NCBI RefSeq assembly: GCF_022606355.1
Contig: NZ_JAHHZQ010000005.1
Location: forward strand, 186,001-250,000
DNA length: 64,000 bases
Direction: 5' to 3'
Origin: Leifsonia shinshuensis
GTDB lineage: Bacteria > Actinomycetota > Actinomycetes > Actinomycetales > Microbacteriaceae
A model generated the notes under the pieces. The model had not been told where the DNA came from. It worked only from the letters and a program-made list of their open reading frames with translations, and ran no database searches. Shown piece after piece: positions 1 to 64,000 of the stretch (position 1 is the stretch's first letter; every line of letters begins with the position of its first letter). The position numbers were made by a program, and so were the translations under genes.

Positions 1-321
1 GCGACCGTGACGGGACTGCTGCAGGCGCACCTTCCCGAGTCACGGGTGGCCAAGGGCTTCAACCACATCGGCGCCCGCGACATCCCGACCACCGGCTCGC
101 CGGCCGGCACGCCGAACCGCCGCGCGCTCGCGACCGCGAGCGACTTCGAGGACGCCGCGGCCCTGGTGGCGTCCATCTACGACGAGTTCGGCTTCGACGC
201 CGTGAACGTCGGCCCCCTCTCGGAGAGCTGGCGCGTCGAGCGCGACCGCCCGGCCTACGTGGTGCGCCAGAACCGCGAGGAGCTCGAGGCGAACCTGGCC
301 GAGGCGCCCCGGACCATCTGA
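1..321 (+). CDS. NADP/F420-dependent oxidoreductase, C-terminal part (5' truncated)
   Basis: The reading frame is open from the first base, so the N-terminal Rossmann half lies outside the window; an internal GTG at 7 is not a convincing start. The visible 106 residues contain the stretch VAKGFNHIGARDIP followed by a TGSPAGTPNRRALATASD segment and an FDAVNVGPLSES segment, the layout of the C-terminal half of the NADPH-dependent F420 reductase / NADP oxidoreductase (F420_oxidored) family, where a conserved Asn and the V-GPL-ES loop line the cofactor and substrate cleft. Members move hydride between NADP(H) and F420 or act as orphan NADP-linked reductases. The substrate cannot be told from this part. 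Third positions are nearly all G/C, unlike the island that follows. Confidence 0.7.
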   Translation, partial: ATVTGLLQAHLPESRVAKGFNHIGARDIPTTGSPAGTPNRRALATASDFEDAAALVASIYDEFGFDAVNVGPLSESWRVERDRPAYVVRQNREELEANLAEAPRTI

Positions 322-340
322 GACGGTCGCGGCGGCCGCC

Positions 341-430
341 TCAGGCCGCCGCGATCTGCTCCGCCAACGGGGTGAGCAGGCCGGGCGTGCCGTCCGGCGG
401 CGGCAGGGTCGATGCCGGGGCGCCGCAGCA
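341..430 (-). pseudogene. 3' remnant of a core-type gene at the island edge
   Basis: Read on the minus strand, the frame ending in a stop at 341-343 encodes a C-terminus with core-like codon use (all G/C third positions) ending PLAEQIAAA. Upstream of about 430 the same frame passes into AT-richer sequence without any recognisable domain or start. I read this as the surviving 3' end of a gene cut by the adjacent accessory segment. The parent family is not recognisable from about 30 residues. It could also be chance open frame in G+C-rich DNA. Confidence 0.3.
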
Positions 431-525
431 CCGTGTCACTTCATAGCCTTTGGTCGCTGACTTAAGTCTTCCCTCATGGGCGCCCGTGGGACTACCTGGC
501 AGCCTGTGCGGGTATTCGGGATCCG

Positions 526-873
526 TTGGGACGCGATCGCGGCCACAAACACGCAATCGACTCGCACCTCAAATACGGGCACACCCCGCCGCGTCCGCCG
601 CTGTCGATTGCCCCGATCGTCAAACCCGCCGCAACGTTCTCGTCAACGGCCCCAACCGCGTATTGCTCGTCTTCCGTGGGATGCTATACCAACCCGAGTA
701 CCGGCATTGACTCACCGTTCTCAGGGCCGGCACCTGCGGATCCCAACGGGAACGGAACGTCACAGTGCGCTGCGTCCAAAGCATCCGTCGTATTCATCGA
801 GGCGCCACCGCTGGCAGTAGTAGTCGGTGTGGCACTGGCCGGCTGGACATGTGGATCGCTAGGAGGAGGATGA
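526..873 (+). pseudogene. Possible C-terminal gene fragment ahead of small membrane gene
   Basis: A frame open from 526 (TTG) ends with TGA at 871-873. From about residue 25 it looks protein-like: a Ser/Thr/Pro-rich stretch with three cysteines (AYCSSSVGCYTN), then a hydrophobic segment (PPLAVVVGVALAGWTCGSL). Its last codons, GGA GGA GGA, double as the ribosome-binding site of the next gene, which is typical of genuine coupled genes. The first 20 codons lie inside the direct repeat, so the true N-terminus is missing or the gene starts elsewhere. It could be the tail of a larger secreted protein. No family is recognised; a random open frame cannot be excluded. Confidence 0.35.
535..583 (+). 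repeat. 49-bp direct repeat, left copy
   Basis: Starts GATCGCGGCC and contains ACACGCAATCGACTCGCACC. It matches 4930-4977 in the same orientation with one 1-base gap and two substitutions. A weaker match (CACCGTGTCAC followed by TCA) lies upstream of each copy, at about 431 and 4909, but at different distances. The two copies bracket the AT-richer block of unrecognised membrane genes. Confidence 0.7.
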
Positions 874-874
874 A

Positions 875-1108
875 GTGGAAGGCAACGGGGCGGCGCGCCA
901 CTGGCGCGGGGTCGCACTCGGCCTGATCTTTCTGGCGTTGGGTAGCATCCCGGCAATCTTCTTCGGATGGCAGACCACAAGCTATGTACTTGCCGTAGGT
1001 GGCCTTTTCCTCGCGGTTGGTGAGCTGATGTGGATCATCTGGTCTCGACGTCGACTTCTTCATGGGGCAGGAGAAGGTGCGGATCCGGATGACAAGAAGA
1101 GACCTTGA
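875..1108 (+). CDS. Small two-helix membrane protein
   Basis: A 77-residue protein. GTG at 875 is chosen because AGGAGGAGG at 861-869 sits five bases upstream. Residues about 11-30 (GVALGLIFLALGSIPAIFFG) and 36-55 (YVLAVGGLFLAVGELMWIIW) are hydrophobic helices, with a charged C-terminal tail ending DPDDKKRP, so both ends are probably cytoplasmic. It is coupled to the following gene by a TTGA overlap. Small two-helix proteins beside truncated secreted-protein tails are common as immunity proteins, but nothing here proves that role. No family recognised. Confidence 0.6.
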   Translation: MEGNGAARHWRGVALGLIFLALGSIPAIFFGWQTTSYVLAVGGLFLAVGELMWIIWSRRRLLHGAGEGADPDDKKRP

Positions 1109-1514
1109 GAGAAACGGCCCGGCTTTCGTTCAAGAGCAGACGGTCTTCATGCCGCTGGTACGGCACCCTCATCTTACCCTCAGCTCAAACCCCATCCGGC
1201 TCAGGCGATTCTCTGTTGCTTGGGGGCCCCGTGGGCGCGGTGTTCGCTCTGGGGGTCTTTTGGTTCGTTGTGATCATTCCATTGGACAACCGGCGGCGGC
1301 TGGCTTCTGTCGTGAGGGAATCGTCCGCTCGGCTCGTTTTCGCCGTGCGTGCGGGCGGGGTACTAGGGCACGCATTCGATGTGCTAAAGGCCAGAACGTA
1401 CGAGTTGCGGTGACTTATCCGAGAGCTGGAGGGAAAGCGATCGAATTCCCCCCTTTGATGGCGCAAGGTCTCGAAGAGCAACTCAAGCGGGAACTCATTG
1501 GAAGGAGGGGCTAG
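1105..1514 (+). pseudogene. Membrane protein gene with apparent frameshift
   Basis: Starts with TTG overlapping the previous stop (TTGA). The first frame reads convincingly through a transmembrane segment (VGAVFALGVFWFVVIIP) and ends with a stop at 1411-1413 just after a KARTYELR segment. The next frame over continues a natural C-terminus (AIEFPPLMAQGLEEQLKREL) to a stop at 1512-1514, immediately before the start of the next gene and its ribosome-binding site. A single frameshift near 1390-1410 would join them into a protein of about 135 residues. It may be a real mutation, a sequencing error, or two overlapping genes. No family recognised. Confidence 0.45.
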
Positions 1515-2603
1515 ATGCGTCGCGAGAGCGGATCCACGCAGCGGACAACTCCCCGGCTTCGCTCGTCGGCAGCTCGTGTTGTTCTTTGGCTGTGTCTACT
1601 CGGAGGGGCCGCAGCTTTCAACGCGGCTGTGGTCAGCGGTTCGAGTGCAGAAGGCGCGTTCCGGATCGGCTTGTGGGCTGGATCCGTCGCCGCTGTCGTG
1701 CTCTGGATGGTGCCTGTGGTGCTGGGCGAGTGGTGTGCCGTCACGCGAACCATGGCCGTCCGTCAGTTGGCTCCACGTTCCCAGCTCTGGGATTCCACGC
1801 TCGATCCCGCCACCGTGGCAAGTCTCGCGAGCATGGGCGTGGAGGTATCGAAACGGCCGTGGATCCGTTCGTGGGAGAAGGGACTTCTCGTGGCGGTCGA
1901 TGAACACACCATCCGTGTCTTTGCCGGCGCGCGGACTGTGATCAGCCTTCTCGAGATCGAGCGCTCGAACGTGCATTCCGTGAGCGTGGTGCGTGTGAGC
2001 AATGGGTGGCGAAACCTCCCCGCGGTACGCATCACTCTGACGGAGTCGGCTGCGCTACACGCCCTCTACCTGAGCGTTCGTTCCAGGCGTTGGCCGGGCG
2101 CTGCACGAGTCAAGGAGTGCACAGAGTTATGTGACCAGCTGGCCTCGTCGTCAGGCTTCATCCGAGATCGCGTCGTATCGTCGGTCGGCGAAGGGCCCGC
2201 TGGGGGCTCCCGAATGATCGTCCCGACGGGATGGTCTGCCCGTGATCGTTTCCGCTCGTGGTACCTCTCGAGTGTCATCATCGGCGCGCTGTACGTCACT
2301 GGGATTGTGGACAGGGTCGCAGCGTTTCTCACGGCACACCTGCCGGCGGTGTATGGCGGGATCGCGGCCTCGCCATTGAGCCTGTGGCTCCTGGGGCTCG
2401 TCATCGTGGGATACCGGGCGCTGTTCGGCGCCGCTTTGCTGTCAGAGCTCTCGGCCGGCTACACCACGCTGCGCTGGCTTGTCGGCATCGTTCCTCAGGT
2501 CGATCACGCATCGGGAACGGTTCTGCGGATGCCTGGCGATCAGCCACTCTCGCGCGCTGAGGAGAATCAAGCCTTCGCCCGGTTGAGATCGAGGGCGAGA
2601 TAG
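1515..2603 (+). CDS. Unrecognised multi-pass membrane protein
   Basis: A 362-residue protein with ATG at 1515 preceded by GGAAGGAGGGG. Two hydrophobic helices lie near residues 21-40 and 52-72, then a soluble block of about 150 residues (from PWIRSWEKGLLVAVDEHTIR to an SGFIRD segment), then further helices at about 255-280 and 290-315. The soluble block has the look of a small beta-rich PH-like domain embedded in a membrane protein, but that is only an impression. The downstream gene at 3510 has a comparable plan. Codon use is less G+C-biased than in the flanking core genes. Function unknown. Confidence 0.6.
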   Translation: MRRESGSTQRTTPRLRSSAARVVLWLCLLGGAAAFNAAVVSGSSAEGAFRIGLWAGSVAAVVLWMVPVVLGEWCAVTRTMAVRQLAPRSQLWDSTLDPATVASLASMGVEVSKRPWIRSWEKGLLVAVDEHTIRVFAGARTVISLLEIERSNVHSVSVVRVSNGWRNLPAVRITLTESAALHALYLSVRSRRWPGAARVKECTELCDQLASSSGFIRDRVVSSVGEGPAGGSRMIVPTGWSARDRFRSWYLSSVIIGALYVTGIVDRVAAFLTAHLPAVYGGIAASPLSLWLLGLVIVGYRALFGAALLSELSAGYTTLRWLVGIVPQVDHASGTVLRMPGDQPLSRAEENQAFARLRSRAR

Positions 2604-2720
2604 TGGGCGGGACTCGGTCGGCCGATTGGCGCTAAACGGTCCAATGGGACCTCGACAACATGCCGAGGGCGTGCGGGGCGGCCAGGCAGAGCAGCCCGAT
2701 CGCGTTTCGGCTGACCTGAC

Positions 2721-3133
2721 ATGACGAAGATCAGCCTGAGAGCACGGCTCATCCGTACCTGGCAACCACTCGTCGGAACGAACTACGTACGGAGAGTGTC
2801 ACGAGCGTGGGCGCCGGTAGAAGGGTTTCTCGTGCTGCTCCCGCTCTGGTGGATCGTCGGGATAGCCCACTCAGCTCTCGGAGGTCAGGCAAGGGTCGTT
2901 CTCGGCAACCTCAACGCTGCATTCGGGGCGGTCATCATCGGCATTCTCGCGCTGGTGCCATGGCTCCTTCATCGGGTGAAGCGATCCATCCGACGCAACC
3001 TTCGAGATCGCGGCTTCACTGTGGAGCATTCCCCGCCACTCGTCTCGCCGCGAGCCTCCGGGAGTGGTTGGGGCGCGAGCAGCTGGTTGCCGCTGATGTG
3101 CAGGAGATGCTGGACCTTTCTTACAGTCCATGA
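2721..3133 (+). pseudogene. Membrane protein gene with apparent frameshift
   Basis: ATG at 2721 opens a frame with two hydrophobic segments (FLVLLPLWWIVGIAHSAL and VIIGILALVPWLL) followed by RVKRSIRRNLRDRGFTVEHS. After that point the frame turns into proline/serine noise, while the frame ending at 3133 gives a clean tail (ATRLAASLREWLGREQLVAA, then DVQEMLDLSYSP). A one-base shift close to 3030 would give a 136-residue protein. Read without the shift, the 2721 frame runs on to 4460, but residues between about 105 and 260 are not protein-like, so I do not accept that long product. Family unknown. Confidence 0.5.
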
Positions 3134-3509
3134 CCACTCCCTCCAACAAACCTCCCCGGCTCACCCCACCCCCACGAACAACTGCTCCGCGCGCTTTTCG
3201 TCGGCACCGCCTCCGGTACGGCTGTGCAATGACGATTCCCGCCGGCGCTCCCGACTCGTCGGCCTCCACAACGACGGAGTCAAGGCGGGGCCGGTACGGG
3301 GCGCGAAGCCGTCCCAGATGATGGCCGCACGGTGGGGGAATGTGGTGCCGACCTGTTCGCGGATGCCGGCCGGTATGTCCTTCAGCCGCGGCGTCGAGCG
3401 CGGTGCCCGCGTCGGAGCGGTCGAATCGTTCGTACGCGCGGCCCGGGTCAATGGCCGAGAGGCGCCTACCTTCCGGATCGGCGGCCGATCTACTGTGGGC
3501 GTCGATAAC
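3134..3509. other. Gap with possible decayed minus-strand gene
   Basis: No intact gene is supported here. On the minus strand, pieces of coding-like sequence appear in two frames (IPAGIREQVGTTFPHRAAII in one, DSVVVEADESGAPAGIVIA in the next), as expected from a frameshifted gene remnant between about 3230 and 3390. The family is not recognisable. No promoter, terminator or RNA structure stands out. Confidence 0.3.
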
Positions 3510-4460
3510 ATGACGCAAGGTTGGAACGTCAAATGGAACGATAGTGGTCAGGGGCAGCTAGTGGATCTACGCACGTCTGCTGGCTGGCGGCGCCTTGGCC
3601 TGAGCACACTGGTCGTTGCGGCGCCTGTCGGCCTCAGCATGTTCGGGTTCTTGCTTTTCGATATTCAGGGATTCATGCAATCCGGCTGGGCGATCTGGGT
3701 ATTGCTTGCGTGCCTCTTCGTTCCGTACGCCCTCGGCTACACCGCGGATATGCTGCGCCGGCGAGAGGCACGGAGGGGCGAAGAACCTGCGGGTGATGCG
3801 TCCCCGCTCGTGTTGGTCCGCGGCGCGAGCGGGGTGGGACCAATAGGAGAGAGTTCCCTTTCTCGCCGCGGGGCGCGCTCCAGCAACCTGTGGATCTGGG
3901 TCGGGTTGGTGCTCGTGATCGCCTACGCGGTCTTCCGAATCGTCTGGGCGTTGGCCAACGGTGCTGTGTTCGATTGGACGGCCGTGATCGCTCTGGTGGC
4001 CCTAGCGGCAGTTGCGATCATCTTGCCGAGCGCGACCACGTGGCAGCGATTCCGCAGATCCGCGGGCATGATCGGGGGGTCGGCCGTTGCCTGGCCGACA
4101 TTCCGTACCGACCAATTCGCCGCCGAGCTCCACCGCAGCCGGCCGGGCGCCACCATCCCGCAAGACCTCATTCTCTCGGCGAGCGAATCGGCTGTGTCCG
4201 TGTGGACCACTGAACGTGAGCCGAAGCTTCTCGTGTCCCTTCCACGCGACGCGACGACGACGATCCGCGCTGCGAAGATCCGCGACCGACTCGGCTCCAC
4301 GGGAATCCGCATCGACCATCAGGAGGGCGCCGACGAGTACGCATTCGAGCTGGTCGTGCGGCGAAGGGGCATCTTCACGTACTTCCGCACGGATCAAACC
4401 ACCGCCGAGATGTGTGCGAGTGAAATCGTTTCGGCTCGGCCATCCGAGCCCAAACGCTAG
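3510..4460 (+). CDS. Unrecognised membrane protein, possibly truncated by amber stop
   Basis: Two starts are possible in this frame: ATG at 3510, and GTG at 3561 with AGGGGC a few bases upstream, which has the better ribosome-binding site. Helices are visible at about 34-55 and 61-80 (counted from 3510), then after a linker at about 132-150 and 158-176. The C-terminal 100 residues are soluble and charged and begin with an AWPTFRTDQFAAEL segment. The plan resembles the 1515-2603 gene. The stop at 4458-4460 is TAG, and the same frame stays coding-like for 72 further codons. Function unknown. Confidence 0.55.
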   Translation: MTQGWNVKWNDSGQGQLVDLRTSAGWRRLGLSTLVVAAPVGLSMFGFLLFDIQGFMQSGWAIWVLLACLFVPYALGYTADMLRRREARRGEEPAGDASPLVLVRGASGVGPIGESSLSRRGARSSNLWIWVGLVLVIAYAVFRIVWALANGAVFDWTAVIALVALAAVAIILPSATTWQRFRRSAGMIGGSAVAWPTFRTDQFAAELHRSRPGATIPQDLILSASESAVSVWTTEREPKLLVSLPRDATTTIRAAKIRDRLGSTGIRIDHQEGADEYAFELVVRRRGIFTYFRTDQTTAEMCASEIVSARPSEPKR

Positions 4461-4679
4461 AAGCGGATCAAGGGTGCAGAAGAGGCACCAGCAGCTGCCA
4501 ATGCGGCGCGAAGGGCGGCCGAAATCGCCGCTGAGAGTGGGCTTATTAGAGGGACAAAGGTCTCCGCGCAGGCGGTCAGCAACACTGTTTCTACGGCCAT
4601 CACGGCTGTGGCTTCGACGTCTGGCCCCGCACCCACCGCCACATTGGCTACACCTCGTGGTGGAGAAGTCGCTTGGTAG
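4461..4679 (+). other. In-frame coding-like extension after TAG
   Basis: Directly after the amber stop at 4458-4460 the same frame reads 72 sense codons to TAG at 4677-4679, with no credible start of its own. The composition (KRIKGAEEAPAAANAARRAA, then IAAESGLIRGTKVSAQAVSN) is that of an Ala/Glu-rich helix and a Ser/Thr tail rather than noise. It is most simply the C-terminus of the upstream gene separated by a nonsense mutation. Readthrough is possible but unsupported. Confidence 0.45.
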
Positions 4680-5115
4680 GAAAGCAACCGTGACAGATCA
4701 GCAAGCTTCAGACGCTCTCGGTCCTCGCGGAGTCCGCTCGTCGTGTGTACGGTTTGCATCTACGTGATCGTCCGTTGGGCGTTCTTCATGGGCGTCCGTC
4801 GGGTTTCCGCACAAGAAGGCTCCATCGAGAAAGTGGCACGACGAATAGGTTGGCTATTTCGCAAATCCGCTTGTTGGTGGAGCGGGACCGAACGGTGTGC
4901 GACGCACACCGTGTCACATCACCGCCTGTGATCGCGGCCAAAACACGCAATCGACTCGCACCTCAATCACGGGCACAGGTGTGCCGTCCGGGGGGCCAAA
5001 CCGATAACCCCGGCGTGTGCGAATTGAAGAGGCGTACAGTATCTGCAATCGATGCATGAGAATTGCACGAGACGAACGCCGGGAATGCGATCCAGGCCGA
5101 ATCTTCGACTCCCGC
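4680..5115. other. Island right edge, no intact gene
   Basis: A plus-strand frame running from about 4695 to 5056 is open and partly protein-like early on (a KLQTLSVLAESARRVYGLHL segment) but has no convincing start or end and runs through the direct repeat at 4930-4977. I see no complete gene, RNA or terminator. The sequence returns to core-like composition near 5110. Confidence 0.4.
4930..4977 (+). repeat. 49-bp direct repeat, right copy
   Basis: 48 bases, same orientation as 535-583, differing by one missing base and two substitutions (46 of 49 aligned positions identical). It marks the right side of the AT-richer membrane-gene block; core genes resume about 140 bases downstream. Confidence 0.7.
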
Positions 5116-5793
5116 TCACCCCCGCACCCTCCCACTCACCAGAAACGCCGTCCCGAAGCACAGTTCCGCCCACGACGTCTCGGCCAGGCTCGACCGCGCA
5201 GCCATGCGGATCTCCTCCCACGGTCGGCGCGCGATCCACTCGTCGAGGGAGGCGGACGAGCCGACGCCGACGACGGCGACGCCGAGCCGGGACAGCCAGC
5301 GGGGCGTCACGGACGGGATCTTCAGGTCGAGAACGGCAAGCCGTCCGCCCGGCCCGAGCGCCGCAGCGGCGTGGGCGATGACCAGACCGCGGTCGGGCAC
5401 CTGGGTCAGCGCGTAGGTGGACAGCACCGCGTCGACCCCGGTGGGGAAGTCGAAACCCGCCGCGTCCGCCTGGACGAGGCGCACGTTGCTCCAGCCCGCG
5501 GCCTCCACCCGGCGCTCCGCGCGCGCCAGCATCGCATCGGTCAGGTCGACTCCGACGATGCGGCCTCGCGGCCCGATCGCGCGCTCCAGCAGCGCGAAGT
5601 TCAGGCCGGTGCCGCACGCGAGGTCGACCACGGTGGCGCCGGCGTGGAGGCCGAGCGCGCGCACCGCGAGCAGGCGCTGCCCGTGTTGCGGGTAGCCGGG
5701 CACGGGTGAGAGCCGGGAGGTCACGTCGTAGTGGGCGGCCTTCCTCCGGTATGTCTCGATCAGGCGCTCCCTGGTGCGGTCCGCCTCCGTCAC
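5116..5793 (-). CDS. Class I SAM-dependent methyltransferase
   Basis: A 225-residue protein. GTG at 5793 is chosen because it overlaps the stop of the upstream SRPBCC gene as GTGA; longer frames in the upstream direction only shadow that gene. Motif I of the Rossmann-like methyltransferase fold is VVDLACGTGLN at about residues 55-65, the acidic end of strand 2 is in a VGVDLTDAMLARA segment, and STYALTQVPDR is motif IV/V. This is the UbiE/Methyltransf_11 type that methylates small molecules or lipids with S-adenosylmethionine. A hydrophobic stretch (LGVAVVGVG) follows at about 188-196. The partner SRPBCC gene suggests both act on one hydrophobic substrate, but that is inference. Confidence 0.8.
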   Translation of the reverse strand: MTEADRTRERLIETYRRKAAHYDVTSRLSPVPGYPQHGQRLLAVRALGLHAGATVVDLACGTGLNFALLERAIGPRGRIVGVDLTDAMLARAERRVEAAGWSNVRLVQADAAGFDFPTGVDAVLSTYALTQVPDRGLVIAHAAAALGPGGRLAVLDLKIPSVTPRWLSRLGVAVVGVGSSASLDEWIARRPWEEIRMAARSSLAETSWAELCFGTAFLVSGRVRG

Positions 5794-6272
5794 GGCGACC
5801 CCGCCCCCGCCTGCACGTCCGCTTCGACCGCGGCCCGGATCCCCGTCATCTCCCGGTCGCTCACCCGCTGGATCTGCGCCTGGAGGGCACGCGCGGGGTA
5901 GACGCGCATGACGTTGGCGATGTCGACCTCCACCCACATCATGGCCGCGGTGCCCGCCCCGCCCACCGGCACGAACTCCATGCCCCAGCGTGCCGCCGAC
6001 GTGCCCATCGTGCCGGCGAACGCCATCGCCTTCGGCTCGTCCACCGCGGTCACCCGCTCGCTCCGGCGGTGGTCCACACCCAGGTCACGAGCCCGCTGGT
6101 CCACCCAGGCGCCGGGCCGCAGCGGTCCGCCGCCGCGGATCCGGCACTCGAGCACGGTGGGCGCCCACTCCGCCCACCGGCCGACGTCGCACAGGTACGC
6201 CCACACCGTGTCGATGCTCGCGGCGACGATGATGCGGCTCTCGGTTCGGATGGTGCTGTGTCGCTGGGTCAT
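5790..6272 (-). CDS. SRPBCC-family (START-like) protein
   Basis: A 160-residue protein beginning MTQRHSTIRTESRIIVAAS. The first strand and helix (ASIDTVWAYLCDVGRWAEWA, residues about 18-37) are the signature of polyketide cyclase/dehydrase-like SRPBCC domains, which form a deep hydrophobic ligand pocket. It fills the usual length of a single domain. The stop overlaps the start of the methyltransferase, so the two are translated together. Ligand unknown. Confidence 0.75.
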   Translation of the reverse strand: MTQRHSTIRTESRIIVAASIDTVWAYLCDVGRWAEWAPTVLECRIRGGGPLRPGAWVDQRARDLGVDHRRSERVTAVDEPKAMAFAGTMGTSAARWGMEFVPVGGAGTAAMMWVEVDIANVMRVYPARALQAQIQRVSDREMTGIRAAVEADVQAGAGSP

Positions 6273-6357
6273 GGACCGACGGGGCGGCGGCGTCCGGCTG
6301 CGGGCGTGCGCCCTCCGACCTCCTCAGAGGGTTACACGAGGTGGAGGCGTACGGGGT

Positions 6358-7317
6358 TCACATCCCGCGCGGGACCCGCACCTTCAGCGCCCCCGGATCG
6401 ACGCGCGTGCGCAGCGCCGTGACACGGCCGAAGAGGTCGCCGTCGAGCTCGACCTGCTGCGGGCGGTCGAGCTTCACGACGAGCTCGCGGCCCTTCACGT
6501 AGTTCATCGCCCGCACCTCCCGCCCGGCGCCCATCAGCCGGCGGCCGGCGCTCGTCCGCCGCAGTACGCCGTTCTCCCAGAAGACTTTGACGACGATCCG
6601 CAGCCAGCCGACGACGCCCTCGGGCCGCAGGACCACGATGTCGAGCTCGCCGTCGTCGACCGCGGCGTCGGGAAGCAGCAGGATGTTGGCCGGCAGCGAT
6701 CCGCAGTTGCCGACCAGGACGGAGTGGGCGTGCGTCGAATGCGTCCGGCCGCCGTCGAGCTGGTAGCGCAGCCGCAGCTCGTTCTTGTCGCGCAGCACGG
6801 TGCCGATGGCTTTGACGTACGCGAGCCAGCCCGCCTTCGCCTTCAGCTCGTCGTCGGTGGCGGCGATCATCTGCGCGTCGATGCCGAGCCCGGCCATCAC
6901 CAGGAACACGCGCTTCTCGGTCCGTGCGCCGTCGCGGAGCTCGGCGATGCCGACGTCGATGAGGCGGTCGGTGCCATCGAACGCGGTGGCGAGCGCGTGC
7001 TCCACGTCGTCGAGCGTCAGGTCGAGGTTGCGCGCGAGGAGGTTGCCCGTGCCGGCGGGCAGCAGCGCCAGGGGGGTGTCGCTGCCGCGCAGCTCCTCGG
7101 CGACCGTGCGCACGGTGCCGTCGCCTCCCGCGGCGATGACGATGTCGACACCGCGCGCGAGGGCCTCCCGGGCTTGGCCCGTTCCCGGATCGTCCTCGGT
7201 GGTCTCCAACCAGAGGGTCTCCTCCCAGCCGTGCCGCTGCTCGGCCGCCTCGAGCGCGGCGCGCAACGCGGCCGCGTCCGTCTTCACCGGGTTGACCACG
7301 ATCGCGGCCCTGCTCAT
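6358..7317 (-). CDS. Diacylglycerol kinase family lipid kinase
   Basis: A 319-residue protein. ATG at 7317 is chosen over an upstream in-frame ATG because a GAGGGGAG ribosome-binding site lies just before it and the protein then begins at the conserved first strand (AAIVVNPVKTD). The nucleotide-binding motif GGDGT is at residues 64-68 (IAAGGDGTVRTVAEEL) and LLPAGTGNLLARNL gives the second glycine-rich loop. These are features of the DgkB/YegS/BmrU catalytic domain that phosphorylates diacylglycerol or a related lipid on the inner face of the membrane using ATP. Length fits the family. It stands alone, with the CCGGAG inverted-repeat block upstream. Confidence 0.85.
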   Translation of the reverse strand: MSRAAIVVNPVKTDAAALRAALEAAEQRHGWEETLWLETTEDDPGTGQAREALARGVDIVIAAGGDGTVRTVAEELRGSDTPLALLPAGTGNLLARNLDLTLDDVEHALATAFDGTDRLIDVGIAELRDGARTEKRVFLVMAGLGIDAQMIAATDDELKAKAGWLAYVKAIGTVLRDKNELRLRYQLDGGRTHSTHAHSVLVGNCGSLPANILLLPDAAVDDGELDIVVLRPEGVVGWLRIVVKVFWENGVLRRTSAGRRLMGAGREVRAMNYVKGRELVVKLDRPQQVELDGDLFGRVTALRTRVDPGALKVRVPRGM

Positions 7318-7356
7318 CCGACTCCCCTCGACAGTGCGACAGTACGCTCGCCGGTC

Positions 7357-7563
7357 GTGTCCGCAACTCCGGAGGCTGGGCGCGCCACGCCGCCGCGCCA
7401 TCCGCAACTCCGGAGAACCGCCGCGATCCCGCCCGATTCTCCGGAGTTGTTCACGGCGTCACGGCCCCCGCAGCTCCGGAGATCCATCGCGATCCCGCCC
7501 GATTCTCCGGAGTTCCGGAGGCGACACGCGACGCGGCCGGTGGGCCTCCGGAGTTGCCGACAC
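7357..7563. repeat. Nested CTCCGGAG inverted repeats
   Basis: An outer inverted repeat (7357-7375 with 7545-7563, differing at one position) encloses two hairpin-forming pairs: AACTCCGGAGAA at 7406-7417 with its exact complement at 7437-7448, and CTCCGGAGA at 7474-7482 with its complement at 7504-7512. The loops of both inner hairpins share CGCGATCCCGCCCGA. It lies upstream of the lipid kinase start and downstream of the MarR gene end, both on the minus strand. Confidence 0.75.
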
Positions 7564-7570
7564 ACCCGGG

Positions 7571-8038
7571 TCAGTCGCGGTCGGCCAGCGCCGTCAGCCG
7601 CGCCAGGAACGCGACGACGGTCTGCGACCTCTCGGGGCCGAGGTCGGCCGCGACGTCGAGCATCCTCCGGTGCATGGCGGTGAGCGTGTGCCGCACTTCC
7701 TCGTCGGCGCCCGGCGTCGCGCGGATGGTGAGGCTGCGCCGGTCGCTGGGGTGCGGATGCCGCGAGATGTGGCCGGAAGCGGTGAGCCGGTCGAGCATGG
7801 CGGTGACCGAGGACGACTTCATACCGAGGTACCCGCCCAGCTGGACCGGTGTCGTGAAGCGTCCCTCCTCCTGCGACTTCAGGAGGAACTTCAGTGCCCG
7901 CAGGTCGGCCTCCCCCATGCGCATCGACTCGCGCGTGCGCCGGCGCATCGCCTGCTCAGCAGTCCGGTACTCGCGCAGGGACGCGATGACACTCACCGCG
8001 TGCGCGGGAGCATCGTCGAACCAGGGTCTGTCGCTCAT
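7571..8038 (-). CDS. MarR-family transcriptional regulator (second of tandem pair)
   Basis: A 155-residue protein with ATG at 8038. The winged helix-turn-helix spans about residues 44-115, with the recognition helix in GYLGMKSSSVTAMLDRL and the wing in HPHPSDRRSLTIRATP; the DRR triplet is diagnostic of MarR. Flanking helices form the dimer interface. It lies 27 bases downstream of the other MarR gene and is probably cotranscribed; the two share MRM-E-D--AL in the same place and are likely duplicates. MarR dimers bind short palindromes and are released by small ligands or oxidation. The CTAGA-N3-TCTAG sites upstream are the best candidate operators. Confidence 0.85.
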   Translation of the reverse strand: MSDRPWFDDAPAHAVSVIASLREYRTAEQAMRRRTRESMRMGEADLRALKFLLKSQEEGRFTTPVQLGGYLGMKSSSVTAMLDRLTASGHISRHPHPSDRRSLTIRATPGADEEVRHTLTAMHRRMLDVAADLGPERSQTVVAFLARLTALADRD

Positions 8039-8065
8039 CGGGTCGATCTCGATCGCAGGCTCGCC

Positions 8066-8608
8066 TCACTCGGCTGAGCGCGCCTTCGCCTGTTGCTTGC
8101 TCGAGGTCGGGTTGTCGATGCGGTCGACGGCATCGCGCAGGCGGTCCATGAACTCCACGACGGTCGCGGCGTCCTCCGGGCTGAGGTCCGACGCGACCTC
8201 CACCAGCTCTTCGCGCACGTCGCCCAGGATCGCCCTGTGGATCTCGTCGGTCGGCACGGTGGGGATGATGATCAACGCACGGCGGTCGAACGGGCTGGGC
8301 TCGCGGCGGATGTGCCCTGTCTTCTCGAGCCGGTCGAGCAGCACCGTGATCGACGAGCTCTGGATGCCGAGGTACTCGGCGAGCTCCCGCGGGCCGACCG
8401 TCACGCCGCGCTCGTGCGCCCGGAGGAGGTAGCGCAGAGCCGAGATGTCGTTCTCGTTCATGCGCATGGTCTTCTCGGACCGGCGCTGCATGGCGCTGTC
8501 CGCGGCCCCGTAGGCGCGGACATGCTCCAGCACGTCGATCGCCCGCTCGCGATCCGTCTCGGCGCTGTACCAGTAGTGGGGCGCCGGACGCTTGTCGTCC
8601 GTCGTCAT
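8066..8608 (-). CDS. MarR-family transcriptional regulator (first of tandem pair)
   Basis: A 180-residue protein. ATG at 8608 is chosen because the protein start is compact (MTTDDKRPAPHYW) and an operator sits 27 bases upstream; the longer frame to 9094 shadows the neighbouring gene. The winged helix region is at about residues 70-140 (AEYLGIQSSSITVLLDRLEK then PSPFDRRALIII). A basic C-terminal tail (SSKQQAKARSAE) is unlike its partner. The position of the operator at 8635-8647 suggests autorepression. Ligand unknown. Confidence 0.85.
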   Translation of the reverse strand: MTTDDKRPAPHYWYSAETDRERAIDVLEHVRAYGAADSAMQRRSEKTMRMNENDISALRYLLRAHERGVTVGPRELAEYLGIQSSSITVLLDRLEKTGHIRREPSPFDRRALIIIPTVPTDEIHRAILGDVREELVEVASDLSPEDAATVVEFMDRLRDAVDRIDNPTSSKQQAKARSAE

Positions 8609-8634
8609 GGAAAAGATGATAGACCAGCTACAAG

Positions 8635-8647
8635 CTAGAAGGTCTAG
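8635..8647. promoter_or_regulatory. CTAGA-N3-TCTAG operator, site 1
   Basis: CTAGAAGGTCTAG, a 13-bp palindrome with 5-bp arms, 27 bases upstream of the first MarR start and overlapping the stop codon of the convergently placed upstream gene (8644). The same pattern recurs at 9051-9063 and 9162-9174, each just upstream of a gene start. Confidence 0.65.
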
Positions 8648-9003
8648 CGAGTGGCGAGAGCGACCCGTCGCGCCGTCGGCCGCTCGCGGCGCTCGCGGTA
8701 TGCGCCGAGGTTGGTCGGCTCCTCGGTGACGAGCAGCCCGCTCGCGCGGCTGGCCATCTCCACCATGCTGTTGAGCCAGGCGTCGTTGAGGCGTCCGGGT
8801 TCGGCCTGGTCGAAGTCGTACCGGATCGAGATGGCGTTGTCGATCCAGAGCGAGGTGCGCGCGGAATCGCCGGCCTCCGTGGATGCCCAGCTGAGGAGGA
8901 ACGGCTCGCGCCGCCGAAGCTTGAGCGTCACGGCCGCTTGCAGGTGCGCCAGCGTCCTGTCGTCGAAGGTGAAACTCTCGCCGTCGTAGGTCAACGTCCC
9001 CAT
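8644..9003 (-). CDS. DUF7882-type small protein
   Basis: A 119-residue protein. AAGGAG at 9010-9015 (minus strand) abuts an ATG at 9009 but is six bases from the second ATG at 9003, so 9003 is taken as the start. The N-terminus MGTLTYDGESFTFDDRTLAH and the LRRREPFLLSW and TSLWIDNAISIRYDF segments match the small Microbacteriaceae family DUF7882 as I know it; function is not known, and some database entries call it a ligase without basis. Single domain, no membrane segment. The operator 48 bases upstream of the start places it in the MarR regulon. Confidence 0.65.
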   Translation of the reverse strand: MGTLTYDGESFTFDDRTLAHLQAAVTLKLRRREPFLLSWASTEAGDSARTSLWIDNAISIRYDFDQAEPGRLNDAWLNSMVEMASRASGLLVTEEPTNLGAYRERRERPTARRVALATR

Positions 9004-9050
9004 CGTCATCTCCTTCGTTTCTGTCGAGTCGCACCGAGCCTAGCGGGTTG

Positions 9051-9063
9051 CTAGAGAATCTAG
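9051..9063. promoter_or_regulatory. CTAGA-N3-TCTAG operator, site 2
   Basis: CTAGAGAATCTAG, same arms and spacing as sites 1 and 3. It lies 48 bases upstream of the 8644-9003 start. A lone TCTAGA core follows at about 9075. Confidence 0.65.
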
Positions 9064-9161
9064 CTACATCAGTCTCTAGATGCTCAATCGGCACAACTAA
9101 TTAGCATCTCGGCCGCGCAAAATCAACCCCCCAGCCAAAAGTTGCTACGACGATCGATTAG

Positions 9162-9174
9162 CTAGAAGCTCTAG
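9162..9174. promoter_or_regulatory. CTAGA-N3-TCTAG operator, site 3
   Basis: CTAGAAGCTCTAG, 36 bases upstream of the plus-strand gene at 9210. With site 2 it divides the divergent gap, so each direction has its own operator. Confidence 0.65.
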
Positions 9175-9209
9175 TTACTTCACGAATTGCACGTCTCGAA
9201 GGGGTAGTC

Positions 9210-9593
9210 ATGACGATCGCGATCAAGGATGCCCGGCCGGTCCTCCGGCTTTCCGTCGGAACTCAGTGGGGAAGCCGTCGTGACCAGGCGCCGTCGCCCA
9301 GCGAGCACCTCGCCTGGCGTCAGCCGATCGATGGGCTGTGGGTCGCCGAGACGCCCTCGACCTACCTCGGCATGATCGAACGGGTGGACGACGGCTTCAT
9401 CGCCTCCGCGGCGGACGGCCGCACGCTCGGCCGCTTCACGGCGGCCTCCGACGCAAAGATCGCGGTGTACGCGAGCTGGTTCCGGCGCAGCGAGACGACC
9501 GGCGTGCTCGGGTGGGCCAGGAGGATCCTGCGCAGGGCGATCGGTACCACGACCGAGACCCGGGCCAAGACGACCAGGGCGGTCGTGCGGTGA
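9210..9593 (+). CDS. Hypothetical protein under MarR-type operator
   Basis: A 127-residue soluble protein with ATG at 9210 after AAGGGG. The middle (HLAWRQPIDGLWVAETPSTY, then GMIERVDDGFIASAADGRTL) looks like a small beta-rich fold with a Trp-rich strand, and the C-terminus is basic (RRILRRAIGTTTETRAKTTR), perhaps contacting nucleic acid or membrane phosphates. No family recognised. Ten bases separate it from the DUF1206 gene, so the two are probably one operon controlled from site 3. Confidence 0.6.
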   Translation: MTIAIKDARPVLRLSVGTQWGSRRDQAPSPSEHLAWRQPIDGLWVAETPSTYLGMIERVDDGFIASAADGRTLGRFTAASDAKIAVYASWFRRSETTGVLGWARRILRRAIGTTTETRAKTTRAVVR

Positions 9594-9603
9594 GCAGGTT
9601 CTG

Positions 9604-10440
9604 GTGAGCGCCGGATCGAGCGGCGCAACGGCGGATGCCGGGGCCGAGCTCCGCAACGCCGTACGGACCGCGGGCGACAGCAGATTCCTCGAGGTCCCCG
9701 CCAGGGTCGGGTTCGCGGCGAGCGGCCTGATCCAGGTGCTGCTCGGCGGCCTCGCGATCCAGCTCGGGGCTTCGCGGGTGGGGGAGCCCGACCAGACGGG
9801 AGCGCTGGAGGAGGTCTCGAAGCTCCCAGGAGGGTTCGTCGTGCTGTGGGTCGCGGCGATCGGCCTGTTCGCTCTCGCGCTGTGGCTGCTGACCGAGGCG
9901 ATCCTGGTCAGAGCCGGTTCCGCCGCCGACCGCTGGATGCGCCGGCTGGAGCACCTGAGCAAGGCCGCTGCCTACGCGGTCCTCGGATTCACCGCGCTCG
10001 CGTTCGCAGACGGCCACCCGTCCAACGCGAGCACCAGGACGAGCCACGCGAGCGGAAGCATCCTGTCGTCGCCGGGAGGCCAGGTGCTGCTCGCCGTGCT
10101 CGGGCTCGTGACAGGTGCGGTCGGCGTGTACTTCGTCGCGAAGGGGATCCGGCTCCGTTTCCGACGCGACATCGCGGTGCCCTCCGGACCGGCCGGGCGC
10201 GGCATCACCGTGCTCGGGGCGGTCGGTTACGTCGCGAAGGGCATCGTCGTCGGCCTCGCCGGAGCGGCGTTCATCGTGGCGGCCGTCCGCGTGCAGCCGG
10301 CGACGGCGACGGGCCTGGCTGGCGGGCTGTCGACGCTGGAGCAGCTCCCGTTCGGCGGCGCGATCGTCGTCGTCGTCGGGTTCGGGCTGATCGCCTCCGG
10401 CGTCTACAACATCGCGCGGGCCTGGCTGGCGCGGTTCTGA
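9604..10440 (+). CDS. DUF1206 membrane protein
   Basis: A 278-residue protein, GTG start at 9604. It has six hydrophobic helices in three similar pairs, each pair introduced by a (V/A)-G-x-(V/A)-(A/S)-(K/S)-G segment: VGFAASGLIQVLLGGLAI, AAAYAVLGFTALAF, VGYVAKGIVVGLAGAAFIV. Three-fold repetition of two-helix units is the hallmark of DUF1206, a family of unknown function in Actinobacteria. The N-terminus is probably cytoplasmic. It follows the MarR-regulated small gene closely, so stress-induced expression is a reasonable guess. Confidence 0.8.
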   Translation: MSAGSSGATADAGAELRNAVRTAGDSRFLEVPARVGFAASGLIQVLLGGLAIQLGASRVGEPDQTGALEEVSKLPGGFVVLWVAAIGLFALALWLLTEAILVRAGSAADRWMRRLEHLSKAAAYAVLGFTALAFADGHPSNASTRTSHASGSILSSPGGQVLLAVLGLVTGAVGVYFVAKGIRLRFRRDIAVPSGPAGRGITVLGAVGYVAKGIVVGLAGAAFIVAAVRVQPATATGLAGGLSTLEQLPFGGAIVVVVGFGLIASGVYNIARAWLARF

Positions 10441-10538
10441 CGGCTGACCCCGACGGGCATCGGGGGAGGATCGGCTGTGGCAACCTGGGTCGTGGGACCC
10501 GGCCCAGGTGCACGCGTCCCGCCGAAGGGAGGTGGCCG

Positions 10539-11141
10539 ATGCGGCCGTTCATGACCGACCGGGCGACACTGGCGTCCCTCGAAGGGCAGCAGTACGTCGT
10601 GCTGAGGCCTGCGGCGGAGGTCGGTGCGTTCTACGCGGAGGAGCAGCGCATCCTGCTCGACCGCCTGCCGACCGGGCTCCCGCATCCGAACACCGGCCAC
10701 ATCACTCTGCGCGGGTTCGCCGAGCCCGACCGGGTCGACGCCCTGCGCGCCGCCGTGCGTGCGTGCGCGGCGGCACAGGACCCGATCGAGGCCGTCGTGG
10801 AGGCGATCGACGGTTTCCCTGCGCCGTTCCAGGTGCTGATCGCGCGTCTGCGGCGGTCGCCCGCGCTGACGGAGGCGTACGCGTCGATGACCCGGGCGCT
10901 GGAGTCGACCGACTTCGAACGGATCGGTGAGCTGCCGCTGGACGACTGGGTCTTCCACCTCTCGCTGGTGTACTGCGCGGCACTGTCCGACGACGACTGG
11001 CGTGCTCACCTCCGCGCGTCGCGCCGACCGGTCGCTCCGGCTCCGACCGAGTTGATCTCCTCCGCCGAGTTCGTCTGGTACGCCGGAGGGGTCGAGCACG
11101 TCGAGGTCGTCCCGCTCGGCCAGGGAGCATCGCTCCACTGA
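10539..11141 (+). CDS. 2H phosphoesterase / 2'-5' RNA ligase family protein
   Basis: A 200-residue protein with ATG at 10539 after AAGGGAGG. Two H-x-(T/S) motifs, HITLRGF at about residues 50-56 and HLSLVY at about 143-148, are spaced as in 2H phosphoesterases, where paired histidines act on 2',3'-cyclic or 2'-5' phosphodiester bonds. The sequence between them is the usual duplicated alpha-beta lobe. A longer upstream frame only shadows DUF1206. Physiological substrate unknown. It converges with the phosphoesterase on the other strand. Confidence 0.7.
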   Translation: MRPFMTDRATLASLEGQQYVVLRPAAEVGAFYAEEQRILLDRLPTGLPHPNTGHITLRGFAEPDRVDALRAAVRACAAAQDPIEAVVEAIDGFPAPFQVLIARLRRSPALTEAYASMTRALESTDFERIGELPLDDWVFHLSLVYCAALSDDDWRAHLRASRRPVAPAPTELISSAEFVWYAGGVEHVEVVPLGQGASLH

Positions 11142-11163
11142 GGGGTGCCCGATAACGCACTCC

Positions 11164-12351
11164 TCACGCCGGCGGCGCCACAGGGGCCTTCGGCGGCTTC
11201 GGGTTCACCTTCCCGTCGATCGGTGCCGGCACGGTGCTGCCGTCGAGCGTCACGAGCGGGGGCAGCGGCTGGCCGAGGGGTCCTGGCCAGGGTGCGGGAG
11301 GGACGGGTGCCGGCCGCGGGATCGGCGCGACGGGCTGGGCGAACGTGCTCCCGGGCGCGGGCGGCACCGGGCGCCCGAGCCCCGGCTGCACCAGGTGGGC
11401 GAGCGACGGGGCGTCGTCGACGCGCGGCACCCCGAACGTCCCGAGCCCGAGGAGGTCGCAGATCGTCTTCGGGATCGACGCGTGCGAGTGCCACTCCGGA
11501 TCGATCGCCTGGGGCACGGCGCCCCCGAACATCAGCAGCGGGATGCGCGAGCCGCCGATGATCGGGAACCCGTCCGGGTGGAGGGCGTCTGGCACGGTCT
11601 CGATCGCGGGCGTCGGAACCGAGTCGGCGTAGCCGCCCCAGTCGTCCCAGGTGAGGATGAAGACCGTCTCGTCCCAGCCTCCGCCGTCGATGACGGCCTG
11701 GACGCGCTGCCACACCAGTCCCTGGCCCTTGGCGAGGTAGTCGGGGGCGCTGACCGCCGGCGGATGCTCGTCGTACCCGGCCGGCGACCAGACGTAGCAG
11801 ACCTGCGGCAGTGTGCCGCCCTTCGCCATCGGGATGAACTGCGACGGCGGGTGCACGTCGTCGGTCCCCGGCGGCTTCGACAGCGACGTGTAGAACTTGA
11901 TCGGGTAGCCGTCCTGGTCGGGGAACGCGCCCCAGCTGACGCCGGCCTTCTGGGCGACGCTGAAGATCGACGGGAGGTCCCACACCGGGTGCGTCCCGAC
12001 GAACGGCGGGTTCTTGAGCGTCGGCATCTGGCCTCCGACGGCGAGCATGTGGCCGGGCGTGGAGTTGGAGCCGGAGCCGAAATGGTGGTCGCTGAACACG
12101 AACGTCTTCGCGAGCCAGCTGTAGTAGGGGATGAGCTGGTCGTTGTCGAGCTGCATGGGCTCGGCAGGGTAGTCGCCCATGGCGTAGTGCACCCACGCGT
12201 TCCGGTCGTGCGGCTGGTCGAAGTCGGGGGCCGTGGTGCGCAGCGGCCCGGTGTGCGCGACCCGCGCTCCCCACTCCGACAGGGTCGGGAAGTAGAAGTC
12301 GGTGGTCTTGTTCTCCTGCAGAAAGACGATGACGCGCTTCACTGCTGACAT
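11164..12351 (-). CDS. Phosphoesterase (phospholipase C / acid phosphatase family)
   Basis: A 395-residue protein, ATG at 12351; the frame extends further upstream but only as a shadow of the next gene. FLQENKTTDFYFPTLSEWG at the N-terminus is the ENR(K)-(S/T)-(F)D metal-binding block of PF04185 phosphoesterases; DHHFGSGSNSTPGHMLAVGG carries the HH and GH motifs, and LTWDDWGGYADS the late metal-binding DD. These enzymes hydrolyse phosphate mono- or diesters with bound divalent metals. Unusually there is no signal peptide in this frame, and the last 80 residues are a Pro-rich tail, so surface attachment or a missed start is possible. It follows a lipoprotein of the same family by 68 bases. Confidence 0.75.
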   Translation of the reverse strand: MSAVKRVIVFLQENKTTDFYFPTLSEWGARVAHTGPLRTTAPDFDQPHDRNAWVHYAMGDYPAEPMQLDNDQLIPYYSWLAKTFVFSDHHFGSGSNSTPGHMLAVGGQMPTLKNPPFVGTHPVWDLPSIFSVAQKAGVSWGAFPDQDGYPIKFYTSLSKPPGTDDVHPPSQFIPMAKGGTLPQVCYVWSPAGYDEHPPAVSAPDYLAKGQGLVWQRVQAVIDGGGWDETVFILTWDDWGGYADSVPTPAIETVPDALHPDGFPIIGGSRIPLLMFGGAVPQAIDPEWHSHASIPKTICDLLGLGTFGVPRVDDAPSLAHLVQPGLGRPVPPAPGSTFAQPVAPIPRPAPVPPAPWPGPLGQPLPPLVTLDGSTVPAPIDGKVNPKPPKAPVAPPA

Positions 12352-12419
12352 GACACCAACGAAGCACGCACGCGGCGCGGGCGCCAGTACCGTGTCGGGA
12401 TTCGCAGGGTCCGGGCTGC

Positions 12420-13376
12420 TCACTTCAGCAGCGGCGTCATCGCCGTCGCCGCGGCGTCCTCGCCGGTGAGCGGATTCAGCCCCCAGGCGTCCTCGATGGT
12501 GCGCAGCAGCGAGTAGTGCGTGTAGGGCGCGCTCGAGACGGTGTGCTCGCGGGCGGCCGGGCCGGCGAACACGCACGCGACCGTGTTGTCGGACGCGTCG
12601 CCCTCGTCGAAGGTGACCACGAGGAGCGAGCGCTGTGTGGTGAAGGCCGGGGAGGCGAGGATCGGGGGGACGTTCGCGCGCAGCCAGGCGTCGCCCGTCG
12701 CGACGGAGCAGTCGTGCATGTCGTTGCAGAGGTTCGGGCTGATGAAGGCGAAGTCCGGCAGGCCGGCAGCCGACGCGAGGTCGGTGCCGAACCGCGTGTA
12801 CGGCACGTCGTGCGACGCGCAGTACGACGACTCGGCCGTCACGCTCGGAAAATAGAGGAACGGATTGTGCTTCACCGCGTACGACGTGGTGTTCGTGGTC
12901 GTGCACGGCGCCGGCATGCTCTCGGCGTACAGCTTCCACGACCGTCCCGCCCTGTCGAGCTCGGCTGCGAGGTTCGGCCCGGTGACCAGGCAGGAGCCGC
13001 CCGGCGGGTTGCAGTCGGTCGTGATGCCTCCCGTGGTGCCGCTGGTGAGCGCCAGATAGTTCGGGAGGCTCGGGTGCGTGATCGCCGAGTAGCGTGTCGC
13101 CAGCGCGCCGGATCGGGCGAGCTGGTTCAGGTAGGGGGCGTCCGGATCGCCGATGATCGCGGTCGACGGCTTGTTCTCGTCGACGATGACGACGATGTGC
13201 TGGAGGCCGGGGGAGGCCACCGTCGCCGGCGGCGGCGGCGCGGCCGGAGCGCTCTGCGCGCTGCGCGCACTCGTGCCCGTGCCCGGGGCAGACGCGCTCG
13301 CCGTGCACCCCGCGACCGCGAGCGCGAGCGCCACGGCGCCCGCCGCCGCCCGCACCCCGCGCATCCGCCCGCCCAT
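12420..13376 (-). CDS. Phosphoesterase-family lipoprotein
   Basis: A 318-residue protein from ATG at 13376 (another ATG at 13364 is possible). The N-terminus GVRAAAGAVALALAVAGC is a signal peptide with lipobox LAVAGC, so the protein is exported and lipid-anchored. Then comes an Ala/Pro/Ser linker and a phosphoesterase domain: HIVVIVDENKPST, THPSLPNYLALTSG (catalytic threonine/serine and metal region) and VVTFDEGDASDN (late metal site). This is the acid-phosphatase subtype of PF04185. It likely acts outside the membrane on phosphate esters, together with the downstream enzyme. Confidence 0.8.
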   Translation of the reverse strand: MGGRMRGVRAAAGAVALALAVAGCTASASAPGTGTSARSAQSAPAAPPPPATVASPGLQHIVVIVDENKPSTAIIGDPDAPYLNQLARSGALATRYSAITHPSLPNYLALTSGTTGGITTDCNPPGGSCLVTGPNLAAELDRAGRSWKLYAESMPAPCTTTNTTSYAVKHNPFLYFPSVTAESSYCASHDVPYTRFGTDLASAAGLPDFAFISPNLCNDMHDCSVATGDAWLRANVPPILASPAFTTQRSLLVVTFDEGDASDNTVACVFAGPAAREHTVSSAPYTHYSLLRTIEDAWGLNPLTGEDAAATAMTPLLK

Positions 13377-13429
13377 GCCAGCACAGTACGCCGCCCGGGC
13401 GCCGCCCGGGCGGCACCCGGGCGGAACCC

Positions 13430-13485
13430 GAGGGGCACGCAAGCGCCCCTAAAACCGCGCTTTAGGGGCAGCTGGGTGCCCCTCG
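13430..13485. repeat. Two-stem palindrome carrying the GGGGCACGC repeat, left copy
   Basis: Outer stem CGAGGGGCAC (13430-13439) pairs exactly with GTGCCCCTCG (13476-13485), and an inner stem GCCCCTAAA/TTTAGGGGC closes a short loop. The first 22 bases are identical, in the same orientation, to 21391-21412. It lies just beyond the LacI stop codon and may act as its terminator. Confidence 0.7.
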
Positions 13486-13489
13486 ACTG

Positions 13490-14605
13490 CTACGGGAGCG
13501 GCGGGAGGGGGCCCTCGCAGCTCTCGCGGAGGAGGACGGTCACGGGGAGTTCTGCGTTCGCGGGGGCCAGGTCGGGGGCGTTGAGTCGCGCGACCATCGC
13601 GCGCACGGCGGCGCGCCCCAGCTCCAGCATCGGCTGGCGGACGGTGGTCAGGCGCGGCGTCGATCGGGTGCCGTCGTCGATGCCGTCGAAGCCGGTGACG
13701 ATGACGTCGTCCGGCACCCGGAGGCCGGCCGCGCCGAGGGCGTCGAGCACGCCGAGCGCCATCTGGTCGTTGGCGCAGACGAGGGCGCGAGGGAGGCGGC
13801 CGCCCGCGATCAGGTCGGCGGCGACGGCCCTGGCGCGCTCGCGCGAGAACTCGCCGTGCAGCACCGGCAGCGCCGTCGGGTTGATGCCGCGGCCCTCCAG
13901 CGCCTCGGCGAAGCCGCCGTAGCGCTCGGCGTCGTCGGGGGAGTCGAACGGGCCGGTCAGGTACATCGGGTCGCGGATGCCGTGGGCGTCGATCAGGTGC
14001 TCGGTGAGCGCGCGCATGCCCTCGCGGTTGCGCACGGTGATGTGGTCGAAGTCGTCGCCGCTGCGCTGGCCGGCCAGGTAGACGACGGGGATGCTGTCGC
14101 CGATCCGCTTGAGGACGTCGTGCGGTGCGCTCTGGGCGATCACGGCGAGGCCGTCCACCTTGCCGGCGAGATCGCTCAGCGCGATCTCCAGCGATTCCGG
14201 GGATCGCCCGCGCCCCACGCTGATCATCAGCGAGAAGCCCTGGCGCCACGCCTCGAGCTCGCAGCCGCGCAGAACAGCCTCGAAGTACAGGTCGGCGCCG
14301 AGCCGCTGGCCGGGTCGCGCGGGATCGAGTCGCACCTCGACAGGGCGGTCGGCGTCGATCGCGGGGTCGCTCAGGTCTTCGACCGCGTCGACTCCGGGGA
14401 GGAACAGGCCGAGCACGCCCGTTCGGCGGGAGGCGAGGCCGCGCGCGCTCCCGCTCGGGACGTAGCGCAGCTCACGCACCGCTGCGAGGACGCGTTCTTG
14501 GGTGGAAGCGCGTACATCCTCGGGTCGCGTGAGCACGCGCGACACCGTCGCGATCGAGACGCCGGCGTGCGCGGCGACATCATACACCGTGGGTTTTCCC
14601 GCCAC
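13490..14605 (-). CDS. LacI-family regulator of the glycoside uptake operon
   Basis: A 371-residue protein. GTG at 14605 is preferred over ATG at 14656 because GGGGGAA precedes it and the protein then starts at the LacI helix-turn-helix (TVYDVAAHAGVSIATVSRVL). The hinge region (RELRYVPSGSARGL) and a periplasmic-binding-like sensor domain follow. A segment of about 35 residues (GVDAVEDLSDPAIDADRPVE onward) is inserted in the first lobe compared with ordinary LacI members. It is divergent from the transporter operon, and the near-palindrome GTATGCGCTTAC sits in the shared gap. Its inducer is probably a glucoside or oligosaccharide handled by that operon. Confidence 0.85.
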   Translation of the reverse strand: MAGKPTVYDVAAHAGVSIATVSRVLTRPEDVRASTQERVLAAVRELRYVPSGSARGLASRRTGVLGLFLPGVDAVEDLSDPAIDADRPVEVRLDPARPGQRLGADLYFEAVLRGCELEAWRQGFSLMISVGRGRSPESLEIALSDLAGKVDGLAVIAQSAPHDVLKRIGDSIPVVYLAGQRSGDDFDHITVRNREGMRALTEHLIDAHGIRDPMYLTGPFDSPDDAERYGGFAEALEGRGINPTALPVLHGEFSRERARAVAADLIAGGRLPRALVCANDQMALGVLDALGAAGLRVPDDVIVTGFDGIDDGTRSTPRLTTVRQPMLELGRAAVRAMVARLNAPDLAPANAELPVTVLLRESCEGPLPPLP

Positions 14606-14681
14606 TTTTCCCCCGAGTTCTTCCGCGAATAGGTGGACCTGGTCACATTCTGGCATGTGGAACCATCTTTCGGGGGAGGGG

Positions 14682-14710
14682 TTGAAAGACGTTTCGTATG
14701 CGCTTACAGT
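14682..14710 (+). promoter_or_regulatory. Promoter with overlapping LacI-type operator
   Basis: TTGAAA at 14682-14687, a 17-base spacer and TACAGT at 14705-14710 form a good sigma-70-type promoter 100 bases upstream of the binding-protein gene. GTATGCGCTTAC at 14696-14707, an almost perfect palindrome with a GCGC centre typical of LacI-family sites, covers the spacer end and the -10 box, so bound repressor would block polymerase. Confidence 0.6.
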
Positions 14711-14811
14711 GGGTCCCGCTCACCCGTTCGGCCACTCCAGCCGGACCGAGCACAGCCTCACCGCCCGAGTGCGGAGCACCTCGTCATCGTCGACTGAAGG
14801 GACCCCTTGCG

Positions 14812-16473
14812 ATGAATAAGCCAAGAACGCGCCTCCGGCGTTCACTCGTCGCCATCGCCGCCGCCGCGTCACTGCTGGCGATGAGCGCATGCAGCATTCA
14901 GACCTCCGGCTCCAACGGATCCGGCAGCTCGGGGGCCAGCGGCTCCCTGCTCTTCGGCGCGGACGGCGGCAACCCGACGTTCGTGCGCAACTTCAACCCC
15001 TTCTCACCGACCACCCGCACCGGCGCTCACTACATGTACGAGCCCCTGCAGGTGGTCAACGCGATCGACGGCAAGGCCACCCCGTTCCTCGCGACCGGCG
15101 ACAAGGTCGTCGACCCGAAGACGATCGAGTACACGATCCGCTCGGGCGTCGACTGGTCCGACGGCACGCCGTTCACCCCGGCCGACGTCGTCTACACCTT
15201 CGACCTGCTCAAGAAGACGCCGGCGCTCGACCTCCTCGGGCAGTGGCAGAACATCGACACGATCAGCTCATCGGGCAGCACCGTCACGTTCCACCTGAAG
15301 GGCCCGAACGTCCCCGCGGCGACCATCATCGACCAGCAGATCATCGTGCCGGAGCACATCTGGAAGACGGTCAAAGATCCGGTGACCTGGACGAACGAGA
15401 AGCCGGTCGCCACCGGACCGTACGTGGTCGGCGACTTCGCGCCGAACCAGTACACGATGGTCAAGAACACCAAGTACTGGCAGGCCGACAAGGTCGCCGC
15501 CGAGAAGCTGGTGCTCCCGGCCTCCAACACCAGCCTCCAGATCGTCAAGGGCGGTTACGACTGGGCCTACTCGTTCATCGACAACGTCGACAAGACCTGG
15601 GTGGGCGCGAACAAGCAGCACAACAAATACTGGTTCCCGCCCGGCGGCACCATCTCGCTGATCCCCAACCTCACCAAGGCGCCGTTCAACAACGTGGACT
15701 TCCGTGCGGGCCTGGCCTCCGCTCTCGATCGCGACAAGATCGCCAACGACGCCGAGCAGGGCTACGTGAAGGCCGCAGGTCAGAACGGGCTGCTGCTGCC
15801 GAACGCGCAGTCGTGGCTCAACTCCTCGCTGCCGAACCAGGGCATGATCGCCCAGGACGCGCAGAAGGCACTGCAGTCGTTCGCGAAGGCCGGCTACACG
15901 CAGCAGGGCGGCAAGCTCGTCGACGGCTCCGGCCAGCAGCTCCAACTCACGATCACCACCCCGAACGGCTACACCGACTGGCTGCGCGGCGTGCAGGCCG
16001 TCCAGTCGCAGCTGCAGGCAATCGGGATCGCGGTGACGATCGACCAGCCGCAGCCGGCCGCGTACACCCAGGCGCAGAACAACGGCGACTTCCAGCTCCT
16101 GATGGGGGCGTTCGGCGGCGCGGGCAGCGTCTACCAGGACTTCAACACCCTGATGAGCAGCCAGTTCGTCAAGCCGATCGGCACCGCGGCGTCCGGTAAC
16201 TTCGAGCGGTTCAGCAGCCCGCAGGCCGACGCCCTGCTCGAGCAGATGCGGTCGGCCACCTCCGACAGCGACCAGAAGAAGATCGCCGGCCAGCTGCAGG
16301 AGGTCATGTACAACCAGCTGCCCGTCATCAGCCTGTTCTACGGCGGACTCTGGGGCCTGTTCAGCGACAAGAGCTTCACCGGCTGGCCGAGCGCGAGCGA
16401 CCCGTACGCGACCCCGGCCACCTGGACGGAGAACTCGCTGCTGATCCTCACCCATCTCACGAAGGCGAAGTGA
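14812..16473 (+). CDS. ABC transporter substrate-binding lipoprotein, family 5
   Basis: A 553-residue protein. ATG at 14812 begins a signal peptide (LVAIAAAASLLAMSAC) with the lipobox cysteine at residue 27, then a Gly/Ser linker. The body is SBP_bac_5: YEPLQVVNAIDGKATPFLAT, the hallmark WSDGTPFTPADVVYTFDLL at about 124-142, and GPYVVGDFAPNQYTMVKN. Such proteins bind peptides, but also beta-glucosides in the Thermotoga Cbt-type systems. The GH1 enzyme at the operon end argues for a beta-linked oligosaccharide. It is first in the operon, controlled by LacI. Confidence 0.9.
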   Translation: MNKPRTRLRRSLVAIAAAASLLAMSACSIQTSGSNGSGSSGASGSLLFGADGGNPTFVRNFNPFSPTTRTGAHYMYEPLQVVNAIDGKATPFLATGDKVVDPKTIEYTIRSGVDWSDGTPFTPADVVYTFDLLKKTPALDLLGQWQNIDTISSSGSTVTFHLKGPNVPAATIIDQQIIVPEHIWKTVKDPVTWTNEKPVATGPYVVGDFAPNQYTMVKNTKYWQADKVAAEKLVLPASNTSLQIVKGGYDWAYSFIDNVDKTWVGANKQHNKYWFPPGGTISLIPNLTKAPFNNVDFRAGLASALDRDKIANDAEQGYVKAAGQNGLLLPNAQSWLNSSLPNQGMIAQDAQKALQSFAKAGYTQQGGKLVDGSGQQLQLTITTPNGYTDWLRGVQAVQSQLQAIGIAVTIDQPQPAAYTQAQNNGDFQLLMGAFGGAGSVYQDFNTLMSSQFVKPIGTAASGNFERFSSPQADALLEQMRSATSDSDQKKIAGQLQEVMYNQLPVISLFYGGLWGLFSDKSFTGWPSASDPYATPATWTENSLLILTHLTKAK

Positions 16474-16476
16474 GCG

Positions 16477-16512
16477 GAGGCCGGTCGCGGGTGACCGCCC
16501 GCGACCGGCCTC
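16477..16512 (+). promoter_or_regulatory. Intra-operon stem-loop
   Basis: GAGGCCGGTCGCGGG (16477-16491) is perfectly complementary to 16498-16512 with a six-base loop and no T-run. It lies between the binding-protein gene and the first permease gene. Such structures usually stabilise the upstream message, giving more binding protein than permease. Confidence 0.6.
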
Positions 16513-16549
16513 GGCTCCTGCCGCATCCCGAACAGCGAAAGGAGGCGTC

Positions 16550-17530
16550 GTGCGCTATCTGCTGGGCAAGCTGGGACTCTTCGTCCTCACGCTCTGGGCC
16601 GCCATCACGGTCAACTTCATCCTGCCGCGCCTGATGCCGGGATCGCCCGCCGACGCGGCGATCGCCAAGCTCAGCCAGAACGGCCCGGTGTCCCCGGCCA
16701 TGCGCGCCTCCATCGAGGCCCAGCTCGGCGTGCCGACGGGGAGCATCTGGGATCAGTACGTGACGTACCTCGGCCAGATCGTCCACTTCGACTTCGGGCC
16801 GTCGTTCAGCTACTTCCCGCAGTCGGTGTCGAGCCTGATCGGGGCGGCGCTGCCCTGGACGCTGGTGCTCGTCGGCACGGTGACGATCCTCGCCTTCGTG
16901 CTGGGCACCCTGCTCGGCGTGCTGGCGGCGTGGAAGCGCGGCACAGCGCTCGACACCATCCCGACCGTCGGCGGCCAGTTCCTCTCCGCGTTCCCCTACT
17001 TCTGGATCGCGCTGCTGCTGCTGTTCTTCTTCGGCTACGTGGCCGGCTGGTTCCCGACCAGCGGCGCGTATTCGCAGACCGCGACGCCGAACTGGAGCTG
17101 GAGCTTCTTCGCCGACGCGGTGTACCACGGGATCCTCCCCGGGCTCACGATCCTGCTCACCGCGTTCGGCGGCTGGATCATCGGTATGCGCAACACGATG
17201 GTCAACACCCTCGGCGAGGACTACGTGACCTTCGCCGAGGCCAACGGCCTGCGTACGCGCACGGTCGCCCTCCGCTACGCGGCCCGCAACGCGCTCCTGC
17301 CCCAGTTCACCTCGTTCGGCCTGGTGCTGGGCGGTGTCGTCGGCGGGTCGCTGCTCGTGGAGACGGTGTTCGCCTACCCGGGCGTCGGCCTGCTGCTCTT
17401 CCACGCGGTGACCAACCAGGACTACCCGCTGATGCAGGCGCTGTTCCTCATCATCACGGTGAGCGTCCTGATCGCGAACTTCCTGGTGGACATCCTGTAC
17501 GGCGTGCTCGACCCGAGGACCAGACGATGA
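16550..17530 (+). CDS. ABC transporter permease, DppB type
   Basis: A 326-residue protein, GTG at 16550 after AAAGGAGG. It has six membrane helices; the first (LGLFVLTLWAAITVNFILPR) is followed by a long external loop containing LMPGSPADA, as in DppB/OppB. The cytoplasmic EAA loop that contacts the ATPase reads TFAEANGLRTRTVALRYAAR at about residue 226. It pairs with the next gene to form the channel for the substrate delivered by the family 5 binding protein. The stop overlaps the next start as ATGA. Confidence 0.9.
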   Translation: MRYLLGKLGLFVLTLWAAITVNFILPRLMPGSPADAAIAKLSQNGPVSPAMRASIEAQLGVPTGSIWDQYVTYLGQIVHFDFGPSFSYFPQSVSSLIGAALPWTLVLVGTVTILAFVLGTLLGVLAAWKRGTALDTIPTVGGQFLSAFPYFWIALLLLFFFGYVAGWFPTSGAYSQTATPNWSWSFFADAVYHGILPGLTILLTAFGGWIIGMRNTMVNTLGEDYVTFAEANGLRTRTVALRYAARNALLPQFTSFGLVLGGVVGGSLLVETVFAYPGVGLLLFHAVTNQDYPLMQALFLIITVSVLIANFLVDILYGVLDPRTRR

Positions 17531-18492
17531 CGCAGAAGGAACCCACGATGACGCAGCCACCGAGCACGACCTCCGTCCGTGCGACCGAGGTCGCGGCCGC
17601 GGCGGCGACCGAGCAGAAGGGCTGGAACCCGCTGCGTGTGGTCGGGCGCGCGGTCGGGACCGTCTGGTCGGAGCCGAAGGCGCGCTTCGGCATCATCCTG
17701 CTCGCGCTCTTCATCCTGATGGCGATCTTCGCCCCGCTGCTCGCGCCGTACGACCCGCACGACACGTCCTTCCCGCACAGTCAGGACGGCAGCGCCGCGC
17801 ACTGGCTGGGCACGACCGCGGTCGGCCAGGACGTGCTCTCGCAGCTGATCTGGGGCTCCCGAATCTCCGTGTCGGTGGCCCTGGTCGCCGGCCTGCTCAG
17901 CACGATCGTCGCCGTGGCCGTCGGTCTCAGCTGGGGCTACGTTCGCGCGTTCTGGGGCGAGGGCGTCGGCTTCGTCGTCAATCTCTTCCTGGTCATCCCC
18001 TCGCTGCCGCTCATGATCGTGATCGCGGCGTACCTCCACAACGGCGGCATCGGCGTCATCGTGCTCGTGGTCGTGGTGACCGGCTGGGCGTGGGGCGCGA
18101 GGGTGCTGCGCTCGCAGACGCAGACCCTCCGCTCCCGCGACTTCATCACCGCGGCCAAGTTCAGCGGCGAGAGCCCGAACCGGATCGTCTTCCGAGAGAT
18201 CCTGCCCAACATGACCTCGCTGATCGTTGCGAGCTTCTTCGGGGCGGCGACCGCGGCCATCCTGGCGGAGGCCGGTCTGGAGTTCCTGGGCCTCGGCGAC
18301 CCGAACACGGTGAGCTGGGGAACCATGCTCTTCTGGGCGCAGAACAGCAACGTACTGCTCACCGGCCAGTGGGTGCAGCTGTTCGCGCCCGGCTTCATGA
18401 TCGCGCTGTTCGCCGTCTCGATGACGTTCATCAACTTCGGAGTCGACGGCCTCAGCAATCCCCGTCTGCGCGAGAGGAAGGCGGCGCGATGA
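17527..18492 (+). CDS. ABC transporter permease, DppC type
   Basis: A 321-residue protein. ATG at 17527 overlaps the previous stop; a second ATG at 17548 with AAGGAA upstream is also plausible and would remove seven residues. After a cytoplasmic N-terminus the first helix is FGIILLALFILMAIFAPLLA, followed by the YDPHDTSF and HWLGTTAVGQDVLSQLIWG segments typical of DppC/OppC. The EAA loop is in ITAAKFSGESPNRIVFREIL. It forms a heterodimeric channel with the preceding permease. The stop overlaps the ATPase start as ATGA. Confidence 0.9.
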   Translation: MTQKEPTMTQPPSTTSVRATEVAAAAATEQKGWNPLRVVGRAVGTVWSEPKARFGIILLALFILMAIFAPLLAPYDPHDTSFPHSQDGSAAHWLGTTAVGQDVLSQLIWGSRISVSVALVAGLLSTIVAVAVGLSWGYVRAFWGEGVGFVVNLFLVIPSLPLMIVIAAYLHNGGIGVIVLVVVVTGWAWGARVLRSQTQTLRSRDFITAAKFSGESPNRIVFREILPNMTSLIVASFFGAATAAILAEAGLEFLGLGDPNTVSWGTMLFWAQNSNVLLTGQWVQLFAPGFMIALFAVSMTFINFGVDGLSNPRLRERKAAR

Positions 18493-20177
18493 GCCTGCTG
18501 CGAGTGGAAGACCTGTCCGTCGTCTACGACGAGGGGAACGGCACCGCGTTCGAGGCCGTGAAGAAGGTCGGCTTCGCCCTCGACCAGGGTGAGTTCGTCG
18601 GGCTGGTCGGCGAGTCCGGCTCCGGAAAGTCGACGCTCGGCTTCGCGCTCACCCGGCTCTCGAAGCCGCCTGCGCGCATCGCGGGAGGCCGCATCCTGTT
18701 CGACGGCACCGACATCGCCGCGCTTTCCACCGAGGAGGTGCGCACCCAGCGGCAGGGCGGCTTCGCGATGGTGCTGCAGTCGGGCATGAACGCGCTCAAC
18801 CCGGTGCGGACCGTCCGCAACCACTTCCTCGACATCTTCGCCGCGCACGGCCACGTGCCGCCGCGCGCCCGAGCCGCCAGGGCGGAGGAGCTCATCGCCA
18901 AGGTGGAGCTGCCTCCCGCGACGCTGAACCGGTACCCCGGCGAGCTCTCCGGCGGTATGCGGCAGCGCGTCTCGATCGCGCTCGCCCTCTCGCTGGAGCC
19001 GCGGCTGATGGTCTTCGACGAGCCGACCACCGCCCTCGACGTGCTCGTGCAGCACGCGGTGATGAACACCATCCGGCAGCTGCAGGCATCGGAGAACTTC
19101 ACGGCCGTGCTCATCAGCCATGACCTCGGCGTCGTGCTGGAGGCGACGCAGCGCGTGCTGGTCATGCACGACGGCGTCATCGTGGAGGACGCCCCGAGCG
19201 AGCGCATCCTGAACGCGCCGCAGCACCCGTACACGCAGATGCTCCTGAGCCACTACGGCGACCCGCGCGCCGCCGAGGTGAGCGTGCCCGGTCTGGACCG
19301 GCGCACCGGAGGCGCCGCGCGACCGGAGCCGGCGACAGGCGCGGTCTCGGGCGCGCGGACCTCGGGGTCCGCCGCGCGGCAGCGGGTCGGCGCGCGCGAG
19401 CCGATGGTCGTCTCCAACCTGACCAAGGTGTACCCGAAGGGTCGCAGGGGTGACGCGACGCGTGCGGTCGACGACGTGTCCTTCACGCTCGAGCCGGGGA
19501 TGTCGATGGCGCTGGTCGGCGCCAGCGGCAGCGGCAAGTCCACCATCGCCAAGATGATCACCGGCGTAGAGCGGCCGACCTCCGGCACCATCGCGTTCGG
19601 AGGCACCCGCATCGACACGCTGCGCGGCCGGCGGGCTCTCAAGCAGCTGCATTCCGAAGTGCAGATGGTGTTCCAGGATCCGTACGCGGCGCTGAACCCG
19701 CTGCACACCGTCGAGTACATCCTGACCCGGCCGGTGGTGAACTTCACCGGCCTGCGTGGTGGGGCGGCCCGAGCCCGTGTGCTCGAACTGCTCGAGACGG
19801 TCGGCCTGACCCCGGTCGAGAAGTTCGCCTCACGGCTGCCGCATCAGCTCTCCGGAGGCCAGCGCCAGCGCGTCGTCATCGCGCGTGCCCTCGCGAGCGA
19901 CCCGCAGGTGATCATCGCCGACGAGCCGGTCTCGATGCTCGACATGTCGCTGCGGGCGGGCGTGCTCGCCCTGCTGGAGGAGCTGAGGCGCACCCGCGGC
20001 GTGAGCATGCTCTACATCACCCACGACCTGCTCAGCGCGCGACTGGTCACCGACCGGATCATGGTGCTCGACAAGGGCGTCGTGGTCGAGCGCGGCGACA
20101 CGGCCGAGGTGCTGCAGCGACCCCGGGACGACTACACGGTGCGGCTGCTCGACGCCGTCCCGAGCCCGCGCGGCTGA
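18489..20177 (+). CDS. Fused dual ABC ATPase (DppD-DppF type)
   Basis: A 562-residue protein with two complete nucleotide-binding domains. First: Walker A GESGSGKST near residue 40, signature LSGGMRQR, Walker B LMVFDEPTTALD. Second: Walker A GASGSGKST near 345, signature LSGGQRQR, Walker B VIIADEPVSMLD. They are joined by an Ala/Gly/Arg linker of about 50 residues (from PGLDRRTGGAARPEPATGAV). Dpp/Opp systems normally use two separate ATPases; fusion is common in Actinobacteria and fixes a 1:1 ratio. It powers import through the two permeases encoded upstream. Confidence 0.9.
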   Translation: MSLLRVEDLSVVYDEGNGTAFEAVKKVGFALDQGEFVGLVGESGSGKSTLGFALTRLSKPPARIAGGRILFDGTDIAALSTEEVRTQRQGGFAMVLQSGMNALNPVRTVRNHFLDIFAAHGHVPPRARAARAEELIAKVELPPATLNRYPGELSGGMRQRVSIALALSLEPRLMVFDEPTTALDVLVQHAVMNTIRQLQASENFTAVLISHDLGVVLEATQRVLVMHDGVIVEDAPSERILNAPQHPYTQMLLSHYGDPRAAEVSVPGLDRRTGGAARPEPATGAVSGARTSGSAARQRVGAREPMVVSNLTKVYPKGRRGDATRAVDDVSFTLEPGMSMALVGASGSGKSTIAKMITGVERPTSGTIAFGGTRIDTLRGRRALKQLHSEVQMVFQDPYAALNPLHTVEYILTRPVVNFTGLRGGAARARVLELLETVGLTPVEKFASRLPHQLSGGQRQRVVIARALASDPQVIIADEPVSMLDMSLRAGVLALLEELRRTRGVSMLYITHDLLSARLVTDRIMVLDKGVVVERGDTAEVLQRPRDDYTVRLLDAVPSPRG

Positions 20178-20210
20178 CGTCCCTTCCGACCACGAACCGA
20201 GGAGAACCCT

Positions 20211-21383
20211 GTGCTCACCTTTCCCGACGGCTTCCTCTGGGGTGCCGCGACTGCTGCCCACCAGGTGGAGGGGAACAACGTCAACAGCAACTGGTGGGTC
20301 CTGGAGCACACCCCCGGCACCCCGATCGTGGAGCCGAGCGGTGATGCCGCCGACCATTACCACCGCTACCCGGAGGACCTCCGGCTGCTCGCCGACGCCG
20401 GCCTGAACAGCTACCGGTTCTCCGTCGAGTGGGCGCGCATCGAGCCGGAGCGCGGGTTCGTCTCGCGGGCCTCCCTCGACCACTACCGCCGCATGATCGA
20501 CGCCTGCCTCGAGGTCGGTCTCGAACCGGTCGTCACACTGATGCACTTCACGGTGCCGCGGTGGATGGATGCGGCCGGCTTCTGGCGCAATCCGGAGGCT
20601 CCCGACCTGTTCGCGCGCTACACCGAGACCGTGCTGCCGATCCTGGAGGACGGCGTGCGCTACGTCTGCACGATCAACGAGCCGAACATCGCGGCGATGC
20701 TGGCGGGCGGCGAGGACGCCGGCAACCTGGTCGCCTTCGGCCTCCCCAATCCCGACCTCCAGGTCGCCGACGCCCTGCTCGCCTCGCACAGGAGGGCGCG
20801 CGAGGTGCTCTCGTCGGTGCCCGGCCTGCAGAGCGGCTGGACCATCGCGACGCAGGACTTCCGGGCGGTGGACGAGCCGGGCGCGGCCGAGATGCTGCAC
20901 GAGTACGGCTATCCGCGCGACGACTGGTACCTCGAGCAGGCGGAGGGCGACGACTTCGTCGGCGTGCAGGCGTACACGCGCACGTTCATCGGGCCGGAGG
21001 GCCCGCGCCCGGTCGCGGACGACGTGGAGACCACCCTGACCGGTTGGGAGTTCTACCCGTCGGCCGCGGCGAACGGCATCCGCTCGGCCTGGCAGAAGAG
21101 CAGCCACACGCCGGTGATGGTGACAGAGAACGGCATCGCGACCGCCGACGACAGCCGCCGCGTCGACTACACCGCGGAGTCGCTGCGCGCCATCCACGAG
21201 ACGATCGCGGAGGGGATCGACGTGTGGGGTTACCTGCACTGGAGCGCGCTCGACAACTACGAGTGGGCCAGCGGCTTCCGGCCGACGTTCGGCCTCATCG
21301 GCGTCGATCTGCAGACCTTCGAGCGCACGCCCAAGCCCTCCCTCGGCTGGCTCGGCGCCGTCGCCCGCCGCAACGCCCTCTGA
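20211..21383 (+). CDS. Glycoside hydrolase family 1 beta-glycosidase
   Basis: A 390-residue protein, GTG at 20211 after GAGGAGAA. FPDGFLWGAATAAHQVEG is the GH1 N-terminal signature. The acid/base glutamate is E157 in TINEPN and the nucleophile is E306 in VTENG, both present. It is about 60 residues shorter than usual GH1 enzymes; the middle loops between about 165 and 240 are reduced, which may change substrate range. No signal peptide, so it acts in the cytoplasm on sugars brought in by the adjacent importer, probably cellobiose-like or other beta-glucosides. Confidence 0.9.
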   Translation: MLTFPDGFLWGAATAAHQVEGNNVNSNWWVLEHTPGTPIVEPSGDAADHYHRYPEDLRLLADAGLNSYRFSVEWARIEPERGFVSRASLDHYRRMIDACLEVGLEPVVTLMHFTVPRWMDAAGFWRNPEAPDLFARYTETVLPILEDGVRYVCTINEPNIAAMLAGGEDAGNLVAFGLPNPDLQVADALLASHRRAREVLSSVPGLQSGWTIATQDFRAVDEPGAAEMLHEYGYPRDDWYLEQAEGDDFVGVQAYTRTFIGPEGPRPVADDVETTLTGWEFYPSAAANGIRSAWQKSSHTPVMVTENGIATADDSRRVDYTAESLRAIHETIAEGIDVWGYLHWSALDNYEWASGFRPTFGLIGVDLQTFERTPKPSLGWLGAVARRNAL

Positions 21384-21390
21384 CCTCCCC

Positions 21391-21447
21391 CGAGGGGCAC
21401 GCAAGCGCCCCTTCCCGGCCGTTTTAGGGGCGTTTGCGTGCCCTTCG
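21391..21447. terminator. Long hairpin carrying the GGGGCACGC repeat, right copy
   Basis: The arm at 21391-21412 pairs almost perfectly with 21426-21447 across a short loop that contains TTTT. It lies eight bases after the GH1 stop and is the likely terminator of the operon. Its first 22 bases are identical to 13430-13451 on the far side of the LacI gene. Confidence 0.65.
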
Positions 21448-21486
21448 GCGAGTGGAGGTTGCGTGGGCGGCATCGGGATGCGACGA

Positions 21487-21504
21487 TTACCGAACGATCG
21501 GTAA
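21487..21504. promoter_or_regulatory. TetR/PaaR-type operator before the paa genes
   Basis: TTACCGAACGATCGGTAA has perfect 7-base arms. ACCGA/TCGGT inverted repeats are typical targets of the TetR-family phenylacetate regulator PaaR in Actinobacteria, as I know it. It lies 53 bases upstream of the thiolase remnant start and 100 bases upstream of paaI. A matching PaaR gene is not evident in the window. Confidence 0.55.
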
Positions 21505-21556
21505 GGAATTCGTGCGTCGCCGTGGATGCGCGATCCGCCGGCGGGTGAGGATGACG

Positions 21557-21607
21557 ATGTCCGACGCTTTCCTGGTGAGTGGGGTTCGGCCGGCGGTGCG
21601 CGCATGA
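21557..21607 (+). pseudogene. Thiolase gene remnant (N-terminal 16 codons)
   Basis: ATG at 21557 (another in-frame ATG at 21551) opens MSDAFLVSGVRPAVRA and stops at TGA overlapping the paaI start as ATGA. The first 11 residues match the invariant beginning of acyl-CoA thiolases such as the paa-operon 3-oxoadipyl-CoA thiolase, where it continues with TPVGR and a GG segment. Here the reading stops at once, so nearly the entire thiolase has been deleted. What remains sits exactly at the operator-proximal position and couples translation into paaI. Confidence 0.6.
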
Positions 21608-22038
21608 GCGCGCGCCCGGAGCAGCCGGTGCGCCCGATGATGCAGCGCGACCGGGCCTCCGCCGCCCTGGGCATGCTGGTCGAGAAGGATGAACCGGGGG
21701 AGTCCCGTGTCAGCATGCGCGTGCGCGAAGACATGACCAACGGCTTCGCCATCACGCACGGCGGCCTCGTGTTCGCGCTCGCCGACACCGCCTTCGCGAT
21801 CGCCTGCAACGAGGACGAACGGGTGACCGTCGCCGCGGGCGCGGACATCACCTTCCTCAAGTCCACGCGCGCCGGGCAGACGCTCACCGCGCACGCCGTG
21901 CGCCGCAGCCTGGTCGGGCGCACGGGCGTCTACGACGTCACCGTGACCGACGAGACCGGCGACGCGGTCGCGGAGTTCCGCGGTCGCTCGCTCACCACCA
22001 ACCGGGCCGCCGCCGACGCCGGCGGCACCGCCGACTGA
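21604..22038 (+). CDS. paaI: PaaI-type acyl-CoA thioesterase
   Basis: A 144-residue hotdog-fold protein, ATG at 21604. VREDMTNGFAITHGGLVFAL followed by ADTAFA is the PaaI signature: the HGG turn and the catalytic Asp in the next helix (LAD). It hydrolyses ring-hydroxylated phenylacetyl-CoA thioesters, releasing trapped CoA during phenylacetate breakdown. It overlaps the thiolase remnant and precedes paaK by 14 bases. Its own ribosome-binding site is poor, so translation probably depends on coupling to the remnant. Confidence 0.85.
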   Translation: MSARPEQPVRPMMQRDRASAALGMLVEKDEPGESRVSMRVREDMTNGFAITHGGLVFALADTAFAIACNEDERVTVAAGADITFLKSTRAGQTLTAHAVRRSLVGRTGVYDVTVTDETGDAVAEFRGRSLTTNRAAADAGGTAD

Positions 22039-22052
22039 ACCGGGAGCGACCC

Positions 22053-23366
22053 GTGTCGAAGACGACCACCGCCCGAGCCGCGCTCGACGTCGCCGAGGTC
22101 GACCCGGCGACCATCGGCCGCGACGAACTGCGCGCCCTCCAGCTCCGCCGCCTCCAGTGGACAGTGCGGCACGCGTACGAGAACGTGCCGTTCTACCGCG
22201 CCACGTTCGAGGCGGCGGGTGTCGCGCCGGACGACATCCGCACCCTCGACGACGTCCGCCTGCTGCCGTTCACCACCAAGGACGACCTGCGGTCGACCTA
22301 CCCGTTCGGGATGTTCGCCGTCCCGATGTCGGAGGTGCGCCGCATCCACGCATCGTCGGGCACGACCGGGCGACCGACCGTGGTCGGCTACACGCAGGGC
22401 GACCTCGACCGGTGGGCCGACCTCGTCGGGCGCTCGCTGCGCGCGGCGGGGGTGGCGGCCGGCTGGAAGGTGCACAACGCCTACGGGTACGGGCTGTTCA
22501 CCGGAGGCCTCGGCGCGCACGCCGGTATCGAGCGGATCGGCGCGACCGTCATCCCGATGTCGGGGGGTCAGACCGCGCGGCAGGTGCAGCTGATCCACGA
22601 CTTCGAGCCCGACGCGATCATGTGCACGCCGAGCTATCTGCTGACGATCGCGGACGCCATCGAGGCAGCGGGGCTCGACCCGCGCGGCACGTCGCTCAAG
22701 GTCGCGATCCTGGGCGCCGAGCCCTGGACGAACGAGTTGCGGGCCGAGATCGAGCGCCGTCTGGGCCTGGACGCCGTCGACATCTACGGCCTCAGCGAGG
22801 TGATGGGCCCCGGCGTCGCGAGCGAGTCCGTGGTGACCAAGGACGGCCCGCACGTCTGGGAGGATCACTTCCTCCCCGAGACGATCGACGGCGAGACGGG
22901 CGAGCCCGTCGCGGACGGCGAGCACGGCGAGCTCGTCTTCACGTCGCTGACCAAGGAGGCGTTCCCCGTCATCCGCTACCGAACGCGCGACCTGACCCGC
23001 CTGCTGCCGGGCAGAGCCTATCCGGCTCTGCGCCGCATCGAGAAGATCACCGGGCGCGACGACGACATGATCATCCTGCGCGGCGTGAACCTCTTCCCCA
23101 CCCAGATCGAGGAGCTCGTGCTCGGCATCGAGACGCTCACACCGCACTTCGTGCTCGAGCTGCGCAGGGCGGGCAGGCTCGACACGCTCACCGTGCGCAT
23201 CGAGCGCCACCCGGCTCTCGACCGCGATGTGTGCGAGGCGGCGGCGAAGGTGCTCCAGCAGCGCATCAAGACGCACATCGGCACGACCGTCGACGTCGTC
23301 CTCGCCGAGCCGGCGGAGCTCCCTCGCAGCGAGGGCAAGTACAAGCGCGTCTACGACTACCGCTGA
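22053..23366 (+). CDS. paaK: Phenylacetate-CoA ligase
   Basis: A 437-residue protein, GTG at 22053. RRLQWTVRHAYENVPFYRA is the usual PaaK opening; the AMP-binding P-loop is SSGTTGRPTVVGYT at about 96-109; IYGLSEVMGPGVA is the second adenylate motif and KITGRDDDMIILRGVNLFPT the hinge to the C-terminal lid. It converts phenylacetate, ATP and CoA to phenylacetyl-CoA. The ring-oxygenase genes paaABCDE are absent here, so the pathway either continues elsewhere in the genome or has been reduced to activation and thioester recycling. Confidence 0.9.
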   Translation: MSKTTTARAALDVAEVDPATIGRDELRALQLRRLQWTVRHAYENVPFYRATFEAAGVAPDDIRTLDDVRLLPFTTKDDLRSTYPFGMFAVPMSEVRRIHASSGTTGRPTVVGYTQGDLDRWADLVGRSLRAAGVAAGWKVHNAYGYGLFTGGLGAHAGIERIGATVIPMSGGQTARQVQLIHDFEPDAIMCTPSYLLTIADAIEAAGLDPRGTSLKVAILGAEPWTNELRAEIERRLGLDAVDIYGLSEVMGPGVASESVVTKDGPHVWEDHFLPETIDGETGEPVADGEHGELVFTSLTKEAFPVIRYRTRDLTRLLPGRAYPALRRIEKITGRDDDMIILRGVNLFPTQIEELVLGIETLTPHFVLELRRAGRLDTLTVRIERHPALDRDVCEAAAKVLQQRIKTHIGTTVDVVLAEPAELPRSEGKYKRVYDYR

Positions 23367-23378
23367 CCTCCCGCGACA

Positions 23379-23507
23379 TTCGTCACGAATCACGACATTC
23401 GTGCCACGAATCACGACATTCGTCACGAATCCCGCGCCCCGGCAAAGATCGAGATTCGTCACGAATGTCGAGATTCGTGGCACGAAAAGTGACATTCGTG
23501 ACGAATC
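23379..23507. repeat. Two triplets of ATTCGT palindromes
   Basis: Six palindromes of the type ATTCGT-N-ACGAAT (13 bp) or ATTCGT-N3-ACGAAT (15 bp), centred at 23385, 23405, 23425 and at 23461, 23481, 23501, that is at exact 20-bp steps in each triplet. Order in each triplet is 13, 15, 13 bp. It lies between the convergent 3' ends of paaK and the TetR gene. Same family as 51566-52419. Confidence 0.85.
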
Positions 23508-23532
23508 TCGTGCCCCTCGGGGGCTCAGGGGC

Positions 23533-24099
23533 TCAGGGGCGCAGGAGGGTGAAGAAGCGCTCGATGTCGGCGGCCATGTCGATGCTGGGGTCGAGGATCC
23601 AGGCGTTCTGGAGGCCGTCGGCGAGGGCGTGACCGGCGCGGATGATCCACTCGGGGTCGAGGTCGGCGCGGATGCGCCCGGCGCGCTGTTCGGCGAGGAA
23701 GGCCTCCCGTGCGGCCGCGTGCACGGTCGCGGTCCGGTCGAGGAAGAAGGCGCGGGCCGGGTGCTCGGTGTCGCCGGCCTCCGCCGCGAGCCGCGTGTAG
23801 AGCTCGACGAGCCCGGGCACCTGGGCGTTGTGCCGGATGATCTCGACCAGCGATTCCTCGAAGCCGGCGTCGGGGAATTGCCGGGAGTCGTGCTCGTCGC
23901 GCGCGCGGAGGATCTCCACGAAGAGCTGCTCCTTGGAGCCGAAGTAGTGCAGCAGCCCGGCGGGGCTGAGGCCGACGGCGTCGGCGATCTCGCGCACGGA
24001 GGCGCTGCGGTAGCCGCGCTGGCCGATGATCTCGAGGGCGGCCTCCAGGATCTCCTCGCGCTTGACGACTCCCTTCGCGTACGCGCCCCGTTTGGCCAT
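23533..24099 (-). CDS. TetR-family regulator
   Basis: A 188-residue protein, ATG at 24099. The DNA-binding helix-turn-helix spans about residues 12-58 (REEILEAALEIIGQRGYRSA, then EIADAVGLSPAGLLHYFGSK), followed by an all-helical ligand domain with a PGLVELYTRLAAEA segment. It is divergent from the MFS-esterase operon, whose leader region carries a 23-bp palindrome, its likely operator. The inducer is probably the ester or acid handled by that operon. Confidence 0.85.
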   Translation of the reverse strand: MAKRGAYAKGVVKREEILEAALEIIGQRGYRSASVREIADAVGLSPAGLLHYFGSKEQLFVEILRARDEHDSRQFPDAGFEESLVEIIRHNAQVPGLVELYTRLAAEAGDTEHPARAFFLDRTATVHAAAREAFLAEQRAGRIRADLDPEWIIRAGHALADGLQNAWILDPSIDMAADIERFFTLLRP

Positions 24100-24155
24100 G
24101 GGATCCAGGATAGGCGATCAAACACGAACGGGATGCGGCTTTCGCACCGAAACCC

Positions 24156-24219
24156 TTGCAACGTTCGGCTTTTGGTGCGACAATCGTCAGCGTCTGAATA
24201 CCTAACGCTGTTTGGTATT
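24156..24219 (+). promoter_or_regulatory. Promoter and TetR operator for the MFS-esterase operon
   Basis: TTGCAA (24156-24161), a 17-base spacer and GACAAT (24179-24184) form a promoter. Just downstream, 24197-24219 is a near-perfect 23-bp palindrome with AATACC and GGTATT as outer arms and AAC/GTT inside, placed over the expected early transcribed region, so a bound TetR dimer would block initiation or escape. Confidence 0.6.
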
Positions 24220-24285
24220 GAGGCGGCACCAGACCCGCACCGCACCTTCCCGCACAGCACCAGTCCCGCTCAACGAGGAGCCCCG

Positions 24286-25593
24286 ATGACCATGACCCCG
24301 CCCGATCCGGCCGCCGAGATCGCGCCGACCGGCTTCATCAGCGCGCAGCAGCCCGCCGTCGGCCAGCCGGCGGCCAGCCCGCCCGCCAACAAGCGTCTGC
24401 TGCCGAGCCTGCTCGCCGCCTCCCTCACCCTCTTCGCCACCTACGGCGGGCTGATCGCGATCCTGCTCCCCGTGCAGGTCGCCCTGCTCGACCCGGCGCA
24501 CAAGGTGGGCAACCTCGCCATCGTGACCACGACCTCGTTCGTGTTCACACTGTTCGCGCAGCCGCTCGCCGGTGCATTCAGCGACCGCACGCGATCCCGC
24601 TTCGGCCGCCGGGCACCGTGGATGGTCGTCGGCGCGATCGTCGGCGGCATCTTCCTGCTCGGGCTCGGCTCGCTGACCGACCTGCTCTGGATCACCGTGT
24701 TCTGGGTAGTGATCCAGGTCGCCCTGAACTTCCTGCAGGCGCCGCTCACCACGATCACGGCCGACCGGTTCCCGCGCTCCAAGCGCGGCGGCGCGAGCGC
24801 CATGATCGGCCTCGGCACCCAGCTCGGCATGACGATCGGCGTCATGCTCGCCGGTGCCTTCGCCAAGCAGGTCGGCGTCGGCTACGCGGTCTTCGGCGGC
24901 GCCGTCATCGTCGTGACGCTGCTGTTCGTGCTGATCAATCGCGACTGGTCGTCGAAGGATGCCACGGTCGAGCCCTTCCGCTGGGGCGCGTTCTTCTCCG
25001 GTTTCTGGATCAACCCCCGCAAGCACCCGGACTTCTTCTGGGCCTTCACTGCGCGCTTCCTGCTGATCCTCGGCTACTTCGTCGTCACGACCTACCAGCT
25101 CTACATCCTCACCGACTACATCAAGCTCTCACTGGAGGCGGCGACCGGCGCGGTCATCACCCTGACCCTGGTGGCCTTCGTGCCGACCCTGATCGCGATC
25201 GTGGTCTCGGGATGGTGGAGCGACAGGGCGGGCCGCCGCAAGGTCTTCATCTACGTCGCGACGGTCGTCATGGCGATCGGCCTGGCGATGCCGCTGATCA
25301 TGCCCAACTTGACCGGCATGATCGCGATGAGCGTCATCAACGGCATCGGCTTCGGCCTCTACATGTCGGTGGATGCGGCGCTGATGACGGAGGTGCTCCC
25401 CAACGAGGGCGGCGCGGCCGGCAAGGACCTCGGCATCCTCAACGTCGCGACCAACATCCCGCAGGCGCTGAGCGCCCCGATCGCGGCGATCATCATCGGC
25501 TCTCTCGGCGGCTACCCTGTGCTGTTCGTGTTCGCGATCGTCTTCGCCATCCTCGGCGCGGTGGCCACCGCGCCGATCAAGAGCGTCAGGTGA
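24286..25593 (+). CDS. MFS transporter
   Basis: A 435-residue protein, ATG at 24286 after GAGGAG. Twelve hydrophobic helices follow a soluble Pro/Ala-rich N-terminus of about 40 residues. The MFS loop 2-3 motif appears as GAFSDRTRSRFGRRAPWMVV at about residues 99-118, and a second copy-like loop GWWSDRAGRRKVF follows helix 8. This layout fits the group that includes sugar symporters, but the two following hydrolases suggest an ester or an esterified glycoside. Regulated by the divergent TetR. Confidence 0.8.
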   Translation: MTMTPPDPAAEIAPTGFISAQQPAVGQPAASPPANKRLLPSLLAASLTLFATYGGLIAILLPVQVALLDPAHKVGNLAIVTTTSFVFTLFAQPLAGAFSDRTRSRFGRRAPWMVVGAIVGGIFLLGLGSLTDLLWITVFWVVIQVALNFLQAPLTTITADRFPRSKRGGASAMIGLGTQLGMTIGVMLAGAFAKQVGVGYAVFGGAVIVVTLLFVLINRDWSSKDATVEPFRWGAFFSGFWINPRKHPDFFWAFTARFLLILGYFVVTTYQLYILTDYIKLSLEAATGAVITLTLVAFVPTLIAIVVSGWWSDRAGRRKVFIYVATVVMAIGLAMPLIMPNLTGMIAMSVINGIGFGLYMSVDAALMTEVLPNEGGAAGKDLGILNVATNIPQALSAPIAAIIIGSLGGYPVLFVFAIVFAILGAVATAPIKSVR

Positions 25594-25595
25594 CC

Positions 25596-25631
25596 GTTCC
25601 GGCGCCTCCCCGAACGGTGAGGCGCCGGAAC
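25596..25631 (+). terminator. Stem-loop between MFS and esterase genes
   Basis: GTTCCGGCGCCT at 25596-25607 is complementary to 25620-25631 with a 12-base loop and no T-run. It may attenuate or protect message ends between the transporter and the esterases. Confidence 0.5.
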
Positions 25632-25662
25632 ACGCAGACCAGCACAGAAGAAAGGCAGCACC

Positions 25663-26547
25663 ATGGCACTCGCCGAAGTGAACTTCTACGCGAAGACCCT
25701 CGAGCGCACCGTCACATTCAACGCGATCATCCCGACCGACAAATCGCTGCTCTCTCCCGGGCAGGAGGAGAAGAGCGGTGCGTCGACCGACGGGCTGAAG
25801 ACCCTCTACCTGCTGCACGGCGGCCTCGGCAACTACACCGACTGGCTGGGCGGGACGCGCATCCAGATGTGGGCGCAGGAGAAGAACCTCGCGGTAATCA
25901 TGCCGTCAGGGGACAACCGCTGGTGGATCGATGATGCCGAGGGCTCGGCGATGGCCGGCAACTACGGGCGGTTCGTCGGCGAGGAGCTGGTCGACTTCAC
26001 CCGCAGGACGTTCCCGCTCTCGCACCGGCGCGACGACACCTTCATCGCGGGCCTGTCGATGGGCGGCTATGGAGCGCTGGTCAACGGGCTGCGCTTCTCC
26101 GACACGTTCAGCCGGATCGGTGTGCTCTCGCCCGGTCTGCTGCTGGGCGACCTGGTCCCCGGCTACGACGAGCCGCAGCTGGAGAGCCTCGACACCCTCA
26201 TGCCGGGCAACCGGCGGATGATCGAGCGCGCGTTCGGCGACGCCGCCTCCGTGCTCGGCAGCGACCGCGACTACAAGGGACTGATCGCGCGGCTGAAGGA
26301 GTCCGGCGCGGACATCCCCGGGATCTTCCTGGCCAGCGGCGTCGACGACTTCGTGCTGACGCGCACGCAGGACTTCCACCGCTTCCTCGAACGCAACGCC
26401 GTCGAGCACCACTACGAGGAAGGGCCGGGCGGCCACGACTGGCTATTCTGGGACGCGTTCATCAAGAAGATCCTCGACTGGCTCCCCCTCGATGAGGACG
26501 CCGTCGACGGCAGACACAGTGGCAACGTGACGGCGGAGGTCGCCTGA
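25663..26547 (+). CDS. Esterase (EstD/tributyrin esterase type alpha/beta hydrolase)
   Basis: A 294-residue protein. The oxyanion region is YLLHGGLGNYTDW at about 50-62, the nucleophile is S132 in GLSMGGYGA, and the late His lies in a GPGGHDWLFWD segment near 260; the intervening Asp is in SGVDDFVL. This is the Esterase/S-formylglutathione hydrolase fold, acting on short acyl or acetyl esters, without a signal peptide and therefore cytoplasmic. It follows the MFS gene and overlaps the next gene by one base (TGATG). Confidence 0.8.
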   Translation: MALAEVNFYAKTLERTVTFNAIIPTDKSLLSPGQEEKSGASTDGLKTLYLLHGGLGNYTDWLGGTRIQMWAQEKNLAVIMPSGDNRWWIDDAEGSAMAGNYGRFVGEELVDFTRRTFPLSHRRDDTFIAGLSMGGYGALVNGLRFSDTFSRIGVLSPGLLLGDLVPGYDEPQLESLDTLMPGNRRMIERAFGDAASVLGSDRDYKGLIARLKESGADIPGIFLASGVDDFVLTRTQDFHRFLERNAVEHHYEEGPGGHDWLFWDAFIKKILDWLPLDEDAVDGRHSGNVTAEVA

Positions 26548-28106
26548 TGGAGAACATGCAGACATCCCCGGCGGAGGCCGGGGCCGAGGCAGTCGCGGAG
26601 GCCGGGGCCGGGGCGCACCCCGAGGTGCGGACGCTCGCCGGCACGGTGCGCGGTCGCTGGAAGGACACGACGGCCCCTGGGTCCGGCGCACGCGGCGCCC
26701 TGCGGTCCGCGGCGTTCCTCGGCATCCCGTTCGCCGAGGCGCCGGTCGGAGAGCTGCGCTTCGCAGCGCCCGTTCCGAAGGCCCCGTGGGAGGGCGTGCT
26801 CGACGCCGCCGCGTTCGGTGCCACCGCGCAGCGAGGCGATCCCGGCGTGACGCTCATCCCCGAGCCGAGCGTCCCGGGGGAGTCGACGCTCAACGTCAAC
26901 GTGCACACCCCGAGCCCGGTGCAGGCTGAGGCGGGCAACGGCCTCCCCGTGCTCGTGTACATCCACGGCGGCGGCTACTTCGCCGGCTCCCCGGCGAGCC
27001 CCTGGTACGACGGCCGCAACTTCAACCGCGACGGGGTGGTGACGGTCACCATCTCCTACCGGCTCGGCTTCGACGGCTTCGGCTGGATCGAGGACGCACC
27101 GTCGAACCGCGGTGTGCGCGACTGGCTGCTCGCGCTGGAGTGGGTGCAGCAGAACGTCGCGGCGTTCGGCGGCGACCCTGCGCGGGTCACGATCTGCGGC
27201 CAGTCCGCAGGCGGCGGGGCCGCGCTGACCCTCCTCGGCATGGCGAAGGCGCAGCACCTGTTCCGCGCCGTGTACGCCATCTCCGGAGCCCTGGCCGACG
27301 TGACACCGGAGAAGTCGGAGGCCTTCGGGCGGGCGCTCGCCGCGACGGCCGGCGTCGAGCCGACCCGTGCCGGCTGGGCGACGGTCGCAGAGGAGCGCGT
27401 CCTCGAACTGCAGAAGAAGGCGACGGAGCTCGGGCCGGATGCGCTGAACGAGGTCGTCGAGGGCGGCCTCCCGCTCGGTCCGACGATCGACGGCGACCTC
27501 CTCGTCCGCTCGACGCCGGAATCGTTGCGGAGCGGTGTCGGCGCCGACAAGCCGCTCGTCCTCGGCGCCACCGACGACGAGTTCACGATGGCGATGGCCG
27601 ACGCGGGCAGGACGCTCGCGCTGGTGCCGAAGGGCATCCTGCTCGGCAAGCTCGGTGTGCCGAAGAGCGCACGGAAGGCGTACCTCGCCGCGAACGCCGA
27701 CGTCGTCGCCCACGGCAAGGCCCGGCTGGCCGGCCGCGTGCTGACCGACCGGATGTTCCGCGTCGCGGTCCTGAACGTGGTCGCCGACCGCGGCACCGCG
27801 CCCACCTGGGTGTACCGGTTCGCCTGGCCGTCAGGGCACTTCGGCTTCGCCGAGCACTGCCTCGACGTTCCGTTCTTCTTCGACTGCCTGGACGGCCCCG
27901 CGATGGAGCCGCTGGCCGGCCCGAACCCACCGCAGGAGCTGGCCGACGAGGTACACGGTGCGGCGGTGGCGTTCGTCTCGGGAGGCGACCCCGGCTGGCC
28001 GCGCTACGACGGCGCCACCCGGATCGCGCGCGTCTACGACGCCTCCACCCGGGATGTGCGCGACGCTTACGCCTCGGTGCGGCCGCTGCTCGCGGCTGCC
28101 CGCTGA
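26547..28106 (+). CDS. Type B carboxylesterase
   Basis: A 519-residue protein. FLGIPFAEAPVGELRFAAPV is the first carboxylesterase signature, YIHGGGYFAGS the oxyanion hole, and the nucleophile elbow is GQSAGGGA at about residues 218-225. The late histidine is in the FAEHCLDVPFFF region. The N-terminus is an acidic Ala/Glu/Gly stretch of unknown role, and no signal peptide is present. With the preceding esterase and MFS carrier it forms an uptake-and-hydrolysis operon for an unidentified ester. Confidence 0.85.
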   Translation: MENMQTSPAEAGAEAVAEAGAGAHPEVRTLAGTVRGRWKDTTAPGSGARGALRSAAFLGIPFAEAPVGELRFAAPVPKAPWEGVLDAAAFGATAQRGDPGVTLIPEPSVPGESTLNVNVHTPSPVQAEAGNGLPVLVYIHGGGYFAGSPASPWYDGRNFNRDGVVTVTISYRLGFDGFGWIEDAPSNRGVRDWLLALEWVQQNVAAFGGDPARVTICGQSAGGGAALTLLGMAKAQHLFRAVYAISGALADVTPEKSEAFGRALAATAGVEPTRAGWATVAEERVLELQKKATELGPDALNEVVEGGLPLGPTIDGDLLVRSTPESLRSGVGADKPLVLGATDDEFTMAMADAGRTLALVPKGILLGKLGVPKSARKAYLAANADVVAHGKARLAGRVLTDRMFRVAVLNVVADRGTAPTWVYRFAWPSGHFGFAEHCLDVPFFFDCLDGPAMEPLAGPNPPQELADEVHGAAVAFVSGGDPGWPRYDGATRIARVYDASTRDVRDAYASVRPLLAAAR

Positions 28107-28122
28107 GCCGGCGCCCGTCGTC

Positions 28123-28356
28123 TCAGTTGAAGATCGCCCACTCGGCCCGGTCGAGTGTCATCGGCTGGCCGTGGGCGATCACCTGCCAGTGCTTGTCGTC
28201 GCGCCCGGCGTACTCGGCCAGGAGGGTCGTGTACTTCCAGTCGCCGGCGACGCGGTTCCAATGGATGAGCGCGATGAGTTGACCATGCCGCAGGTAGGGG
28301 ACCGGCGAGGTCTCCTCGAGATGCGGGGCATGGTGGATGGACGGGTGCATGGTCAC
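28123..28356 (-). CDS. Small hypothetical protein, Trp-rich
   Basis: A 77-residue protein. GTG at 28356 lies five bases after GGGAGGT; ATG at 28350 is an alternative. The core (YLRHGQLIALIHWNRVAGDW, then KYTTLLAEYAGRDDKHWQVI) alternates hydrophobic and polar residues like a single small beta sheet. The C-terminus is TLDRAEWAIFN. No family recognised. It is convergent with the carboxylesterase operon and separated from the gene at 28559 by about 200 bases of promoter-like sequence. Confidence 0.6.
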   Translation of the reverse strand: MTMHPSIHHAPHLEETSPVPYLRHGQLIALIHWNRVAGDWKYTTLLAEYAGRDDKHWQVIAHGQPMTLDRAEWAIFN

Positions 28357-28558
28357 GGCATACCTCCCTGTCGCCGGGCACCGGTCCCTCGCCGACCGCG
28401 ACGGATGTGCCGGGTGAGCACAGTGTGATCCCTGTGCCCACCTCCTGGCTAGGGTTTTCGACACGGTGTGTCAGGTTTGGAAGAGAGCAGGATCGGAGAA
28501 GCGACCCGGCGGGCTCCGAGCCTAGGTTGGAGCCAGGTCACGAGAGGGGAACGAAACC

Positions 28559-28975
28559 ATGACCGACACCACGTTCAGCAAAGAAGAGAAGGCCGCGATC
28601 AAGGCCGCCGTCGCCGAGAAGAAGGCGGCGCAGGCCGGAGCGGACGCTGCCGCCGCGTGCGACGAGGCGATCGCCGCGATGACCGGCACGGACAAGGAGT
28701 TCGCGGAGGCGTTCCACCGGCTGGTCGCCGAGAACACGTCGCTGGCCGCGAAGACCTGGTACGGCATGCCGGCGTACGCCGACGCCGACGGCAAGACCGT
28801 CGTCGCGTTCAAGCCGGGAGCCAAGTTCAAGATCCGCTACGCGACGATCGAGTTCCAGCAGGCCGCGCAGCTCGACGACGGCGGCCTGTGGCCGGTCGGT
28901 TACGCGATCACCAGCATGACCGCTGCGGACCAGGAGCGGATCGCCGCGATCCTGCGCACGGCCGTCGGCCGTTGA
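28559..28975 (+). CDS. DUF1801/YdhG-type small protein
   Basis: A 138-residue protein, ATG at 28559 after GAGGGG. The N-terminal 40 residues are a charged Ala-rich helix (KEEKAAIKAAVAEKKAAQAG). The domain proper carries WYGMPAYADADGKTVVAFKP, the W-G-P-Y block of the DUF1801/YdhG fold known from iron-chaperone-like and stress proteins. Function in this host unknown. Alone on its transcript. Confidence 0.7.
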   Translation: MTDTTFSKEEKAAIKAAVAEKKAAQAGADAAAACDEAIAAMTGTDKEFAEAFHRLVAENTSLAAKTWYGMPAYADADGKTVVAFKPGAKFKIRYATIEFQQAAQLDDGGLWPVGYAITSMTAADQERIAAILRTAVGR

Positions 28976-29125
28976 GCCCCGGCCAGGCGGCATCCGCCGC
29001 CGGGCCGGTTGAGGAACTCCTGGTGACACCTCTTGCCGAAGGGGTTCGGGCTGTCTCATGATGTCGCCGTGCCGCCGCCCTATCGGGCGGCCTCCCGGAA
29101 CCGTCACCGACTCGAGGAGAGATTC

Positions 29126-29836
29126 ATGCCTGAACTGCCCACCATCGTTCTCGTCCACGGCGCCTTCGCCGATGCCTCCGGCTTCGCCGGGGTGATCGCC
29201 GAGCTCGAAGGATCCGGGTACACGGTCGTCGCGCCGCCGAACCCGCTCCGCGGCCTGCTGAACGACGGCGAATCGGTCCGCCGCGTCGTCTCCGCCATCG
29301 ACGGGCCCGTCGTGCTCGTCGGCCACTCCTACGGCGGTGCGGTCATCGGCCAGGCATCCGCGGGGCTGAGCAACGTGAAGGCGCTCGTGTTCCTCGCCGC
29401 CTTCGGGCTCGACGTGGGCGAGAGCGCGGTGAGCGCGTAGCAGCCGTACCCGGCGCCGCTGCTGGCGACCGAGAACGAGCCCACCCCGTACGAGGCGGTG
29501 GGGGCACCCGGCGGCCCCGAGCTCCACGTGAAGAAGGAACGATTCCAGGAGGTCTTCTGCGCCGACTCGTCGGACGAGGCCGCCGCCGTCATGTACGCCA
29601 CCCAGCGCCCGCTGGCGGTCGCCGCGCTCACCGAGCAGGCGACGGGAGCCGGCTGGCACGACATCCCGAGCTGGTTCCTGGTGTCCGACCACGACAACTC
29701 CATCTCGCCGCAGGCCGAGGAGGCCTGGGCGAAGCGGATGGGCGCGACCACGGAGCACATCGATGGATCGCACACCGCCTTCATCCCGCGGGCCGACCGG
29801 GCGGCGGCGATCATCCGGGCCGCGGCGGAGGCCTGA
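29126..29836 (+). pseudogene. Alpha/beta hydrolase interrupted by an in-frame amber codon
   Basis: ATG at 29126 after GAGGAGAG starts a standard hydrolase: VLVHGAFADASGF (oxyanion region), then the nucleophile elbow GHSYGG. At 29438-29440 the frame hits TAG, then continues without shift for 132 more codons containing the acid (LVSDHDNSI) and histidine (DGSHTAFIPRAD) of the triad, ending at 29836. The two halves add up to the normal length of about 236 residues. CAG to TAG is the simplest explanation. Either a fresh nonsense mutation, a sequencing error, or suppressed amber. Confidence 0.75.
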
Positions 29837-29898
29837 GCCATCGTGCGAGTCCTCTCAGATCCGTAGGGAGCGGTGGGCGCCTCTGACAAGATGGCGAC

Positions 29899-30570
29899 GT
29901 GACGGGGACACGACGCCGACGGATCTCGGCCGCGGCGGCGATCGGCTACGGATGTCTGCTCGCCCTGTCGCTGCTGGGGCTCGTCGGCCGGGTGCTCGTG
30001 GCCCACGACGAGGGCCTCGACTGGCTCGACATCCTCTCGATGCTGGCGCTGATCGTCGCCGGCGTCCTGCTGCTCGCGTTCGGGCTGTTCCGGCTCTACG
30101 CGACGCTCGACCGCAGACGGACCCGCCGACTCGGCGAGACCTACCCCGGCGCGTTCATCGCGACGGTCCCGACCGACCCGGTGCTGGTCTCGAGTGCTGA
30201 CGCGTTCGCGCGCCAGTCGACCGGCGCGCGGACCAAGCTCGTCGCCAGCTCGTACATGGCGCTGGTCGCGGACCGCGGGGCCGTGCGCTTCGTGCGCGGG
30301 TGGCGCCGGCCGCACACGGTCGCGGAGTTCCCCGCGGCCGCGATCGAACGGGTGGAGATCGGCTCCGCGCAGTCGGGAGCACGGATCGTCCCCACGCTCG
30401 ATCTGATCTGCCGAGACGGCGCCGCCCACGGGCGGATCAGCGTCCACCTGATGCGGTTCGGCCGCGTCGTGCCGCGCTTCCTCCGCGACGAGTCGCTGGA
30501 CGACGCCGCCCAGGCGTTCGCGCAGGCCGTCGGCATCGACGGACGGACCCCCGCGCGTCAGGAGAACTAG
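29899..30570 (+). CDS. Membrane protein of unknown function
   Basis: A 223-residue protein, GTG at 29899. Two helices lie at about residues 11-34 (AAAAIGYGCLLALSLLGLVG) and 45-70 (ILSMLALIVAGVLLLAFGLF), followed by a soluble C-terminal domain of 150 residues rich in beta structure (KLVASSYMALVADRGAVRFV). The domain resembles a PH-like or regulatory fold facing the cytoplasm; no family recognised. Its stop codon overlaps that of the convergent VOC gene. Confidence 0.6.
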   Translation: MTGTRRRRISAAAAIGYGCLLALSLLGLVGRVLVAHDEGLDWLDILSMLALIVAGVLLLAFGLFRLYATLDRRRTRRLGETYPGAFIATVPTDPVLVSSADAFARQSTGARTKLVASSYMALVADRGAVRFVRGWRRPHTVAEFPAAAIERVEIGSAQSGARIVPTLDLICRDGAAHGRISVHLMRFGRVVPRFLRDESLDDAAQAFAQAVGIDGRTPARQEN

Positions 30571-31019
30571 CGGTCTGCGTGCTGCAGCTCCTCGGCCAGC
30601 ATCACGAGGATGCCGCTGGGGCCGCGCAGGTAGGTGAGCTTGTAGACGTCCTGGTAGTTCGCGACGCCACGCAGCGGGTAGCAACCGTGCGACGCCGCGA
30701 CCTCCAGGGCGGCGTCGATGTCGTCGACCGCGAACGCGACCCGGTGCATGCCGATCTCGTTCGGGAGCGTGGGGTCGGTCTCGATGGCGCCGGGGTGGAG
30801 GTACTCGAACAGCTCCAGCCTGCCGTGGCCGTCCGGCGTCTGCAGCAGCGCGATCTTCGCGTGGTTGCCGTCCAGGCCGACTGCTGTGTCGGTCCATTCG
30901 CCGTTGACGGTGTCGCGGCCGACCACCTCCAGACCGAGGTCGGTGAAGAAGGAGATCGTCGCTTCGAGGTCGCGCACCGCGATGCCGACGTTGTCGAGTC
31001 TGATGGCCATGGGGTGCAT
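30567..31019 (-). CDS. VOC-family (glyoxalase-like) protein
   Basis: A 150-residue protein; ATG at 31019, or at 31010. IRLDNVGIAVRDLEATISFF is the first beta-alpha-beta unit with the family's metal-position residue in the first strand, and MHRVAFAVDDIDAALEVAA the second; ELFEYL and VMLAEEL end the metal-binding strands. This is the layout of glyoxalase/methylmalonyl-CoA epimerase-like lyases. The reaction cannot be assigned. Convergent with the previous gene; their stop codons overlap in CTAG. Confidence 0.75.
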   Translation of the reverse strand: MHPMAIRLDNVGIAVRDLEATISFFTDLGLEVVGRDTVNGEWTDTAVGLDGNHAKIALLQTPDGHGRLELFEYLHPGAIETDPTLPNEIGMHRVAFAVDDIDAALEVAASHGCYPLRGVANYQDVYKLTYLRGPSGILVMLAEELQHADR

Positions 31020-31063
31020 GGTACTCAGCGGCGGCGGTCAGCCTCCCGCGACCGGCGCCGCGC

Positions 31064-31546
31064 TCACGGGTTGTGCGTGATGGTCAGCTCGGGCGAGCTG
31101 AACGGGAACGGGTAGATCAGCGTGCCCCCGCTGGTCAGCGCCTCGTGCGGGACCAGGAACAGCCACGCCATCCCGATGAGGCCGGCGAGCACGGCGAGCG
31201 CACCGATGACGATGGCGGCGCGGTCGAGCGTGCGGAGCGCGTCCGCGACCGTCGAGGCCTGACGGGCGACCCGGCCGATCGCGACGAACAGGATGACGGC
31301 GAACGCGGCGTAGACGATCCAGCTCGGGTGCAGGACGAGGTTCGCGCAGGTGACCTGGGCGGCGCCGGAGCCGCCGGCATTCGGCGTGTCGGTGCACGTC
31401 CCGACGCTCCCCGTGCTCAGCAGCGTGTACGCCGCGGCGGCTCCTGCCGTCGTGAGCAGCAGGCGGCGCAGCCGCATCAGGATCGGCCCGGCGGGCAGCC
31501 GCGAGAGCTCCCCGGTCTCGACCGTCGTCGTCCCCATCGTCCGCAT
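31064..31546 (-). CDS. Four-helix membrane protein, hypothetical
   Basis: A 160-residue protein. ATG at 31546 is preceded by GAGGGGGA at good distance. Hydrophobic segments lie at about 27-45 (LLLTTAGAAAAYTLLSTG), 72-90 (WIVYAAFAVILFVAIGRVA) and 107-130 (IVIGALAVLAGLIGMAWLFL). The external loop between helices 1 and 2 has two cysteines (GTCTDT and VTCANL) that could form a disulfide. No family recognised. Divergent from the gene at 31642, with a 95-base shared promoter region. Confidence 0.6.
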   Translation of the reverse strand: MRTMGTTTVETGELSRLPAGPILMRLRRLLLTTAGAAAAYTLLSTGSVGTCTDTPNAGGSGAAQVTCANLVLHPSWIVYAAFAVILFVAIGRVARQASTVADALRTLDRAAIVIGALAVLAGLIGMAWLFLVPHEALTSGGTLIYPFPFSSPELTITHNP

Positions 31547-31641
31547 CACGTGTCCCCCTCGCGTCGGCGTCCATCCGATCCTGGCACGGATCCGGGGAAA
31601 AGTCCTTGCGCATCCGCTCGCCGACCGGCCAGTCTGTCCGC

Positions 31642-32298
31642 ATGGGGGATGACGAGAGCTCAATCGGCCGCGCGCCGGCGCTGACACTGACCTGGGGTGG
31701 CGTGGGCCTCGCGTTCGCGGCGGTGTTCCCGCTGCTGTCGAACGCCGCCTTCGTGCTCCCGTGGATCGATATCTCGTGGATCTATGCGAACCCACCGGTC
31801 GCCCAAGGCGTGCCGGCGATCGCGCTGATCGCCGCCTGCATCGTGCTCGCCGTGGGAGTGCGCGGCGAGCCGGGCATCGCCGGAACCTCGCTGCTCGGAA
31901 AGCTCGCGCTCATCCTGTTCGGTGTCACGCACACTCTCTCCGCCGGGTACTTCGTATGGCCGGCGCCGGGCGCCGGTGCGCCGCTGCCGATGCTCGTGAT
32001 CTGGTCGTCGCTGGTCTGGGCGATCGACCTGCTCTCACTGGTCGCGCTCGCCGTCGCCGCGATCGTGGTCTTCCGCGCAGGTGTGCTCCGTGGTCCCGCG
32101 CGCTGGGGGCTGCCCGCATTCGCCGTCGCGATGGTGGTCGCCCTCCTCGTCAGCACGCTCCCGGTCGTCGTGCTGGTTCCCGTCTGGGTCGGCGCGCTGA
32201 TCGCGTCGCAGGCGATCCAGCTCGCGACCGGCGTGCTCTACATCGTCGAAGGGCAGCGCGCGCGCCACGGGAACGGCCTGCGCGTCGCGTCCGCATAG
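31642..32298 (+). CDS. Multi-pass membrane protein, hypothetical
   Basis: A 218-residue protein starting at ATG 31642. Six hydrophobic helices can be counted, the first being VGLAFAAVFPLLSNAAFV. A few polar residues only; no catalytic motif. The next gene follows by 33 bases and may be cotranscribed. No family recognised with confidence. Confidence 0.6.
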   Translation: MGDDESSIGRAPALTLTWGGVGLAFAAVFPLLSNAAFVLPWIDISWIYANPPVAQGVPAIALIAACIVLAVGVRGEPGIAGTSLLGKLALILFGVTHTLSAGYFVWPAPGAGAPLPMLVIWSSLVWAIDLLSLVALAVAAIVVFRAGVLRGPARWGLPAFAVAMVVALLVSTLPVVVLVPVWVGALIASQAIQLATGVLYIVEGQRARHGNGLRVASA

Positions 32299-32331
32299 TC
32301 GGCGGACGGGCTCACGGGTGGGGAGGGGCGG

Positions 32332-33006
32332 ATGCTCGCGGTCGTCGGCGCCATCCTCCCCCTCGCGCTCGTCGTGTGGTTCAGCCCGACGCGCGTGATG
32401 GCCGCCACCGCCCTCCTCCTGTCCGGGCGCGCCCGTGCGGTGCCTGGCGCGTACGCGGTGGGCTGGGTGGTGGGGATCGGCCTGTACATCGCCGTGTTCA
32501 CGATCTTCGGCGCCGCCATCGGAGCGATCCAGCTGCCGTCGCTGAAGGGCGACGCGTGGTTCCTCGACCCGCTCGTCGCGCTCGTGATGTTCGGGTCGGC
32601 CGCCCTGGCCTGGCGGGCGCGCCCACGACCAGGGACGGATCCGAGGCCGCCGCGGCTCACGCGGGTGATCGGGCGCTTGACTCCGCTGTCGGCGCTCGGC
32701 CTCGGTCTCGCCCTCTCCATCGTCAGCCCGCTGCACCTGGCGGTCGCCGCGGCGGTCGGCGTCGACATCGCGACCGGCGGCCTGGCGGCCGCGGCTCAGC
32801 TGGTGGTGGTCGTGGTCTTCGTCGTGCTGAGCACCAGCTCGGTGACCATCCCGGTCGGCGCCGCGATCGTCGCGCCCGACCGGGCGGAGGCCCCGCTGCG
32901 CCGCCTGCAGACCTGGCTGAGCGAGCACGGCACGGCTCTGCTCGTCGTGGTGCTGCTGGTCATCGGCGCCGACTTCGTCGGCCGTTGGATCGCTGCGGTG
33001 TTCTGA
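32332..33006 (+). CDS. GAP-family (Sap/LysE-like) membrane protein
   Basis: A 224-residue protein, ATG at 32332 after GGGGAGGGG. Six helices in two halves, beginning LAVVGAILPLALVVWFSPTR; the P-x-x-x-x-x-F-S-P start and the second half SALGLGLALSIVSPLHLAVA are typical of the Sap/GAP family, relatives of LysE exporters first linked to glycolipid export in mycobacteria. Substrate here unknown. It ends ten bases before the convergent formylglycine-generating enzyme gene. Confidence 0.65.
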   Translation: MLAVVGAILPLALVVWFSPTRVMAATALLLSGRARAVPGAYAVGWVVGIGLYIAVFTIFGAAIGAIQLPSLKGDAWFLDPLVALVMFGSAALAWRARPRPGTDPRPPRLTRVIGRLTPLSALGLGLALSIVSPLHLAVAAAVGVDIATGGLAAAAQLVVVVVFVVLSTSSVTIPVGAAIVAPDRAEAPLRRLQTWLSEHGTALLVVVLLVIGADFVGRWIAAVF

Positions 33007-33016
33007 GGCCGGTTCC

Positions 33017-33925
33017 TCACGCGTCGACGGCGCAGCGGAACCCGATGTGCGACATCCCGGTGTCCTCCGCCTGCGGCGATCGGGCCGCCGGGCGGAACCG
33101 CAGGCAGTATTCGGGCGAGCAGAGGAACGAGCCGCCCTTGAGCACCCGCCGCGGGATGGTCTCGCCCTCGTGCGCGCTCGCGGTCGCGAGCAGGTTCTGC
33201 CGCTTGCCCGCGTCGACGGGATGGTCGCTCAGGCGCACGTGGCGGGGCGTGTAGTAGTCGCTCGTCCACTCCCAGACGTTGCCGATCAGGTCGAAGACCC
33301 CGAACCCGTTCGCCGGGTACGACCCGACGGGCGCGGTGCCGCCGACGCCGCGGTTGTCGTAGGGGAAGCGGCCCAGCCACGAGTTGGCCTGCGGGACGCC
33401 GCCGGGATACGGCTCGTCGCCCCACGCGAAGCGGGCGCCGTCGACGCCCCCGCGGGAGGCGAACTCGTGCTCGGCCTCCGTCGGCAGCCGCTTGCCCGCC
33501 CAGGCCGCATACGCCGTGGCGTCCTCGAAGGCGATGTGCACGACGGGATGCCGCATCCGGGCGTCGACCGAGGAGCCGGGGCCGAACGGCGCCCGCCAGA
33601 ACGCGCCGGGCTGCCAGCGCCACCAGTTGCGCCAGTCGCCCAGGTCGACCGGCCCGGCGGTCGGGGTGAAGACCATGGCGCCGGGCACGAGGTCCTCTGC
33701 CGCGACGCCGGGGTAGTCGGCGGCGGCCAGGGGACGCTCGGCGACGGTGACGTACCCGGTGTCGGCGACGAAGCGCGCGTAGTCCTCGTTCGTGACCTGG
33801 TAGCGGTCGATGCGGAACGTGGCGACCTCGCGCTCCACCACAGGCTGCTCGTCGGGGTAGAACTCGGCGGAGCCCATGCGGAAGGTGCCGCCCTCGATCA
33901 GTACCGTCTCTCTGCCGTCGGTCAC
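33017..33925 (-). CDS. Formylglycine-generating enzyme (sulfatase-modifying)
   Basis: A 302-residue protein, GTG at 33925. The FGE-sulfatase domain fills the whole chain: GGTFRMGSAEFYPDEQP near residue 12, RYQVTNEDYARFV, GNVWEWTSDYY, and the catalytic block GGSFLCSPEYCLRFRPAARS with both cysteines (about C269 and C274) that bind copper and oxidise the substrate cysteine. Presence of both separates it from the cysteine-less ergothioneine-type relatives. It converts a Cys in CxPxR of a sulfatase to formylglycine. No sulfatase gene is in this window. Confidence 0.88.
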   Translation of the reverse strand: MTDGRETVLIEGGTFRMGSAEFYPDEQPVVEREVATFRIDRYQVTNEDYARFVADTGYVTVAERPLAAADYPGVAAEDLVPGAMVFTPTAGPVDLGDWRNWWRWQPGAFWRAPFGPGSSVDARMRHPVVHIAFEDATAYAAWAGKRLPTEAEHEFASRGGVDGARFAWGDEPYPGGVPQANSWLGRFPYDNRGVGGTAPVGSYPANGFGVFDLIGNVWEWTSDYYTPRHVRLSDHPVDAGKRQNLLATASAHEGETIPRRVLKGGSFLCSPEYCLRFRPAARSPQAEDTGMSHIGFRCAVDA

Positions 33926-33995
33926 GCGATCACCGTATCAGCGCGGATGCCGGCCTCAGCAGGCCCGGGGAGGTGGGGCGGGGTAGGTTGGGGGC

Positions 33996-34811
33996 GTGCT
34001 GAGCGAAGCGGCTGACGGGGTGCTCGTCCATACCAGCGCGTGGTGCCGGACCAACGCGGTGGTGGTCGTGGGGGACACGGGGGTGCTCGTCGTCGACCCG
34101 GGCATCCACGAGAGCGAGATCGGCTGTCTCGCCGACGACCTCCAGCGCGCCGGGCACACGGTCGTCGCGGGGTTCGCGACGCACCCGCACTGGGACCACC
34201 TGCTCTGGCACCCGGCATTGGGGGCCGTGGACCAGTGGGCCACAGCGCTCGCCGCGGACACCGCACGGCGACGGCTGGCGAACGGCATCGACGCGAAGCG
34301 GTTCGGCATCCCCGACGACGTGCGCCTCGACGGGCTCGGCGACGACCTCGCCGGGCTGCCCGCCGGCGCCGACCGGATCCCGTGGGACGGGCCGACGGTG
34401 CGCATCCTCGAGCATCGCGCGCACGCCCCCGGCCACGCCGCACTCCTCGTCGACGGCGCCGGGGTGCTCGTCGCGGGCGACATGCTGTCCGATGTGTTCG
34501 TCCCGATGCTCGACCTGGCCGGTGCTCCCGACCCGCTCGACGACTACCTCGCGGCGCTGTTCCTGCTGGAGGCGCAGGCGGGGGAGGCGACGGTCGTCAT
34601 CCCGGGCCACGGTTCCGTCGGCGACGCGACCGCGCTGCGCGATCGTCTGGCTCGCGACCGCGCCTACGTCGAGGCGCTCGTCGACGGCTACGAGCCGCAC
34701 GATGCGCGCGTGGAGTCGCCGCGCGCGGGCTGGGAGTTCGTGAGGTCGGTGCATGACCGGCAGCTCGACCAGCTGTCGATCCCGCGCTCGGCCGCGGGCG
34801 ACGGGGCCTGA
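33996..34811 (+). CDS. MBL-fold metallohydrolase
   Basis: A 271-residue protein, GTG at 33996. The zinc-binding motif HxHxDH is H63-H65-D67-H68 in ATHPHWDHL; the next histidine is in HAPGHAALLVDG and the bridging Asp in LVAGDMLSD, with the last His in IPGHGSVGD. So a complete two-metal site of the metallo-beta-lactamase fold. The family covers thioester, lactone, phosphodiester and sulfur substrates; nothing here narrows it. The GNAT gene follows by six bases. Confidence 0.8.
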   Translation: MLSEAADGVLVHTSAWCRTNAVVVVGDTGVLVVDPGIHESEIGCLADDLQRAGHTVVAGFATHPHWDHLLWHPALGAVDQWATALAADTARRRLANGIDAKRFGIPDDVRLDGLGDDLAGLPAGADRIPWDGPTVRILEHRAHAPGHAALLVDGAGVLVAGDMLSDVFVPMLDLAGAPDPLDDYLAALFLLEAQAGEATVVIPGHGSVGDATALRDRLARDRAYVEALVDGYEPHDARVESPRAGWEFVRSVHDRQLDQLSIPRSAAGDGA

Positions 34812-34817
34812 CCGATC

Positions 34818-35411
34818 GTGTCCTTCCGCGATCCTGTCGAGCCGGTTCCGGTCGGGTTGGGCGGCGACCGCTTCCTGCTCCGCCCGATCCGCGCCGACGA
34901 CGCGGCCGACGACCACGCGGCGGTGATGGAGACCCGCGAGCTGCTGCGCCTCTGGGAGCAGTCGGAGTGGCCGGCCGACGACTTCACGGTGGAGGCGAAT
35001 CGTGCCGACCTCGTCGGCCTCCAGCAGCGCCACGCCGAGCACCGCGCATTCACCTTCACCGTGCGCGACCCCGACGACACCCTCTGCCTCGGGTGCGTCT
35101 ACCTCTTCCCGACGTCGGCGACGTTCCTGGCGAAGTCGGCGGTCACGCCCGTGGGGAACGACGCGTGGGAGGACGTCGACGTCGTCTCGTACTTCTGGGT
35201 GCGCCAGTCGCAGCTGGAGGCCGGTCTCGACAGGGCACTGCTCGACACACTGCGCTCGTGGTTGCGCGACGACTGGGGCTTCGAGCGGGTCGTGTTCGTC
35301 ACCAACGAGCAGTTCGCTCAGCAGGTCGGCTTGCTCGAGGCGACGGACCTCACCCTCCGCTTCGAGCTCAGGGAGCCGGGCAAGCCGGGCATGTATCTGG
35401 TCTTCGGGTGA
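34818..35411 (+). CDS. GNAT-family N-acetyltransferase
   Basis: A 197-residue protein, GTG at 34818. FLLRPIRADDAADDHAAVME is the N-terminal beta-alpha unit of acetyltransferases; the central strand region is FTVRDPDDTLCLGCVYLFPT. The acetyl-CoA loop region is atypical (FWVRQSQLEAGLDRALLDTL in place of a clear Q/R-x-x-G-x-G/A), so cofactor use is likely but not certain. Probably cotranslated with the MBL gene. Substrate unknown. Confidence 0.65.
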   Translation: MSFRDPVEPVPVGLGGDRFLLRPIRADDAADDHAAVMETRELLRLWEQSEWPADDFTVEANRADLVGLQQRHAEHRAFTFTVRDPDDTLCLGCVYLFPTSATFLAKSAVTPVGNDAWEDVDVVSYFWVRQSQLEAGLDRALLDTLRSWLRDDWGFERVVFVTNEQFAQQVGLLEATDLTLRFELREPGKPGMYLVFG

Positions 35412-35433
35412 GCGGCCTCCGTATGCTGCTGGC

Positions 35434-35781
35434 ATGACCGGAACCGGCACGACCTACACGTCCACGTTCATCTTCGCGACGAAGCCGTACGACGACGAGT
35501 TCCACCGGCTCAACGACGAGATCGCCGAGCGCGCCCGCAGCATCCGGGGCTTCCTCGGCGAGGAGGCGTGGGAGAACCCCGAGACCGGTCTGCACTCGGA
35601 GGTCTACTACTGGGACAGCCTGGAGGCCCTCCACGAGCTGATCGGGATGGACACCCACCGGGAGGCGAAGCGCCTCCACGAGCGGTGGATCGGCCCGTAC
35701 CGGGTCGTGATCGGCGAGGTGCTCAGCACCTACGGCCAGCAGGGGCTCGGGCTGGACCACGTGCCGGCGCAGGCGTCGTGA
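35434..35781 (+). CDS. Antibiotic-biosynthesis-monooxygenase-like (ABM) protein
   Basis: A 115-residue protein, ATG at 35434. The single ferredoxin-like domain shows the alternation typical of ABM proteins: TSTFIFATKPYDDEFHRLND, then GFLGEEAWENPETGLHSEVY and a W-D-S-LEALHELIG helix, ending in H-R-EAKRLHERWIGPYRVVIG. Relatives work as dimers in heme degradation or quinone chemistry, or have no known role. Downstream of GNAT by 22 bases. Confidence 0.7.
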   Translation: MTGTGTTYTSTFIFATKPYDDEFHRLNDEIAERARSIRGFLGEEAWENPETGLHSEVYYWDSLEALHELIGMDTHREAKRLHERWIGPYRVVIGEVLSTYGQQGLGLDHVPAQAS

Positions 35782-35860
35782 CGCCGCCGTTTGCGGTGGA
35801 GCGCACCGGCGACTATCGTTCAAGCGTTCGTCCGTACGCGCTGCCGTAGCGCGCCAGCTG

Positions 35861-35922
35861 AGGAGGTGAGTCCGATTTCCATCAACAGTCGGGTGCTCGC
35901 CCCTTCGCGTCGAAGCCACTAG
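35861..35922 (+). other. Orphan strong Shine-Dalgarno with short ORF
   Basis: AGGAGGTGAGTCCG at 35861-35874 is followed by an open frame (GTG at 35866 or ATT at 35874) that ends at TAG 35920-35922 and reads SPISINSRVLAPSRRSH. Nothing else in the 193-base gap ahead of the patatin gene looks coding. It may be a regulatory leader ORF of the downstream gene (35975), or the 5' stub of a lost gene. Confidence 0.35.
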
Positions 35923-35974
35923 CGCTTCCGTCGTCGATCCGCGGGTGCCCCGCACCTCTTCGAAGGATCACGAC

Positions 35975-36964
35975 ATGAACCAGAGCCACGAACCCCACAC
36001 CTCGCACGACGTCGCCCTCGTCCTCGGTGGCGGCGGCGCCGCCGGCAACGCCTGGCAGCTCGGCGTCATCGCCGGACTGGCCGACGCGGGCTACGATCTG
36101 ACCGCTCTCGCCGACCTGGTCATCGGCACCTCCGCCGGCTCCACCGCGGGCGCGGCCGTGCGCAGCGGGATGTCCGCCGCCGACCTCTACGCCGCCGCCC
36201 TGACGGCCCCCGCGCGACCGGGCGGTGCCGGAGGCGCCTCCGGTGCCGGTGGTGCCGGTGGTGCCGGTGCCGGTGCTGCCGCGCCCGGCCCCGCTCAGCG
36301 GCCGCCGGCCCTCCCGCAGCAGGAGCTGTTCGAGCGACTGCGCGCCATCGGCGCCGCCGCCGGCTCTGCGGAGGAACTGCACAGGGCGCTCGGCGCCTTC
36401 GCCCTCGAGAGCGACGCGGTGCTGCGCCCCGGAGCCGACCAGCGGCGGGCGCTCGTCGCCTCCCGGCTCCCGAGCCAGGACTGGCCGGAGCGCCCCCTGC
36501 TCGTGCTCGCGCTGAACGCTCACACCGGCGAACTGGTCGCCTTCGACCGCGACTCCGGGGTCGAGCTGGCCGACGCCGTCACCGCGAGCACGGCCCTGCC
36601 CGGCGGCACCGCGACCCACATCGTCGACGGCGTGCACTACATCAACGGGGGCGTCCGTTCGGCCGAGAACGCCGACCTCGCGGCCGGCTACGCGACCGTG
36701 ATCGTGCTGTCGCCGTTCGGCGGCCCCGACTGGAAGCGGCCGGGCCAGTTCGAGGGCATCCGGCGCTTCCCGGGCTACGGTTTGGGCGACCAGGTCGAGG
36801 CCCTGCGCGCACAGGGGAGCCGGGTCGTCGTGATCACGCCCGATGCGGCCTCCCTGGAGGCGATGGGAACGAACCAGATGGACCCCGCGACCCGCCCGCC
36901 GTCGGCCCGCGCCGGCTTCGCGCAGGGACGACGCGAAGCGGAACGGCTCACGCCGGCCGTCTAG
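35975..36964 (+). CDS. Patatin-like protein with altered catalytic Asp
   Basis: A 329-residue protein, ATG at 35975. ALVLGGGGAAGNAWQLG gives the glycine-rich oxyanion hole (about 18-24) and VIGTSAGSTAG the nucleophile serine S53. The second dyad residue, normally Asp in D-G-G, reads Asn in HYINGGVRSAENADLA (residue about 224), so esterase activity may be weak or lost. Residues about 84-115 are an Ala/Gly/Pro-rich insert (GGAGGASGAGGAGGAGAG). The family hydrolyses phospholipids or neutral lipids. No signal peptide. Confidence 0.75.
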   Translation: MNQSHEPHTSHDVALVLGGGGAAGNAWQLGVIAGLADAGYDLTALADLVIGTSAGSTAGAAVRSGMSAADLYAAALTAPARPGGAGGASGAGGAGGAGAGAAAPGPAQRPPALPQQELFERLRAIGAAAGSAEELHRALGAFALESDAVLRPGADQRRALVASRLPSQDWPERPLLVLALNAHTGELVAFDRDSGVELADAVTASTALPGGTATHIVDGVHYINGGVRSAENADLAAGYATVIVLSPFGGPDWKRPGQFEGIRRFPGYGLGDQVEALRAQGSRVVVITPDAASLEAMGTNQMDPATRPPSARAGFAQGRREAERLTPAV

Positions 36965-36979
36965 CGCCAGCGCACGACT

Positions 36980-37014
36980 CCGGAGATCCGGCCCACCCGC
37001 GGCCGGATCTCCGG
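36980..37014 (+). terminator. Hairpin after patatin gene
   Basis: CCGGAGATCCGGCC (36980-36993) is exactly complementary to 37001-37014 with a 7-base loop. It starts 16 bases past the stop and is the probable terminator. It shares the TCCGGA core seen in the 7357-7563 repeat block. Confidence 0.6.
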
Positions 37015-37187
37015 ATCAACGGCCTCCCGGCCGGCGTGTCGGCCGCTGGCTCCGGATGGGGTGACGCAGCAGGCGCGTCAGTAGTCTAAAATTGTGCGTT
37101 TTAGTTCTGGTACGCTGGCTATGGCCCGGCGACGACCCATCTCGTCATCGACCGATGCTGAGCCGATCGCCGAAGAGCGAGGAAGCG

Positions 37188-37586
37188 ATGTCCGGTACGA
37201 CCGAGCGGCCCTGGGTTCCGGCGCCCGGAACCCCCGCGGTCCTGATGCTCGCGGTGATCGTGTTGATCACCGCGCCTCCCGCCGTGCTCGTACTCCTGGG
37301 GCAGCCAGCGCCAGCCTGGGTGCTGACGATCTCGTTTGCTTTCCTGCTCGCTGCCATTCTCGCGGTGCCGCGGCTGAACCGGCGTGCGCGCCCCGCGAGC
37401 CGACGGCAGACGATGCTCGTGCGCACAGCTCTCTCTCTGTCGATCCTGGTCCCGCTCGCCCTGGTCTGTCCCGCGGTCGCGTACCCGGGATTCGCCTGGC
37501 TGATCGGGATCGGAGTGCAGGCACAGGTCCTCGCGCTCGCCACCGTGGCGGTCGCCGCCGTGGTGCGGCGTGGCTCCGGCAGCTAG
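37188..37586 (+). CDS. Small multi-pass membrane protein
   Basis: A 132-residue protein, ATG at 37188 after GAGGAAG. Four hydrophobic helices: VLMLAVIVLITAPPAVLVLL, WVLTISFAFLLAAILAVP, ALSLSILVPLALVCPAVAY and LIGIGVQAQVLALATVAVAA. Short basic loops face inward. The upstream 37080-37110 stretch is conspicuously A+T-rich and may hold the promoter. No family recognised. Confidence 0.6.
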   Translation: MSGTTERPWVPAPGTPAVLMLAVIVLITAPPAVLVLLGQPAPAWVLTISFAFLLAAILAVPRLNRRARPASRRQTMLVRTALSLSILVPLALVCPAVAYPGFAWLIGIGVQAQVLALATVAVAAVVRRGSGS

Positions 37587-37622
37587 GACGTACCCCGCCC
37601 GCCGCCCGCCGCCCGTCCCCGC

Positions 37623-38165
37623 TCACAGGTCGCGGATGTGCAGCAGCGACCGGATCGTCAGCCGGCGTCGCAGCGCCGGCTCGCCGAGCCCGTCGACCAC
37701 CACCGCTCCTCCGAGCCAGCTCGCTCCGCTCAGGTCGACGAGCCGTCGGCAGGCGGAAGCCTGCGCTCCCGTGTCGATCCAGTCGTCGACGAAGAGCACG
37801 CGGTCTCCGCTGCGCAATCGCGATCGGCGCAGGCCGAGGTCGAGGTGGCGGTCCCGGTAGTCCGGTGCGGTGGCCGTCGTCCACCACGCGTCGCTGTCCG
37901 CAGAGGGCGATGGCTCCTTGCGGACCTCGGCGAACCCGACACCCAGGTGGAGTGCGGTGAGGACGCCCAGGATGCTCCCGCGCGACTGCGTACCCATAAC
38001 GACGGTCGGGTCCGCGTCGCCGAAAAGCGCGGCGAGTCCGGCACCGATCTCGCCGAGGATCGTGGCGTCACGCCACCAGCCGGTCACGTCCGCTCGAAAG
38101 CCGGCGTCGGTTCGATCGCCGATCCACTGGAAGGTCGACCGCAATCGGCTCCGGATGTCATCCAC
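37623..38165 (-). CDS. Phosphoribosyltransferase-like protein
   Basis: A 180-residue protein. GTG at 38165 has AAGGAT seven bases upstream and is preferred to the frame's first ATG at 38228. The PRPP-binding loop is VLFVDDWIDTGAQASACRRL near residue 121, where two acidic residues precede the T-G turn; VVMGTQSRGSILG is the pyrophosphate-loop region. Type I phosphoribosyltransferases make nucleotides from PRPP, but the short hood and W-rich N-terminus (TFQWIGDRTDAGFRADVTGW) are unusual, so the base is not known. It is divergent from the MFS gene, and the pair shares about 200 bases. Confidence 0.7.
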   Translation of the reverse strand: MDDIRSRLRSTFQWIGDRTDAGFRADVTGWWRDATILGEIGAGLAALFGDADPTVVMGTQSRGSILGVLTALHLGVGFAEVRKEPSPSADSDAWWTTATAPDYRDRHLDLGLRRSRLRSGDRVLFVDDWIDTGAQASACRRLVDLSGASWLGGAVVVDGLGEPALRRRLTIRSLLHIRDL

Positions 38166-38244
38166 CTGCGCATCCTTGCACGGCACCGACCGTGCGCACT
38201 GCCCCCGCAGCGGGTGCCGTGCACGCATCTGGTACCGTGGCCGG

Positions 38245-38350
38245 GTGCTTCACATCGTGATGTTCATCTGACGGTCTTGCGTCCCGCCCGCGCAGGTCTC
38301 GATCCGTCGAGGGTCGCTTCTCCGACCCCGCGGGCCCAACCACCGTCAGA
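38245..38350 (+). promoter_or_regulatory. Candidate leader-peptide attenuator before MFS gene
   Basis: GTG at 38245 opens an eight-residue peptide, MLHIVMFI, ending at TGA 38269-38271. The stop lies inside TCTGACGGT (38267-38275), whose exact complement is at 38342-38350, directly before the ribosome-binding site of the MFS gene at 38369. A -10-like TACCGT at 38233-38238 would place transcription start at the GTG, so the leader may be leaderless. Arrangement matches inducible attenuation of drug exporters, but this is not demonstrated. Confidence 0.4.
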
Positions 38351-38368
38351 GTCTTCTGGAGCTTCACC

Positions 38369-39694
38369 GTGTTCGCATCTCTTCGTCTTCCCGGCGCGCT
38401 TCGCGCCTTCGTCCCCGCGCTGATCGGCCGTTCGGCGCTCGCCATGGCGGGCCTCGCCGTGCTGCTGGCCGTGCAGGAGGGCACCGGTTCGTTCGCGCTC
38501 GCCGGTCTCGCCTCGGCCGCGTTCGGTCTCGCCAACGTCGTCGCGGCGCCGTGGCGTGCCCGCGCCGTCGACCGCTGGGGCCAGCCGCGCGCGCTCGGAG
38601 CCCTCGGAATCGTGCAGGCCGCCGGTTTCGTCGCCTTCGGCATCGTGTCCGCGGTCGCGACCGCACCCGGAACGGTCGCCTTCTGGTCCGTCGCGCTGGC
38701 CGTCGTCGTCGGTCTCTCGGCCCCTCCCCTCGGCGCGGCGATGCGCGTCGTGTGGAGTTCCCTCACCGATGCGGGGCCGCAGCGCGAGAAGGCGTTCAGC
38801 CTCGACGCGGTCGCGGAGGAGCTGCTCTTCGTCGGGGGTCCGGTGGCGATCACGGCGATCATCGTCGCGTCGTCGCCGAGCGTCGGGCTGTTCGTCACCG
38901 CGGGAGTCGGCCTGGTCGGGACGCTCGGCCTGATCACCAGCACAGCCTCCGCCGTGCTGTCCGGGAACCCGCCGCGTCCGCGCGAGCACCGGGCCCGCCC
39001 GCTCGCCGTCCCCGGGTTCCTTCGCGTGCTGGTGGTGCTGGCCGGTGTCGGTGCCGTGCTCGGCGTCGTGGAGATCGGCGCTCCGGCGCTGGCGGCCGAG
39101 CGGGATGCCGTTCCGCTCGCGGGCTGGCTGCTCGCCGCGTTCGCGGCCGGGAGCGCCGGCGGCGGCCTCGTCTACGGGCACGTGCGCTGGCGGGCGTCTC
39201 TCGGAGTGCGCCTGCTCGTGCTGTGCGCTGCGATCGGTCTCACCGCCGTCGCGGTGTCCACCTTCGGCTCGCTGCCGCTCTTCGCCGGGGGACTGGTGCT
39301 GCTCGGCGCGTTCCTCGCGCCGTCGTTGATCACCGGCTACCTGGTCGCCGACACGGTCGTGGCCTCCGACGGCCGCACGGAGGCGTCGGCGTGGATCAAC
39401 CACGCGGTCAACCTCGGGGCGTCCCTGGCCTCCGCGGTCGCCGGCGCGGTCATCGATGCGTCGGGTACGGGGGTCGCCCTGCTCGTCGTCGGGCTGGTGG
39501 CGGTGGCGCTGACGGCGGTCGTACCGGTGCGGAGGTTGCGGGGAGCGGGGGAGGTGGTCGAGGACAGCGGTGCCGGTTCAGCCGAGCCCGCGATGCGTCC
39601 CGCAGGATGCGCGCAGCCGGAGGTCGAACCCGATGAGCTGGTGGGTGGGGGCGATACCGGCCTTCCCGCCGAGGGCAGACACGCCGAGAAGTGA
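38369..39694 (+). CDS. MFS transporter (exporter type)
   Basis: A 441-residue protein, GTG at 38369. Twelve helices are visible, starting with SALAMAGLAVLLAVQEGTGS. Loop 2-3 carries APWRARAVDRWGQPRALGAL, in place of the classical G-x-x-x-D-R-x-G-R-R motif. The layout resembles actinobacterial efflux carriers with a wide loop 6-7 (NPPRPREHRARP). The last 39 codons overlap the 3' end of the convergent LacI gene, and the tail EPAMRPAGCAQPEVEPDELV looks like antisense-driven sequence, so the original stop may have been lost. Substrate unknown. Confidence 0.75.
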   Translation: MFASLRLPGALRAFVPALIGRSALAMAGLAVLLAVQEGTGSFALAGLASAAFGLANVVAAPWRARAVDRWGQPRALGALGIVQAAGFVAFGIVSAVATAPGTVAFWSVALAVVVGLSAPPLGAAMRVVWSSLTDAGPQREKAFSLDAVAEELLFVGGPVAITAIIVASSPSVGLFVTAGVGLVGTLGLITSTASAVLSGNPPRPREHRARPLAVPGFLRVLVVLAGVGAVLGVVEIGAPALAAERDAVPLAGWLLAAFAAGSAGGGLVYGHVRWRASLGVRLLVLCAAIGLTAVAVSTFGSLPLFAGGLVLLGAFLAPSLITGYLVADTVVASDGRTEASAWINHAVNLGASLASAVAGAVIDASGTGVALLVVGLVAVALTAVVPVRRLRGAGEVVEDSGAGSAEPAMRPAGCAQPEVEPDELVGGGDTGLPAEGRHAEK

Positions 39695-40618
39695 CACGGC
39701 CGCGCGGGCGATGTCCTCGAGCGGCTGGACCGCGGACGACAGCTTGGGCACCGTGAAGTCGCTCGTCTCCGTCCCGTCGAACGACATCACTGCGACGTCG
39801 TCCGGCACGCGCAGGCCGCGCTCGGCCGCTGCGCTGAGGACTCCGACGGCCTGGGCCTCGCTGGATGCGAAGATCGCGCGAGGTCTGGCCGGACGGTCGA
39901 GGAGGCGCAGACCGGCCTCTCTGCCGCCGCCCCGGGTGAACGGGGCCTCGGCGACCGAGCGGTGCGCCTGCTCGATGCGGGCGGCGTCCAGCGCGGCCGA
40001 CCAGCCGTGGAGGCGGTCGCGTGCGACGAGGAGGTCGGCGGGTCCGCAGACGATGCCGTGGCTGGCGTAGCCGTGGGCGATCAGATGCTCGGTCACTGCG
40101 CGCGCGGCCGCGACGTTGTCGATGGCGACCGTGGACGCCTCCAGTCGCGGATCGATCCGGTCGATCACGACGACGGGGATGCGATTCGCGGAGGCGGGCG
40201 TCAGGTCGGGCCGGCCGTCCACCGTGGCCAGGAGCAGTCCGTCGACCTTGCGCCGGGCGAACGAGCGGATCAGCTCGGATTCGCGTGCTGCGTCCTCGAT
40301 CGAGTCTCCGAGCAGCAGCACCCGGCCGGCGGCCGAGGTCGCGTCAGCGAGCACGTGCGCGAGCGCCGCGAAGTAGGGGTTGGCGATGTCGGGGACGATC
40401 AGTCCGTAGGCGCCGGAAACGCCGGAGGCCAGCGCCTGAGCGATGGTGTCCGGCTCGTACCCGACCTCCTCGATCGCGGCGAGGACGCGCTGCCTGGTCT
40501 TCTCCGCGACCGGGCGGGGTCCGTCGTTGATCACATAGCTGACCACCGCAGTCGACGTCCCCGCCGCCCGCGCCACATCCTCACGGGTCACGCGGGCGCG
40601 CCGACGCGAGGGGGTCAT
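39578..40618 (-). CDS. LacI-family regulator linked to ribokinase
   Basis: A 346-residue protein, ATG at 40618. Helix-turn-helix: TREDVARAAGTSTAVVSYVI, hinge: RVLAAIEEVGYEPDTIAQAL, followed by the sugar-sensor domain (GLIVPDIANPYFAALAHVLA) and C-terminus LIGFDLRLRASC. The start overlaps the ribokinase stop as ATGA (40615-40618), so it is second in the operon. It probably senses ribose or another pentose. It overlaps the MFS gene's 3' end by 117 bases on the other strand. Confidence 0.85.
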   Translation of the reverse strand: MTPSRRRARVTREDVARAAGTSTAVVSYVINDGPRPVAEKTRQRVLAAIEEVGYEPDTIAQALASGVSGAYGLIVPDIANPYFAALAHVLADATSAAGRVLLLGDSIEDAARESELIRSFARRKVDGLLLATVDGRPDLTPASANRIPVVVIDRIDPRLEASTVAIDNVAAARAVTEHLIAHGYASHGIVCGPADLLVARDRLHGWSAALDAARIEQAHRSVAEAPFTRGGGREAGLRLLDRPARPRAIFASSEAQAVGVLSAAAERGLRVPDDVAVMSFDGTETSDFTVPKLSSAVQPLEDIARAAVSLLGVSALGGKAGIAPTHQLIGFDLRLRASCGTHRGLG

Positions 40619-41631
40619 GCGGAGGCCGGCGCCGCTTCGGCCGGCACGGCGGCGTGATCGAAGCGGGCCAGGCGGGTGTACGACTCCACGGTGCCGTGTC
40701 CCGCCACGGCGGCGGACCCGGCGGCGACCCCCCAGCGCACGGCCTCGGCCAGCGGCCGGCCGGCCGCGAGCACCGCGGCGAGGGCACCGACGAAGGCATC
40801 ACCGGCGCCCGTGGTGTCGACCACCTCGGCCGGTCGGGGGGAGGGTTGGTGCCACGCCCCGTCCGCGGTCGCGGCGACGGCTCCCGACGCACCGAGCGTG
40901 ATGACGACCGAGGTCGACACCGTCCCCACCAGGTCCTGCGCGGTGGCGAGCGCCCACGAGACGATGTCGTCGACCGGCGCCGACGCCTCACCGCGGGCGA
41001 TCGCCTGCGCCTCGCCCTCGTTGACGATCAACGGGTCGGCGGCGCGCAGTGCTGCGGCGTCGACCGGGGCGGCGGGGGCGAGGTTGAGCACGAAGCGCAC
41101 TCCGCCCCGGGCGCTGGCCGCCGCGAACGCTGCGATCGTCTCCGGGCCGAGCTCGCCTTGGGTGAGGGCGATGGTCGGCCCCGCTTCGGCGATCAGTGCG
41201 TCGATGTCGTGCGAGACGAGCGCGTCCGCGGTGAGTTCTGCGTTGGCCCCGCTGACCACCACGATGGTGTTCTCGGCCTCGGCGTTCACCGAGATGTAGG
41301 CCGCGCCCGTCGGCGCACTCCCCGAGGTGAGCAGAGCGCTGGTGTCGACGCCGTTGTCGTCGAGGGTCCGGCGGACGAACGCGCCGCCGTCATCGGTCCC
41401 CACCATTCCGACGAAGGTCGTCTCGGCGCCGGTGCGCTGCGCTGCCACCGCCTGGTTCGCGCCCTTGCCGCCGAGACCGGTGCGGCCGGCCTGGCCGAAG
41501 ACCGTCTCTCCCGGTGCGGGGAAGTCGTCCACATAGAGGAACGTGTCGACGTTGGCGGAACCGAGCACCAGCACCCGGGGCTCGATGCGGGTGCGATCGT
41601 TCGACTCTGTCACGGATACTCCTTCGTTCAT
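40615..41631 (-). CDS. rbsK: Ribokinase (PfkB family)
   Basis: A 338-residue protein, ATG at 41631; GTG at 41613 is possible. VLVLGSANVDTFLYVDDFPA is the PfkB N-terminal strand, GQAGRTGLGGKGANQAVAAQ the sugar-binding signature 1, and VVDTTGAGDAFVGALAAVLA signature 2 with the catalytic Asp in GAGD. These match ribokinase, which phosphorylates D-ribose at O5 with ATP. No ribose transporter is adjacent, so import is by another system or the substrate is an internal nucleoside-derived ribose. LacI partner follows by ATGA overlap. Confidence 0.85.
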   Translation of the reverse strand: MNEGVSVTESNDRTRIEPRVLVLGSANVDTFLYVDDFPAPGETVFGQAGRTGLGGKGANQAVAAQRTGAETTFVGMVGTDDGGAFVRRTLDDNGVDTSALLTSGSAPTGAAYISVNAEAENTIVVVSGANAELTADALVSHDIDALIAEAGPTIALTQGELGPETIAAFAAASARGGVRFVLNLAPAAPVDAAALRAADPLIVNEGEAQAIARGEASAPVDDIVSWALATAQDLVGTVSTSVVITLGASGAVAATADGAWHQPSPRPAEVVDTTGAGDAFVGALAAVLAAGRPLAEAVRWGVAAGSAAVAGHGTVESYTRLARFDHAAVPAEAAPASA

Positions 41632-41749
41632 GACGGGCTGGGTGGCGTCTCCGGCAGTCTACGCGCATAGAGTCGTGAAACGAACACTCCGATCTCACGT
41701 TCCCGCCCTCCCGCACGTCTTCAGGGTGAGACGGAAGGGACCGACACTC

Positions 41750-42265
41750 ATGAACTCCAGGAACGCAGCGGTCGACGCCGGTGTGCTCGGCTCCGTGACG
41801 ATCGTCGCCGAGGGCGACGCGGTCACCGGGCTGTACTTCGCGCACCACATCCGCCGTCCTGCGCAGCACACGCTCGGCGCCACGGTCGCGGCCGCATCCG
41901 ACGGGTTGCTGGCGGAGGCATCGCGTCAGCTCGACGAGTACCTCGCCGGCCGCCGCCGCGCGTTCGAGCTGCCGTTCGCCGCCGAGGGCAACGACTTCCG
42001 GAAGCGCGTGTGGAACGCGGTCGCCGCCATCCCGTTCGGTGAGACGACGACCTACGGGTCGATAGCGGCCGGCCTCGGCGACAGATCGCTCGCCTACCGG
42101 GTCGGTCAGGCGGTCGGCGCGAACCCGCTCTGCGTGTTCGTGCCCTGTCACCGTGTGCTCGGTTCGAACGGCTCGCTCACCGGGTATGCCGGTGGGCTCC
42201 GGCGCAAGCGGGCGCTGCTGGAGCTGGAGGAGCCGGCGTCGATCGCGGCCGGCCGGTTGTTCTGA
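41750..42265 (+). CDS. ogt: Methylated-DNA-protein-cysteine methyltransferase (Ogt type)
   Basis: A 171-residue protein, ATG at 41750. The active-site cysteine is in VFVPCHRVLGSNG; the preceding helix-turn-helix region is FRKRVWNAVAAIPFGETTTYGSIA, with the arginine finger in the RVGQAVGANPL segment. It moves the methyl group from O6-methylguanine to its own cysteine irreversibly. First of three alkylation-repair-type genes here; the ECF sigma gene starts 42 bases on. Confidence 0.9.
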   Translation: MNSRNAAVDAGVLGSVTIVAEGDAVTGLYFAHHIRRPAQHTLGATVAAASDGLLAEASRQLDEYLAGRRRAFELPFAAEGNDFRKRVWNAVAAIPFGETTTYGSIAAGLGDRSLAYRVGQAVGANPLCVFVPCHRVLGSNGSLTGYAGGLRRKRALLELEEPASIAAGRLF

Positions 42266-42307
42266 CCTCGACCTCACGAGAACGACGCTGGAAGCGACTT
42301 CAATGGG

Positions 42308-42805
42308 ATGGACATGAAACCGCCGTTCGAATCCGTGGTGCAGACGCACGGGACCACCGTCCTCAGGGTGTGCCGGTCGCTGCTGGGCGTGCACGACGCC
42401 GACGACGCGTGGTCGGAGACGTTCCTCGCCGCGCTTCGCGCGTACCCCGATCTCCCCGAGACCGCGAACGTGGAAGCGTGGCTGGTCACGATCGCCCGGC
42501 GCAAGTCCATCGATGTGCACAGGGCGGCCGCGAGGAACCCGCTGCCCGTCGAGGAGCTGCCGGAAGCGCCGACCACGCTGGGCATCCCCGGAGCGCGGGA
42601 TCAGGACCTGTGGGCGTGCGTCGGCACGTTGCCGGACAAGCAGCGGCAGGCGATCACGTACCGGTATCTCGCCGGGATGTCCTACGCGGAGATCGCGGCG
42701 ATCCTCGGCGGAACCGTCGAAGCGGCACGACGAGCGTCGGCCGACGGGATGAAGAGCCTCAGAAAGAGCTATCCGGGCGCGCTGGAGAAAGGAGCACGAC
42801 CATGA
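42308..42805 (+). CDS. ECF-type RNA polymerase sigma factor
   Basis: A 165-residue protein, ATG at 42308. Region 2: FESVVQTHGTTVLRVCRSLL and the -10 binding segment W-SETFLAALRAY; region 4: TLPDKQRQAITYRYLAGMSY with the HTH AEIAAILGGTVEAARRAS. No anti-sigma gene follows; instead the stop overlaps the start of a second Ogt gene. Such sigma-Ogt pairs occur in Actinobacteria, suggesting that the sigma factor is tied to sensing of DNA alkylation. Confidence 0.85.
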   Translation: MDMKPPFESVVQTHGTTVLRVCRSLLGVHDADDAWSETFLAALRAYPDLPETANVEAWLVTIARRKSIDVHRAAARNPLPVEELPEAPTTLGIPGARDQDLWACVGTLPDKQRQAITYRYLAGMSYAEIAAILGGTVEAARRASADGMKSLRKSYPGALEKGARP

Positions 42806-43425
42806 ACGACACGAAGCACAGTGGGAGCGCCGACACGCTCACCACCCTGTCGGCGCCCGTCGACGACGGCACGCTGGCGATGCTGCACCGTCGGCTGGAA
42901 GCGGCGGCACAGGCCGAGGGCCTGCTCGACGTCGCCTATACGACCGTCGACAGCCCGGTCGGGAAGCTGCTGCTCGCGGCGACCCCGAAGGGGCTGGTGC
43001 GCGTCGCCTACGCGAACGAGGATCACGACAAGGTTCTCGAATCGCTCGCCGTGAAGCTCAGCCCGCGCATCCTCCGGGCGCCGAAGCGGCTCGACGCCGC
43101 AGCGCGCGAACTCGACGAGTACTTCGGGCACCGTCGGCGGGCCTTCGAGCTCGACCTCGACCTGTCGCTCTCGCGTGGTTTCCGCCGGCTGGTGCAGAGG
43201 CATCTGCCGGAGATCGGCTACGGGCAGACCCGCAGCTACAAGGAGATGGCAGCGCTGGTCGGCAACCCGAAGGCGATCCGCGCCGTCGGCAGCGCCTGCG
43301 CCACCAACCCGCTGCCCGTCGTCGTCCCGTGCCACCGGGTGCTGCGCACCGACGGAACCCTCGGCGGCTACATCGGGGGGCTCGAGGCCAAGACGGCCCT
43401 GCTGCAGCTGGAGGCCGCCGCGTGA
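42802..43425 (+). CDS. ogt: Second Ogt-type methyltransferase, with N-terminal extension
   Basis: A 207-residue protein; ATG at 42802 overlaps the sigma stop (ATGA). Active site PVVVPCHRVLRTDGTLGGYI; upstream helix YKEMAALVGNPKAIRAVGSA. About 35 residues at the N-terminus (SADTLTTLSAPVDDGTLAML) precede the usual domain and are not seen in the first Ogt; translational coupling with the sigma factor hints that this extension or the whole protein modulates it. Conserved catalytic cysteine indicates a working repair enzyme. Confidence 0.85.
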   Translation: MNDTKHSGSADTLTTLSAPVDDGTLAMLHRRLEAAAQAEGLLDVAYTTVDSPVGKLLLAATPKGLVRVAYANEDHDKVLESLAVKLSPRILRAPKRLDAAARELDEYFGHRRRAFELDLDLSLSRGFRRLVQRHLPEIGYGQTRSYKEMAALVGNPKAIRAVGSACATNPLPVVVPCHRVLRTDGTLGGYIGGLEAKTALLQLEAAA

Positions 43426-43480
43426 CCGCGACGAGGCTCCCGTCCGGCCACGGTTCCGTCTCTGCCACCCGCGGTGCGGC

Positions 43481-43756
43481 GTGACCTTCGTCCTGACCGG
43501 CGCGGACGGGCGCCCCTACCCGTCCGTGACGAAGGGCGAATGGGGAGGCCACCGCGGCAACCGGATCTACGGGCGCTTGGACTGCCCCGCCGCCCTCCGC
43601 GCGATCGCGAAGGGCGGGTACGTCGCGAACCGGGTGTTCTTCGCCGACGAATGGACGGCCCTCTCGGCCGGGTACCGGCCGTGCGCCCGCTGCTGCCCCG
43701 TTCGGTACCGAGCGTGGAAAGCCGCGGTCGAGCGAGGTGCGACGGCGACGCCCTGA
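43481..43756 (+). CDS. Ada-type metal-binding domain protein
   Basis: A 91-residue protein with GTG at 43481 (weak ribosome-binding site). RIYGRLDCPAALRAIAKGGY and FADEWTALSAGYRPCARCCP match the zinc-binding N-domain of Ada, where four cysteines hold zinc and one accepts the methyl group of methylphosphotriesters. Here the first cysteine of the usual C-x3-C is Gly (YGRLDC), and one extra Cys follows the final C-x2-C. So methyl transfer is probably lost. It closes the alkylation-repair group. Confidence 0.7.
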   Translation: MTFVLTGADGRPYPSVTKGEWGGHRGNRIYGRLDCPAALRAIAKGGYVANRVFFADEWTALSAGYRPCARCCPVRYRAWKAAVERGATATP

Positions 43757-43942
43757 TCGAACCGATCCGTCGTGCTCGCAGCTGGACCAGCGACATCGCC
43801 GGCCGGATGGCGGCCCTCGGCACCGTCGTGAACCTCACGAACCCCGAGCGCACGTCTCGGCGGAGGCCGGTGGCGGGTGTGTGGATTTCGTTAGAGAGGC
43901 GCCGCGGCAGCCGCCGGGCCTGTTAGATTCTTCTCGGCAGAA

Positions 43943-44100
43943 ACTTCGTTAGGTGAGGCTTCTGCACGAACACAGGCCACTGATCTGACGACGTCGAGAG
44001 ACGCCCAAGATCAGGACAGGTCTCCCCGGCTTAAGGGGTGATCCCAAGTGGCTTCCCCGGTGGGGACACGTCGTGCAGTGCCGAAGCTCTTACGTGGGAG
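43943..44100 (+). promoter_or_regulatory. M-box (ykoK-leader) magnesium riboswitch
   Basis: Matches to the M-box family can be read in order: CTTCGTTAGGTGAGGCT at the 5' end, the paired GATC...GATC arms around GTCGAGAGACGCC, GACAGG, CTTAAGG with GGTGAT, and near the 3' end GTGCAGTGCCGAAGCTCTTA followed by CG. These are the segments that fold round magnesium ions in the Bacillus mgtE riboswitch. A hairpin CCGACCGTGCGGTCGG at 44109-44124 follows without a T-run, so the switch more likely acts on Rho or translation than by intrinsic termination. It controls the leader ORF and the ABC genes. Confidence 0.85.
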
Positions 44101-44175
44101 TCCCGCCCCCGACCGTGCGGTCGGCGGCGGAACCTGGCGTGCGCCTGCCTGAATCCGCGAGGAGGTGACCCGCCG

Positions 44176-44253
44176 TGATCGACGATCATAGTCCGTCTCG
44201 TCCCTGCTGCCCGGCGGTGGCCTCCGCGCCCAGCGCACCCGGCCGTCACTGAG
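44176..44253 (+). CDS. Leader peptide ORF between M-box and ABC genes
   Basis: GTG at 44176 lies seven bases after a perfect AGGAGGTGA (44161-44169) and opens 25 codons, beginning MIDDHSPSRPCCPAVA and ending at TGA 44251-44253. The early acidic pair followed by prolines is the composition known to destabilise ribosomes at low magnesium in the MgtL-type leaders. A shorter frame from GTG 44166 (MTRRDRRS) competes. So it may be a second magnesium-dependent control after the M-box. Existence of the peptide is inferred from the strong ribosome-binding site only. Confidence 0.5.
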
Positions 44254-44314
44254 CCCCGCAGCACGAGGACGAGCGTTCGTCTCCCGTCAGCCCTCGACTC
44301 AGGGAGGTCCTGTC

Positions 44315-46051
44315 ATGCCTCTTCTCCGCACCGTTCCCGGCGCCGGCACGCTCCGTCGCGTCCGCTTCCGCTGGCTCGACGTGGTGGTGGCCGTCGCGAT
44401 CGTCGTGCTCTTCTACCTGGTGATCCAGGCGACCGCCGGGGCGACCGCTCCGCTGCGGCTCGCCGAGGTGCCCTCGTCCATCGACACCGATCCCGCGCTG
44501 CTGCCGTACTACGCGCTGCGATCGTTGCTGCGCATGTTCGCCGCGCTCGCCGCGTCGCTGCTGTTCACGTTCGTGGTCGCCACGGCCGCCGCCCGGCTGC
44601 CGCGCGCCGAGAAGGTGATCCTGCCCGCGCTCGACATCCTCCAGTCGGTGCCGATCCTGGGCTTCCTGTCGGTGACGGTGACCGGGTTCATCGCGCTCTT
44701 CCCCGGCTCGACGCTGGGGCTGGAGTCCGCTGCGATCTTCGCGATCTTCACCTCGCAGGTGTGGAACATGACGTTCTCGTTCTACGCGTCGCTGACCAGT
44801 CAGCCCCGCGACCTCGATGAGGCGGCCCGGCTGATGCGGCTGACCAAGTGGCAGCGGTTCTGGAGGCTCGACGTGCCCTCCGGGATGATTCCGCTGGTCT
44901 GGAACGGCATGATGAGCTTCGGCGGGGCCTGGTTCTTCCTGGCCGCCTCCGAGGCGATCACGGTCAACAACCACAGCTACGCCCTCCCCGGTGTCGGCGC
45001 GTACGTCGCCTCGGCGGTGCAGGCCGGGCAGCTCGACAGGGTCGGCTGGGCGATCCTCACCATGACGATCATGGTGCTGGGGGTGAACTTCCTGTTCTGG
45101 CGGCCGCTGGTCGCCTGGGCGGAGCGGTTCCGGCAGGAGGACACCGCGCCGACCGACCGGCCGCGCAGCGTCGTGCTCGACGTGATCAGCCGGTCGTGGC
45201 TGCCGCGCACCGTCGAGCGCGGGTTCCGGCCGATCGCGCGCGGGCTCGACAGGGCGACGCGCCCGTTCGGCTTGGCGGAGCACCCGCTCCGGGTGCCGGT
45301 GGTGCGCAAGCGCGCCCTCGACGTCGCGGTGACCGTCCTGGTGGTCGCCGCCATCCTGGTGGGAGCGGTCGCCGCCTACGTGTTCATCCAGCGTTCGGTC
45401 GGTCTCGGCGCCTTCGTGGAGGCGTTCGGGCTCGGCGCGATCACGATGGCGCGGGTCGTGGTGATCCTGCTGTTCGCGACGGTCGTCTGGGTGCCGATCG
45501 GCGTCTGGATCGGGATGAACCCGCGGATCAGCCGGCTGGCCCAGCCGATCGTGCAGTTGCTCGCCAGCTTCCCCGCCAACTTCCTGTTCCCGTTCGCGAT
45601 CGCGTTCTTCGTCGCTTCCGGTATCCCGCTGAACCTCGGCGGCATCCTGCTGATGGCGCTGGGCTCGCAGTGGTACATCCTGTTCAACGTGATCGCAGGG
45701 GCGAGCGCGATCCCGACCGACCTGCGGCAGGCGATGGACAGCTTCGGCGTCGGGAGGCTGCAGCGCTGGCGGCGGCTGATCCTCCCCGCGATCTTCCCGG
45801 CCTACGTCACCGGCGGCATCACCGCGGCTGGCGGCGCCTGGAACGCCTCCATCGTCGCCGAGGTCGTCACGTACAACCACCACACCTACACGGCGACCGG
45901 TCTCGGCGCCTACATCGCCGATGCCACCACGACCGGCGACATGGCCAAGGTGCTGGTCGGAGTGATCGTCATGTCCGTCTTCGTCGTCGGACTCAACCGC
46001 CTGTTCTGGCGCCGTCTCTACGCGGTCGCCGAGCGCCGCTTCAGCCTGTGA
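44315..46051 (+). CDS. Fused ABC transporter permease (two permease domains)
   Basis: A 578-residue protein, ATG at 44315 after GGGAGG. Two BPD_transp_1-type permease domains are joined in one chain: the first EAA loop is LDEAARLMRLTKWQRFWRLD near residue 170, the second LRQAMDSFGVGRLQRWRRLI near 470. Twelve helices in all. Each half resembles NitT/TauT-type permeases (nitrate, sulfonate), but no binding-protein gene is adjacent, and the gene is under an M-box. That favours a divalent cation or other magnesium-linked substrate. Confidence 0.8.
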   Translation: MPLLRTVPGAGTLRRVRFRWLDVVVAVAIVVLFYLVIQATAGATAPLRLAEVPSSIDTDPALLPYYALRSLLRMFAALAASLLFTFVVATAAARLPRAEKVILPALDILQSVPILGFLSVTVTGFIALFPGSTLGLESAAIFAIFTSQVWNMTFSFYASLTSQPRDLDEAARLMRLTKWQRFWRLDVPSGMIPLVWNGMMSFGGAWFFLAASEAITVNNHSYALPGVGAYVASAVQAGQLDRVGWAILTMTIMVLGVNFLFWRPLVAWAERFRQEDTAPTDRPRSVVLDVISRSWLPRTVERGFRPIARGLDRATRPFGLAEHPLRVPVVRKRALDVAVTVLVVAAILVGAVAAYVFIQRSVGLGAFVEAFGLGAITMARVVVILLFATVVWVPIGVWIGMNPRISRLAQPIVQLLASFPANFLFPFAIAFFVASGIPLNLGGILLMALGSQWYILFNVIAGASAIPTDLRQAMDSFGVGRLQRWRRLILPAIFPAYVTGGITAAGGAWNASIVAEVVTYNHHTYTATGLGAYIADATTTGDMAKVLVGVIVMSVFVVGLNRLFWRRLYAVAERRFSL

Positions 46052-46065
46052 GGAGGGCCTCCATC

Positions 46066-47406
46066 ATGACCACCACGACCGCCACGCTCATCGACGTCCG
46101 CGACGTCACGAAGTCGTTCGCCACCGACGGTGGAGAGAAGACCGTCCTCTCCGGCGTCTCGCTGAGCATCCGCCAGGGCGAGATCGTCGCTCTGCTCGGC
46201 CGCTCCGGATCGGGCAAGAGCACCCTGCTGCGCTGCATCGCCGGACTGATCGCGCCGACCTCCGGCAGCGTCTCGTTCAAGGGTGACGTGCTCAACGGTG
46301 CCAACCCGGGCACCGCCCTGGTCTTCCAGTCGTTCGCCCTGCTGCCGTGGCTGACCGTGCTCGAGAACGTCGAGCTCGGGCTGGAGGCGAAGGGCGTGCG
46401 CGCGGAGGTCCGTCGCGAGCGGGCGCTGCGTGCGATCGACCAGATCGGCCTCGACGGCTTCGAGTCGGCGTACCCGAAGGAGCTCTCGGGCGGGATGCGG
46501 CAGCGTGTCGGCTTCGCCCGAGCGCTCGTCGTGGAGCCCGACGTGCTGCTGATGGACGAGCCGTTCTCCGCGCTCGACGTTCTCACCAGCGAGAACCTGC
46601 GCGGCGAACTGGTGCGCATGTGGGGCGACGGGACGCTTCCCACCCGCACGGCGCTCATCGTCACGCACAACATCGAGGAGGCCATCCAGCTCGCCGATCG
46701 CGTCGTCGTGCTCGACTCCAACCCCGGGCGGATCAAGGCGGAGCTCGCCGTGGGCCTCCCGCAGCCGCGTGACCGGCGCAGCCCGGAGTTCGAGGCGCTC
46801 GTCGACGAGGTCTACGGCATCCTGACCGGGCAGCCGGCCGAGCCGCGTGCGACCGCCGTCGAGGGCGGGGGCGCTCGCCCGGGGGGTGTCGCCGACGGAA
46901 TCGACCTCCCGCTGCCGGCCGTGAGCACCGGCGAGCTCGGCGGTCTGGTGGAGCTGCTCGCCGAGCGCGGCGGGCAGGACGGCCTCGCCGAGATCGCCGA
47001 CGAGCTCCGCTACGAGATCGACGACCTCCTGCCGATCGTCGACGCCGCCCAGCTGCTCAAGCTCGCACGGCCGCAGGGCACGGAGCTGCGGATCACCGAG
47101 CAGGGCCGCAGGTACGCCGCGGCGGACCAGTTGCGCGCGAAGGAGCAGTTCGCCACGCTCGCGATGGAGGCCGCCCCGCTCGTCCGCCGCATCGTGCGCG
47201 ATCTGCGTCACACCGGCACCGGTGCGATCGGGACGGACGAGATCCTCGCCGAGTTGCGCATCTTCTACGGGACGGACGACGCCCAGCGCCAGCTGGACAC
47301 GGCGATCGACTGGGGTCGCTACGGCGAGCTGTTCGAGTTCGACGCCGACAGCGGCCGGCTGCTGCTGCCCACGCACCCGGACGCCGAGCAGCAGCGCATC
47401 GCCTGA
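46066..47406 (+). CDS. ABC ATPase with C-terminal AAA-associated domain
   Basis: A 446-residue protein, ATG at 46066 after GAGGAGGG. N-terminal ATPase: Walker A GRSGSGKST near 46, Q-loop VFQSFALLPW, signature LSGGMRQR, Walker B VLLMDEPFSALD, as in SsuB/TauB. From about 300 on, a second domain (LGGLVELLAERGGQDGLAEI, IDDLLPIVDAAQLL, then TGAIGTDEILAELRIFYGTD) matches the AAA-associated C-terminal domain family, whose role is unknown. It pairs with the fused permease to form a four-subunit transporter without binding protein. Confidence 0.85.
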   Translation: MTTTTATLIDVRDVTKSFATDGGEKTVLSGVSLSIRQGEIVALLGRSGSGKSTLLRCIAGLIAPTSGSVSFKGDVLNGANPGTALVFQSFALLPWLTVLENVELGLEAKGVRAEVRRERALRAIDQIGLDGFESAYPKELSGGMRQRVGFARALVVEPDVLLMDEPFSALDVLTSENLRGELVRMWGDGTLPTRTALIVTHNIEEAIQLADRVVVLDSNPGRIKAELAVGLPQPRDRRSPEFEALVDEVYGILTGQPAEPRATAVEGGGARPGGVADGIDLPLPAVSTGELGGLVELLAERGGQDGLAEIADELRYEIDDLLPIVDAAQLLKLARPQGTELRITEQGRRYAAADQLRAKEQFATLAMEAAPLVRRIVRDLRHTGTGAIGTDEILAELRIFYGTDDAQRQLDTAIDWGRYGELFEFDADSGRLLLPTHPDAEQQRIA

Positions 47407-47413
47407 GAAAAAA

Positions 47414-47444
47414 CTGACACAAACTTTCAAAAAGCGCCTACTAT
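47414..47444 (+). promoter_or_regulatory. Promoter before DHA2 exporter
   Basis: CTGACA at 47414-47419 and TACTAT at 47439-47444, 19 bases apart, in a short A+T-rich stretch (AAAAAACTGACACAAACTTT) that stands out from its surroundings. The downstream TetR probably binds here; no perfect palindrome is visible. Confidence 0.4.
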
Positions 47445-47463
47445 TCAAATGGAGGTGACTTTC

Positions 47464-49128
47464 ATGAATGGACAGCGCAGATGGTGGGCGCTCGCGGCGG
47501 TGAGCCTGAGCGTCCTCGCGGTGGGCATCGACGGCACGGTGCTGTCGATCGCCCTCCCCACGCTCGCGAACGCACTGCACGCGAGCGAGACGGAACTGGA
47601 GTGGTTCTCGTCCGGCTACCTGCTGATGCTGGCCGCCGCCGTGCTCCCGCTCGGCCTCCTCGGCGACCGGTTCGGCCGCAAGGCGGTGCTGCTCGTCTCC
47701 CTCGCCGCGTTCGGCGCCGGTTCGGCGCTCTGCGCGTTCGCGACCACTCCGACCGTGTTCCTGATCGCCCGCCTGCTGATGGGCGTCGCGGGGGCGGGAG
47801 TCGCGGTCATGGCGCTCTCGGCGCTGACGGTCTTCTTCGACGAGGCCAGCCGCCCCAAAGCCGTCGGCGTGTTCTCGGCCGCCAACTTCCTGTCGCTTCC
47901 GCTCGGCCCGATCCTGGGCGGCTGGATGCTCGCCAACCTCTGGTGGGGATGGGTGTTCCTGCTCAACCTCCCGGTGGTCGCGATCGGGCTCCTCGCCGTG
48001 ACCCTCCTCGTGCCGGAGTCGAAGGCCGCAGAACGCCCGGGCTTCGACGCGATCGGCGTGCTCACGTCCGTCGGTGGCCTGGTCGTCTTCACGTACGGCA
48101 TCATCGAGGCAGGGCAGCACGGGTGGACGGACGCCGGCGCGCTGACCGCCCTCGGGCTCGGCGTCGCCATCCTGGCCGGGTTCGTCGCGTGGGAGGTCGC
48201 GCTCACCCGGCGCGGCCGCTCGCCGCTGGTGGACACCCGGCTGTTCCGCTCCCGCTCGTTCACCGGGGGAGCGGCGCTCGCCGGAGTGGCCGGAATGGGG
48301 ATGGTCGGGCTGCTGTTCGTGATGCCGCAGTTCTTCCAGGCCGTCCAGGGCGTCGACGTGTTCGTCTCGGGGCTGCGCCTGCTGCCGTTCGTGCTCGGCA
48401 TGCTGATCGGCGCCCTGCCGGCCGGCCGGATCGCCGCCGCCATCGGCTTCCGGGCGACGGTGACCATCGGCTTCGTCGTCATCGCGGTCGGCTCCGTGCT
48501 CGGCTCGCGCACGACGGCCTCCACCAGCGAACTGCTCATCGCGGGCTGGATGGCCACGGTCTGCGCCGGCGCAGGGCTCGCGCTCACCGCGGCGATGTCT
48601 GCAGCCCTGTCGCGGCTCACCGCCGAGCACAGCGGCGTCGGGTCGGGGGTCGTGCAGGCGCTGCAGAAGACGAGCGCCCCGCTGGGCACGGCCATCCTCG
48701 GCAGCGTCGTCGCGGCGGTCTACACGGCCCAGCTGGGCTCGGCCCTCGCGGCGCCGGCGGTTCCCGGGGCCGTGGCCTCGGCGGCGAAGTCCAGCGTCTA
48801 CGCGGGGATCGCCGTAGCCGATCGGCTGCACTCGCCGGCGCTGGCGGCGTCCGTGCGCGCGGCCTTCACGACCGGAATGAGCGTTTCGCTGCTGGTCTCC
48901 GCCGGCATCGCCGTCGCAGGGGCCATCATGGCGGTGGTGATCCTGCCGCGCGGAGTGGCCGCCACGGGACAGGCGGCCCCTGCCACGACGGCCGGAGCAG
49001 TCATCTCCGTCTCGGCCGCCGCCGACGCGGCCGCCACCGAGCCGACCCTCGCCGACCCGACCCCCGTCGCTTCGACCAGACCGACCAGACCGAACAGAAG
49101 GAGCGCGCATGCCGGACGGCACGTCTGA
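47464..49128 (+). CDS. MFS multidrug exporter, DHA2 type
   Basis: A 554-residue protein. ATG at 47464 lies six bases after GGAGGTGA, so this is preferred to ATG at 47449, which precedes the site. Fourteen helices: LAAVSLSVLAVGIDGTVLSI with the D-x-T motif of helix 1, LLGDRFGRKAVLLVSLAAFG as loop 2-3, and ARLLMGVAGAGVAVMALSAL as helix 4. Motif C-like GPILGGWMLANLWWGWVFLL follows. It exports drugs by proton antiport. The C-terminal tail overlaps the start of the TetR gene by 20 bases. Confidence 0.88.
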   Translation: MNGQRRWWALAAVSLSVLAVGIDGTVLSIALPTLANALHASETELEWFSSGYLLMLAAAVLPLGLLGDRFGRKAVLLVSLAAFGAGSALCAFATTPTVFLIARLLMGVAGAGVAVMALSALTVFFDEASRPKAVGVFSAANFLSLPLGPILGGWMLANLWWGWVFLLNLPVVAIGLLAVTLLVPESKAAERPGFDAIGVLTSVGGLVVFTYGIIEAGQHGWTDAGALTALGLGVAILAGFVAWEVALTRRGRSPLVDTRLFRSRSFTGGAALAGVAGMGMVGLLFVMPQFFQAVQGVDVFVSGLRLLPFVLGMLIGALPAGRIAAAIGFRATVTIGFVVIAVGSVLGSRTTASTSELLIAGWMATVCAGAGLALTAAMSAALSRLTAEHSGVGSGVVQALQKTSAPLGTAILGSVVAAVYTAQLGSALAAPAVPGAVASAAKSSVYAGIAVADRLHSPALAASVRAAFTTGMSVSLLVSAGIAVAGAIMAVVILPRGVAATGQAAPATTAGAVISVSAAADAAATEPTLADPTPVASTRPTRPNRRSAHAGRHV

Positions 49129-49708
49129 CAGACCGGGGCTCCGCGAGCGCAAGAAGGCACGAACCCGCGCCGCCATCCAATCGCACGCCCTCCGGCTGTT
49201 CACCGACCAGGGCTACGACCAGACCACCATCGATCAGATCATCGACGCCGCCGACGTGTCGGCGAGCACCTTCTTCCGCTACTTCCCGACCAAGGAGTCG
49301 GTCGTGCTGTTCGACGACTTCGACCCGCGGATCATCTCGGCCTTCCTGGCGCAACCACGAGGGGTCGAACCCGTTGCGGCGCTTCGCGTGGCGCTCCGGG
49401 AGGCGTTCGTCGGCCTGACCCCGGCGCAGCTCGAGGAGCAACGGGAACGGCTCGCGCTCGTCCTCGGGGTGCCCGCGCTGCGCGGCGCGATGCTCGACCA
49501 GCTGTCGCAGGCGATGCTGCTGGTGTCGGAGGCGATCGCCGACAGGGAGGGCCGCTCGCGCGTCGACTTCGCCGTGCGCACCATCGCCGGTGCGATCGTC
49601 GGCAGCATGTTCGCGGTGCTCGCCCAGCTCGCGGACGACCCGGACGCCGAGCTGGCCGACCTGATCGACGAGGCCTTCGCGTTCCTGGAGGGTGGGCTGC
49701 GGCTGTAG
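49109..49708 (+). CDS. TetR-family regulator of the DHA2 exporter
   Basis: A 199-residue protein, ATG at 49109 inside the exporter's last codons. HTH: RAAIQSHALRLFTDQGYDQT and IDAADVSASTFFRYFPTKES; the FRYFPTKE segment is standard for TetR. The remaining helices hold a ligand pocket. Its coupling to the exporter suggests that it represses the operon and is released by exported compounds. Confidence 0.85.
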   Translation: MPDGTSDRPGLRERKKARTRAAIQSHALRLFTDQGYDQTTIDQIIDAADVSASTFFRYFPTKESVVLFDDFDPRIISAFLAQPRGVEPVAALRVALREAFVGLTPAQLEEQRERLALVLGVPALRGAMLDQLSQAMLLVSEAIADREGRSRVDFAVRTIAGAIVGSMFAVLAQLADDPDAELADLIDEAFAFLEGGLRL

Positions 49709-49730
49709 TCCTCGCGGCCGAACCCGATTC

Positions 49731-49903
49731 TCACGGCCAGAGCCGTTGGTCCTCCGCTTCGTAGTGGGCGTGCAGCGAGAGCGAGATCACGAGAGCTGCG
49801 CCGCGACGGCGTCGGCGTGCGCCGTGTCGCCGTCCGCCATTGCCTCGACGAGGCGGCCGGCCTCGCCGAACGCGGTCCGGTACGGGCGATGGAGCTCGGC
49901 CAT
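49731..49903 (-). pseudogene. Hemerythrin-like domain remnant, frameshifted
   Basis: On the minus strand one frame reads PYRTAFGEAGRLVEAMADGD and TAHADAVAAQLS to a stop at 49787; the next frame then reads ISLSLHAHYEAEDQRLWP to a stop at 49731. Together they look like the helix with GDT--A--V--HL and the H-x3-E-D-x-L-W/F-P metal-binding motif of hemerythrin/HHE proteins. The N-terminal half is missing and the frame is broken. So a decayed gene between TetR and MarR loci. Confidence 0.4.
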
Positions 49904-50040
49904 GCCGCCGGCGTCGCAGGTCGCAGGTCGTCGTGGCGGTCGGGCCGTCGAGGGGAGGCTCGCCCGACGAAGGGAGGGAGGTGGCTGACACGCGGGCACT
50001 CCGCGTCGGCCGGGCAGGTGTGCGCCCCTCCTCGCTTTCG

Positions 50041-50508
50041 CTACTCACTCTCCGCCAGCCGCTCGACCGCCTGCTGGGTGAGCGCGATCGACTCCTCCTG
50101 GTAGCGGACGAGGAACTCCAGCTGCTCGGTGGTCAGCGAGTCGTGCAGAGTCTGGAACGCCTCCCCGATCCACTGGTAGACATTCGGGCCGGATGACAGC
50201 ACCGCGAAGTCGGCCGATAGCAGCACCCGCCGGCGGTCGGCCGCATCGGTCTCCCGGCGGGCGAACCCGCGCTGGATCAGCCGGTCGGCGATGCCGGTGA
50301 CCGCGCCGGAGGTCAGACCGAGGGCGGCACCGAGCTGGCCGGCCGTCTGGGCGCCGTTGCGCATCAGGAGGTCGAGGGCCTTCATGTCGCTCACACCGAG
50401 TCCGTAGCCGGCCGCGGCGCGCTGCTGGAAGAGCGCAGTCAGGCTCGCGGACTGCGCACCCAGGTCGGTCAGCCGCGCGATCAGGGCGTCACGATTCTGT
50501 GCTTCCAC
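50041..50508 (-). CDS. MarR-family regulator
   Basis: A 155-residue protein. GTG at 50508 follows GAGAGG at suitable distance; GTG at 50529 would add seven residues. Winged HTH at about 58-110: AGQLGAALGLTSGAVTGIAD and RRETDAADRRRVLLSADFAV with the DRR of MarR. The C-terminal helix carries VRYQEESIALTQQAVERLAE. It is divergent from the hydrolase gene, and the palindrome at 50536-50550 lies in the gap. Confidence 0.85.
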   Translation of the reverse strand: MEAQNRDALIARLTDLGAQSASLTALFQQRAAAGYGLGVSDMKALDLLMRNGAQTAGQLGAALGLTSGAVTGIADRLIQRGFARRETDAADRRRVLLSADFAVLSSGPNVYQWIGEAFQTLHDSLTTEQLEFLVRYQEESIALTQQAVERLAESE

Positions 50509-50535
50509 TCTTGCAAACCTCTCACTCACTCATTA

Positions 50536-50550
50536 TCTTAGTCACTAAGA
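50536..50550. promoter_or_regulatory. MarR operator palindrome
   Basis: TCTTAGTCACTAAGA has perfect 7-base arms round a single central base. It lies 28 bases upstream of the MarR start and 50 bases upstream of the hydrolase start, so one site can control both directions. It differs from the CTAGA sites of the 7.6-9.6 kb MarR pair. Confidence 0.65.
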
Positions 50551-50599
50551 CAAATCGACGAACCGACGATCCCCGCGATCCCGACGAAAGGCACTTCCG

Positions 50600-51499
50600 A
50601 TGTCCCGCACCGACAGCACCACCCGACCCACCTCTCGCCTCACCGGTCACCTCGTGTCCTCCGAGGATGGCACGCCGATCGAGTACTTCAGCACAGGAAC
50701 CGGCCCCGGCCTCGTCGTGGTGCACGGCACGATGCAGTCGGCGGCCAGCCAGAGCGAACTGGCGGACGCCCTCTCCGACACGTTCACCGTGCACCTGATC
50801 AACCGCCGCGGACGCGGTCGCAGCGGCGCCTACCCGGCCCTGACCGACTACGACCCCGCCGCCGAGCTCGCCGACATCGAGGCGGTCGTGGCGGCCACCG
50901 GCGCGACGGCCGTGCTCGGCATCAGCTCGGGCGGCATCCTCGCCGCCGAGGTCGGCCTCCGTCACCCCGAGCTCGCGGTCGTGCTCTTCGAACCGGCCCT
51001 GGTCGCCGACAGGTCGCTCGACCTCGACGCCTTCCTGCGCCGCTTCGAGCCGGAGGCCGCCCGCGGCGACGTCCCCGCCTACATGGTCACCGCGCTGCTG
51101 GGGACGCAGATGGGGCCGGGCTTCCTGCGCTTCTTCCCGCGGCGGATGCTCGAGTCCAGCACGCGGAAGATGATCGCCAAGGATGCGGGAACCCTCCCGG
51201 TCGGTGGCGCCACGATGGCCGAGCTCGCGCGCGCGGTGCCGTACGACATGCGCATCGTCGCCGCCCACGCGGACCGCATCGAGGACTACCGGGCGCTGCG
51301 AGGGCCGGTCATCCTCGTCGGCGCGGCGAAGTCGCCCGCCTACCTGAAGCACGCCGTCGAGCGCCTCCACCAGCTGCTCCCCGGCGCCGCGACCGTCACG
51401 ATCGACGGCGTCGGCCACTCGGCAACCCAGAACGCCGCCGACGGCGGCAAGCCCACCGAGGTCGCCGCCGCACTCCGCGCCCACCTCGCCGCGCGCTGA
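50600..51499 (+). CDS. Alpha/beta hydrolase
   Basis: A 299-residue protein, ATG at 50600. VVVHGTMQSAASQSELADAL gives the oxyanion region and LGISSGGILAAEVG the nucleophile elbow; the late His is in DGVGHSATQ near the C-terminus. Single-domain hydrolase without signal peptide. MarR partner suggests induction by an aromatic or lipophilic compound, which it may hydrolyse. Substrate unknown. Confidence 0.8.
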   Translation: MSRTDSTTRPTSRLTGHLVSSEDGTPIEYFSTGTGPGLVVVHGTMQSAASQSELADALSDTFTVHLINRRGRGRSGAYPALTDYDPAAELADIEAVVAATGATAVLGISSGGILAAEVGLRHPELAVVLFEPALVADRSLDLDAFLRRFEPEAARGDVPAYMVTALLGTQMGPGFLRFFPRRMLESSTRKMIAKDAGTLPVGGATMAELARAVPYDMRIVAAHADRIEDYRALRGPVILVGAAKSPAYLKHAVERLHQLLPGAATVTIDGVGHSATQNAADGGKPTEVAAALRAHLAAR

Positions 51500-51565
51500 G
51501 CCACCGCGCTTGCCGCGCTGGCGGGCTGCCGCGCTGCGCCGCCTCGCGGCAACCTCCTCCCGAAG

Positions 51566-52419
51566 ATTCGTCACGAATCTCGCGATTCGTGCCACGAATC
51601 CTGACATTCGTCACGAATCCCGCGGCCCGCACCACGCATCGTTGCGCTGGCGACGAAGCTGCGTCGCAACATTCGTGACGAATCTCGCGATTCGTGCCAC
51701 GAATCCCGACATTCGTGACGAATCCCGCGGTCCGCTGTGTCGGGTCGACGCATTCGTCACGAATCTCGCGATTCGTGGCACGAATCCCCGCATTCGTCAC
51801 GAATCTCGCGATTCGTGGCACGAATCCCCGCATTCGTGACGAATCTCGCGACTCGCACCACGCGTCTTCGCCCCGGCGACGAATCTGCGTCGCCACATTC
51901 GTGACGAATCCCGCGATTCGTGGCACGAATCCCGACATTCGTGACGAATCTCAAGTCTGCTCCTTCGGGCCGCCCTGTTCGTGACGAGTTCGCGACTCGC
52001 GCCACGCGTCGTTATCCTGGCGACGAAGCTGCGCTGTCGCATTCGTGACGAATGCCGTGATTCGTGGCACGAATCCCGACATTCGTCACGAATCCCGAGT
52101 CTGCAGCCTCGGGTCGCCGCATCCGCGACGTCCGCGACTCGCACCACCGTCGTCGCCCAGCCGACGAAGTTGCGTCGCCACATTCGTGACGAATGCCGTG
52201 ATTCGTGCCACGAACCCCGACATTCGTGACGAATCTCGCGGTCCGCGCCACGTGTCGTCGCCCCGGCGACGAAGCTGCGTCGCAACATTCGTGACGAATG
52301 CCGTGATTCGTGCCACGAATCCCCACATTCGTCACGAATCTCGTGTCTCGCAGCGCCGGTCGGGACATTCGTGACGAATCCCGCGATTCGTGTCACGAAT
52401 GCGGGCATTCGTCACGAAT
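51566..52419. repeat. Array of 26 ATTCGT palindromes on a 20-bp grid
   Basis: Palindromes ATTCGT-N-ACGAAT (13 bp) and ATTCGT-N3-ACGAAT (15 bp) alternate. Centres: 51572, 51592, 51612; 51677, 51697, 51717; 51758, 51778, 51798, 51818, 51838; 51903, 51923, 51943; 52047, 52067, 52087; 52188, 52208, 52228; 52293, 52313, 52333; 52373, 52393, 52413. Steps within a group are always 20. The gaps between groups hold decayed copies near grid positions (for example 51632, 51858, 51983) and a related filler with GGCGACGAAG. No gene is supported in 51500-52485. It ends 67 bases before the protease start. Confidence 0.9.
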
Positions 52420-52485
52420 GTCCGGCGCGTGCGCCGTGGGCGAACGCGCGGCAGCGCCGGGGCGCGGGAGGCGCACACTCGTCTC

Positions 52486-53409
52486 ATGACGGATGCGGGA
52501 GCCCTGGACGCCTACTCGGCCGTGGTGGTGCGGGTCGCCGCCACCGTCGGACCGGCCGTCGCCGCCGTGACCGCGCGGACCTCCCGCGGCGTCGGCCTCG
52601 GCAGCGCCACGGTCGTGTCGGTTGACGGCCACCTCCTGACCAGCGCGCACGTGGTGGAGGGCGCGACCCAGGTCGATCTTGCGTTCGGCGACGGCACCCG
52701 GGTGCGCGCGCATGTCGTCGGGAGGGATCCACTCTCCGACCTCGCCGTCCTGCAGGCCGACGCGCCGACCCCGGCGCCGGTCGAGCTGGGGGACGCCTCC
52801 GCGCTCCAGGTCGGCCAGCTGGTCGTCGCCGTCGGCAACCCGCTGGGCCTCGCGGGAAGCGTGACCGCCGGCATCGTCTCGGCACTCGGCCGCTCGCTGC
52901 CGACGCGGGCCGGCCGCGTTGTCGACGAAGTCATCCAGACCGACGCGGCCCTGAATCCGGGCAACAGCGGGGGCGCGCTGGCGGACAGCTCTGCCCGCAT
53001 GGTCGGTGTGAACACCGCTGTCGCCGGAACCGGCCTCGGGCTGGCTGTTCCTGTCAACGCGACCAGCCGGCAGATCTTGGACACGCTGATGCGGGAGGGC
53101 CGTGTGCGCCGGGGCTGGCTGGGTATCGCGGGCGCCGAGATCGCGCTCCAGGAGGCCGTCGCCCGCAAGGCAGGGGCCCGCACCGGTATCCAGGTGATGT
53201 CGGTGGTGGCGGACAGCCCTGCCGACCTCGCCGGCATCCGTCCCGGCGACGTGCTCATCTCGCTCGACCGGACGCCCATCCACGTCGTCGCCGACCTCCA
53301 GCGCCTGATGATCGCGAGCACCATCGGCCGCCGCCTCGAACTCACCGTGTGGCGCAACGGCGCCCTCGTCGACGCCGTCGTGGAGCCGACCGAGCTCGCG
53401 GAGGCGTGA
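52486..53409 (+). CDS. Trypsin-like serine protease with PDZ domain (DegP/HtrA type)
   Basis: A 307-residue protein, ATG at 52486. Catalytic triad visible: His in LLTSAHVVEG (near residue 49), Asp in DPLSDLAVLQ, Ser in NPGNSGGALADS. A PDZ domain from about 205 on (GWLGIAGAEIALQEAVARKA, then SPADLAGIRPGDVLISLDRT). No signal peptide or membrane anchor is visible, unlike usual HtrA proteins, so it may be cytoplasmic or the start is further upstream inside the repeat array. It degrades or sequesters misfolded proteins. Confidence 0.85.
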   Translation: MTDAGALDAYSAVVVRVAATVGPAVAAVTARTSRGVGLGSATVVSVDGHLLTSAHVVEGATQVDLAFGDGTRVRAHVVGRDPLSDLAVLQADAPTPAPVELGDASALQVGQLVVAVGNPLGLAGSVTAGIVSALGRSLPTRAGRVVDEVIQTDAALNPGNSGGALADSSARMVGVNTAVAGTGLGLAVPVNATSRQILDTLMREGRVRRGWLGIAGAEIALQEAVARKAGARTGIQVMSVVADSPADLAGIRPGDVLISLDRTPIHVVADLQRLMIASTIGRRLELTVWRNGALVDAVVEPTELAEA

Positions 53410-53430
53410 GCCCCCGGGAGATTTGCGCCG

Positions 53431-53463
53431 AATGTGGCGTTCGGCGGGTCCGAACGCCACATT
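53431..53463. terminator. Hairpin after protease gene
   Basis: AATGTGGCGTTCGG (53431-53444) is exactly complementary to 53450-53463 with a 5-base loop, 21 bases after the protease stop. Flanked on both sides by ATTTGC-type sequences that extend the symmetry. Probable terminator, or another short repeat family. Confidence 0.65.
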
Positions 53464-53514
53464 TGCCGCAAATGCGCGACGGGTAGGCTGGCGGGACGAC
53501 CAGAAGGAGCCGCC

Positions 53515-53811
53515 GTGTCCGACCCGATCAGCACCGACCAGCAGCAGGCGATCCTCGGCGCCGAGGTCGCCAGGTACGTCTCCGACGGCTGGGCGGCGGA
53601 GTCCGTGGTCGGCGTGACGGCGACCCTCACCAAGAACAAGCGGATCGGCTGGTTCTGGAACACCATCCTGACTCTGCTCACCGCCGGCCTCTGGCTCATC
53701 GTCGTCATCTACCGCGTGGTGAATCGCAAGCGGTACACGATCGTGCTCACCGTCGACCCGTACGGACGCGTCCGCCGTTCCGACCGCGGCGGAGCCCGGA
53801 CGTCACGGTAG
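53515..53811 (+). CDS. Small membrane protein, hypothetical
   Basis: A 98-residue protein, GTG at 53515 after GAAGGAG. One strong helix (FWNTILTLLTAGLWLIVVIY) at about 49-68 preceded by KNKRIGW, then a basic tail (RVVNRKRYTIVLTVDPYGRV). The N-terminal 35 residues look soluble. Similar small proteins with a W-x-L-T-x-G-x-W helix are frequent in Actinobacteria; role unknown. Confidence 0.65.
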   Translation: MSDPISTDQQQAILGAEVARYVSDGWAAESVVGVTATLTKNKRIGWFWNTILTLLTAGLWLIVVIYRVVNRKRYTIVLTVDPYGRVRRSDRGGARTSR

Positions 53812-53821
53812 GGGCGGAGCC

Positions 53822-54622
53822 TCAGCGGGTTCGTCGGCGCGCCGGCGCCGGCGTGTCGGCCGGCGCCGGCATGTCGGCCAGCGGCGTCGACAGCTCTTCG
53901 AGGGCCGGCGCGAGACGAGCGGCCCTGGCCGCATCCTGGCGCCCGATCTCGTCGGAGAGCAGCCGCACGAGCCCGCACCGGCTCGCATCGAGCTCCGCTC
54001 GGCTCACGCGCACCGCTCTGCTGCGCTCGAGGCCCGCTCGGTCCTCGCTGGAGAGGCCGTCGACCCCGCGGCCGTGCCAGGAGGGCAGCCCGCTGCGGAC
54101 GCACATCATCGTCACGATCTCGTCGCGCAGCTGATCGAGCATCATCGTCGCCTGCCAGAGCCGGCCGCGAGCGATCGCCGACCGTGCGTGGAGGGCGAGC
54201 AGCCAGCCTGTCCCGACCGTCCGGCCGAGGTCGGGTCTGCGCGGCTCGGCCGGTTCCTGCGGTGTTCCGAAGAGCAGCCGGAAGGGCTCCCCTGTCGACC
54301 GGAATCGATCGAACGGCCAGAACGACAGATCGACCTGCAGGGAGGACTCGAGGAGGGTCACGCGATACCGGACACCGCCGGAGAACAGATCGAACGTGTC
54401 CGCGACCGGGCTGATCCCGCCGAGGACGGCAGTCCAGTCGCGGACGACCGCCGCCTCGTCCGCGCCGGCGGCGAGTTGCAGCGCGAGATCGATGTCCGAC
54501 CACTCGTCTTCGGCATCGTGCGCGGCGGAGCCCACCAGGGCGGCGCCCGCGACGGCCGGGTCGCGGCTCGCCTCCGCGACGAGCGCCGCCCGGATCCCTT
54601 CGCGTTCGGCAGGCGTGAACAT
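53822..54622 (-). CDS. Nucleotidyltransferase-domain protein
   Basis: A 266-residue protein; ATG at 54622 is preferred to TTG at 54634. AALVGSAAHDAEDEWSDIDL carries the G-S-x(n)-D-x-D metal site of Pol-beta-type nucleotidyltransferases, with the third Asp in LQVDLSFWPFD. The C-terminal half is helical. The layout resembles aminoglycoside nucleotidyltransferase relatives that lack known resistance. Substrate unknown. Convergent with the small membrane gene. Confidence 0.7.
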   Translation of the reverse strand: MFTPAEREGIRAALVAEASRDPAVAGAALVGSAAHDAEDEWSDIDLALQLAAGADEAAVVRDWTAVLGGISPVADTFDLFSGGVRYRVTLLESSLQVDLSFWPFDRFRSTGEPFRLLFGTPQEPAEPRRPDLGRTVGTGWLLALHARSAIARGRLWQATMMLDQLRDEIVTMMCVRSGLPSWHGRGVDGLSSEDRAGLERSRAVRVSRAELDASRCGLVRLLSDEIGRQDAARAARLAPALEELSTPLADMPAPADTPAPARRRTR

Positions 54623-54646
54623 TCTCCGAGTCAAGCGCAGGAACGC

Positions 54647-55105
54647 TCAGCCCACCAGCCGCGCCAGGTTCTCCAGTTCGTTCGCGCGCCCGGCGAGGAG
54701 GCGCTCGGTCCAGACGTCGTCGTGCAGTTCCTCCACCTGCATGACGACTCGGGTGCCTTCGGCGGTCGGCTGGAGGTCGACGACGGTGAGCTGCTCGTAG
54801 GGCTCGTGGTCGGGGACGAAGTCGATGACCGAGCGGTAGGCGATCCGGTTCGCCGGCGACAGCTCGGTGAAGATCTTGCGCGACGGGGTGCTGAGCGGCA
54901 GTCCGTTCTGCTCGAGGAACGCCACCTGCTCCGGTGCCTCCGCGGTCATCGTGTAGACGAGTTCCCCACCCGGGCGCAGGTCGAGGCTGTCGACGTCCGT
55001 ACGGAAGCCGTCCGGTGCCCACCACTGCACGATCCCCTCGGGCGTGGTCCACAGGTTCCAGACGGTCTCCGGCTGAGCGGACACCGTGCGTTCGATGGTC
55101 TTCAT
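54647..55105 (-). CDS. AHSA1/SRPBCC-domain protein
   Basis: A 152-residue protein, ATG at 55105 after AGGAGA. IERTVSAQPETVWNLWTTPE and IVQWWAPDGFRTDVDSLDLR are the START-like AHSA1 signature (activator of Hsp90-like fold). It covers the full domain. It is divergent from an ArsR gene fused to the same type of domain, a common pairing in which the regulator controls both genes. Ligand unknown. Confidence 0.8.
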   Translation of the reverse strand: MKTIERTVSAQPETVWNLWTTPEGIVQWWAPDGFRTDVDSLDLRPGGELVYTMTAEAPEQVAFLEQNGLPLSTPSRKIFTELSPANRIAYRSVIDFVPDHEPYEQLTVVDLQPTAEGTRVVMQVEELHDDVWTERLLAGRANELENLARLVG

Positions 55106-55149
55106 GGCGATCTCCTGTCGAGGTGGTGGTACGTTCGAGGTCACAATAT

Positions 55150-55165
55150 ATTCGTCTAGACGAAT
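55150..55165. promoter_or_regulatory. ArsR operator palindrome
   Basis: ATTCGTCTAGACGAAT is a perfect 16-bp palindrome in the divergent gap, 44 bases from the AHSA1 start and 36 bases from the ArsR start. Its half-site ATTCGT is the same as in the 51566-52419 and 23379-23507 arrays, but the spacing is four rather than one or three. Confidence 0.65.
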
Positions 55166-55201
55166 GTGTCAACACCCCTTATCCTGCGTACGGGAGGCGA
55201 A

Positions 55202-56038
55202 GTGGACGCGCAGCAGGTCTTGGCGGCGATCGGCGAGCCGACGCGGTTCCGCATCGTCGTGCTGCTCGCGGACGGCCCCCGCACTGTGGGAGAGCTGACC
55301 TCCGCACTCGGCGCCCTCCAGCCGCAGACGACGAAGCACGTGCAGGCGCTGGAGGCGGCAGGGGTCATCCGCGTGCAGCGCCTGGGCCGCCGCCGGCTCG
55401 CGAGCCTGGACCGCGCGGCGCTACGGCAACTCGCGGGCTGGATCGACCGGCTGGCCGAGTCGACCGAAGACGACCGGGCCCTCGACGCCTACGCCGCGGC
55501 GGTGGCGTCGGCGGAGCAGGAGGCGACCGACGGCGACGGCGCGTCCGTCGATTTCACGCTCGTGCGCCGCCTCCCGGCCTCCCGATCCGACGTCTGGCAC
55601 GCCTGGACCGACCCGCTGGTCGCCGCCCGCTGGTGGGCGCCACGGCACTTCACGGTGGTCGGCTGCGCGATCGAGCCGACGCGGGGAGCGCGCGTCGAGC
55701 TGATCCTCCGCGAGGGCGACGGCGCCGAGTACACGTCGGCGGGAACGGTGCGGGAGGTCGAGGCGCAGAGTCGGCTGGCCTTCGAGCTGTCGCCGCTCGA
55801 CGCCGAAGGTCGTGTCCTGTTCCCGGTGGAGGTCGACGTGCGGCTGGAGGACGGCGACGGGCACGCTGACGCGGGCGCCGTCGAGGGTGCTGTCGACGGC
55901 GCCGTCGACGGCGAGACCACCATGACCGTAACCGTCCGCGCGACCACGACGGAGGTGTCGGCGGCCCCGATGCTGGCGGGGCTGGAGCCGGGGTGGTCGC
56001 AGCAGGTGGAGCGGTTGGCCGGGGCGCTCGAAGCGTGA
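55202..56038 (+). CDS. ArsR-family regulator fused to AHSA1/SRPBCC domain
   Basis: A 278-residue protein. GTG at 55202 has GGGAGG five bases upstream; the frame extends back to 55166. N-terminal winged helix: ALQPQTTKHVQALEAAGVIR preceded by AAIGEPTRFRIVVLLADGPR. From about 125 an SRPBCC domain: VRRLPASRSDVWHAWTDPLV then AARWWAPRHFTVVGC. The fusion suggests that the SRPBCC part binds the inducing ligand. An acidic GAVEGAVDGAVDG insert near 225-237 is unusual. Controls the divergent AHSA1 gene. Confidence 0.85.
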   Translation: MDAQQVLAAIGEPTRFRIVVLLADGPRTVGELTSALGALQPQTTKHVQALEAAGVIRVQRLGRRRLASLDRAALRQLAGWIDRLAESTEDDRALDAYAAAVASAEQEATDGDGASVDFTLVRRLPASRSDVWHAWTDPLVAARWWAPRHFTVVGCAIEPTRGARVELILREGDGAEYTSAGTVREVEAQSRLAFELSPLDAEGRVLFPVEVDVRLEDGDGHADAGAVEGAVDGAVDGETTMTVTVRATTTEVSAAPMLAGLEPGWSQQVERLAGALEA

Positions 56039-56095
56039 GGGCTGTCTGAAAGGACCAGCCCCTCTGGCACCCCGCGGAGAACTAGACTCGCCGTC

Positions 56096-56617
56096 ATGAC
56101 CGGCCACTCCGGCGGTGCCGATGACGCACAGGACCCTTCTTCCACGGCTTCCGCAGCTCCCACGGCTCCCGCAGCCCGTCAGGCCGCGCTCCCGCACTCC
56201 ATGACCGGCCGCGCCAGCCCCGCGAAGGCCGCCGAGGGCGACGCGCCCGTCTTCGCCTACATCGCGAGCCTCCCGCAACCGCAGCGCGGCATCGCCGAGG
56301 CCGTCGACGCGCTCGCGGCGCGCACCCTCCCCGGCCTCCGTCGTTCGGTCAAGTGGGGGATGTCGTACTACGGCGTCGGCGACGGCTGGTGTTTCTCGTG
56401 CGGTGCCTTCGACGATCACGTCAAGCTCATGTTCATCAACGGCGTGACGCTCGACCCCGTGCCGCCGGTGACGCCGGTCGGGATGGGCAAGGCCACGCGG
56501 GGAGTCGAGGTGCGGACCGTGGACGACCTCGACGAGCGGCAGGTGGCCGAGTGGATGCGGCAGGTGACCGCGGTGCCGGGGGTCGGCGGGAGGAAGCGCC
56601 GCCCGGCAGGGACGTGA
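56096..56617 (+). CDS. DUF1801-domain protein
   Basis: A 173-residue protein, ATG at 56096. After an Ala/Pro/Ser-rich 45-residue lead, the domain begins ASLPQPQRGIAEAVDALAAR and carries the SVKWGMSYYGVGDGWCFSCG block (W-G-x-x-Y) of DUF1801, with VKLMFINGVTLD. The lead may be spurious, with a start further in at 56201 (ATG). Function unknown; relatives occur as iron-homeostasis or stress proteins. Confidence 0.65.
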   Translation: MTGHSGGADDAQDPSSTASAAPTAPAARQAALPHSMTGRASPAKAAEGDAPVFAYIASLPQPQRGIAEAVDALAARTLPGLRRSVKWGMSYYGVGDGWCFSCGAFDDHVKLMFINGVTLDPVPPVTPVGMGKATRGVEVRTVDDLDERQVAEWMRQVTAVPGVGGRKRRPAGT

Positions 56618-56700
56618 GCTCCGTGGTCACAACAGTTCGTTGTGACCTCACAACCGAGCGCCCGTAGCGGCACCGGCCCGACGTCCACCAGGCTCGAAGC

Positions 56701-57738
56701 ATGCAGTTCGCCCCGGCCCGCACCCTCCCGACCCGCCTCGGCGCCCGCGCAGTGGAGGTCGCGCCCGGCGTCGCCGTCACCGTCGTGATCGCCCTGGTCG
56801 CCACCGCGGTCTCGCGGTTCGTCCCGGCGCTCGGAAGCGCCCTCCCCGCCCTCGTCATCGGCATCGTCGTCGGCGCCGTCCGGCGGCCGGGCGCCCGCAC
56901 CGCTCCTGGCGTCGCCTACTCGGGCAAGTTCGTGCTGCAGCTGGCCGTCGTGCTGCTGGGCGTCCAGCTCTCCCTGTCGAGCATCCTCGTCGTCGGGGTG
57001 GAGTCGCTGCCGGTGATGCTGACGACGCTCGCCGTCTGCCTCCTGGCGGCGTGGCTGGTCGGGAAGGCGTTGCGGATCCCGAGCCGCGAACGCACGCTCA
57101 TCGGTGTGGGCACCGGGATCTGCGGGGCGTCCGCGATCGCCGCGGTCTCCCCGATCATCGGGGCCGCGAGCGCCGAGATCGCCTACGCGGTGTCGACGAT
57201 CTTCCTCTTCAACGCGGTCGCCGTGCTCGTCTTCCCGCTGATCGGGCACGCGCTCGGGATGACACCGCACGCATTCGGCCTGTTCGCCGGGACAGCGGTG
57301 AACGACACGAGTTCGGTGGTGGCGGCAGCGAGCCTCTTCGCGACCTCCGCGCTGGGGTTCGCCGTGGTGGTCAAGCTGGTGCGCACGCTCATGATCATCC
57401 CGATCAGCGTGACCCTCGCGGTCGTCGAGCACCGCAGGCGCAACGCGGGCGCGCCGCTCACGGCGCGGCGACTGGTGGGCCTGGTGCCGTGGTTCCTGGT
57501 CGGCTTCCTGGTCGTCGCTGCGGCGAACTCCGTGATCCCGGTGCCCGGCGGGGTCCACGACGCACTCGTGACGGTCAGCGTGTTCCTGGTGTCGGTCGCG
57601 CTCGCCGGGATCGGCCTGTCCACCGATATCGCAGCGATCCGACGGGCCGGATGGAGGCCGCTCCTGCTGGGCGGGGTGCTCTCGACGCTGGTCGCGGTCA
57701 CCAGCCTGGCCGTGCTCGCGGTGACCGGGCAGCTCTGA
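56701..57738 (+). CDS. YeiH-family (UPF0324) putative sulfate exporter
   Basis: A 345-residue protein, ATG at 56701. About ten helices, with the family's FVLQLAVVLLGVQLSLSSIL and IGVGTGICGASAIAAVSPII (the G-T-x-I-C-G-A-S-A-I signature near residue 139) and HAFGLFAGTAVNDTSSVVAA. YeiH proteins are thought to export sulfate or related anions. A LysR regulator is convergent downstream, similar to the yeiE-yeiH association in enterobacteria, though there the genes are divergent. Confidence 0.8.
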   Translation: MQFAPARTLPTRLGARAVEVAPGVAVTVVIALVATAVSRFVPALGSALPALVIGIVVGAVRRPGARTAPGVAYSGKFVLQLAVVLLGVQLSLSSILVVGVESLPVMLTTLAVCLLAAWLVGKALRIPSRERTLIGVGTGICGASAIAAVSPIIGAASAEIAYAVSTIFLFNAVAVLVFPLIGHALGMTPHAFGLFAGTAVNDTSSVVAAASLFATSALGFAVVVKLVRTLMIIPISVTLAVVEHRRRNAGAPLTARRLVGLVPWFLVGFLVVAAANSVIPVPGGVHDALVTVSVFLVSVALAGIGLSTDIAAIRRAGWRPLLLGGVLSTLVAVTSLAVLAVTGQL

Positions 57739-57775
57739 AGGCGAGCACGCGCAAGCCCGCGGTCACCGCGCACCC

Positions 57776-58672
57776 TCACACCCCCGCGCCGACGACCTCC
57801 AGCAACCGCCGCACCGCACCGGGCAGTCCCGCGTTGCTGCGCCGCCACACCGCGGTCAGTGGCCGGATGATCCGCAGCTGCCGCACCGGTACCTTCACGA
57901 GCGTCTCGGCCGCGAGCTGCTCGCGCACGGCGAGGATGCTCAGCACGGCGGGGTGGTCGCCCGCCGCGGCCGTGGCGCGGATGGCGCTCGTCGACGACAG
58001 CTCCAGCGCGGGCCGCACGGGAGGGTGCCCGGCCGAGGAGGCGGCGCGCTCGTAGGCGAGGCGGGTGCCTGAGCCGCTCTCCCGCGCGACGACGGGCGTC
58101 CGCGCCAGCTCTTCGATCGAGACGCCGCGTGCGCGGCCCGCCCACGGGTGGTCGCGCCCGACCACGACCACGAGCTCGTCCGAGCCGAAGGTGGCGTGCT
58201 CCAGACCGGCCGGCAGCTCGGGTGTCTCGATGAATCCGACCGCGGCCGCTCCGCTGCGCACCGCGGCCGCGACGGCCTCGCTGTTCGCGGCGGTCAGCTC
58301 GATCAGCAGTTCGGGCGACTCGGCGTGCATGGCGGTGAGCCAGCGCGGCGCCAGGTTCTCCGCGATGGTCATGCTGGCCGCGATGCGGAGGCTGCCGTGC
58401 GACGACTCGCGCAACGACAGCACGCTCGCGTCGAACCGGTCTGCGGCGTCGAGCACCTCGGCCGCCCACTCGGCGACCAGTGCGCCCGCCTCGGTGGGCC
58501 GGGTCCCGTGCGAGCTGCGCACCATCAGAGCGGTGCCGAGTTCGCGCTCGAGAGCGGCGAGCCGGGCGGAGGCCGCCTGCTGGCTGAGACCGACGGCATG
58601 CGCCGCCTGCGAGACGCTGCCGCGCTCGACCGTCTGCACCAGCAGCCGCAGGCTCAGGATGCTCGGGGTCAC
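57776..58672 (-). CDS. LysR-family transcriptional regulator
   Basis: A 298-residue protein, GTG at 58672. N-terminal HTH: LLVQTVERGSVSQAAHAVGL and SQQAASARLAALERELGTAL. The ligand-binding domain begins LRIAASMTIAENLAPRWLTA. It is convergent with the YeiH gene; in other bacteria the LysR protein YeiE/CysB-like senses sulfite or sulfate derivatives, so a link to the exporter is possible. Confidence 0.85.
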   Translation of the reverse strand: MTPSILSLRLLVQTVERGSVSQAAHAVGLSQQAASARLAALERELGTALMVRSSHGTRPTEAGALVAEWAAEVLDAADRFDASVLSLRESSHGSLRIAASMTIAENLAPRWLTAMHAESPELLIELTAANSEAVAAAVRSGAAAVGFIETPELPAGLEHATFGSDELVVVVGRDHPWAGRARGVSIEELARTPVVARESGSGTRLAYERAASSAGHPPVRPALELSSTSAIRATAAAGDHPAVLSILAVREQLAAETLVKVPVRQLRIIRPLTAVWRRSNAGLPGAVRRLLEVVGAGV

Positions 58673-58705
58673 ACCGGCCCTCCCGTTCTGCGGCTCACCA
58701 CTCCT

Positions 58706-59947
58706 TCATTCTGCGGCACCGGAGGTACTGCCGCGTTCACTGCGTGCCCGCGGCAACCGCACGACGACCTCCGCGCCGCCGCCCGGCGCGGCCGCCGCCG
58801 CCACCGCGCCGCCGTGCCGGTCCACCACCTCGGCGACCAGGGCCAGGCCGAGCCCGTAGTGCCGTTCGTGGCCCACATCTCCGGTCGTCGCCCGCGTGGA
58901 GGCGAACCGGTCGAACGCGTGCTCCTCGTCGACGAACCCGGGGCCGTCGTCCGACACCGTCAGCGTCACCTCGTCTCGGGAGGCCGACACGTCGACGCCG
59001 ACCCGGGACGCCGCGTGATCGAGCGCGTTGTCGACCAGCGCGACGATGAGTCGCCGCAGGGAGACCGGAGCCCCGGTGACCACGGCGTCCTCCGCCGCGC
59101 GCGTCGTGATCGCGATGCCGCGCTCGTGGGCGCGCCCCTCGGCCGAGCGCGCCACCACCGCGGCGAGCGCCCCGAGGTCGACGCCCTCCGCTTCCGCGCT
59201 CTGGCGCGGGTCTGCCGCGGTGAGCAGGTCCTCGACGATCTCGGTCAGCGCCCGGCTGTCGTCGACGATCTCGTCGAGCCCGTCGCGGAGGTCGTCGGCC
59301 GATGCGGAGACGTCGCCGCCGGCCAGGCGCCGCCGCAACAGTTGCGCCCGTGTGCTCAGCAGGGTGAGCGGCGTGCGCAGCTCGTGGCCCGCGTCGGCGA
59401 CGAACCGCCGTTGCAGCGCCAGCGCCTCCGACATCGGGCGCATCGAACGGCGGGCGAGGAGGAGGCCGATGCCCGCTGCAGCGACCGCCGCGATCAGCCC
59501 GGAGACGACGAGCGCGACTATCAGGCGGTCCTGCTCCTCCTCCAGCTCGCCGAGCCCGTACGAGACCTGCACGACCTTGCCGCGCCGCACGTCGGTCTGG
59601 GTCAGGTAGCTCCGGCCGCCCGCCTCCACGGTGTCCAGCCGCGAGCCGCCGTTCCGGATGACGTCCTGCAGCGCGGCCTCGTCCGGCAGGCCTTTCGGGA
59701 GCTGCGGCGAGCTGTCCCTGCTGCCATCCGGCATCACGACCGTGATCAGGAGGTTGCGGGGCGCGTCGTGCACCGAGTCGACCATCGAGGCGTCGGAGAG
59801 CGCTCGGTGGGCCGCCTCGTTCTGGCCGGTGGTGACGACGAAGTAGGCGACCCCGCCCAGCACGGCGAAGAGGGCGACGATGAGGAGCGCGAACTGCACG
59901 GCCAGCCGGGTGGAGGCCGCACGCAGCTCGCGCTGGTCCGCCCTCAT
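58706..59947 (-). CDS. Sensor histidine kinase
   Basis: A 413-residue protein; ATG at 59947 overlaps the response regulator stop (ATGA). Helix 1 at about 16-38 (FALLIVALFAVLGGVAYFVV), an external sensor of about 105 residues, helix 2 (LIVALVVSGLIAAVAAAGIG). H-box: FVADAGHELRTPLTLLS; N-box VALVDNALDHAAS; G1 VSDDGPGFVD; G2 GLGLALVAEVV. Complete kinase. Cognate regulator is immediately upstream. The linked ApbE/flavoprotein genes suggest a redox signal. Confidence 0.9.
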   Translation of the reverse strand: MRADQRELRAASTRLAVQFALLIVALFAVLGGVAYFVVTTGQNEAAHRALSDASMVDSVHDAPRNLLITVVMPDGSRDSSPQLPKGLPDEAALQDVIRNGGSRLDTVEAGGRSYLTQTDVRRGKVVQVSYGLGELEEEQDRLIVALVVSGLIAAVAAAGIGLLLARRSMRPMSEALALQRRFVADAGHELRTPLTLLSTRAQLLRRRLAGGDVSASADDLRDGLDEIVDDSRALTEIVEDLLTAADPRQSAEAEGVDLGALAAVVARSAEGRAHERGIAITTRAAEDAVVTGAPVSLRRLIVALVDNALDHAASRVGVDVSASRDEVTLTVSDDGPGFVDEEHAFDRFASTRATTGDVGHERHYGLGLALVAEVVDRHGGAVAAAAAPGGGAEVVVRLPRARSERGSTSGAAE

Positions 59948-60627
59948 TCCAGGCCGCCCAGGCGGTAGCCGACGCCGCGCACGGTCTCGATCAGCGCGCG
60001 CCCGAACTTCTTGCGGAGGTGGTGCACGTACGTGTCGACCACGCCGGGGTCGTCGGCGTCGGCGAACACCTCGTCGAGCAGCACGCCGCGCGAGAAGACC
60101 TGGTCCGGCCGGCGGGCCAGCAGCTCGAGGAGGCCGGCCTCCCGGTCGGAGAGCACGGTGCGCGCGCCGTCGGCGAGCGTCACGGTGCGGCTGCCGACGT
60201 CGAGCCTCCCGCCGGGGAACCGCACCGTCGGCACGTTCGACCACGCGCGCCGGACCAGGCCGCGGACCCGTGCCAGCAGCTCGTCGATGTCGAACGGCTT
60301 GGCCAGGTAATCCTCGGCTCCCGCGTTCAGTCCGTCGACGCGGTCGGGTGCGGTGCCGAGCGCGGAGAGGATCAGGACGGGCGTCGTCACGCCGCTGTTG
60401 CGCAGCCCGGCCAGAACGCCGAGCCCGTCGACGGCGGGGAGGCCGCGGTCGAGCACGACGGCGTCGAACGCCTGGGTGAGCCCGAGGTGCAGCGCGCGCT
60501 GCCCGTCGCGGGCGACCTCCACGTCGTACCCGTCGGAGCGCAGCAGCGTCTCGAGCATGCCCGCGAGGCGGCTGTCGTCCTCGGCGACCAGCACGCGCGG
60601 GCCTTCGGTGCGGGAGGCAGCGCTCAT
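59944..60627 (-). CDS. OmpR-family response regulator
   Basis: A 227-residue protein, ATG at 60627. Receiver: VLVAEDDSRLAGMLETLL with acidic pair, phosphoacceptor Asp in FDAVVLDRGLPAVDG, Lys in YLAKPFDIDELL. Winged helix output: VLSDREAGLLELLARRPDQV then VVDTYVHHLRKKFGRALIET and VRGVGYRL. Overlaps the kinase. Probably governs the ApbE-FMN-flavocytochrome genes upstream. Confidence 0.9.
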   Translation of the reverse strand: MSAASRTEGPRVLVAEDDSRLAGMLETLLRSDGYDVEVARDGQRALHLGLTQAFDAVVLDRGLPAVDGLGVLAGLRNSGVTTPVLILSALGTAPDRVDGLNAGAEDYLAKPFDIDELLARVRGLVRRAWSNVPTVRFPGGRLDVGSRTVTLADGARTVLSDREAGLLELLARRPDQVFSRGVLLDEVFADADDPGVVDTYVHHLRKKFGRALIETVRGVGYRLGGLE

Positions 60628-60665
60628 GCCCACAGCATAGGAGGCCTGCTCGGAACCCTCCGTGC

Positions 60666-61418
60666 TCACCCCTCGGTCTCCGCCCGGGCGAAGGCCAGGT
60701 CGCCGAGGCCGAGCAGCGTCCCGTCGGCCGCGACCGCCAGCACCGCGCGGGCGCCGTGGCCGAGTGCCCAGCGCACGCCGTGCGGACCGATCGCGAACAC
60801 GGCGGTCGCCAGCAGGTCGGCGGTCGTCAGGTCGTCGGCGACGACCGTCGCGCTGCGCAGCAGCGTCGCGGGGGCTCCTGTGCGCCCGTCGACGATGTGG
60901 GCGCCGCGCTCGTAGGCGCCCGACGTCGCGACGCCACCGTCCCTCACCTCCAGCACGGCCAGCATGTCGGTGGCGCTGTCGGGGGAGCGGACCGCGACGT
61001 GCCACGGCCTGCCGTCGCCCGGACTGCCGGCGACGGCCACGTCTCCACCGGCGTTGAGGCAATAGTCGCGCAGGCCCTCCTCGGCGAGCACGCGCGCGGC
61101 CCGGTCGGCGGCCCAGCCCTTCACGACACCGTCGAGGTCCCAGCCGCCCTCGGGCCGGTGGATGCGGAATGCCCCGCTCGAGGCCCCGGCCATCGCCGAG
61201 CCGAGTGCCACGACCTCCCGGAACTCGTCGCTGACCCCGGCGAGGTCGCCGCCACGCGCGTTCACGCGGCTGAGCTCGCTGTCGGGCCGGTAGGCGCTGA
61301 ATCGTGCGTCGGCCGCCCGCAGCACCGCGAACGCGCGCTCGGCGGCCTCGGTCGAGTCGCGCGGGTCGCGCACGTCGATCGACATGGGGATGCCCATGAC
61401 GGTCTCCAAGAACCTCAT
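60666..61418 (-). CDS. apbE: FAD:protein FMN transferase
   Basis: A 250-residue protein; ATG at 61418 overlaps the FMN-binding gene stop as ATGA. ETVMGIPMSIDV is the family opening, FSAYRPDSELSRVNA the conserved A-Y-x-P-x-S-x-(L)-x-R-x-N block, WDLDGVVKGWAADRAARVLA the D-x-x-x-x-x-K-G motif, and LNAGGDVAVAG the GG-D loop; ATSGAYERGAHIVD and ADDLTTADLLATAVF complete the site. It attaches FMN from FAD to a threonine in the neighbouring FMN-binding protein. No signal peptide is seen here; other ApbE proteins act outside the membrane. Confidence 0.9.
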   Translation of the reverse strand: MRFLETVMGIPMSIDVRDPRDSTEAAERAFAVLRAADARFSAYRPDSELSRVNARGGDLAGVSDEFREVVALGSAMAGASSGAFRIHRPEGGWDLDGVVKGWAADRAARVLAEEGLRDYCLNAGGDVAVAGSPGDGRPWHVAVRSPDSATDMLAVLEVRDGGVATSGAYERGAHIVDGRTGAPATLLRSATVVADDLTTADLLATAVFAIGPHGVRWALGHGARAVLAVAADGTLLGLGDLAFARAETEG

Positions 61419-61930
61419 CGCTGGTCGATCGCCGACTGCAGCGACTGGATGTAGCCCTCCGACGTATAGGTCGCCCCGGAGACGGTGTCGATCTGCGCCG
61501 ACTGCTTCGACAGCGTCTCCTGCTGCAGGATCGGCAGCGCCTGCGAGTTGATCTCGACGTCGCGGCCGCTCTCGCTCGGGTACTGCACGGTGTCGACCGC
61601 GGTGATCGTCGTGCCGGAGAACGTCACCTTCACCTGCACCGGCCCGTAGCGCGTGTCGACGGCCGAGCCGGTGACGGTCTTGGTGGCCGACGCGGCGGAG
61701 GCCGCGGGAGCGGTGGCGGTCGCGGAGGGCGTCGGGGTCGCATCGGGCGTCGCGGTCGTGCTCGGCGACGTGGAGGTCGTCGTGCCCGATGCCGAGGTCG
61801 ACACGTGCACAGAGGTCTGAGCGCTGGAGGCCTGCTCGCCCACCCCGTACAGCTTGAGGCCGACGGTCGCGCCCATCGTCACGAGGATCACGGTGAAGAG
61901 GATCGTGCCACGCCACGACTTGCTATTCAT
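61415..61930 (-). CDS. FMN-binding domain protein, membrane-anchored
   Basis: A 171-residue protein, ATG at 61930. N-terminal helix WRGTILFTVILVTMGATVGL anchors it, followed by a Ser/Thr/Ala/Pro linker of about 50 residues and an FMN-binding domain ending in DTVSGATYTSEGYIQSLQSA; the S-G-A-T threonine is the flavin attachment site. It works as an external electron carrier. ApbE is next and the flavocytochrome precedes it. Confidence 0.88.
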   Translation of the reverse strand: MNSKSWRGTILFTVILVTMGATVGLKLYGVGEQASSAQTSVHVSTSASGTTTSTSPSTTATPDATPTPSATATAPAASAASATKTVTGSAVDTRYGPVQVKVTFSGTTITAVDTVQYPSESGRDVEINSQALPILQQETLSKQSAQIDTVSGATYTSEGYIQSLQSAIDQR

Positions 61931-61945
61931 GAGGGCTCCGTTCGT

Positions 61946-63337
61946 TCATGACATGCTCAGCTCTTCCCGGTGGATGAAGCGCTTGGGCATGCGCAACTCC
62001 TTCAGTGTGGCCTCCACGTGCTCCGCCATGCCCTCGGGGCCGCAGATGAACGCCTCCCAGTTGTGGGCGTCGGGGACGATCCGGGCGAGGTATCCGGGGC
62101 CGAGCGGATCGTAGCCGAGCTCGGTGCGCCGGCCCACCAGCGGGTAGACGGTGACGCCGGGCATCGAGGTGAGCTCGTCCAGCAGCGCGAGCTGCTCCGG
62201 CCTGCTCACCCGGTAGAGGACGACGGGCCGGGCGCCGCGGGCGACCAGGTCCTCCGCGAGGGCACGGATCGGCCCGATCCCGGCTCCGCCCGCGATGAGG
62301 AGGATCTTGCCGCGGCTCGCGCGGTCGGCGGTGAAGTGGCCGAACGGGCCCTCCGCGAAGACCAGGGTGCCCGGCTTGAGCGCCGCGAGCCGGCTGGAGT
62401 GGTCGCCCAGCGTGCCGACGGTGATCCGCAGGCGACCGTCCGACGGCACGGCGGACACCGAGTACGGGTGCGCCGTGCCCAGGTGCCCCCACGCGACGAA
62501 ACGGAACAGCAGGAAGTTGCCTGCCCGCACGCCCAGCCGGTCGATGTGCGGGCCGGTGAGCCAGACGCTGTTGAGGCCGTGTCCCTCGGGGACGACGGCG
62601 GCGACGCGCATCCGTCGCTGCCAGGCGTCCATCGTCGGGAGGATGAACCGCCAGGTCAGCACGGCGGACGCAGTGCCGAGGTAGAGCGCGATCCAGAGCA
62701 CCCGGTTGAGTGGGTTCGACACGAAGTGGGCGCCGCCGCTGAGCTGGTGCAGGAAGGTGAGGAAGATCGCGGCATAGGTCGTGACGTGCAGCCAGTACCA
62801 GACCTCGTACGACAGCTTCGTCCGGATCAGGCGCGCGCTGCTGAGCCCGACCGCCAGGAACGCGAGGGTGCCGACGAGCGCGGGGAGCATGTCGGGGTAG
62901 GAGTAGTAGACGTTCCAGAACTCGTCCCACGGCGTGGCCTTGTCGACCACCTCGGTGCCCAGCACGATGAAGACGACGTGCACGACGATGAGGAAGATGA
63001 CGGAGGCGCCGAGCGAGCGGTGCCAGGACACGAGCTTGTCGAGTCCGACCGCGTTCTCGAACCAGGGGATCCGCGCGATCAGCAGCACCTGGTAGCAGAC
63101 CAGAAGGGCGCCGACCATGCCGCTCAGCTCACCGATCGAGGTGATCGCGTTCGCCGGGGTGGAGGCGAAGTTCGCCGGGACGCTGAACCACCACATCCCG
63201 AGCACCACGACGACGCTCGCCACGAGCACGACGCGCACGGTGCGCGCACTGCGCCGGTGCCGCACCGCGGTGCCGCGACGCGGCCTCCTCGCGGGGTCCG
63301 TGGTGGGGGCCGTCGTGGCGGCCCAGGTCTCTGCCAT
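61946..63337 (-). CDS. Ferric-reductase-like flavocytochrome (FNR-type)
   Basis: A 463-residue protein, ATG at 63337; ATG at 63370 is also possible, neither with a clear ribosome-binding site. Six helices from VVLVASVVVVLGMWWFSVPA, with heme-binding histidines in LVSWHRSLGASVIFLIVVHV and WLHVTTYAAIFLTFLHQLSG; then an FNR domain: HPYSVSAVPSDGRLRITV (FAD), LLIAGGAGIGPIRALAEDL (NAD(P)), and AFICGPEGMAEHVEATLKEL. It moves electrons from cytosolic NAD(P)H across the membrane, likely to the FMN protein encoded next. Confidence 0.85.
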   Translation of the reverse strand: MAETWAATTAPTTDPARRPRRGTAVRHRRSARTVRVVLVASVVVVLGMWWFSVPANFASTPANAITSIGELSGMVGALLVCYQVLLIARIPWFENAVGLDKLVSWHRSLGASVIFLIVVHVVFIVLGTEVVDKATPWDEFWNVYYSYPDMLPALVGTLAFLAVGLSSARLIRTKLSYEVWYWLHVTTYAAIFLTFLHQLSGGAHFVSNPLNRVLWIALYLGTASAVLTWRFILPTMDAWQRRMRVAAVVPEGHGLNSVWLTGPHIDRLGVRAGNFLLFRFVAWGHLGTAHPYSVSAVPSDGRLRITVGTLGDHSSRLAALKPGTLVFAEGPFGHFTADRASRGKILLIAGGAGIGPIRALAEDLVARGARPVVLYRVSRPEQLALLDELTSMPGVTVYPLVGRRTELGYDPLGPGYLARIVPDAHNWEAFICGPEGMAEHVEATLKELRMPKRFIHREELSMS

Positions 63338-63475
63338 GAGTCCAACGATGCCGGGCGAATCTTTGTGCATTCTTACGTGAGCTGAAAGTCGGCTAAGGAT
63401 CGGCTATGCACTGGGCCGGACGCGCATGACGGGTGTCGTCACGCGGGACCCCTCCGCTCCCGCTACGGTTCCCTC

Positions 63476-64000
63476 ATGAGCTTCGCCCTGCTCGCGCTGG
63501 TGGTTGCGGTCGGCCTGCTCGGTCCGATCGCGTCGGCCCGGGCGCGCTGGCGTGTGCCGGTGGTGGTGGGCGAGCTCGTGGGCGGTCTCATCATCGGCAC
63601 ATCCGGATTCCGGCTCGTCGACCCCACGAACGACGACTTCACCCTCCTCGCCCAGATCGGTTTCGGGCTGACGATGGTCGTGGTCGGGTCGCAGGTGCCG
63701 CTGCGGGATCCGGATGTGCGCGCCGCCTTCGCGCGCGGCGCCCTGGGCGCGGCCGCGGTCGGGGCGGCCTCCGCGGTGCTGGCCGCTCTGCTCGCCCTGG
63801 TGTCCCACTCCGGTCACGGACTGCTCTACGGCGTGCTGCTGGCCTCGTCGTCCGCCGCGCTCGTGCTGCCCATGCTGCAGTCGGTCGGCATCGGCAAGCG
63901 GTCGGCGGCGCAGCTCGTCGCGCAGATCGCGGTGGCGGACGTGGTGTGCGTCGTGGTGCTCCCGCTCGTGATCGAGCCCGCGCGGGCGCTCTCGGCGGGG
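63476..64000 (+). CDS. Cation/proton antiporter (CPA2 type), 3' truncated
   Basis: ATG at 63476 starts a frame still open at the window end (175 codons). Helices: FALLALVVAVGLLGPIASAR, VVVGELVGGLIIGTSGF, LLAQIGFGLTMVVVGSQV, then FARGALGAAAVGAASAVLAA and VLLASSSAALVLPML. The E-L-x-x-G-x-I-I-G segment and the VADVVCVVVLPLV helix with a conserved Asp match Na+/H+ exchanger family (KefB/GerN-like). Ion and partner domains are outside the window. Confidence 0.8.
   Translation, partial: MSFALLALVVAVGLLGPIASARARWRVPVVVGELVGGLIIGTSGFRLVDPTNDDFTLLAQIGFGLTMVVVGSQVPLRDPDVRAAFARGALGAAAVGAASAVLAALLALVSHSGHGLLYGVLLASSSAALVLPMLQSVGIGKRSAAQLVAQIAVADVVCVVVLPLVIEPARALSAG

Follow-up and report, generated by a model that had tools for sequence, protein, structure and literature searches.

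A palindrome array in Leifsonia shinshuensis and its relation to a dispersed element at gene 3' ends

The question raised by positions 51566-52419 of the window (the whole stretch of Leifsonia shinshuensis DNA analysed here, 64,000 nucleotides in length) is why so many copies of one short palindrome should stand in regular steps between two genes, and what, if anything, might read them. An earlier note had counted 26 copies of ATTCGT-N1/3-ACGAAT in this array. Twenty-five are exact (13 bp long in 17 cases, 15 bp in 8), and the 26th, at 52201, counts only with one mismatch. Neither the 13-mer nor the 15-mer arose in 100 dinucleotide-preserving shuffles of the window, which itself holds 21 copies of the 13-mer and nine of the 15-mer. 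Among the loci read, some of which overlap so that copies are counted twice, G or C is the middle base in 282 of the 283 13-mers, and the 15-mer has a G[GC]C centre in 142 of 143. The array and the genes on either side of it are laid out as follows:

50600..51499, + strand, alpha/beta hydrolase gene, upstream of the array
51566..51618, element 1 (palindromes of 13/15/13 bp at 20-bp steps)
51671..51723, element 2
51752..51804, element 3 (its last 13-mer is common with element 4, giving a quintet)
51792..51844, element 4
51897..51949, element 5
52041..52093, element 6
52182..52234, element 7 (its middle box, 52201, has one mismatch)
52287..52339, element 8
52327..52379, pair of 13-mers 40 bp apart that bridges elements 8 and 9, with a degenerate middle box (31.7 bits, A/T profile)
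52367..52419, element 9
52486..53409, + strand, trypsin-like protease gene with a PDZ domain, downstream of the array

Inside the groups the 20-bp step is exact throughout, as the earlier note had stated, and 13- and 15-bp units alternate; relatives use steps of 20 or 40 bp. The steps between groups (65, 41, 65, 104, 101, 65 and 40 bp) agree with the gaps of about 40, 65 and 101-104 bp reported before, and some degenerate boxes do lie close to the grid, at 51851, 51977 and 51995. The strict periodicity claimed for the array does not extend across groups: when box centres are taken over the whole array, the vector strength is 0.09 for a period of 10 bp and 0.14 for one of 10.5 bp, so that neither gives a common phase, though it reaches 0.71 for 10.25 bp. 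Tandem repeats with longer units, of 144 and 105 bp, can also be read in the array, as duplication of an element together with its spacer would give.

The palindrome is dispersed well beyond this locus. A search of the genome and its relatives, as the earlier note had suggested, returned 193 exact sites in the genome of L. shinshuensis itself, compared with none for a reversed control, together with a smaller array in strain TF02-11 and one element in a MAG. Within the window, a further cluster (23378-23506) and a related element with different letters had been missed at the first reading:

23378..23430, first-family element, 11 bp behind the stop codon of an AMP-binding enzyme gene that is convergent with a TetR gene
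23454..23506, second element of the 23.4-kb cluster, with an imperfect middle box
53421..53473, second-family element (ATTTGC.. letters) with boxes at a 40-bp step, 11 bp past the end of the trypsin/PDZ protease gene

The recurring unit consists of three palindromes of 13, 15 and 13 bp, 20 bp apart, and is about 57 bp in total (53-57 bp). Its consensus is A-S, 13-mer, STCGAS, 15-mer, STCGAS, 13-mer, S-T (where S is G or C), based on 94 copies from four genomes, each without another triplet start within 110 bp; some of these "isolated" elements nevertheless belong to widely spaced arrays. The palindrome letters are perfect in 58 of the 94 copies and carry one mismatch in 33 more, a degree of perfection that is overstated because the copies were drawn from loci chosen for the motif. 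No conserved flanks were seen around the element across the 94 aligned copies. A CRISPR array, which would show identical repeats and unique spacers at one or a few loci, does not fit palindromes that are dispersed genome-wide and an array that reads as longer tandem units.

Among relatives, the doublet was found in 4 of 99 genomes, all of them Leifsonia: the present genome, TF02-11, Leaf336 and a MAG. The exact 13-mer is present in 21 of 28 Leifsonia genomes, at 1 to 456 copies (the sole copy in genome G006 lies inside a called gene), and is absent from the other seven. Elsewhere in the family, 21 of 293 sampled genomes have exactly one copy each and never more. Of 299 genomes sampled, 5, again all Leifsonia, have pairs of 13-mers separated by 27 bp (a step of 40 bp); G015 has 324 of these pairs and L. 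shinshuensis has 70. Steps of 25, 35, 65 and 75 also occur in relatives between boxes of neighbouring units. The 456 copies of the 13-mer belong to G015, where arrays run at 40-bp steps and one of them enters a stretch of Ns (L177, L244). G017 has an array (L178) built on the box ATTCGTGCTGAAT, partly at 40-bp steps, which is a further letter variant.

The array locus was read in 16 genomes by way of the protease gene. TF02-11 has 15 sites there, with 10 boxes arranged as 40-bp pairs and 66-bp steps between them, and the MAG has a single element. In the remaining 13 genomes, 12 have no box and one has one box; none of the 13 has a full-length hydrolase match upstream of the protease gene within the stretch read. 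Leaf336 carries an element behind the hydrolase gene, with the protease gene about 4 kb away. As a single element in the MAG and a smaller array in TF02-11 lie at the same locus, the array of 25 sites is better read as local growth of one clade-shared element than as the single long array in decay that had been proposed earlier. One further locus was located in the 28 genomes by its flanks, independently of the motif. Three of the four genomes of the clade (L. shinshuensis included) have the element there, and seven other species have their own version at the same place: in G020, G024, G027, G015 and G017 the boxes are 40 bp apart with a different middle, and in G021 and G014 there are 13-mers at 20-bp steps. 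No element was seen at this locus in the rest of the 28 genomes.

The placement of the element with respect to genes is strongly biased. The starting set was 131 clusters, less 16 that have only one site and 13 that overlap a called gene or stand at the edge of a locus. The two called neighbours of each of the 102 multi-site clusters left are convergent in 66 cases, co-directional in 33 and divergent in three. These counts rest on a home-made gene caller, draw on several genomes and treat orthologous clusters of different species separately. In an element-free 186 kb of the L. shinshuensis genome, by comparison, 17 of 104 gaps are convergent and 22 divergent; measured by intergenic bases, the convergent share of the same 186 kb is 34% and the divergent share 30%. 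Where a gene ends next to the cluster (99 cases), its stop codon lies a median of 14 bp away, and in 78 cases no further than 30 bp. This placement bears directly on the idea that the array is a local set of operators for a regulator of adjacent genes. The palindromes are of operator size, a TetR gene stands beside the 23.4-kb cluster and a MarR gene is near the array, but numerous loci in a range of species have the element behind a gene, and it is so seldom found between divergent genes that we consider this explanation very improbable; it was rejected on account of the dispersal of the element.

Orthologous copies were compared to determine which parts of the element are retained. From 133 pairs with both flanks matched, 15 were kept by hand after removal of within-genome pairs and of pairs from array loci (L041, L069, L071, L082, L084, L125, the window, L056/L121 and L066/L088), the latter because their flanks are themselves repeats. 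In these 15 pairs, which come from loci chosen for the motif and are partly dependent (three derive from one trio), boxes differ at 13 of 585 positions and linkers at 44 of 180, while palindrome centres differ at 14 of 45 through exchange of G and C. Adding L066/L088 gives 13 of 624 for boxes and 52 of 192 for linkers, and the difference rates over all 133 pairs are 2.6% (boxes), 45% (centres) and 36% (linkers). Between orthologues, therefore, the boxes vary far less than the linkers. The frequent G-to-C and C-to-G flips of the centres (L017/L023/L086 and other pairs) resemble what hairpin-mediated inversion during replication might produce.

These comparisons also bear on the possibility that the element is a non-autonomous mobile palindromic repeat (MITE- or REP-like), with box letters that serve as a transposase target, which is tolerated at gene 3' ends and has no host function. 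Such a repeat would fit a 13-mer copy number that ranges from 0 to 456 across species, box and middle variants that are specific to lineages (with two box families within one genome), unconserved flanks and local arrays. We nevertheless regard it as rather unlikely for four reasons. First, elements at orthologous places are common to two to four of the four species compared. Second, old copies free of selection would not be expected to differ so much less in their boxes than in their linkers. Third, no match to the Y1 (RAYT) transposase domain PF01797 was found in any of 28 Leifsonia genomes, while 5 of 14 control genomes were positive; REP/RAYT mobility was rejected on this basis. Fourth, the exact paired-box pattern is not found in viral contigs and the array has no match in plasmid or phage records, and an origin from a phage or plasmid was rejected accordingly. 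Candidate empty sites, among the matches listed, came from diverged relatives only and are too diverged for a target duplication to be read. None of 79 clusters from relatives mapped to the element-free stretches of the L. shinshuensis genome that were examined.

What the lineages hold in common becomes clearer when A and T are set against G and C. In 55 elements from G024, G022, G002, G020 and G027, picked by their outer boxes, the 27-bp middle has A/T at positions 7-9 and 19-21 (0.91-1.00) and is mostly G/C elsewhere, except at positions 2 and 26 (0.78 and 0.75). The letters of these middle triplets vary (AAA, TTT, AAT, TAT), and the mirror complementarity of the 55 middles equals that of shuffles (6.56 versus 6.66 of 13). 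The six A/T triplets of an element share one helical face (vector strength 0.94 at 10 bp and 0.84 at 10.5 bp). In G009 and G014 (14 elements) the middle triplets lie one base further in, which gives a 10-bp step throughout, and in G015 they are weak.

A profile that distinguishes only A/T from G/C, and is neutral within the boxes, gave 56 matches in the loci of L. shinshuensis, which had been chosen for holding first-family elements, and none in block shuffles. Thirteen of the 56 lack the usual first box; of the 12 listed among these, 10 belong to the second family and two are decayed members of the first. The second-family element at 53421-53473, which the profile likewise detects, is a near-perfect palindrome, ATTTGCGCCGAAT ... 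ATTTGCCGCAAAT, and its box, ATTTGCSGCAAAT, has 23 copies in the L. shinshuensis genome, several at 40-bp steps. In G019, from which the exact box is absent, the profile found five elements at two loci in 200 kb, a region chosen around a known second-family box. It gave no match, whatever the letters, over 200 kb of G013 and over 100 kb from each of four other genera, and it missed all elements of the G009 type because of the one-base shift of their middle triplets. Lineages vary in box letters and middle, but the 40-bp box step keeps recurring, as does the roughly 10-bp phase of the six A/T triplets. Some Leifsonia species can do without the element, given the seven genomes without an exact 13-mer, the sole G006 copy inside a gene and the result for G013.

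Placement just behind stop codons, chiefly between convergent genes, is also what would be expected of an RNA hairpin that acts as a bidirectional transcription terminator or as a stabiliser of mRNA 3' ends. Folded as RNA, single elements reach -30 to -41 kcal/mol (z-scores of -4.6 to -7.6), and all six tested are strong. Selection for pairing, however, should make the halves of one element a better match than halves drawn from two elements. Folding energy shows no such advantage: in three classes, 55, 29 and 27 of 60 re-pairings were at least as good as the natural pairing. Mirror complementarity in two classes does not exceed that of re-paired halves, and in the second family it is slightly higher (19.84 versus 19.05, sd 0.49), a weak hint of pairing. 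Linker and centre complementarity equals that of shuffles in the 94 copies, and in all 188 triplet elements, arrays included, it is below shuffles (2.59 versus 3.10 of 6; centres, 70 versus 94.7). The middle A/T triplets are retained without pairing, and a hairpin would need neither invariant letters nor a 20-bp spacing. No terminator with a T-run was found in 51000-53600. We therefore think a hairpin function improbable, and a single long hairpin under selection is unsupported. A search of Rfam at gathering scores for known RNA families matched only an M-box (magnesium) riboswitch at 43938-44106 (143.5 bits), upstream of a gene at 44315 whose translation resembles an ABC permease.

There is, in sum, no sign of selection for pairing of the halves, and because natural halves match no better than re-paired ones, selection seems likely to act on DNA sites instead. 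The presence of G or C at the S positions, together with the free letters of the triplets, is what a readout of the DNA through its minor groove or shape would predict. The earlier note had expected cooperative protein binding rather than a CRISPR or simple terminators. On the evidence, double-stranded DNA recognised on one face by a putative protein is more likely than an RNA hairpin or a CRISPR. A terminator role is made less likely by the missing T-run at the array, although the elements fold strongly and occupy terminator-like positions.

Intrinsic bidirectional terminators form hairpins at gene ends. The Leifsonia element is similar to them in position and in its stable hairpin (six of six elements), but differs in having no T-run at the array and no signal of compensating changes, apart from the weak hint in the second family. 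The element also resembles the REP/BIME repeats of E. coli and Pseudomonas, described in PMC3733652 as short, palindromic, high-copy and intergenic, mostly behind genes or between convergent genes, often grouped and falling into species-specific families. The Leifsonia element is likewise short, palindromic, multi-copy, intergenic and biased toward 3' ends. REP super-families are defined there as GTAG and CGTC; an unpaired end tag of either kind is missing from the profile of the 94 Leifsonia elements, in which CGTC is found only inside the palindrome. Unlike REP/BIME, the element combines three palindromes, each exactly 20 bp from the next, with A/T triplets in phase; its halves show no sign of having been selected to pair, and its host genus is actinobacterial. 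The main text of PMC3733652 mentions neither Actinobacteria nor Leifsonia by name. As the REP tags are missing and a Y1 transposase was not found, we do not file the element under REP/BIME and describe it as a new variant of intergenic palindromic repeat.

No description of the element was found in the open-access papers searched. The main text of a 2008 study of Leifsonia xyli insertion sequences (PMC2516522) lacks the words palindrome and MITE. Of five literal matches to the motif string listed, that in PMC11423575 is to primer tails, and those in PMC7155257, PMC3735576, PMC6048176 and PMC7953158 look unrelated, judging by title.

Our preferred explanation, held with about even confidence and based on sequence comparison, is that in this array a dispersed, REP/BIME-like 3'-end element of Leifsonia has been amplified in tandem, and that the element is read by a candidate wrapping or bending protein. 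A symmetric protein would recognise the element as double-stranded DNA and would bend or wrap the dyad over about five helical turns, with the A/T minor grooves on one side. The element might then form a boundary from one gene to the next, for instance by dealing with supercoils that gather behind transcribed genes, and arrays would be locally strengthened sites. The reader could be a nucleoid protein or DNA gyrase. Gyrase is a candidate because the E. coli enzyme prefers a phased 10-bp variation in G/C, read as bendability, and binds BIME-2 (PMC6379681). It gathers downstream of transcribed operons, but it does so in 2-5 kb regions well behind terminators and in a manner that is not hard-wired in sequence (PMC6379681), which speaks against a simple gyrase-station reading. 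The gyrase motif, according to a preprint (PMC12393610), spans 130 bp, with two 47-bp phased arms around a 36-bp centre. The Leifsonia element has phased 10-bp G/C variation over 53 bp only, and its length of 53-57 bp, its strict palindromes and its position directly behind genes set it apart.

More tentatively, the elements may be genus-specific DNA-wrapping stations at gene ends, in which triplet phase and dyad are inherited while the letters turn over jointly in each lineage, as if tracking changes in a putative binding protein. The weak middle triplets of G015, the one-base shift in G009 and the slight excess of mirror complementarity in the second family count against the preferred explanation, as do the Leifsonia genomes from which the exact 13-mer is absent. 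With species that hold hundreds, few or none of the exact boxes, the genus offers a natural experiment, already replicated, on the function of intergenic palindromic repeats, and comparing its sequences helps to tell a code in DNA shape from an RNA hairpin. Should a wrapping protein bind them, these elements would mark the way in which a bacterium manages supercoiling between convergent genes.
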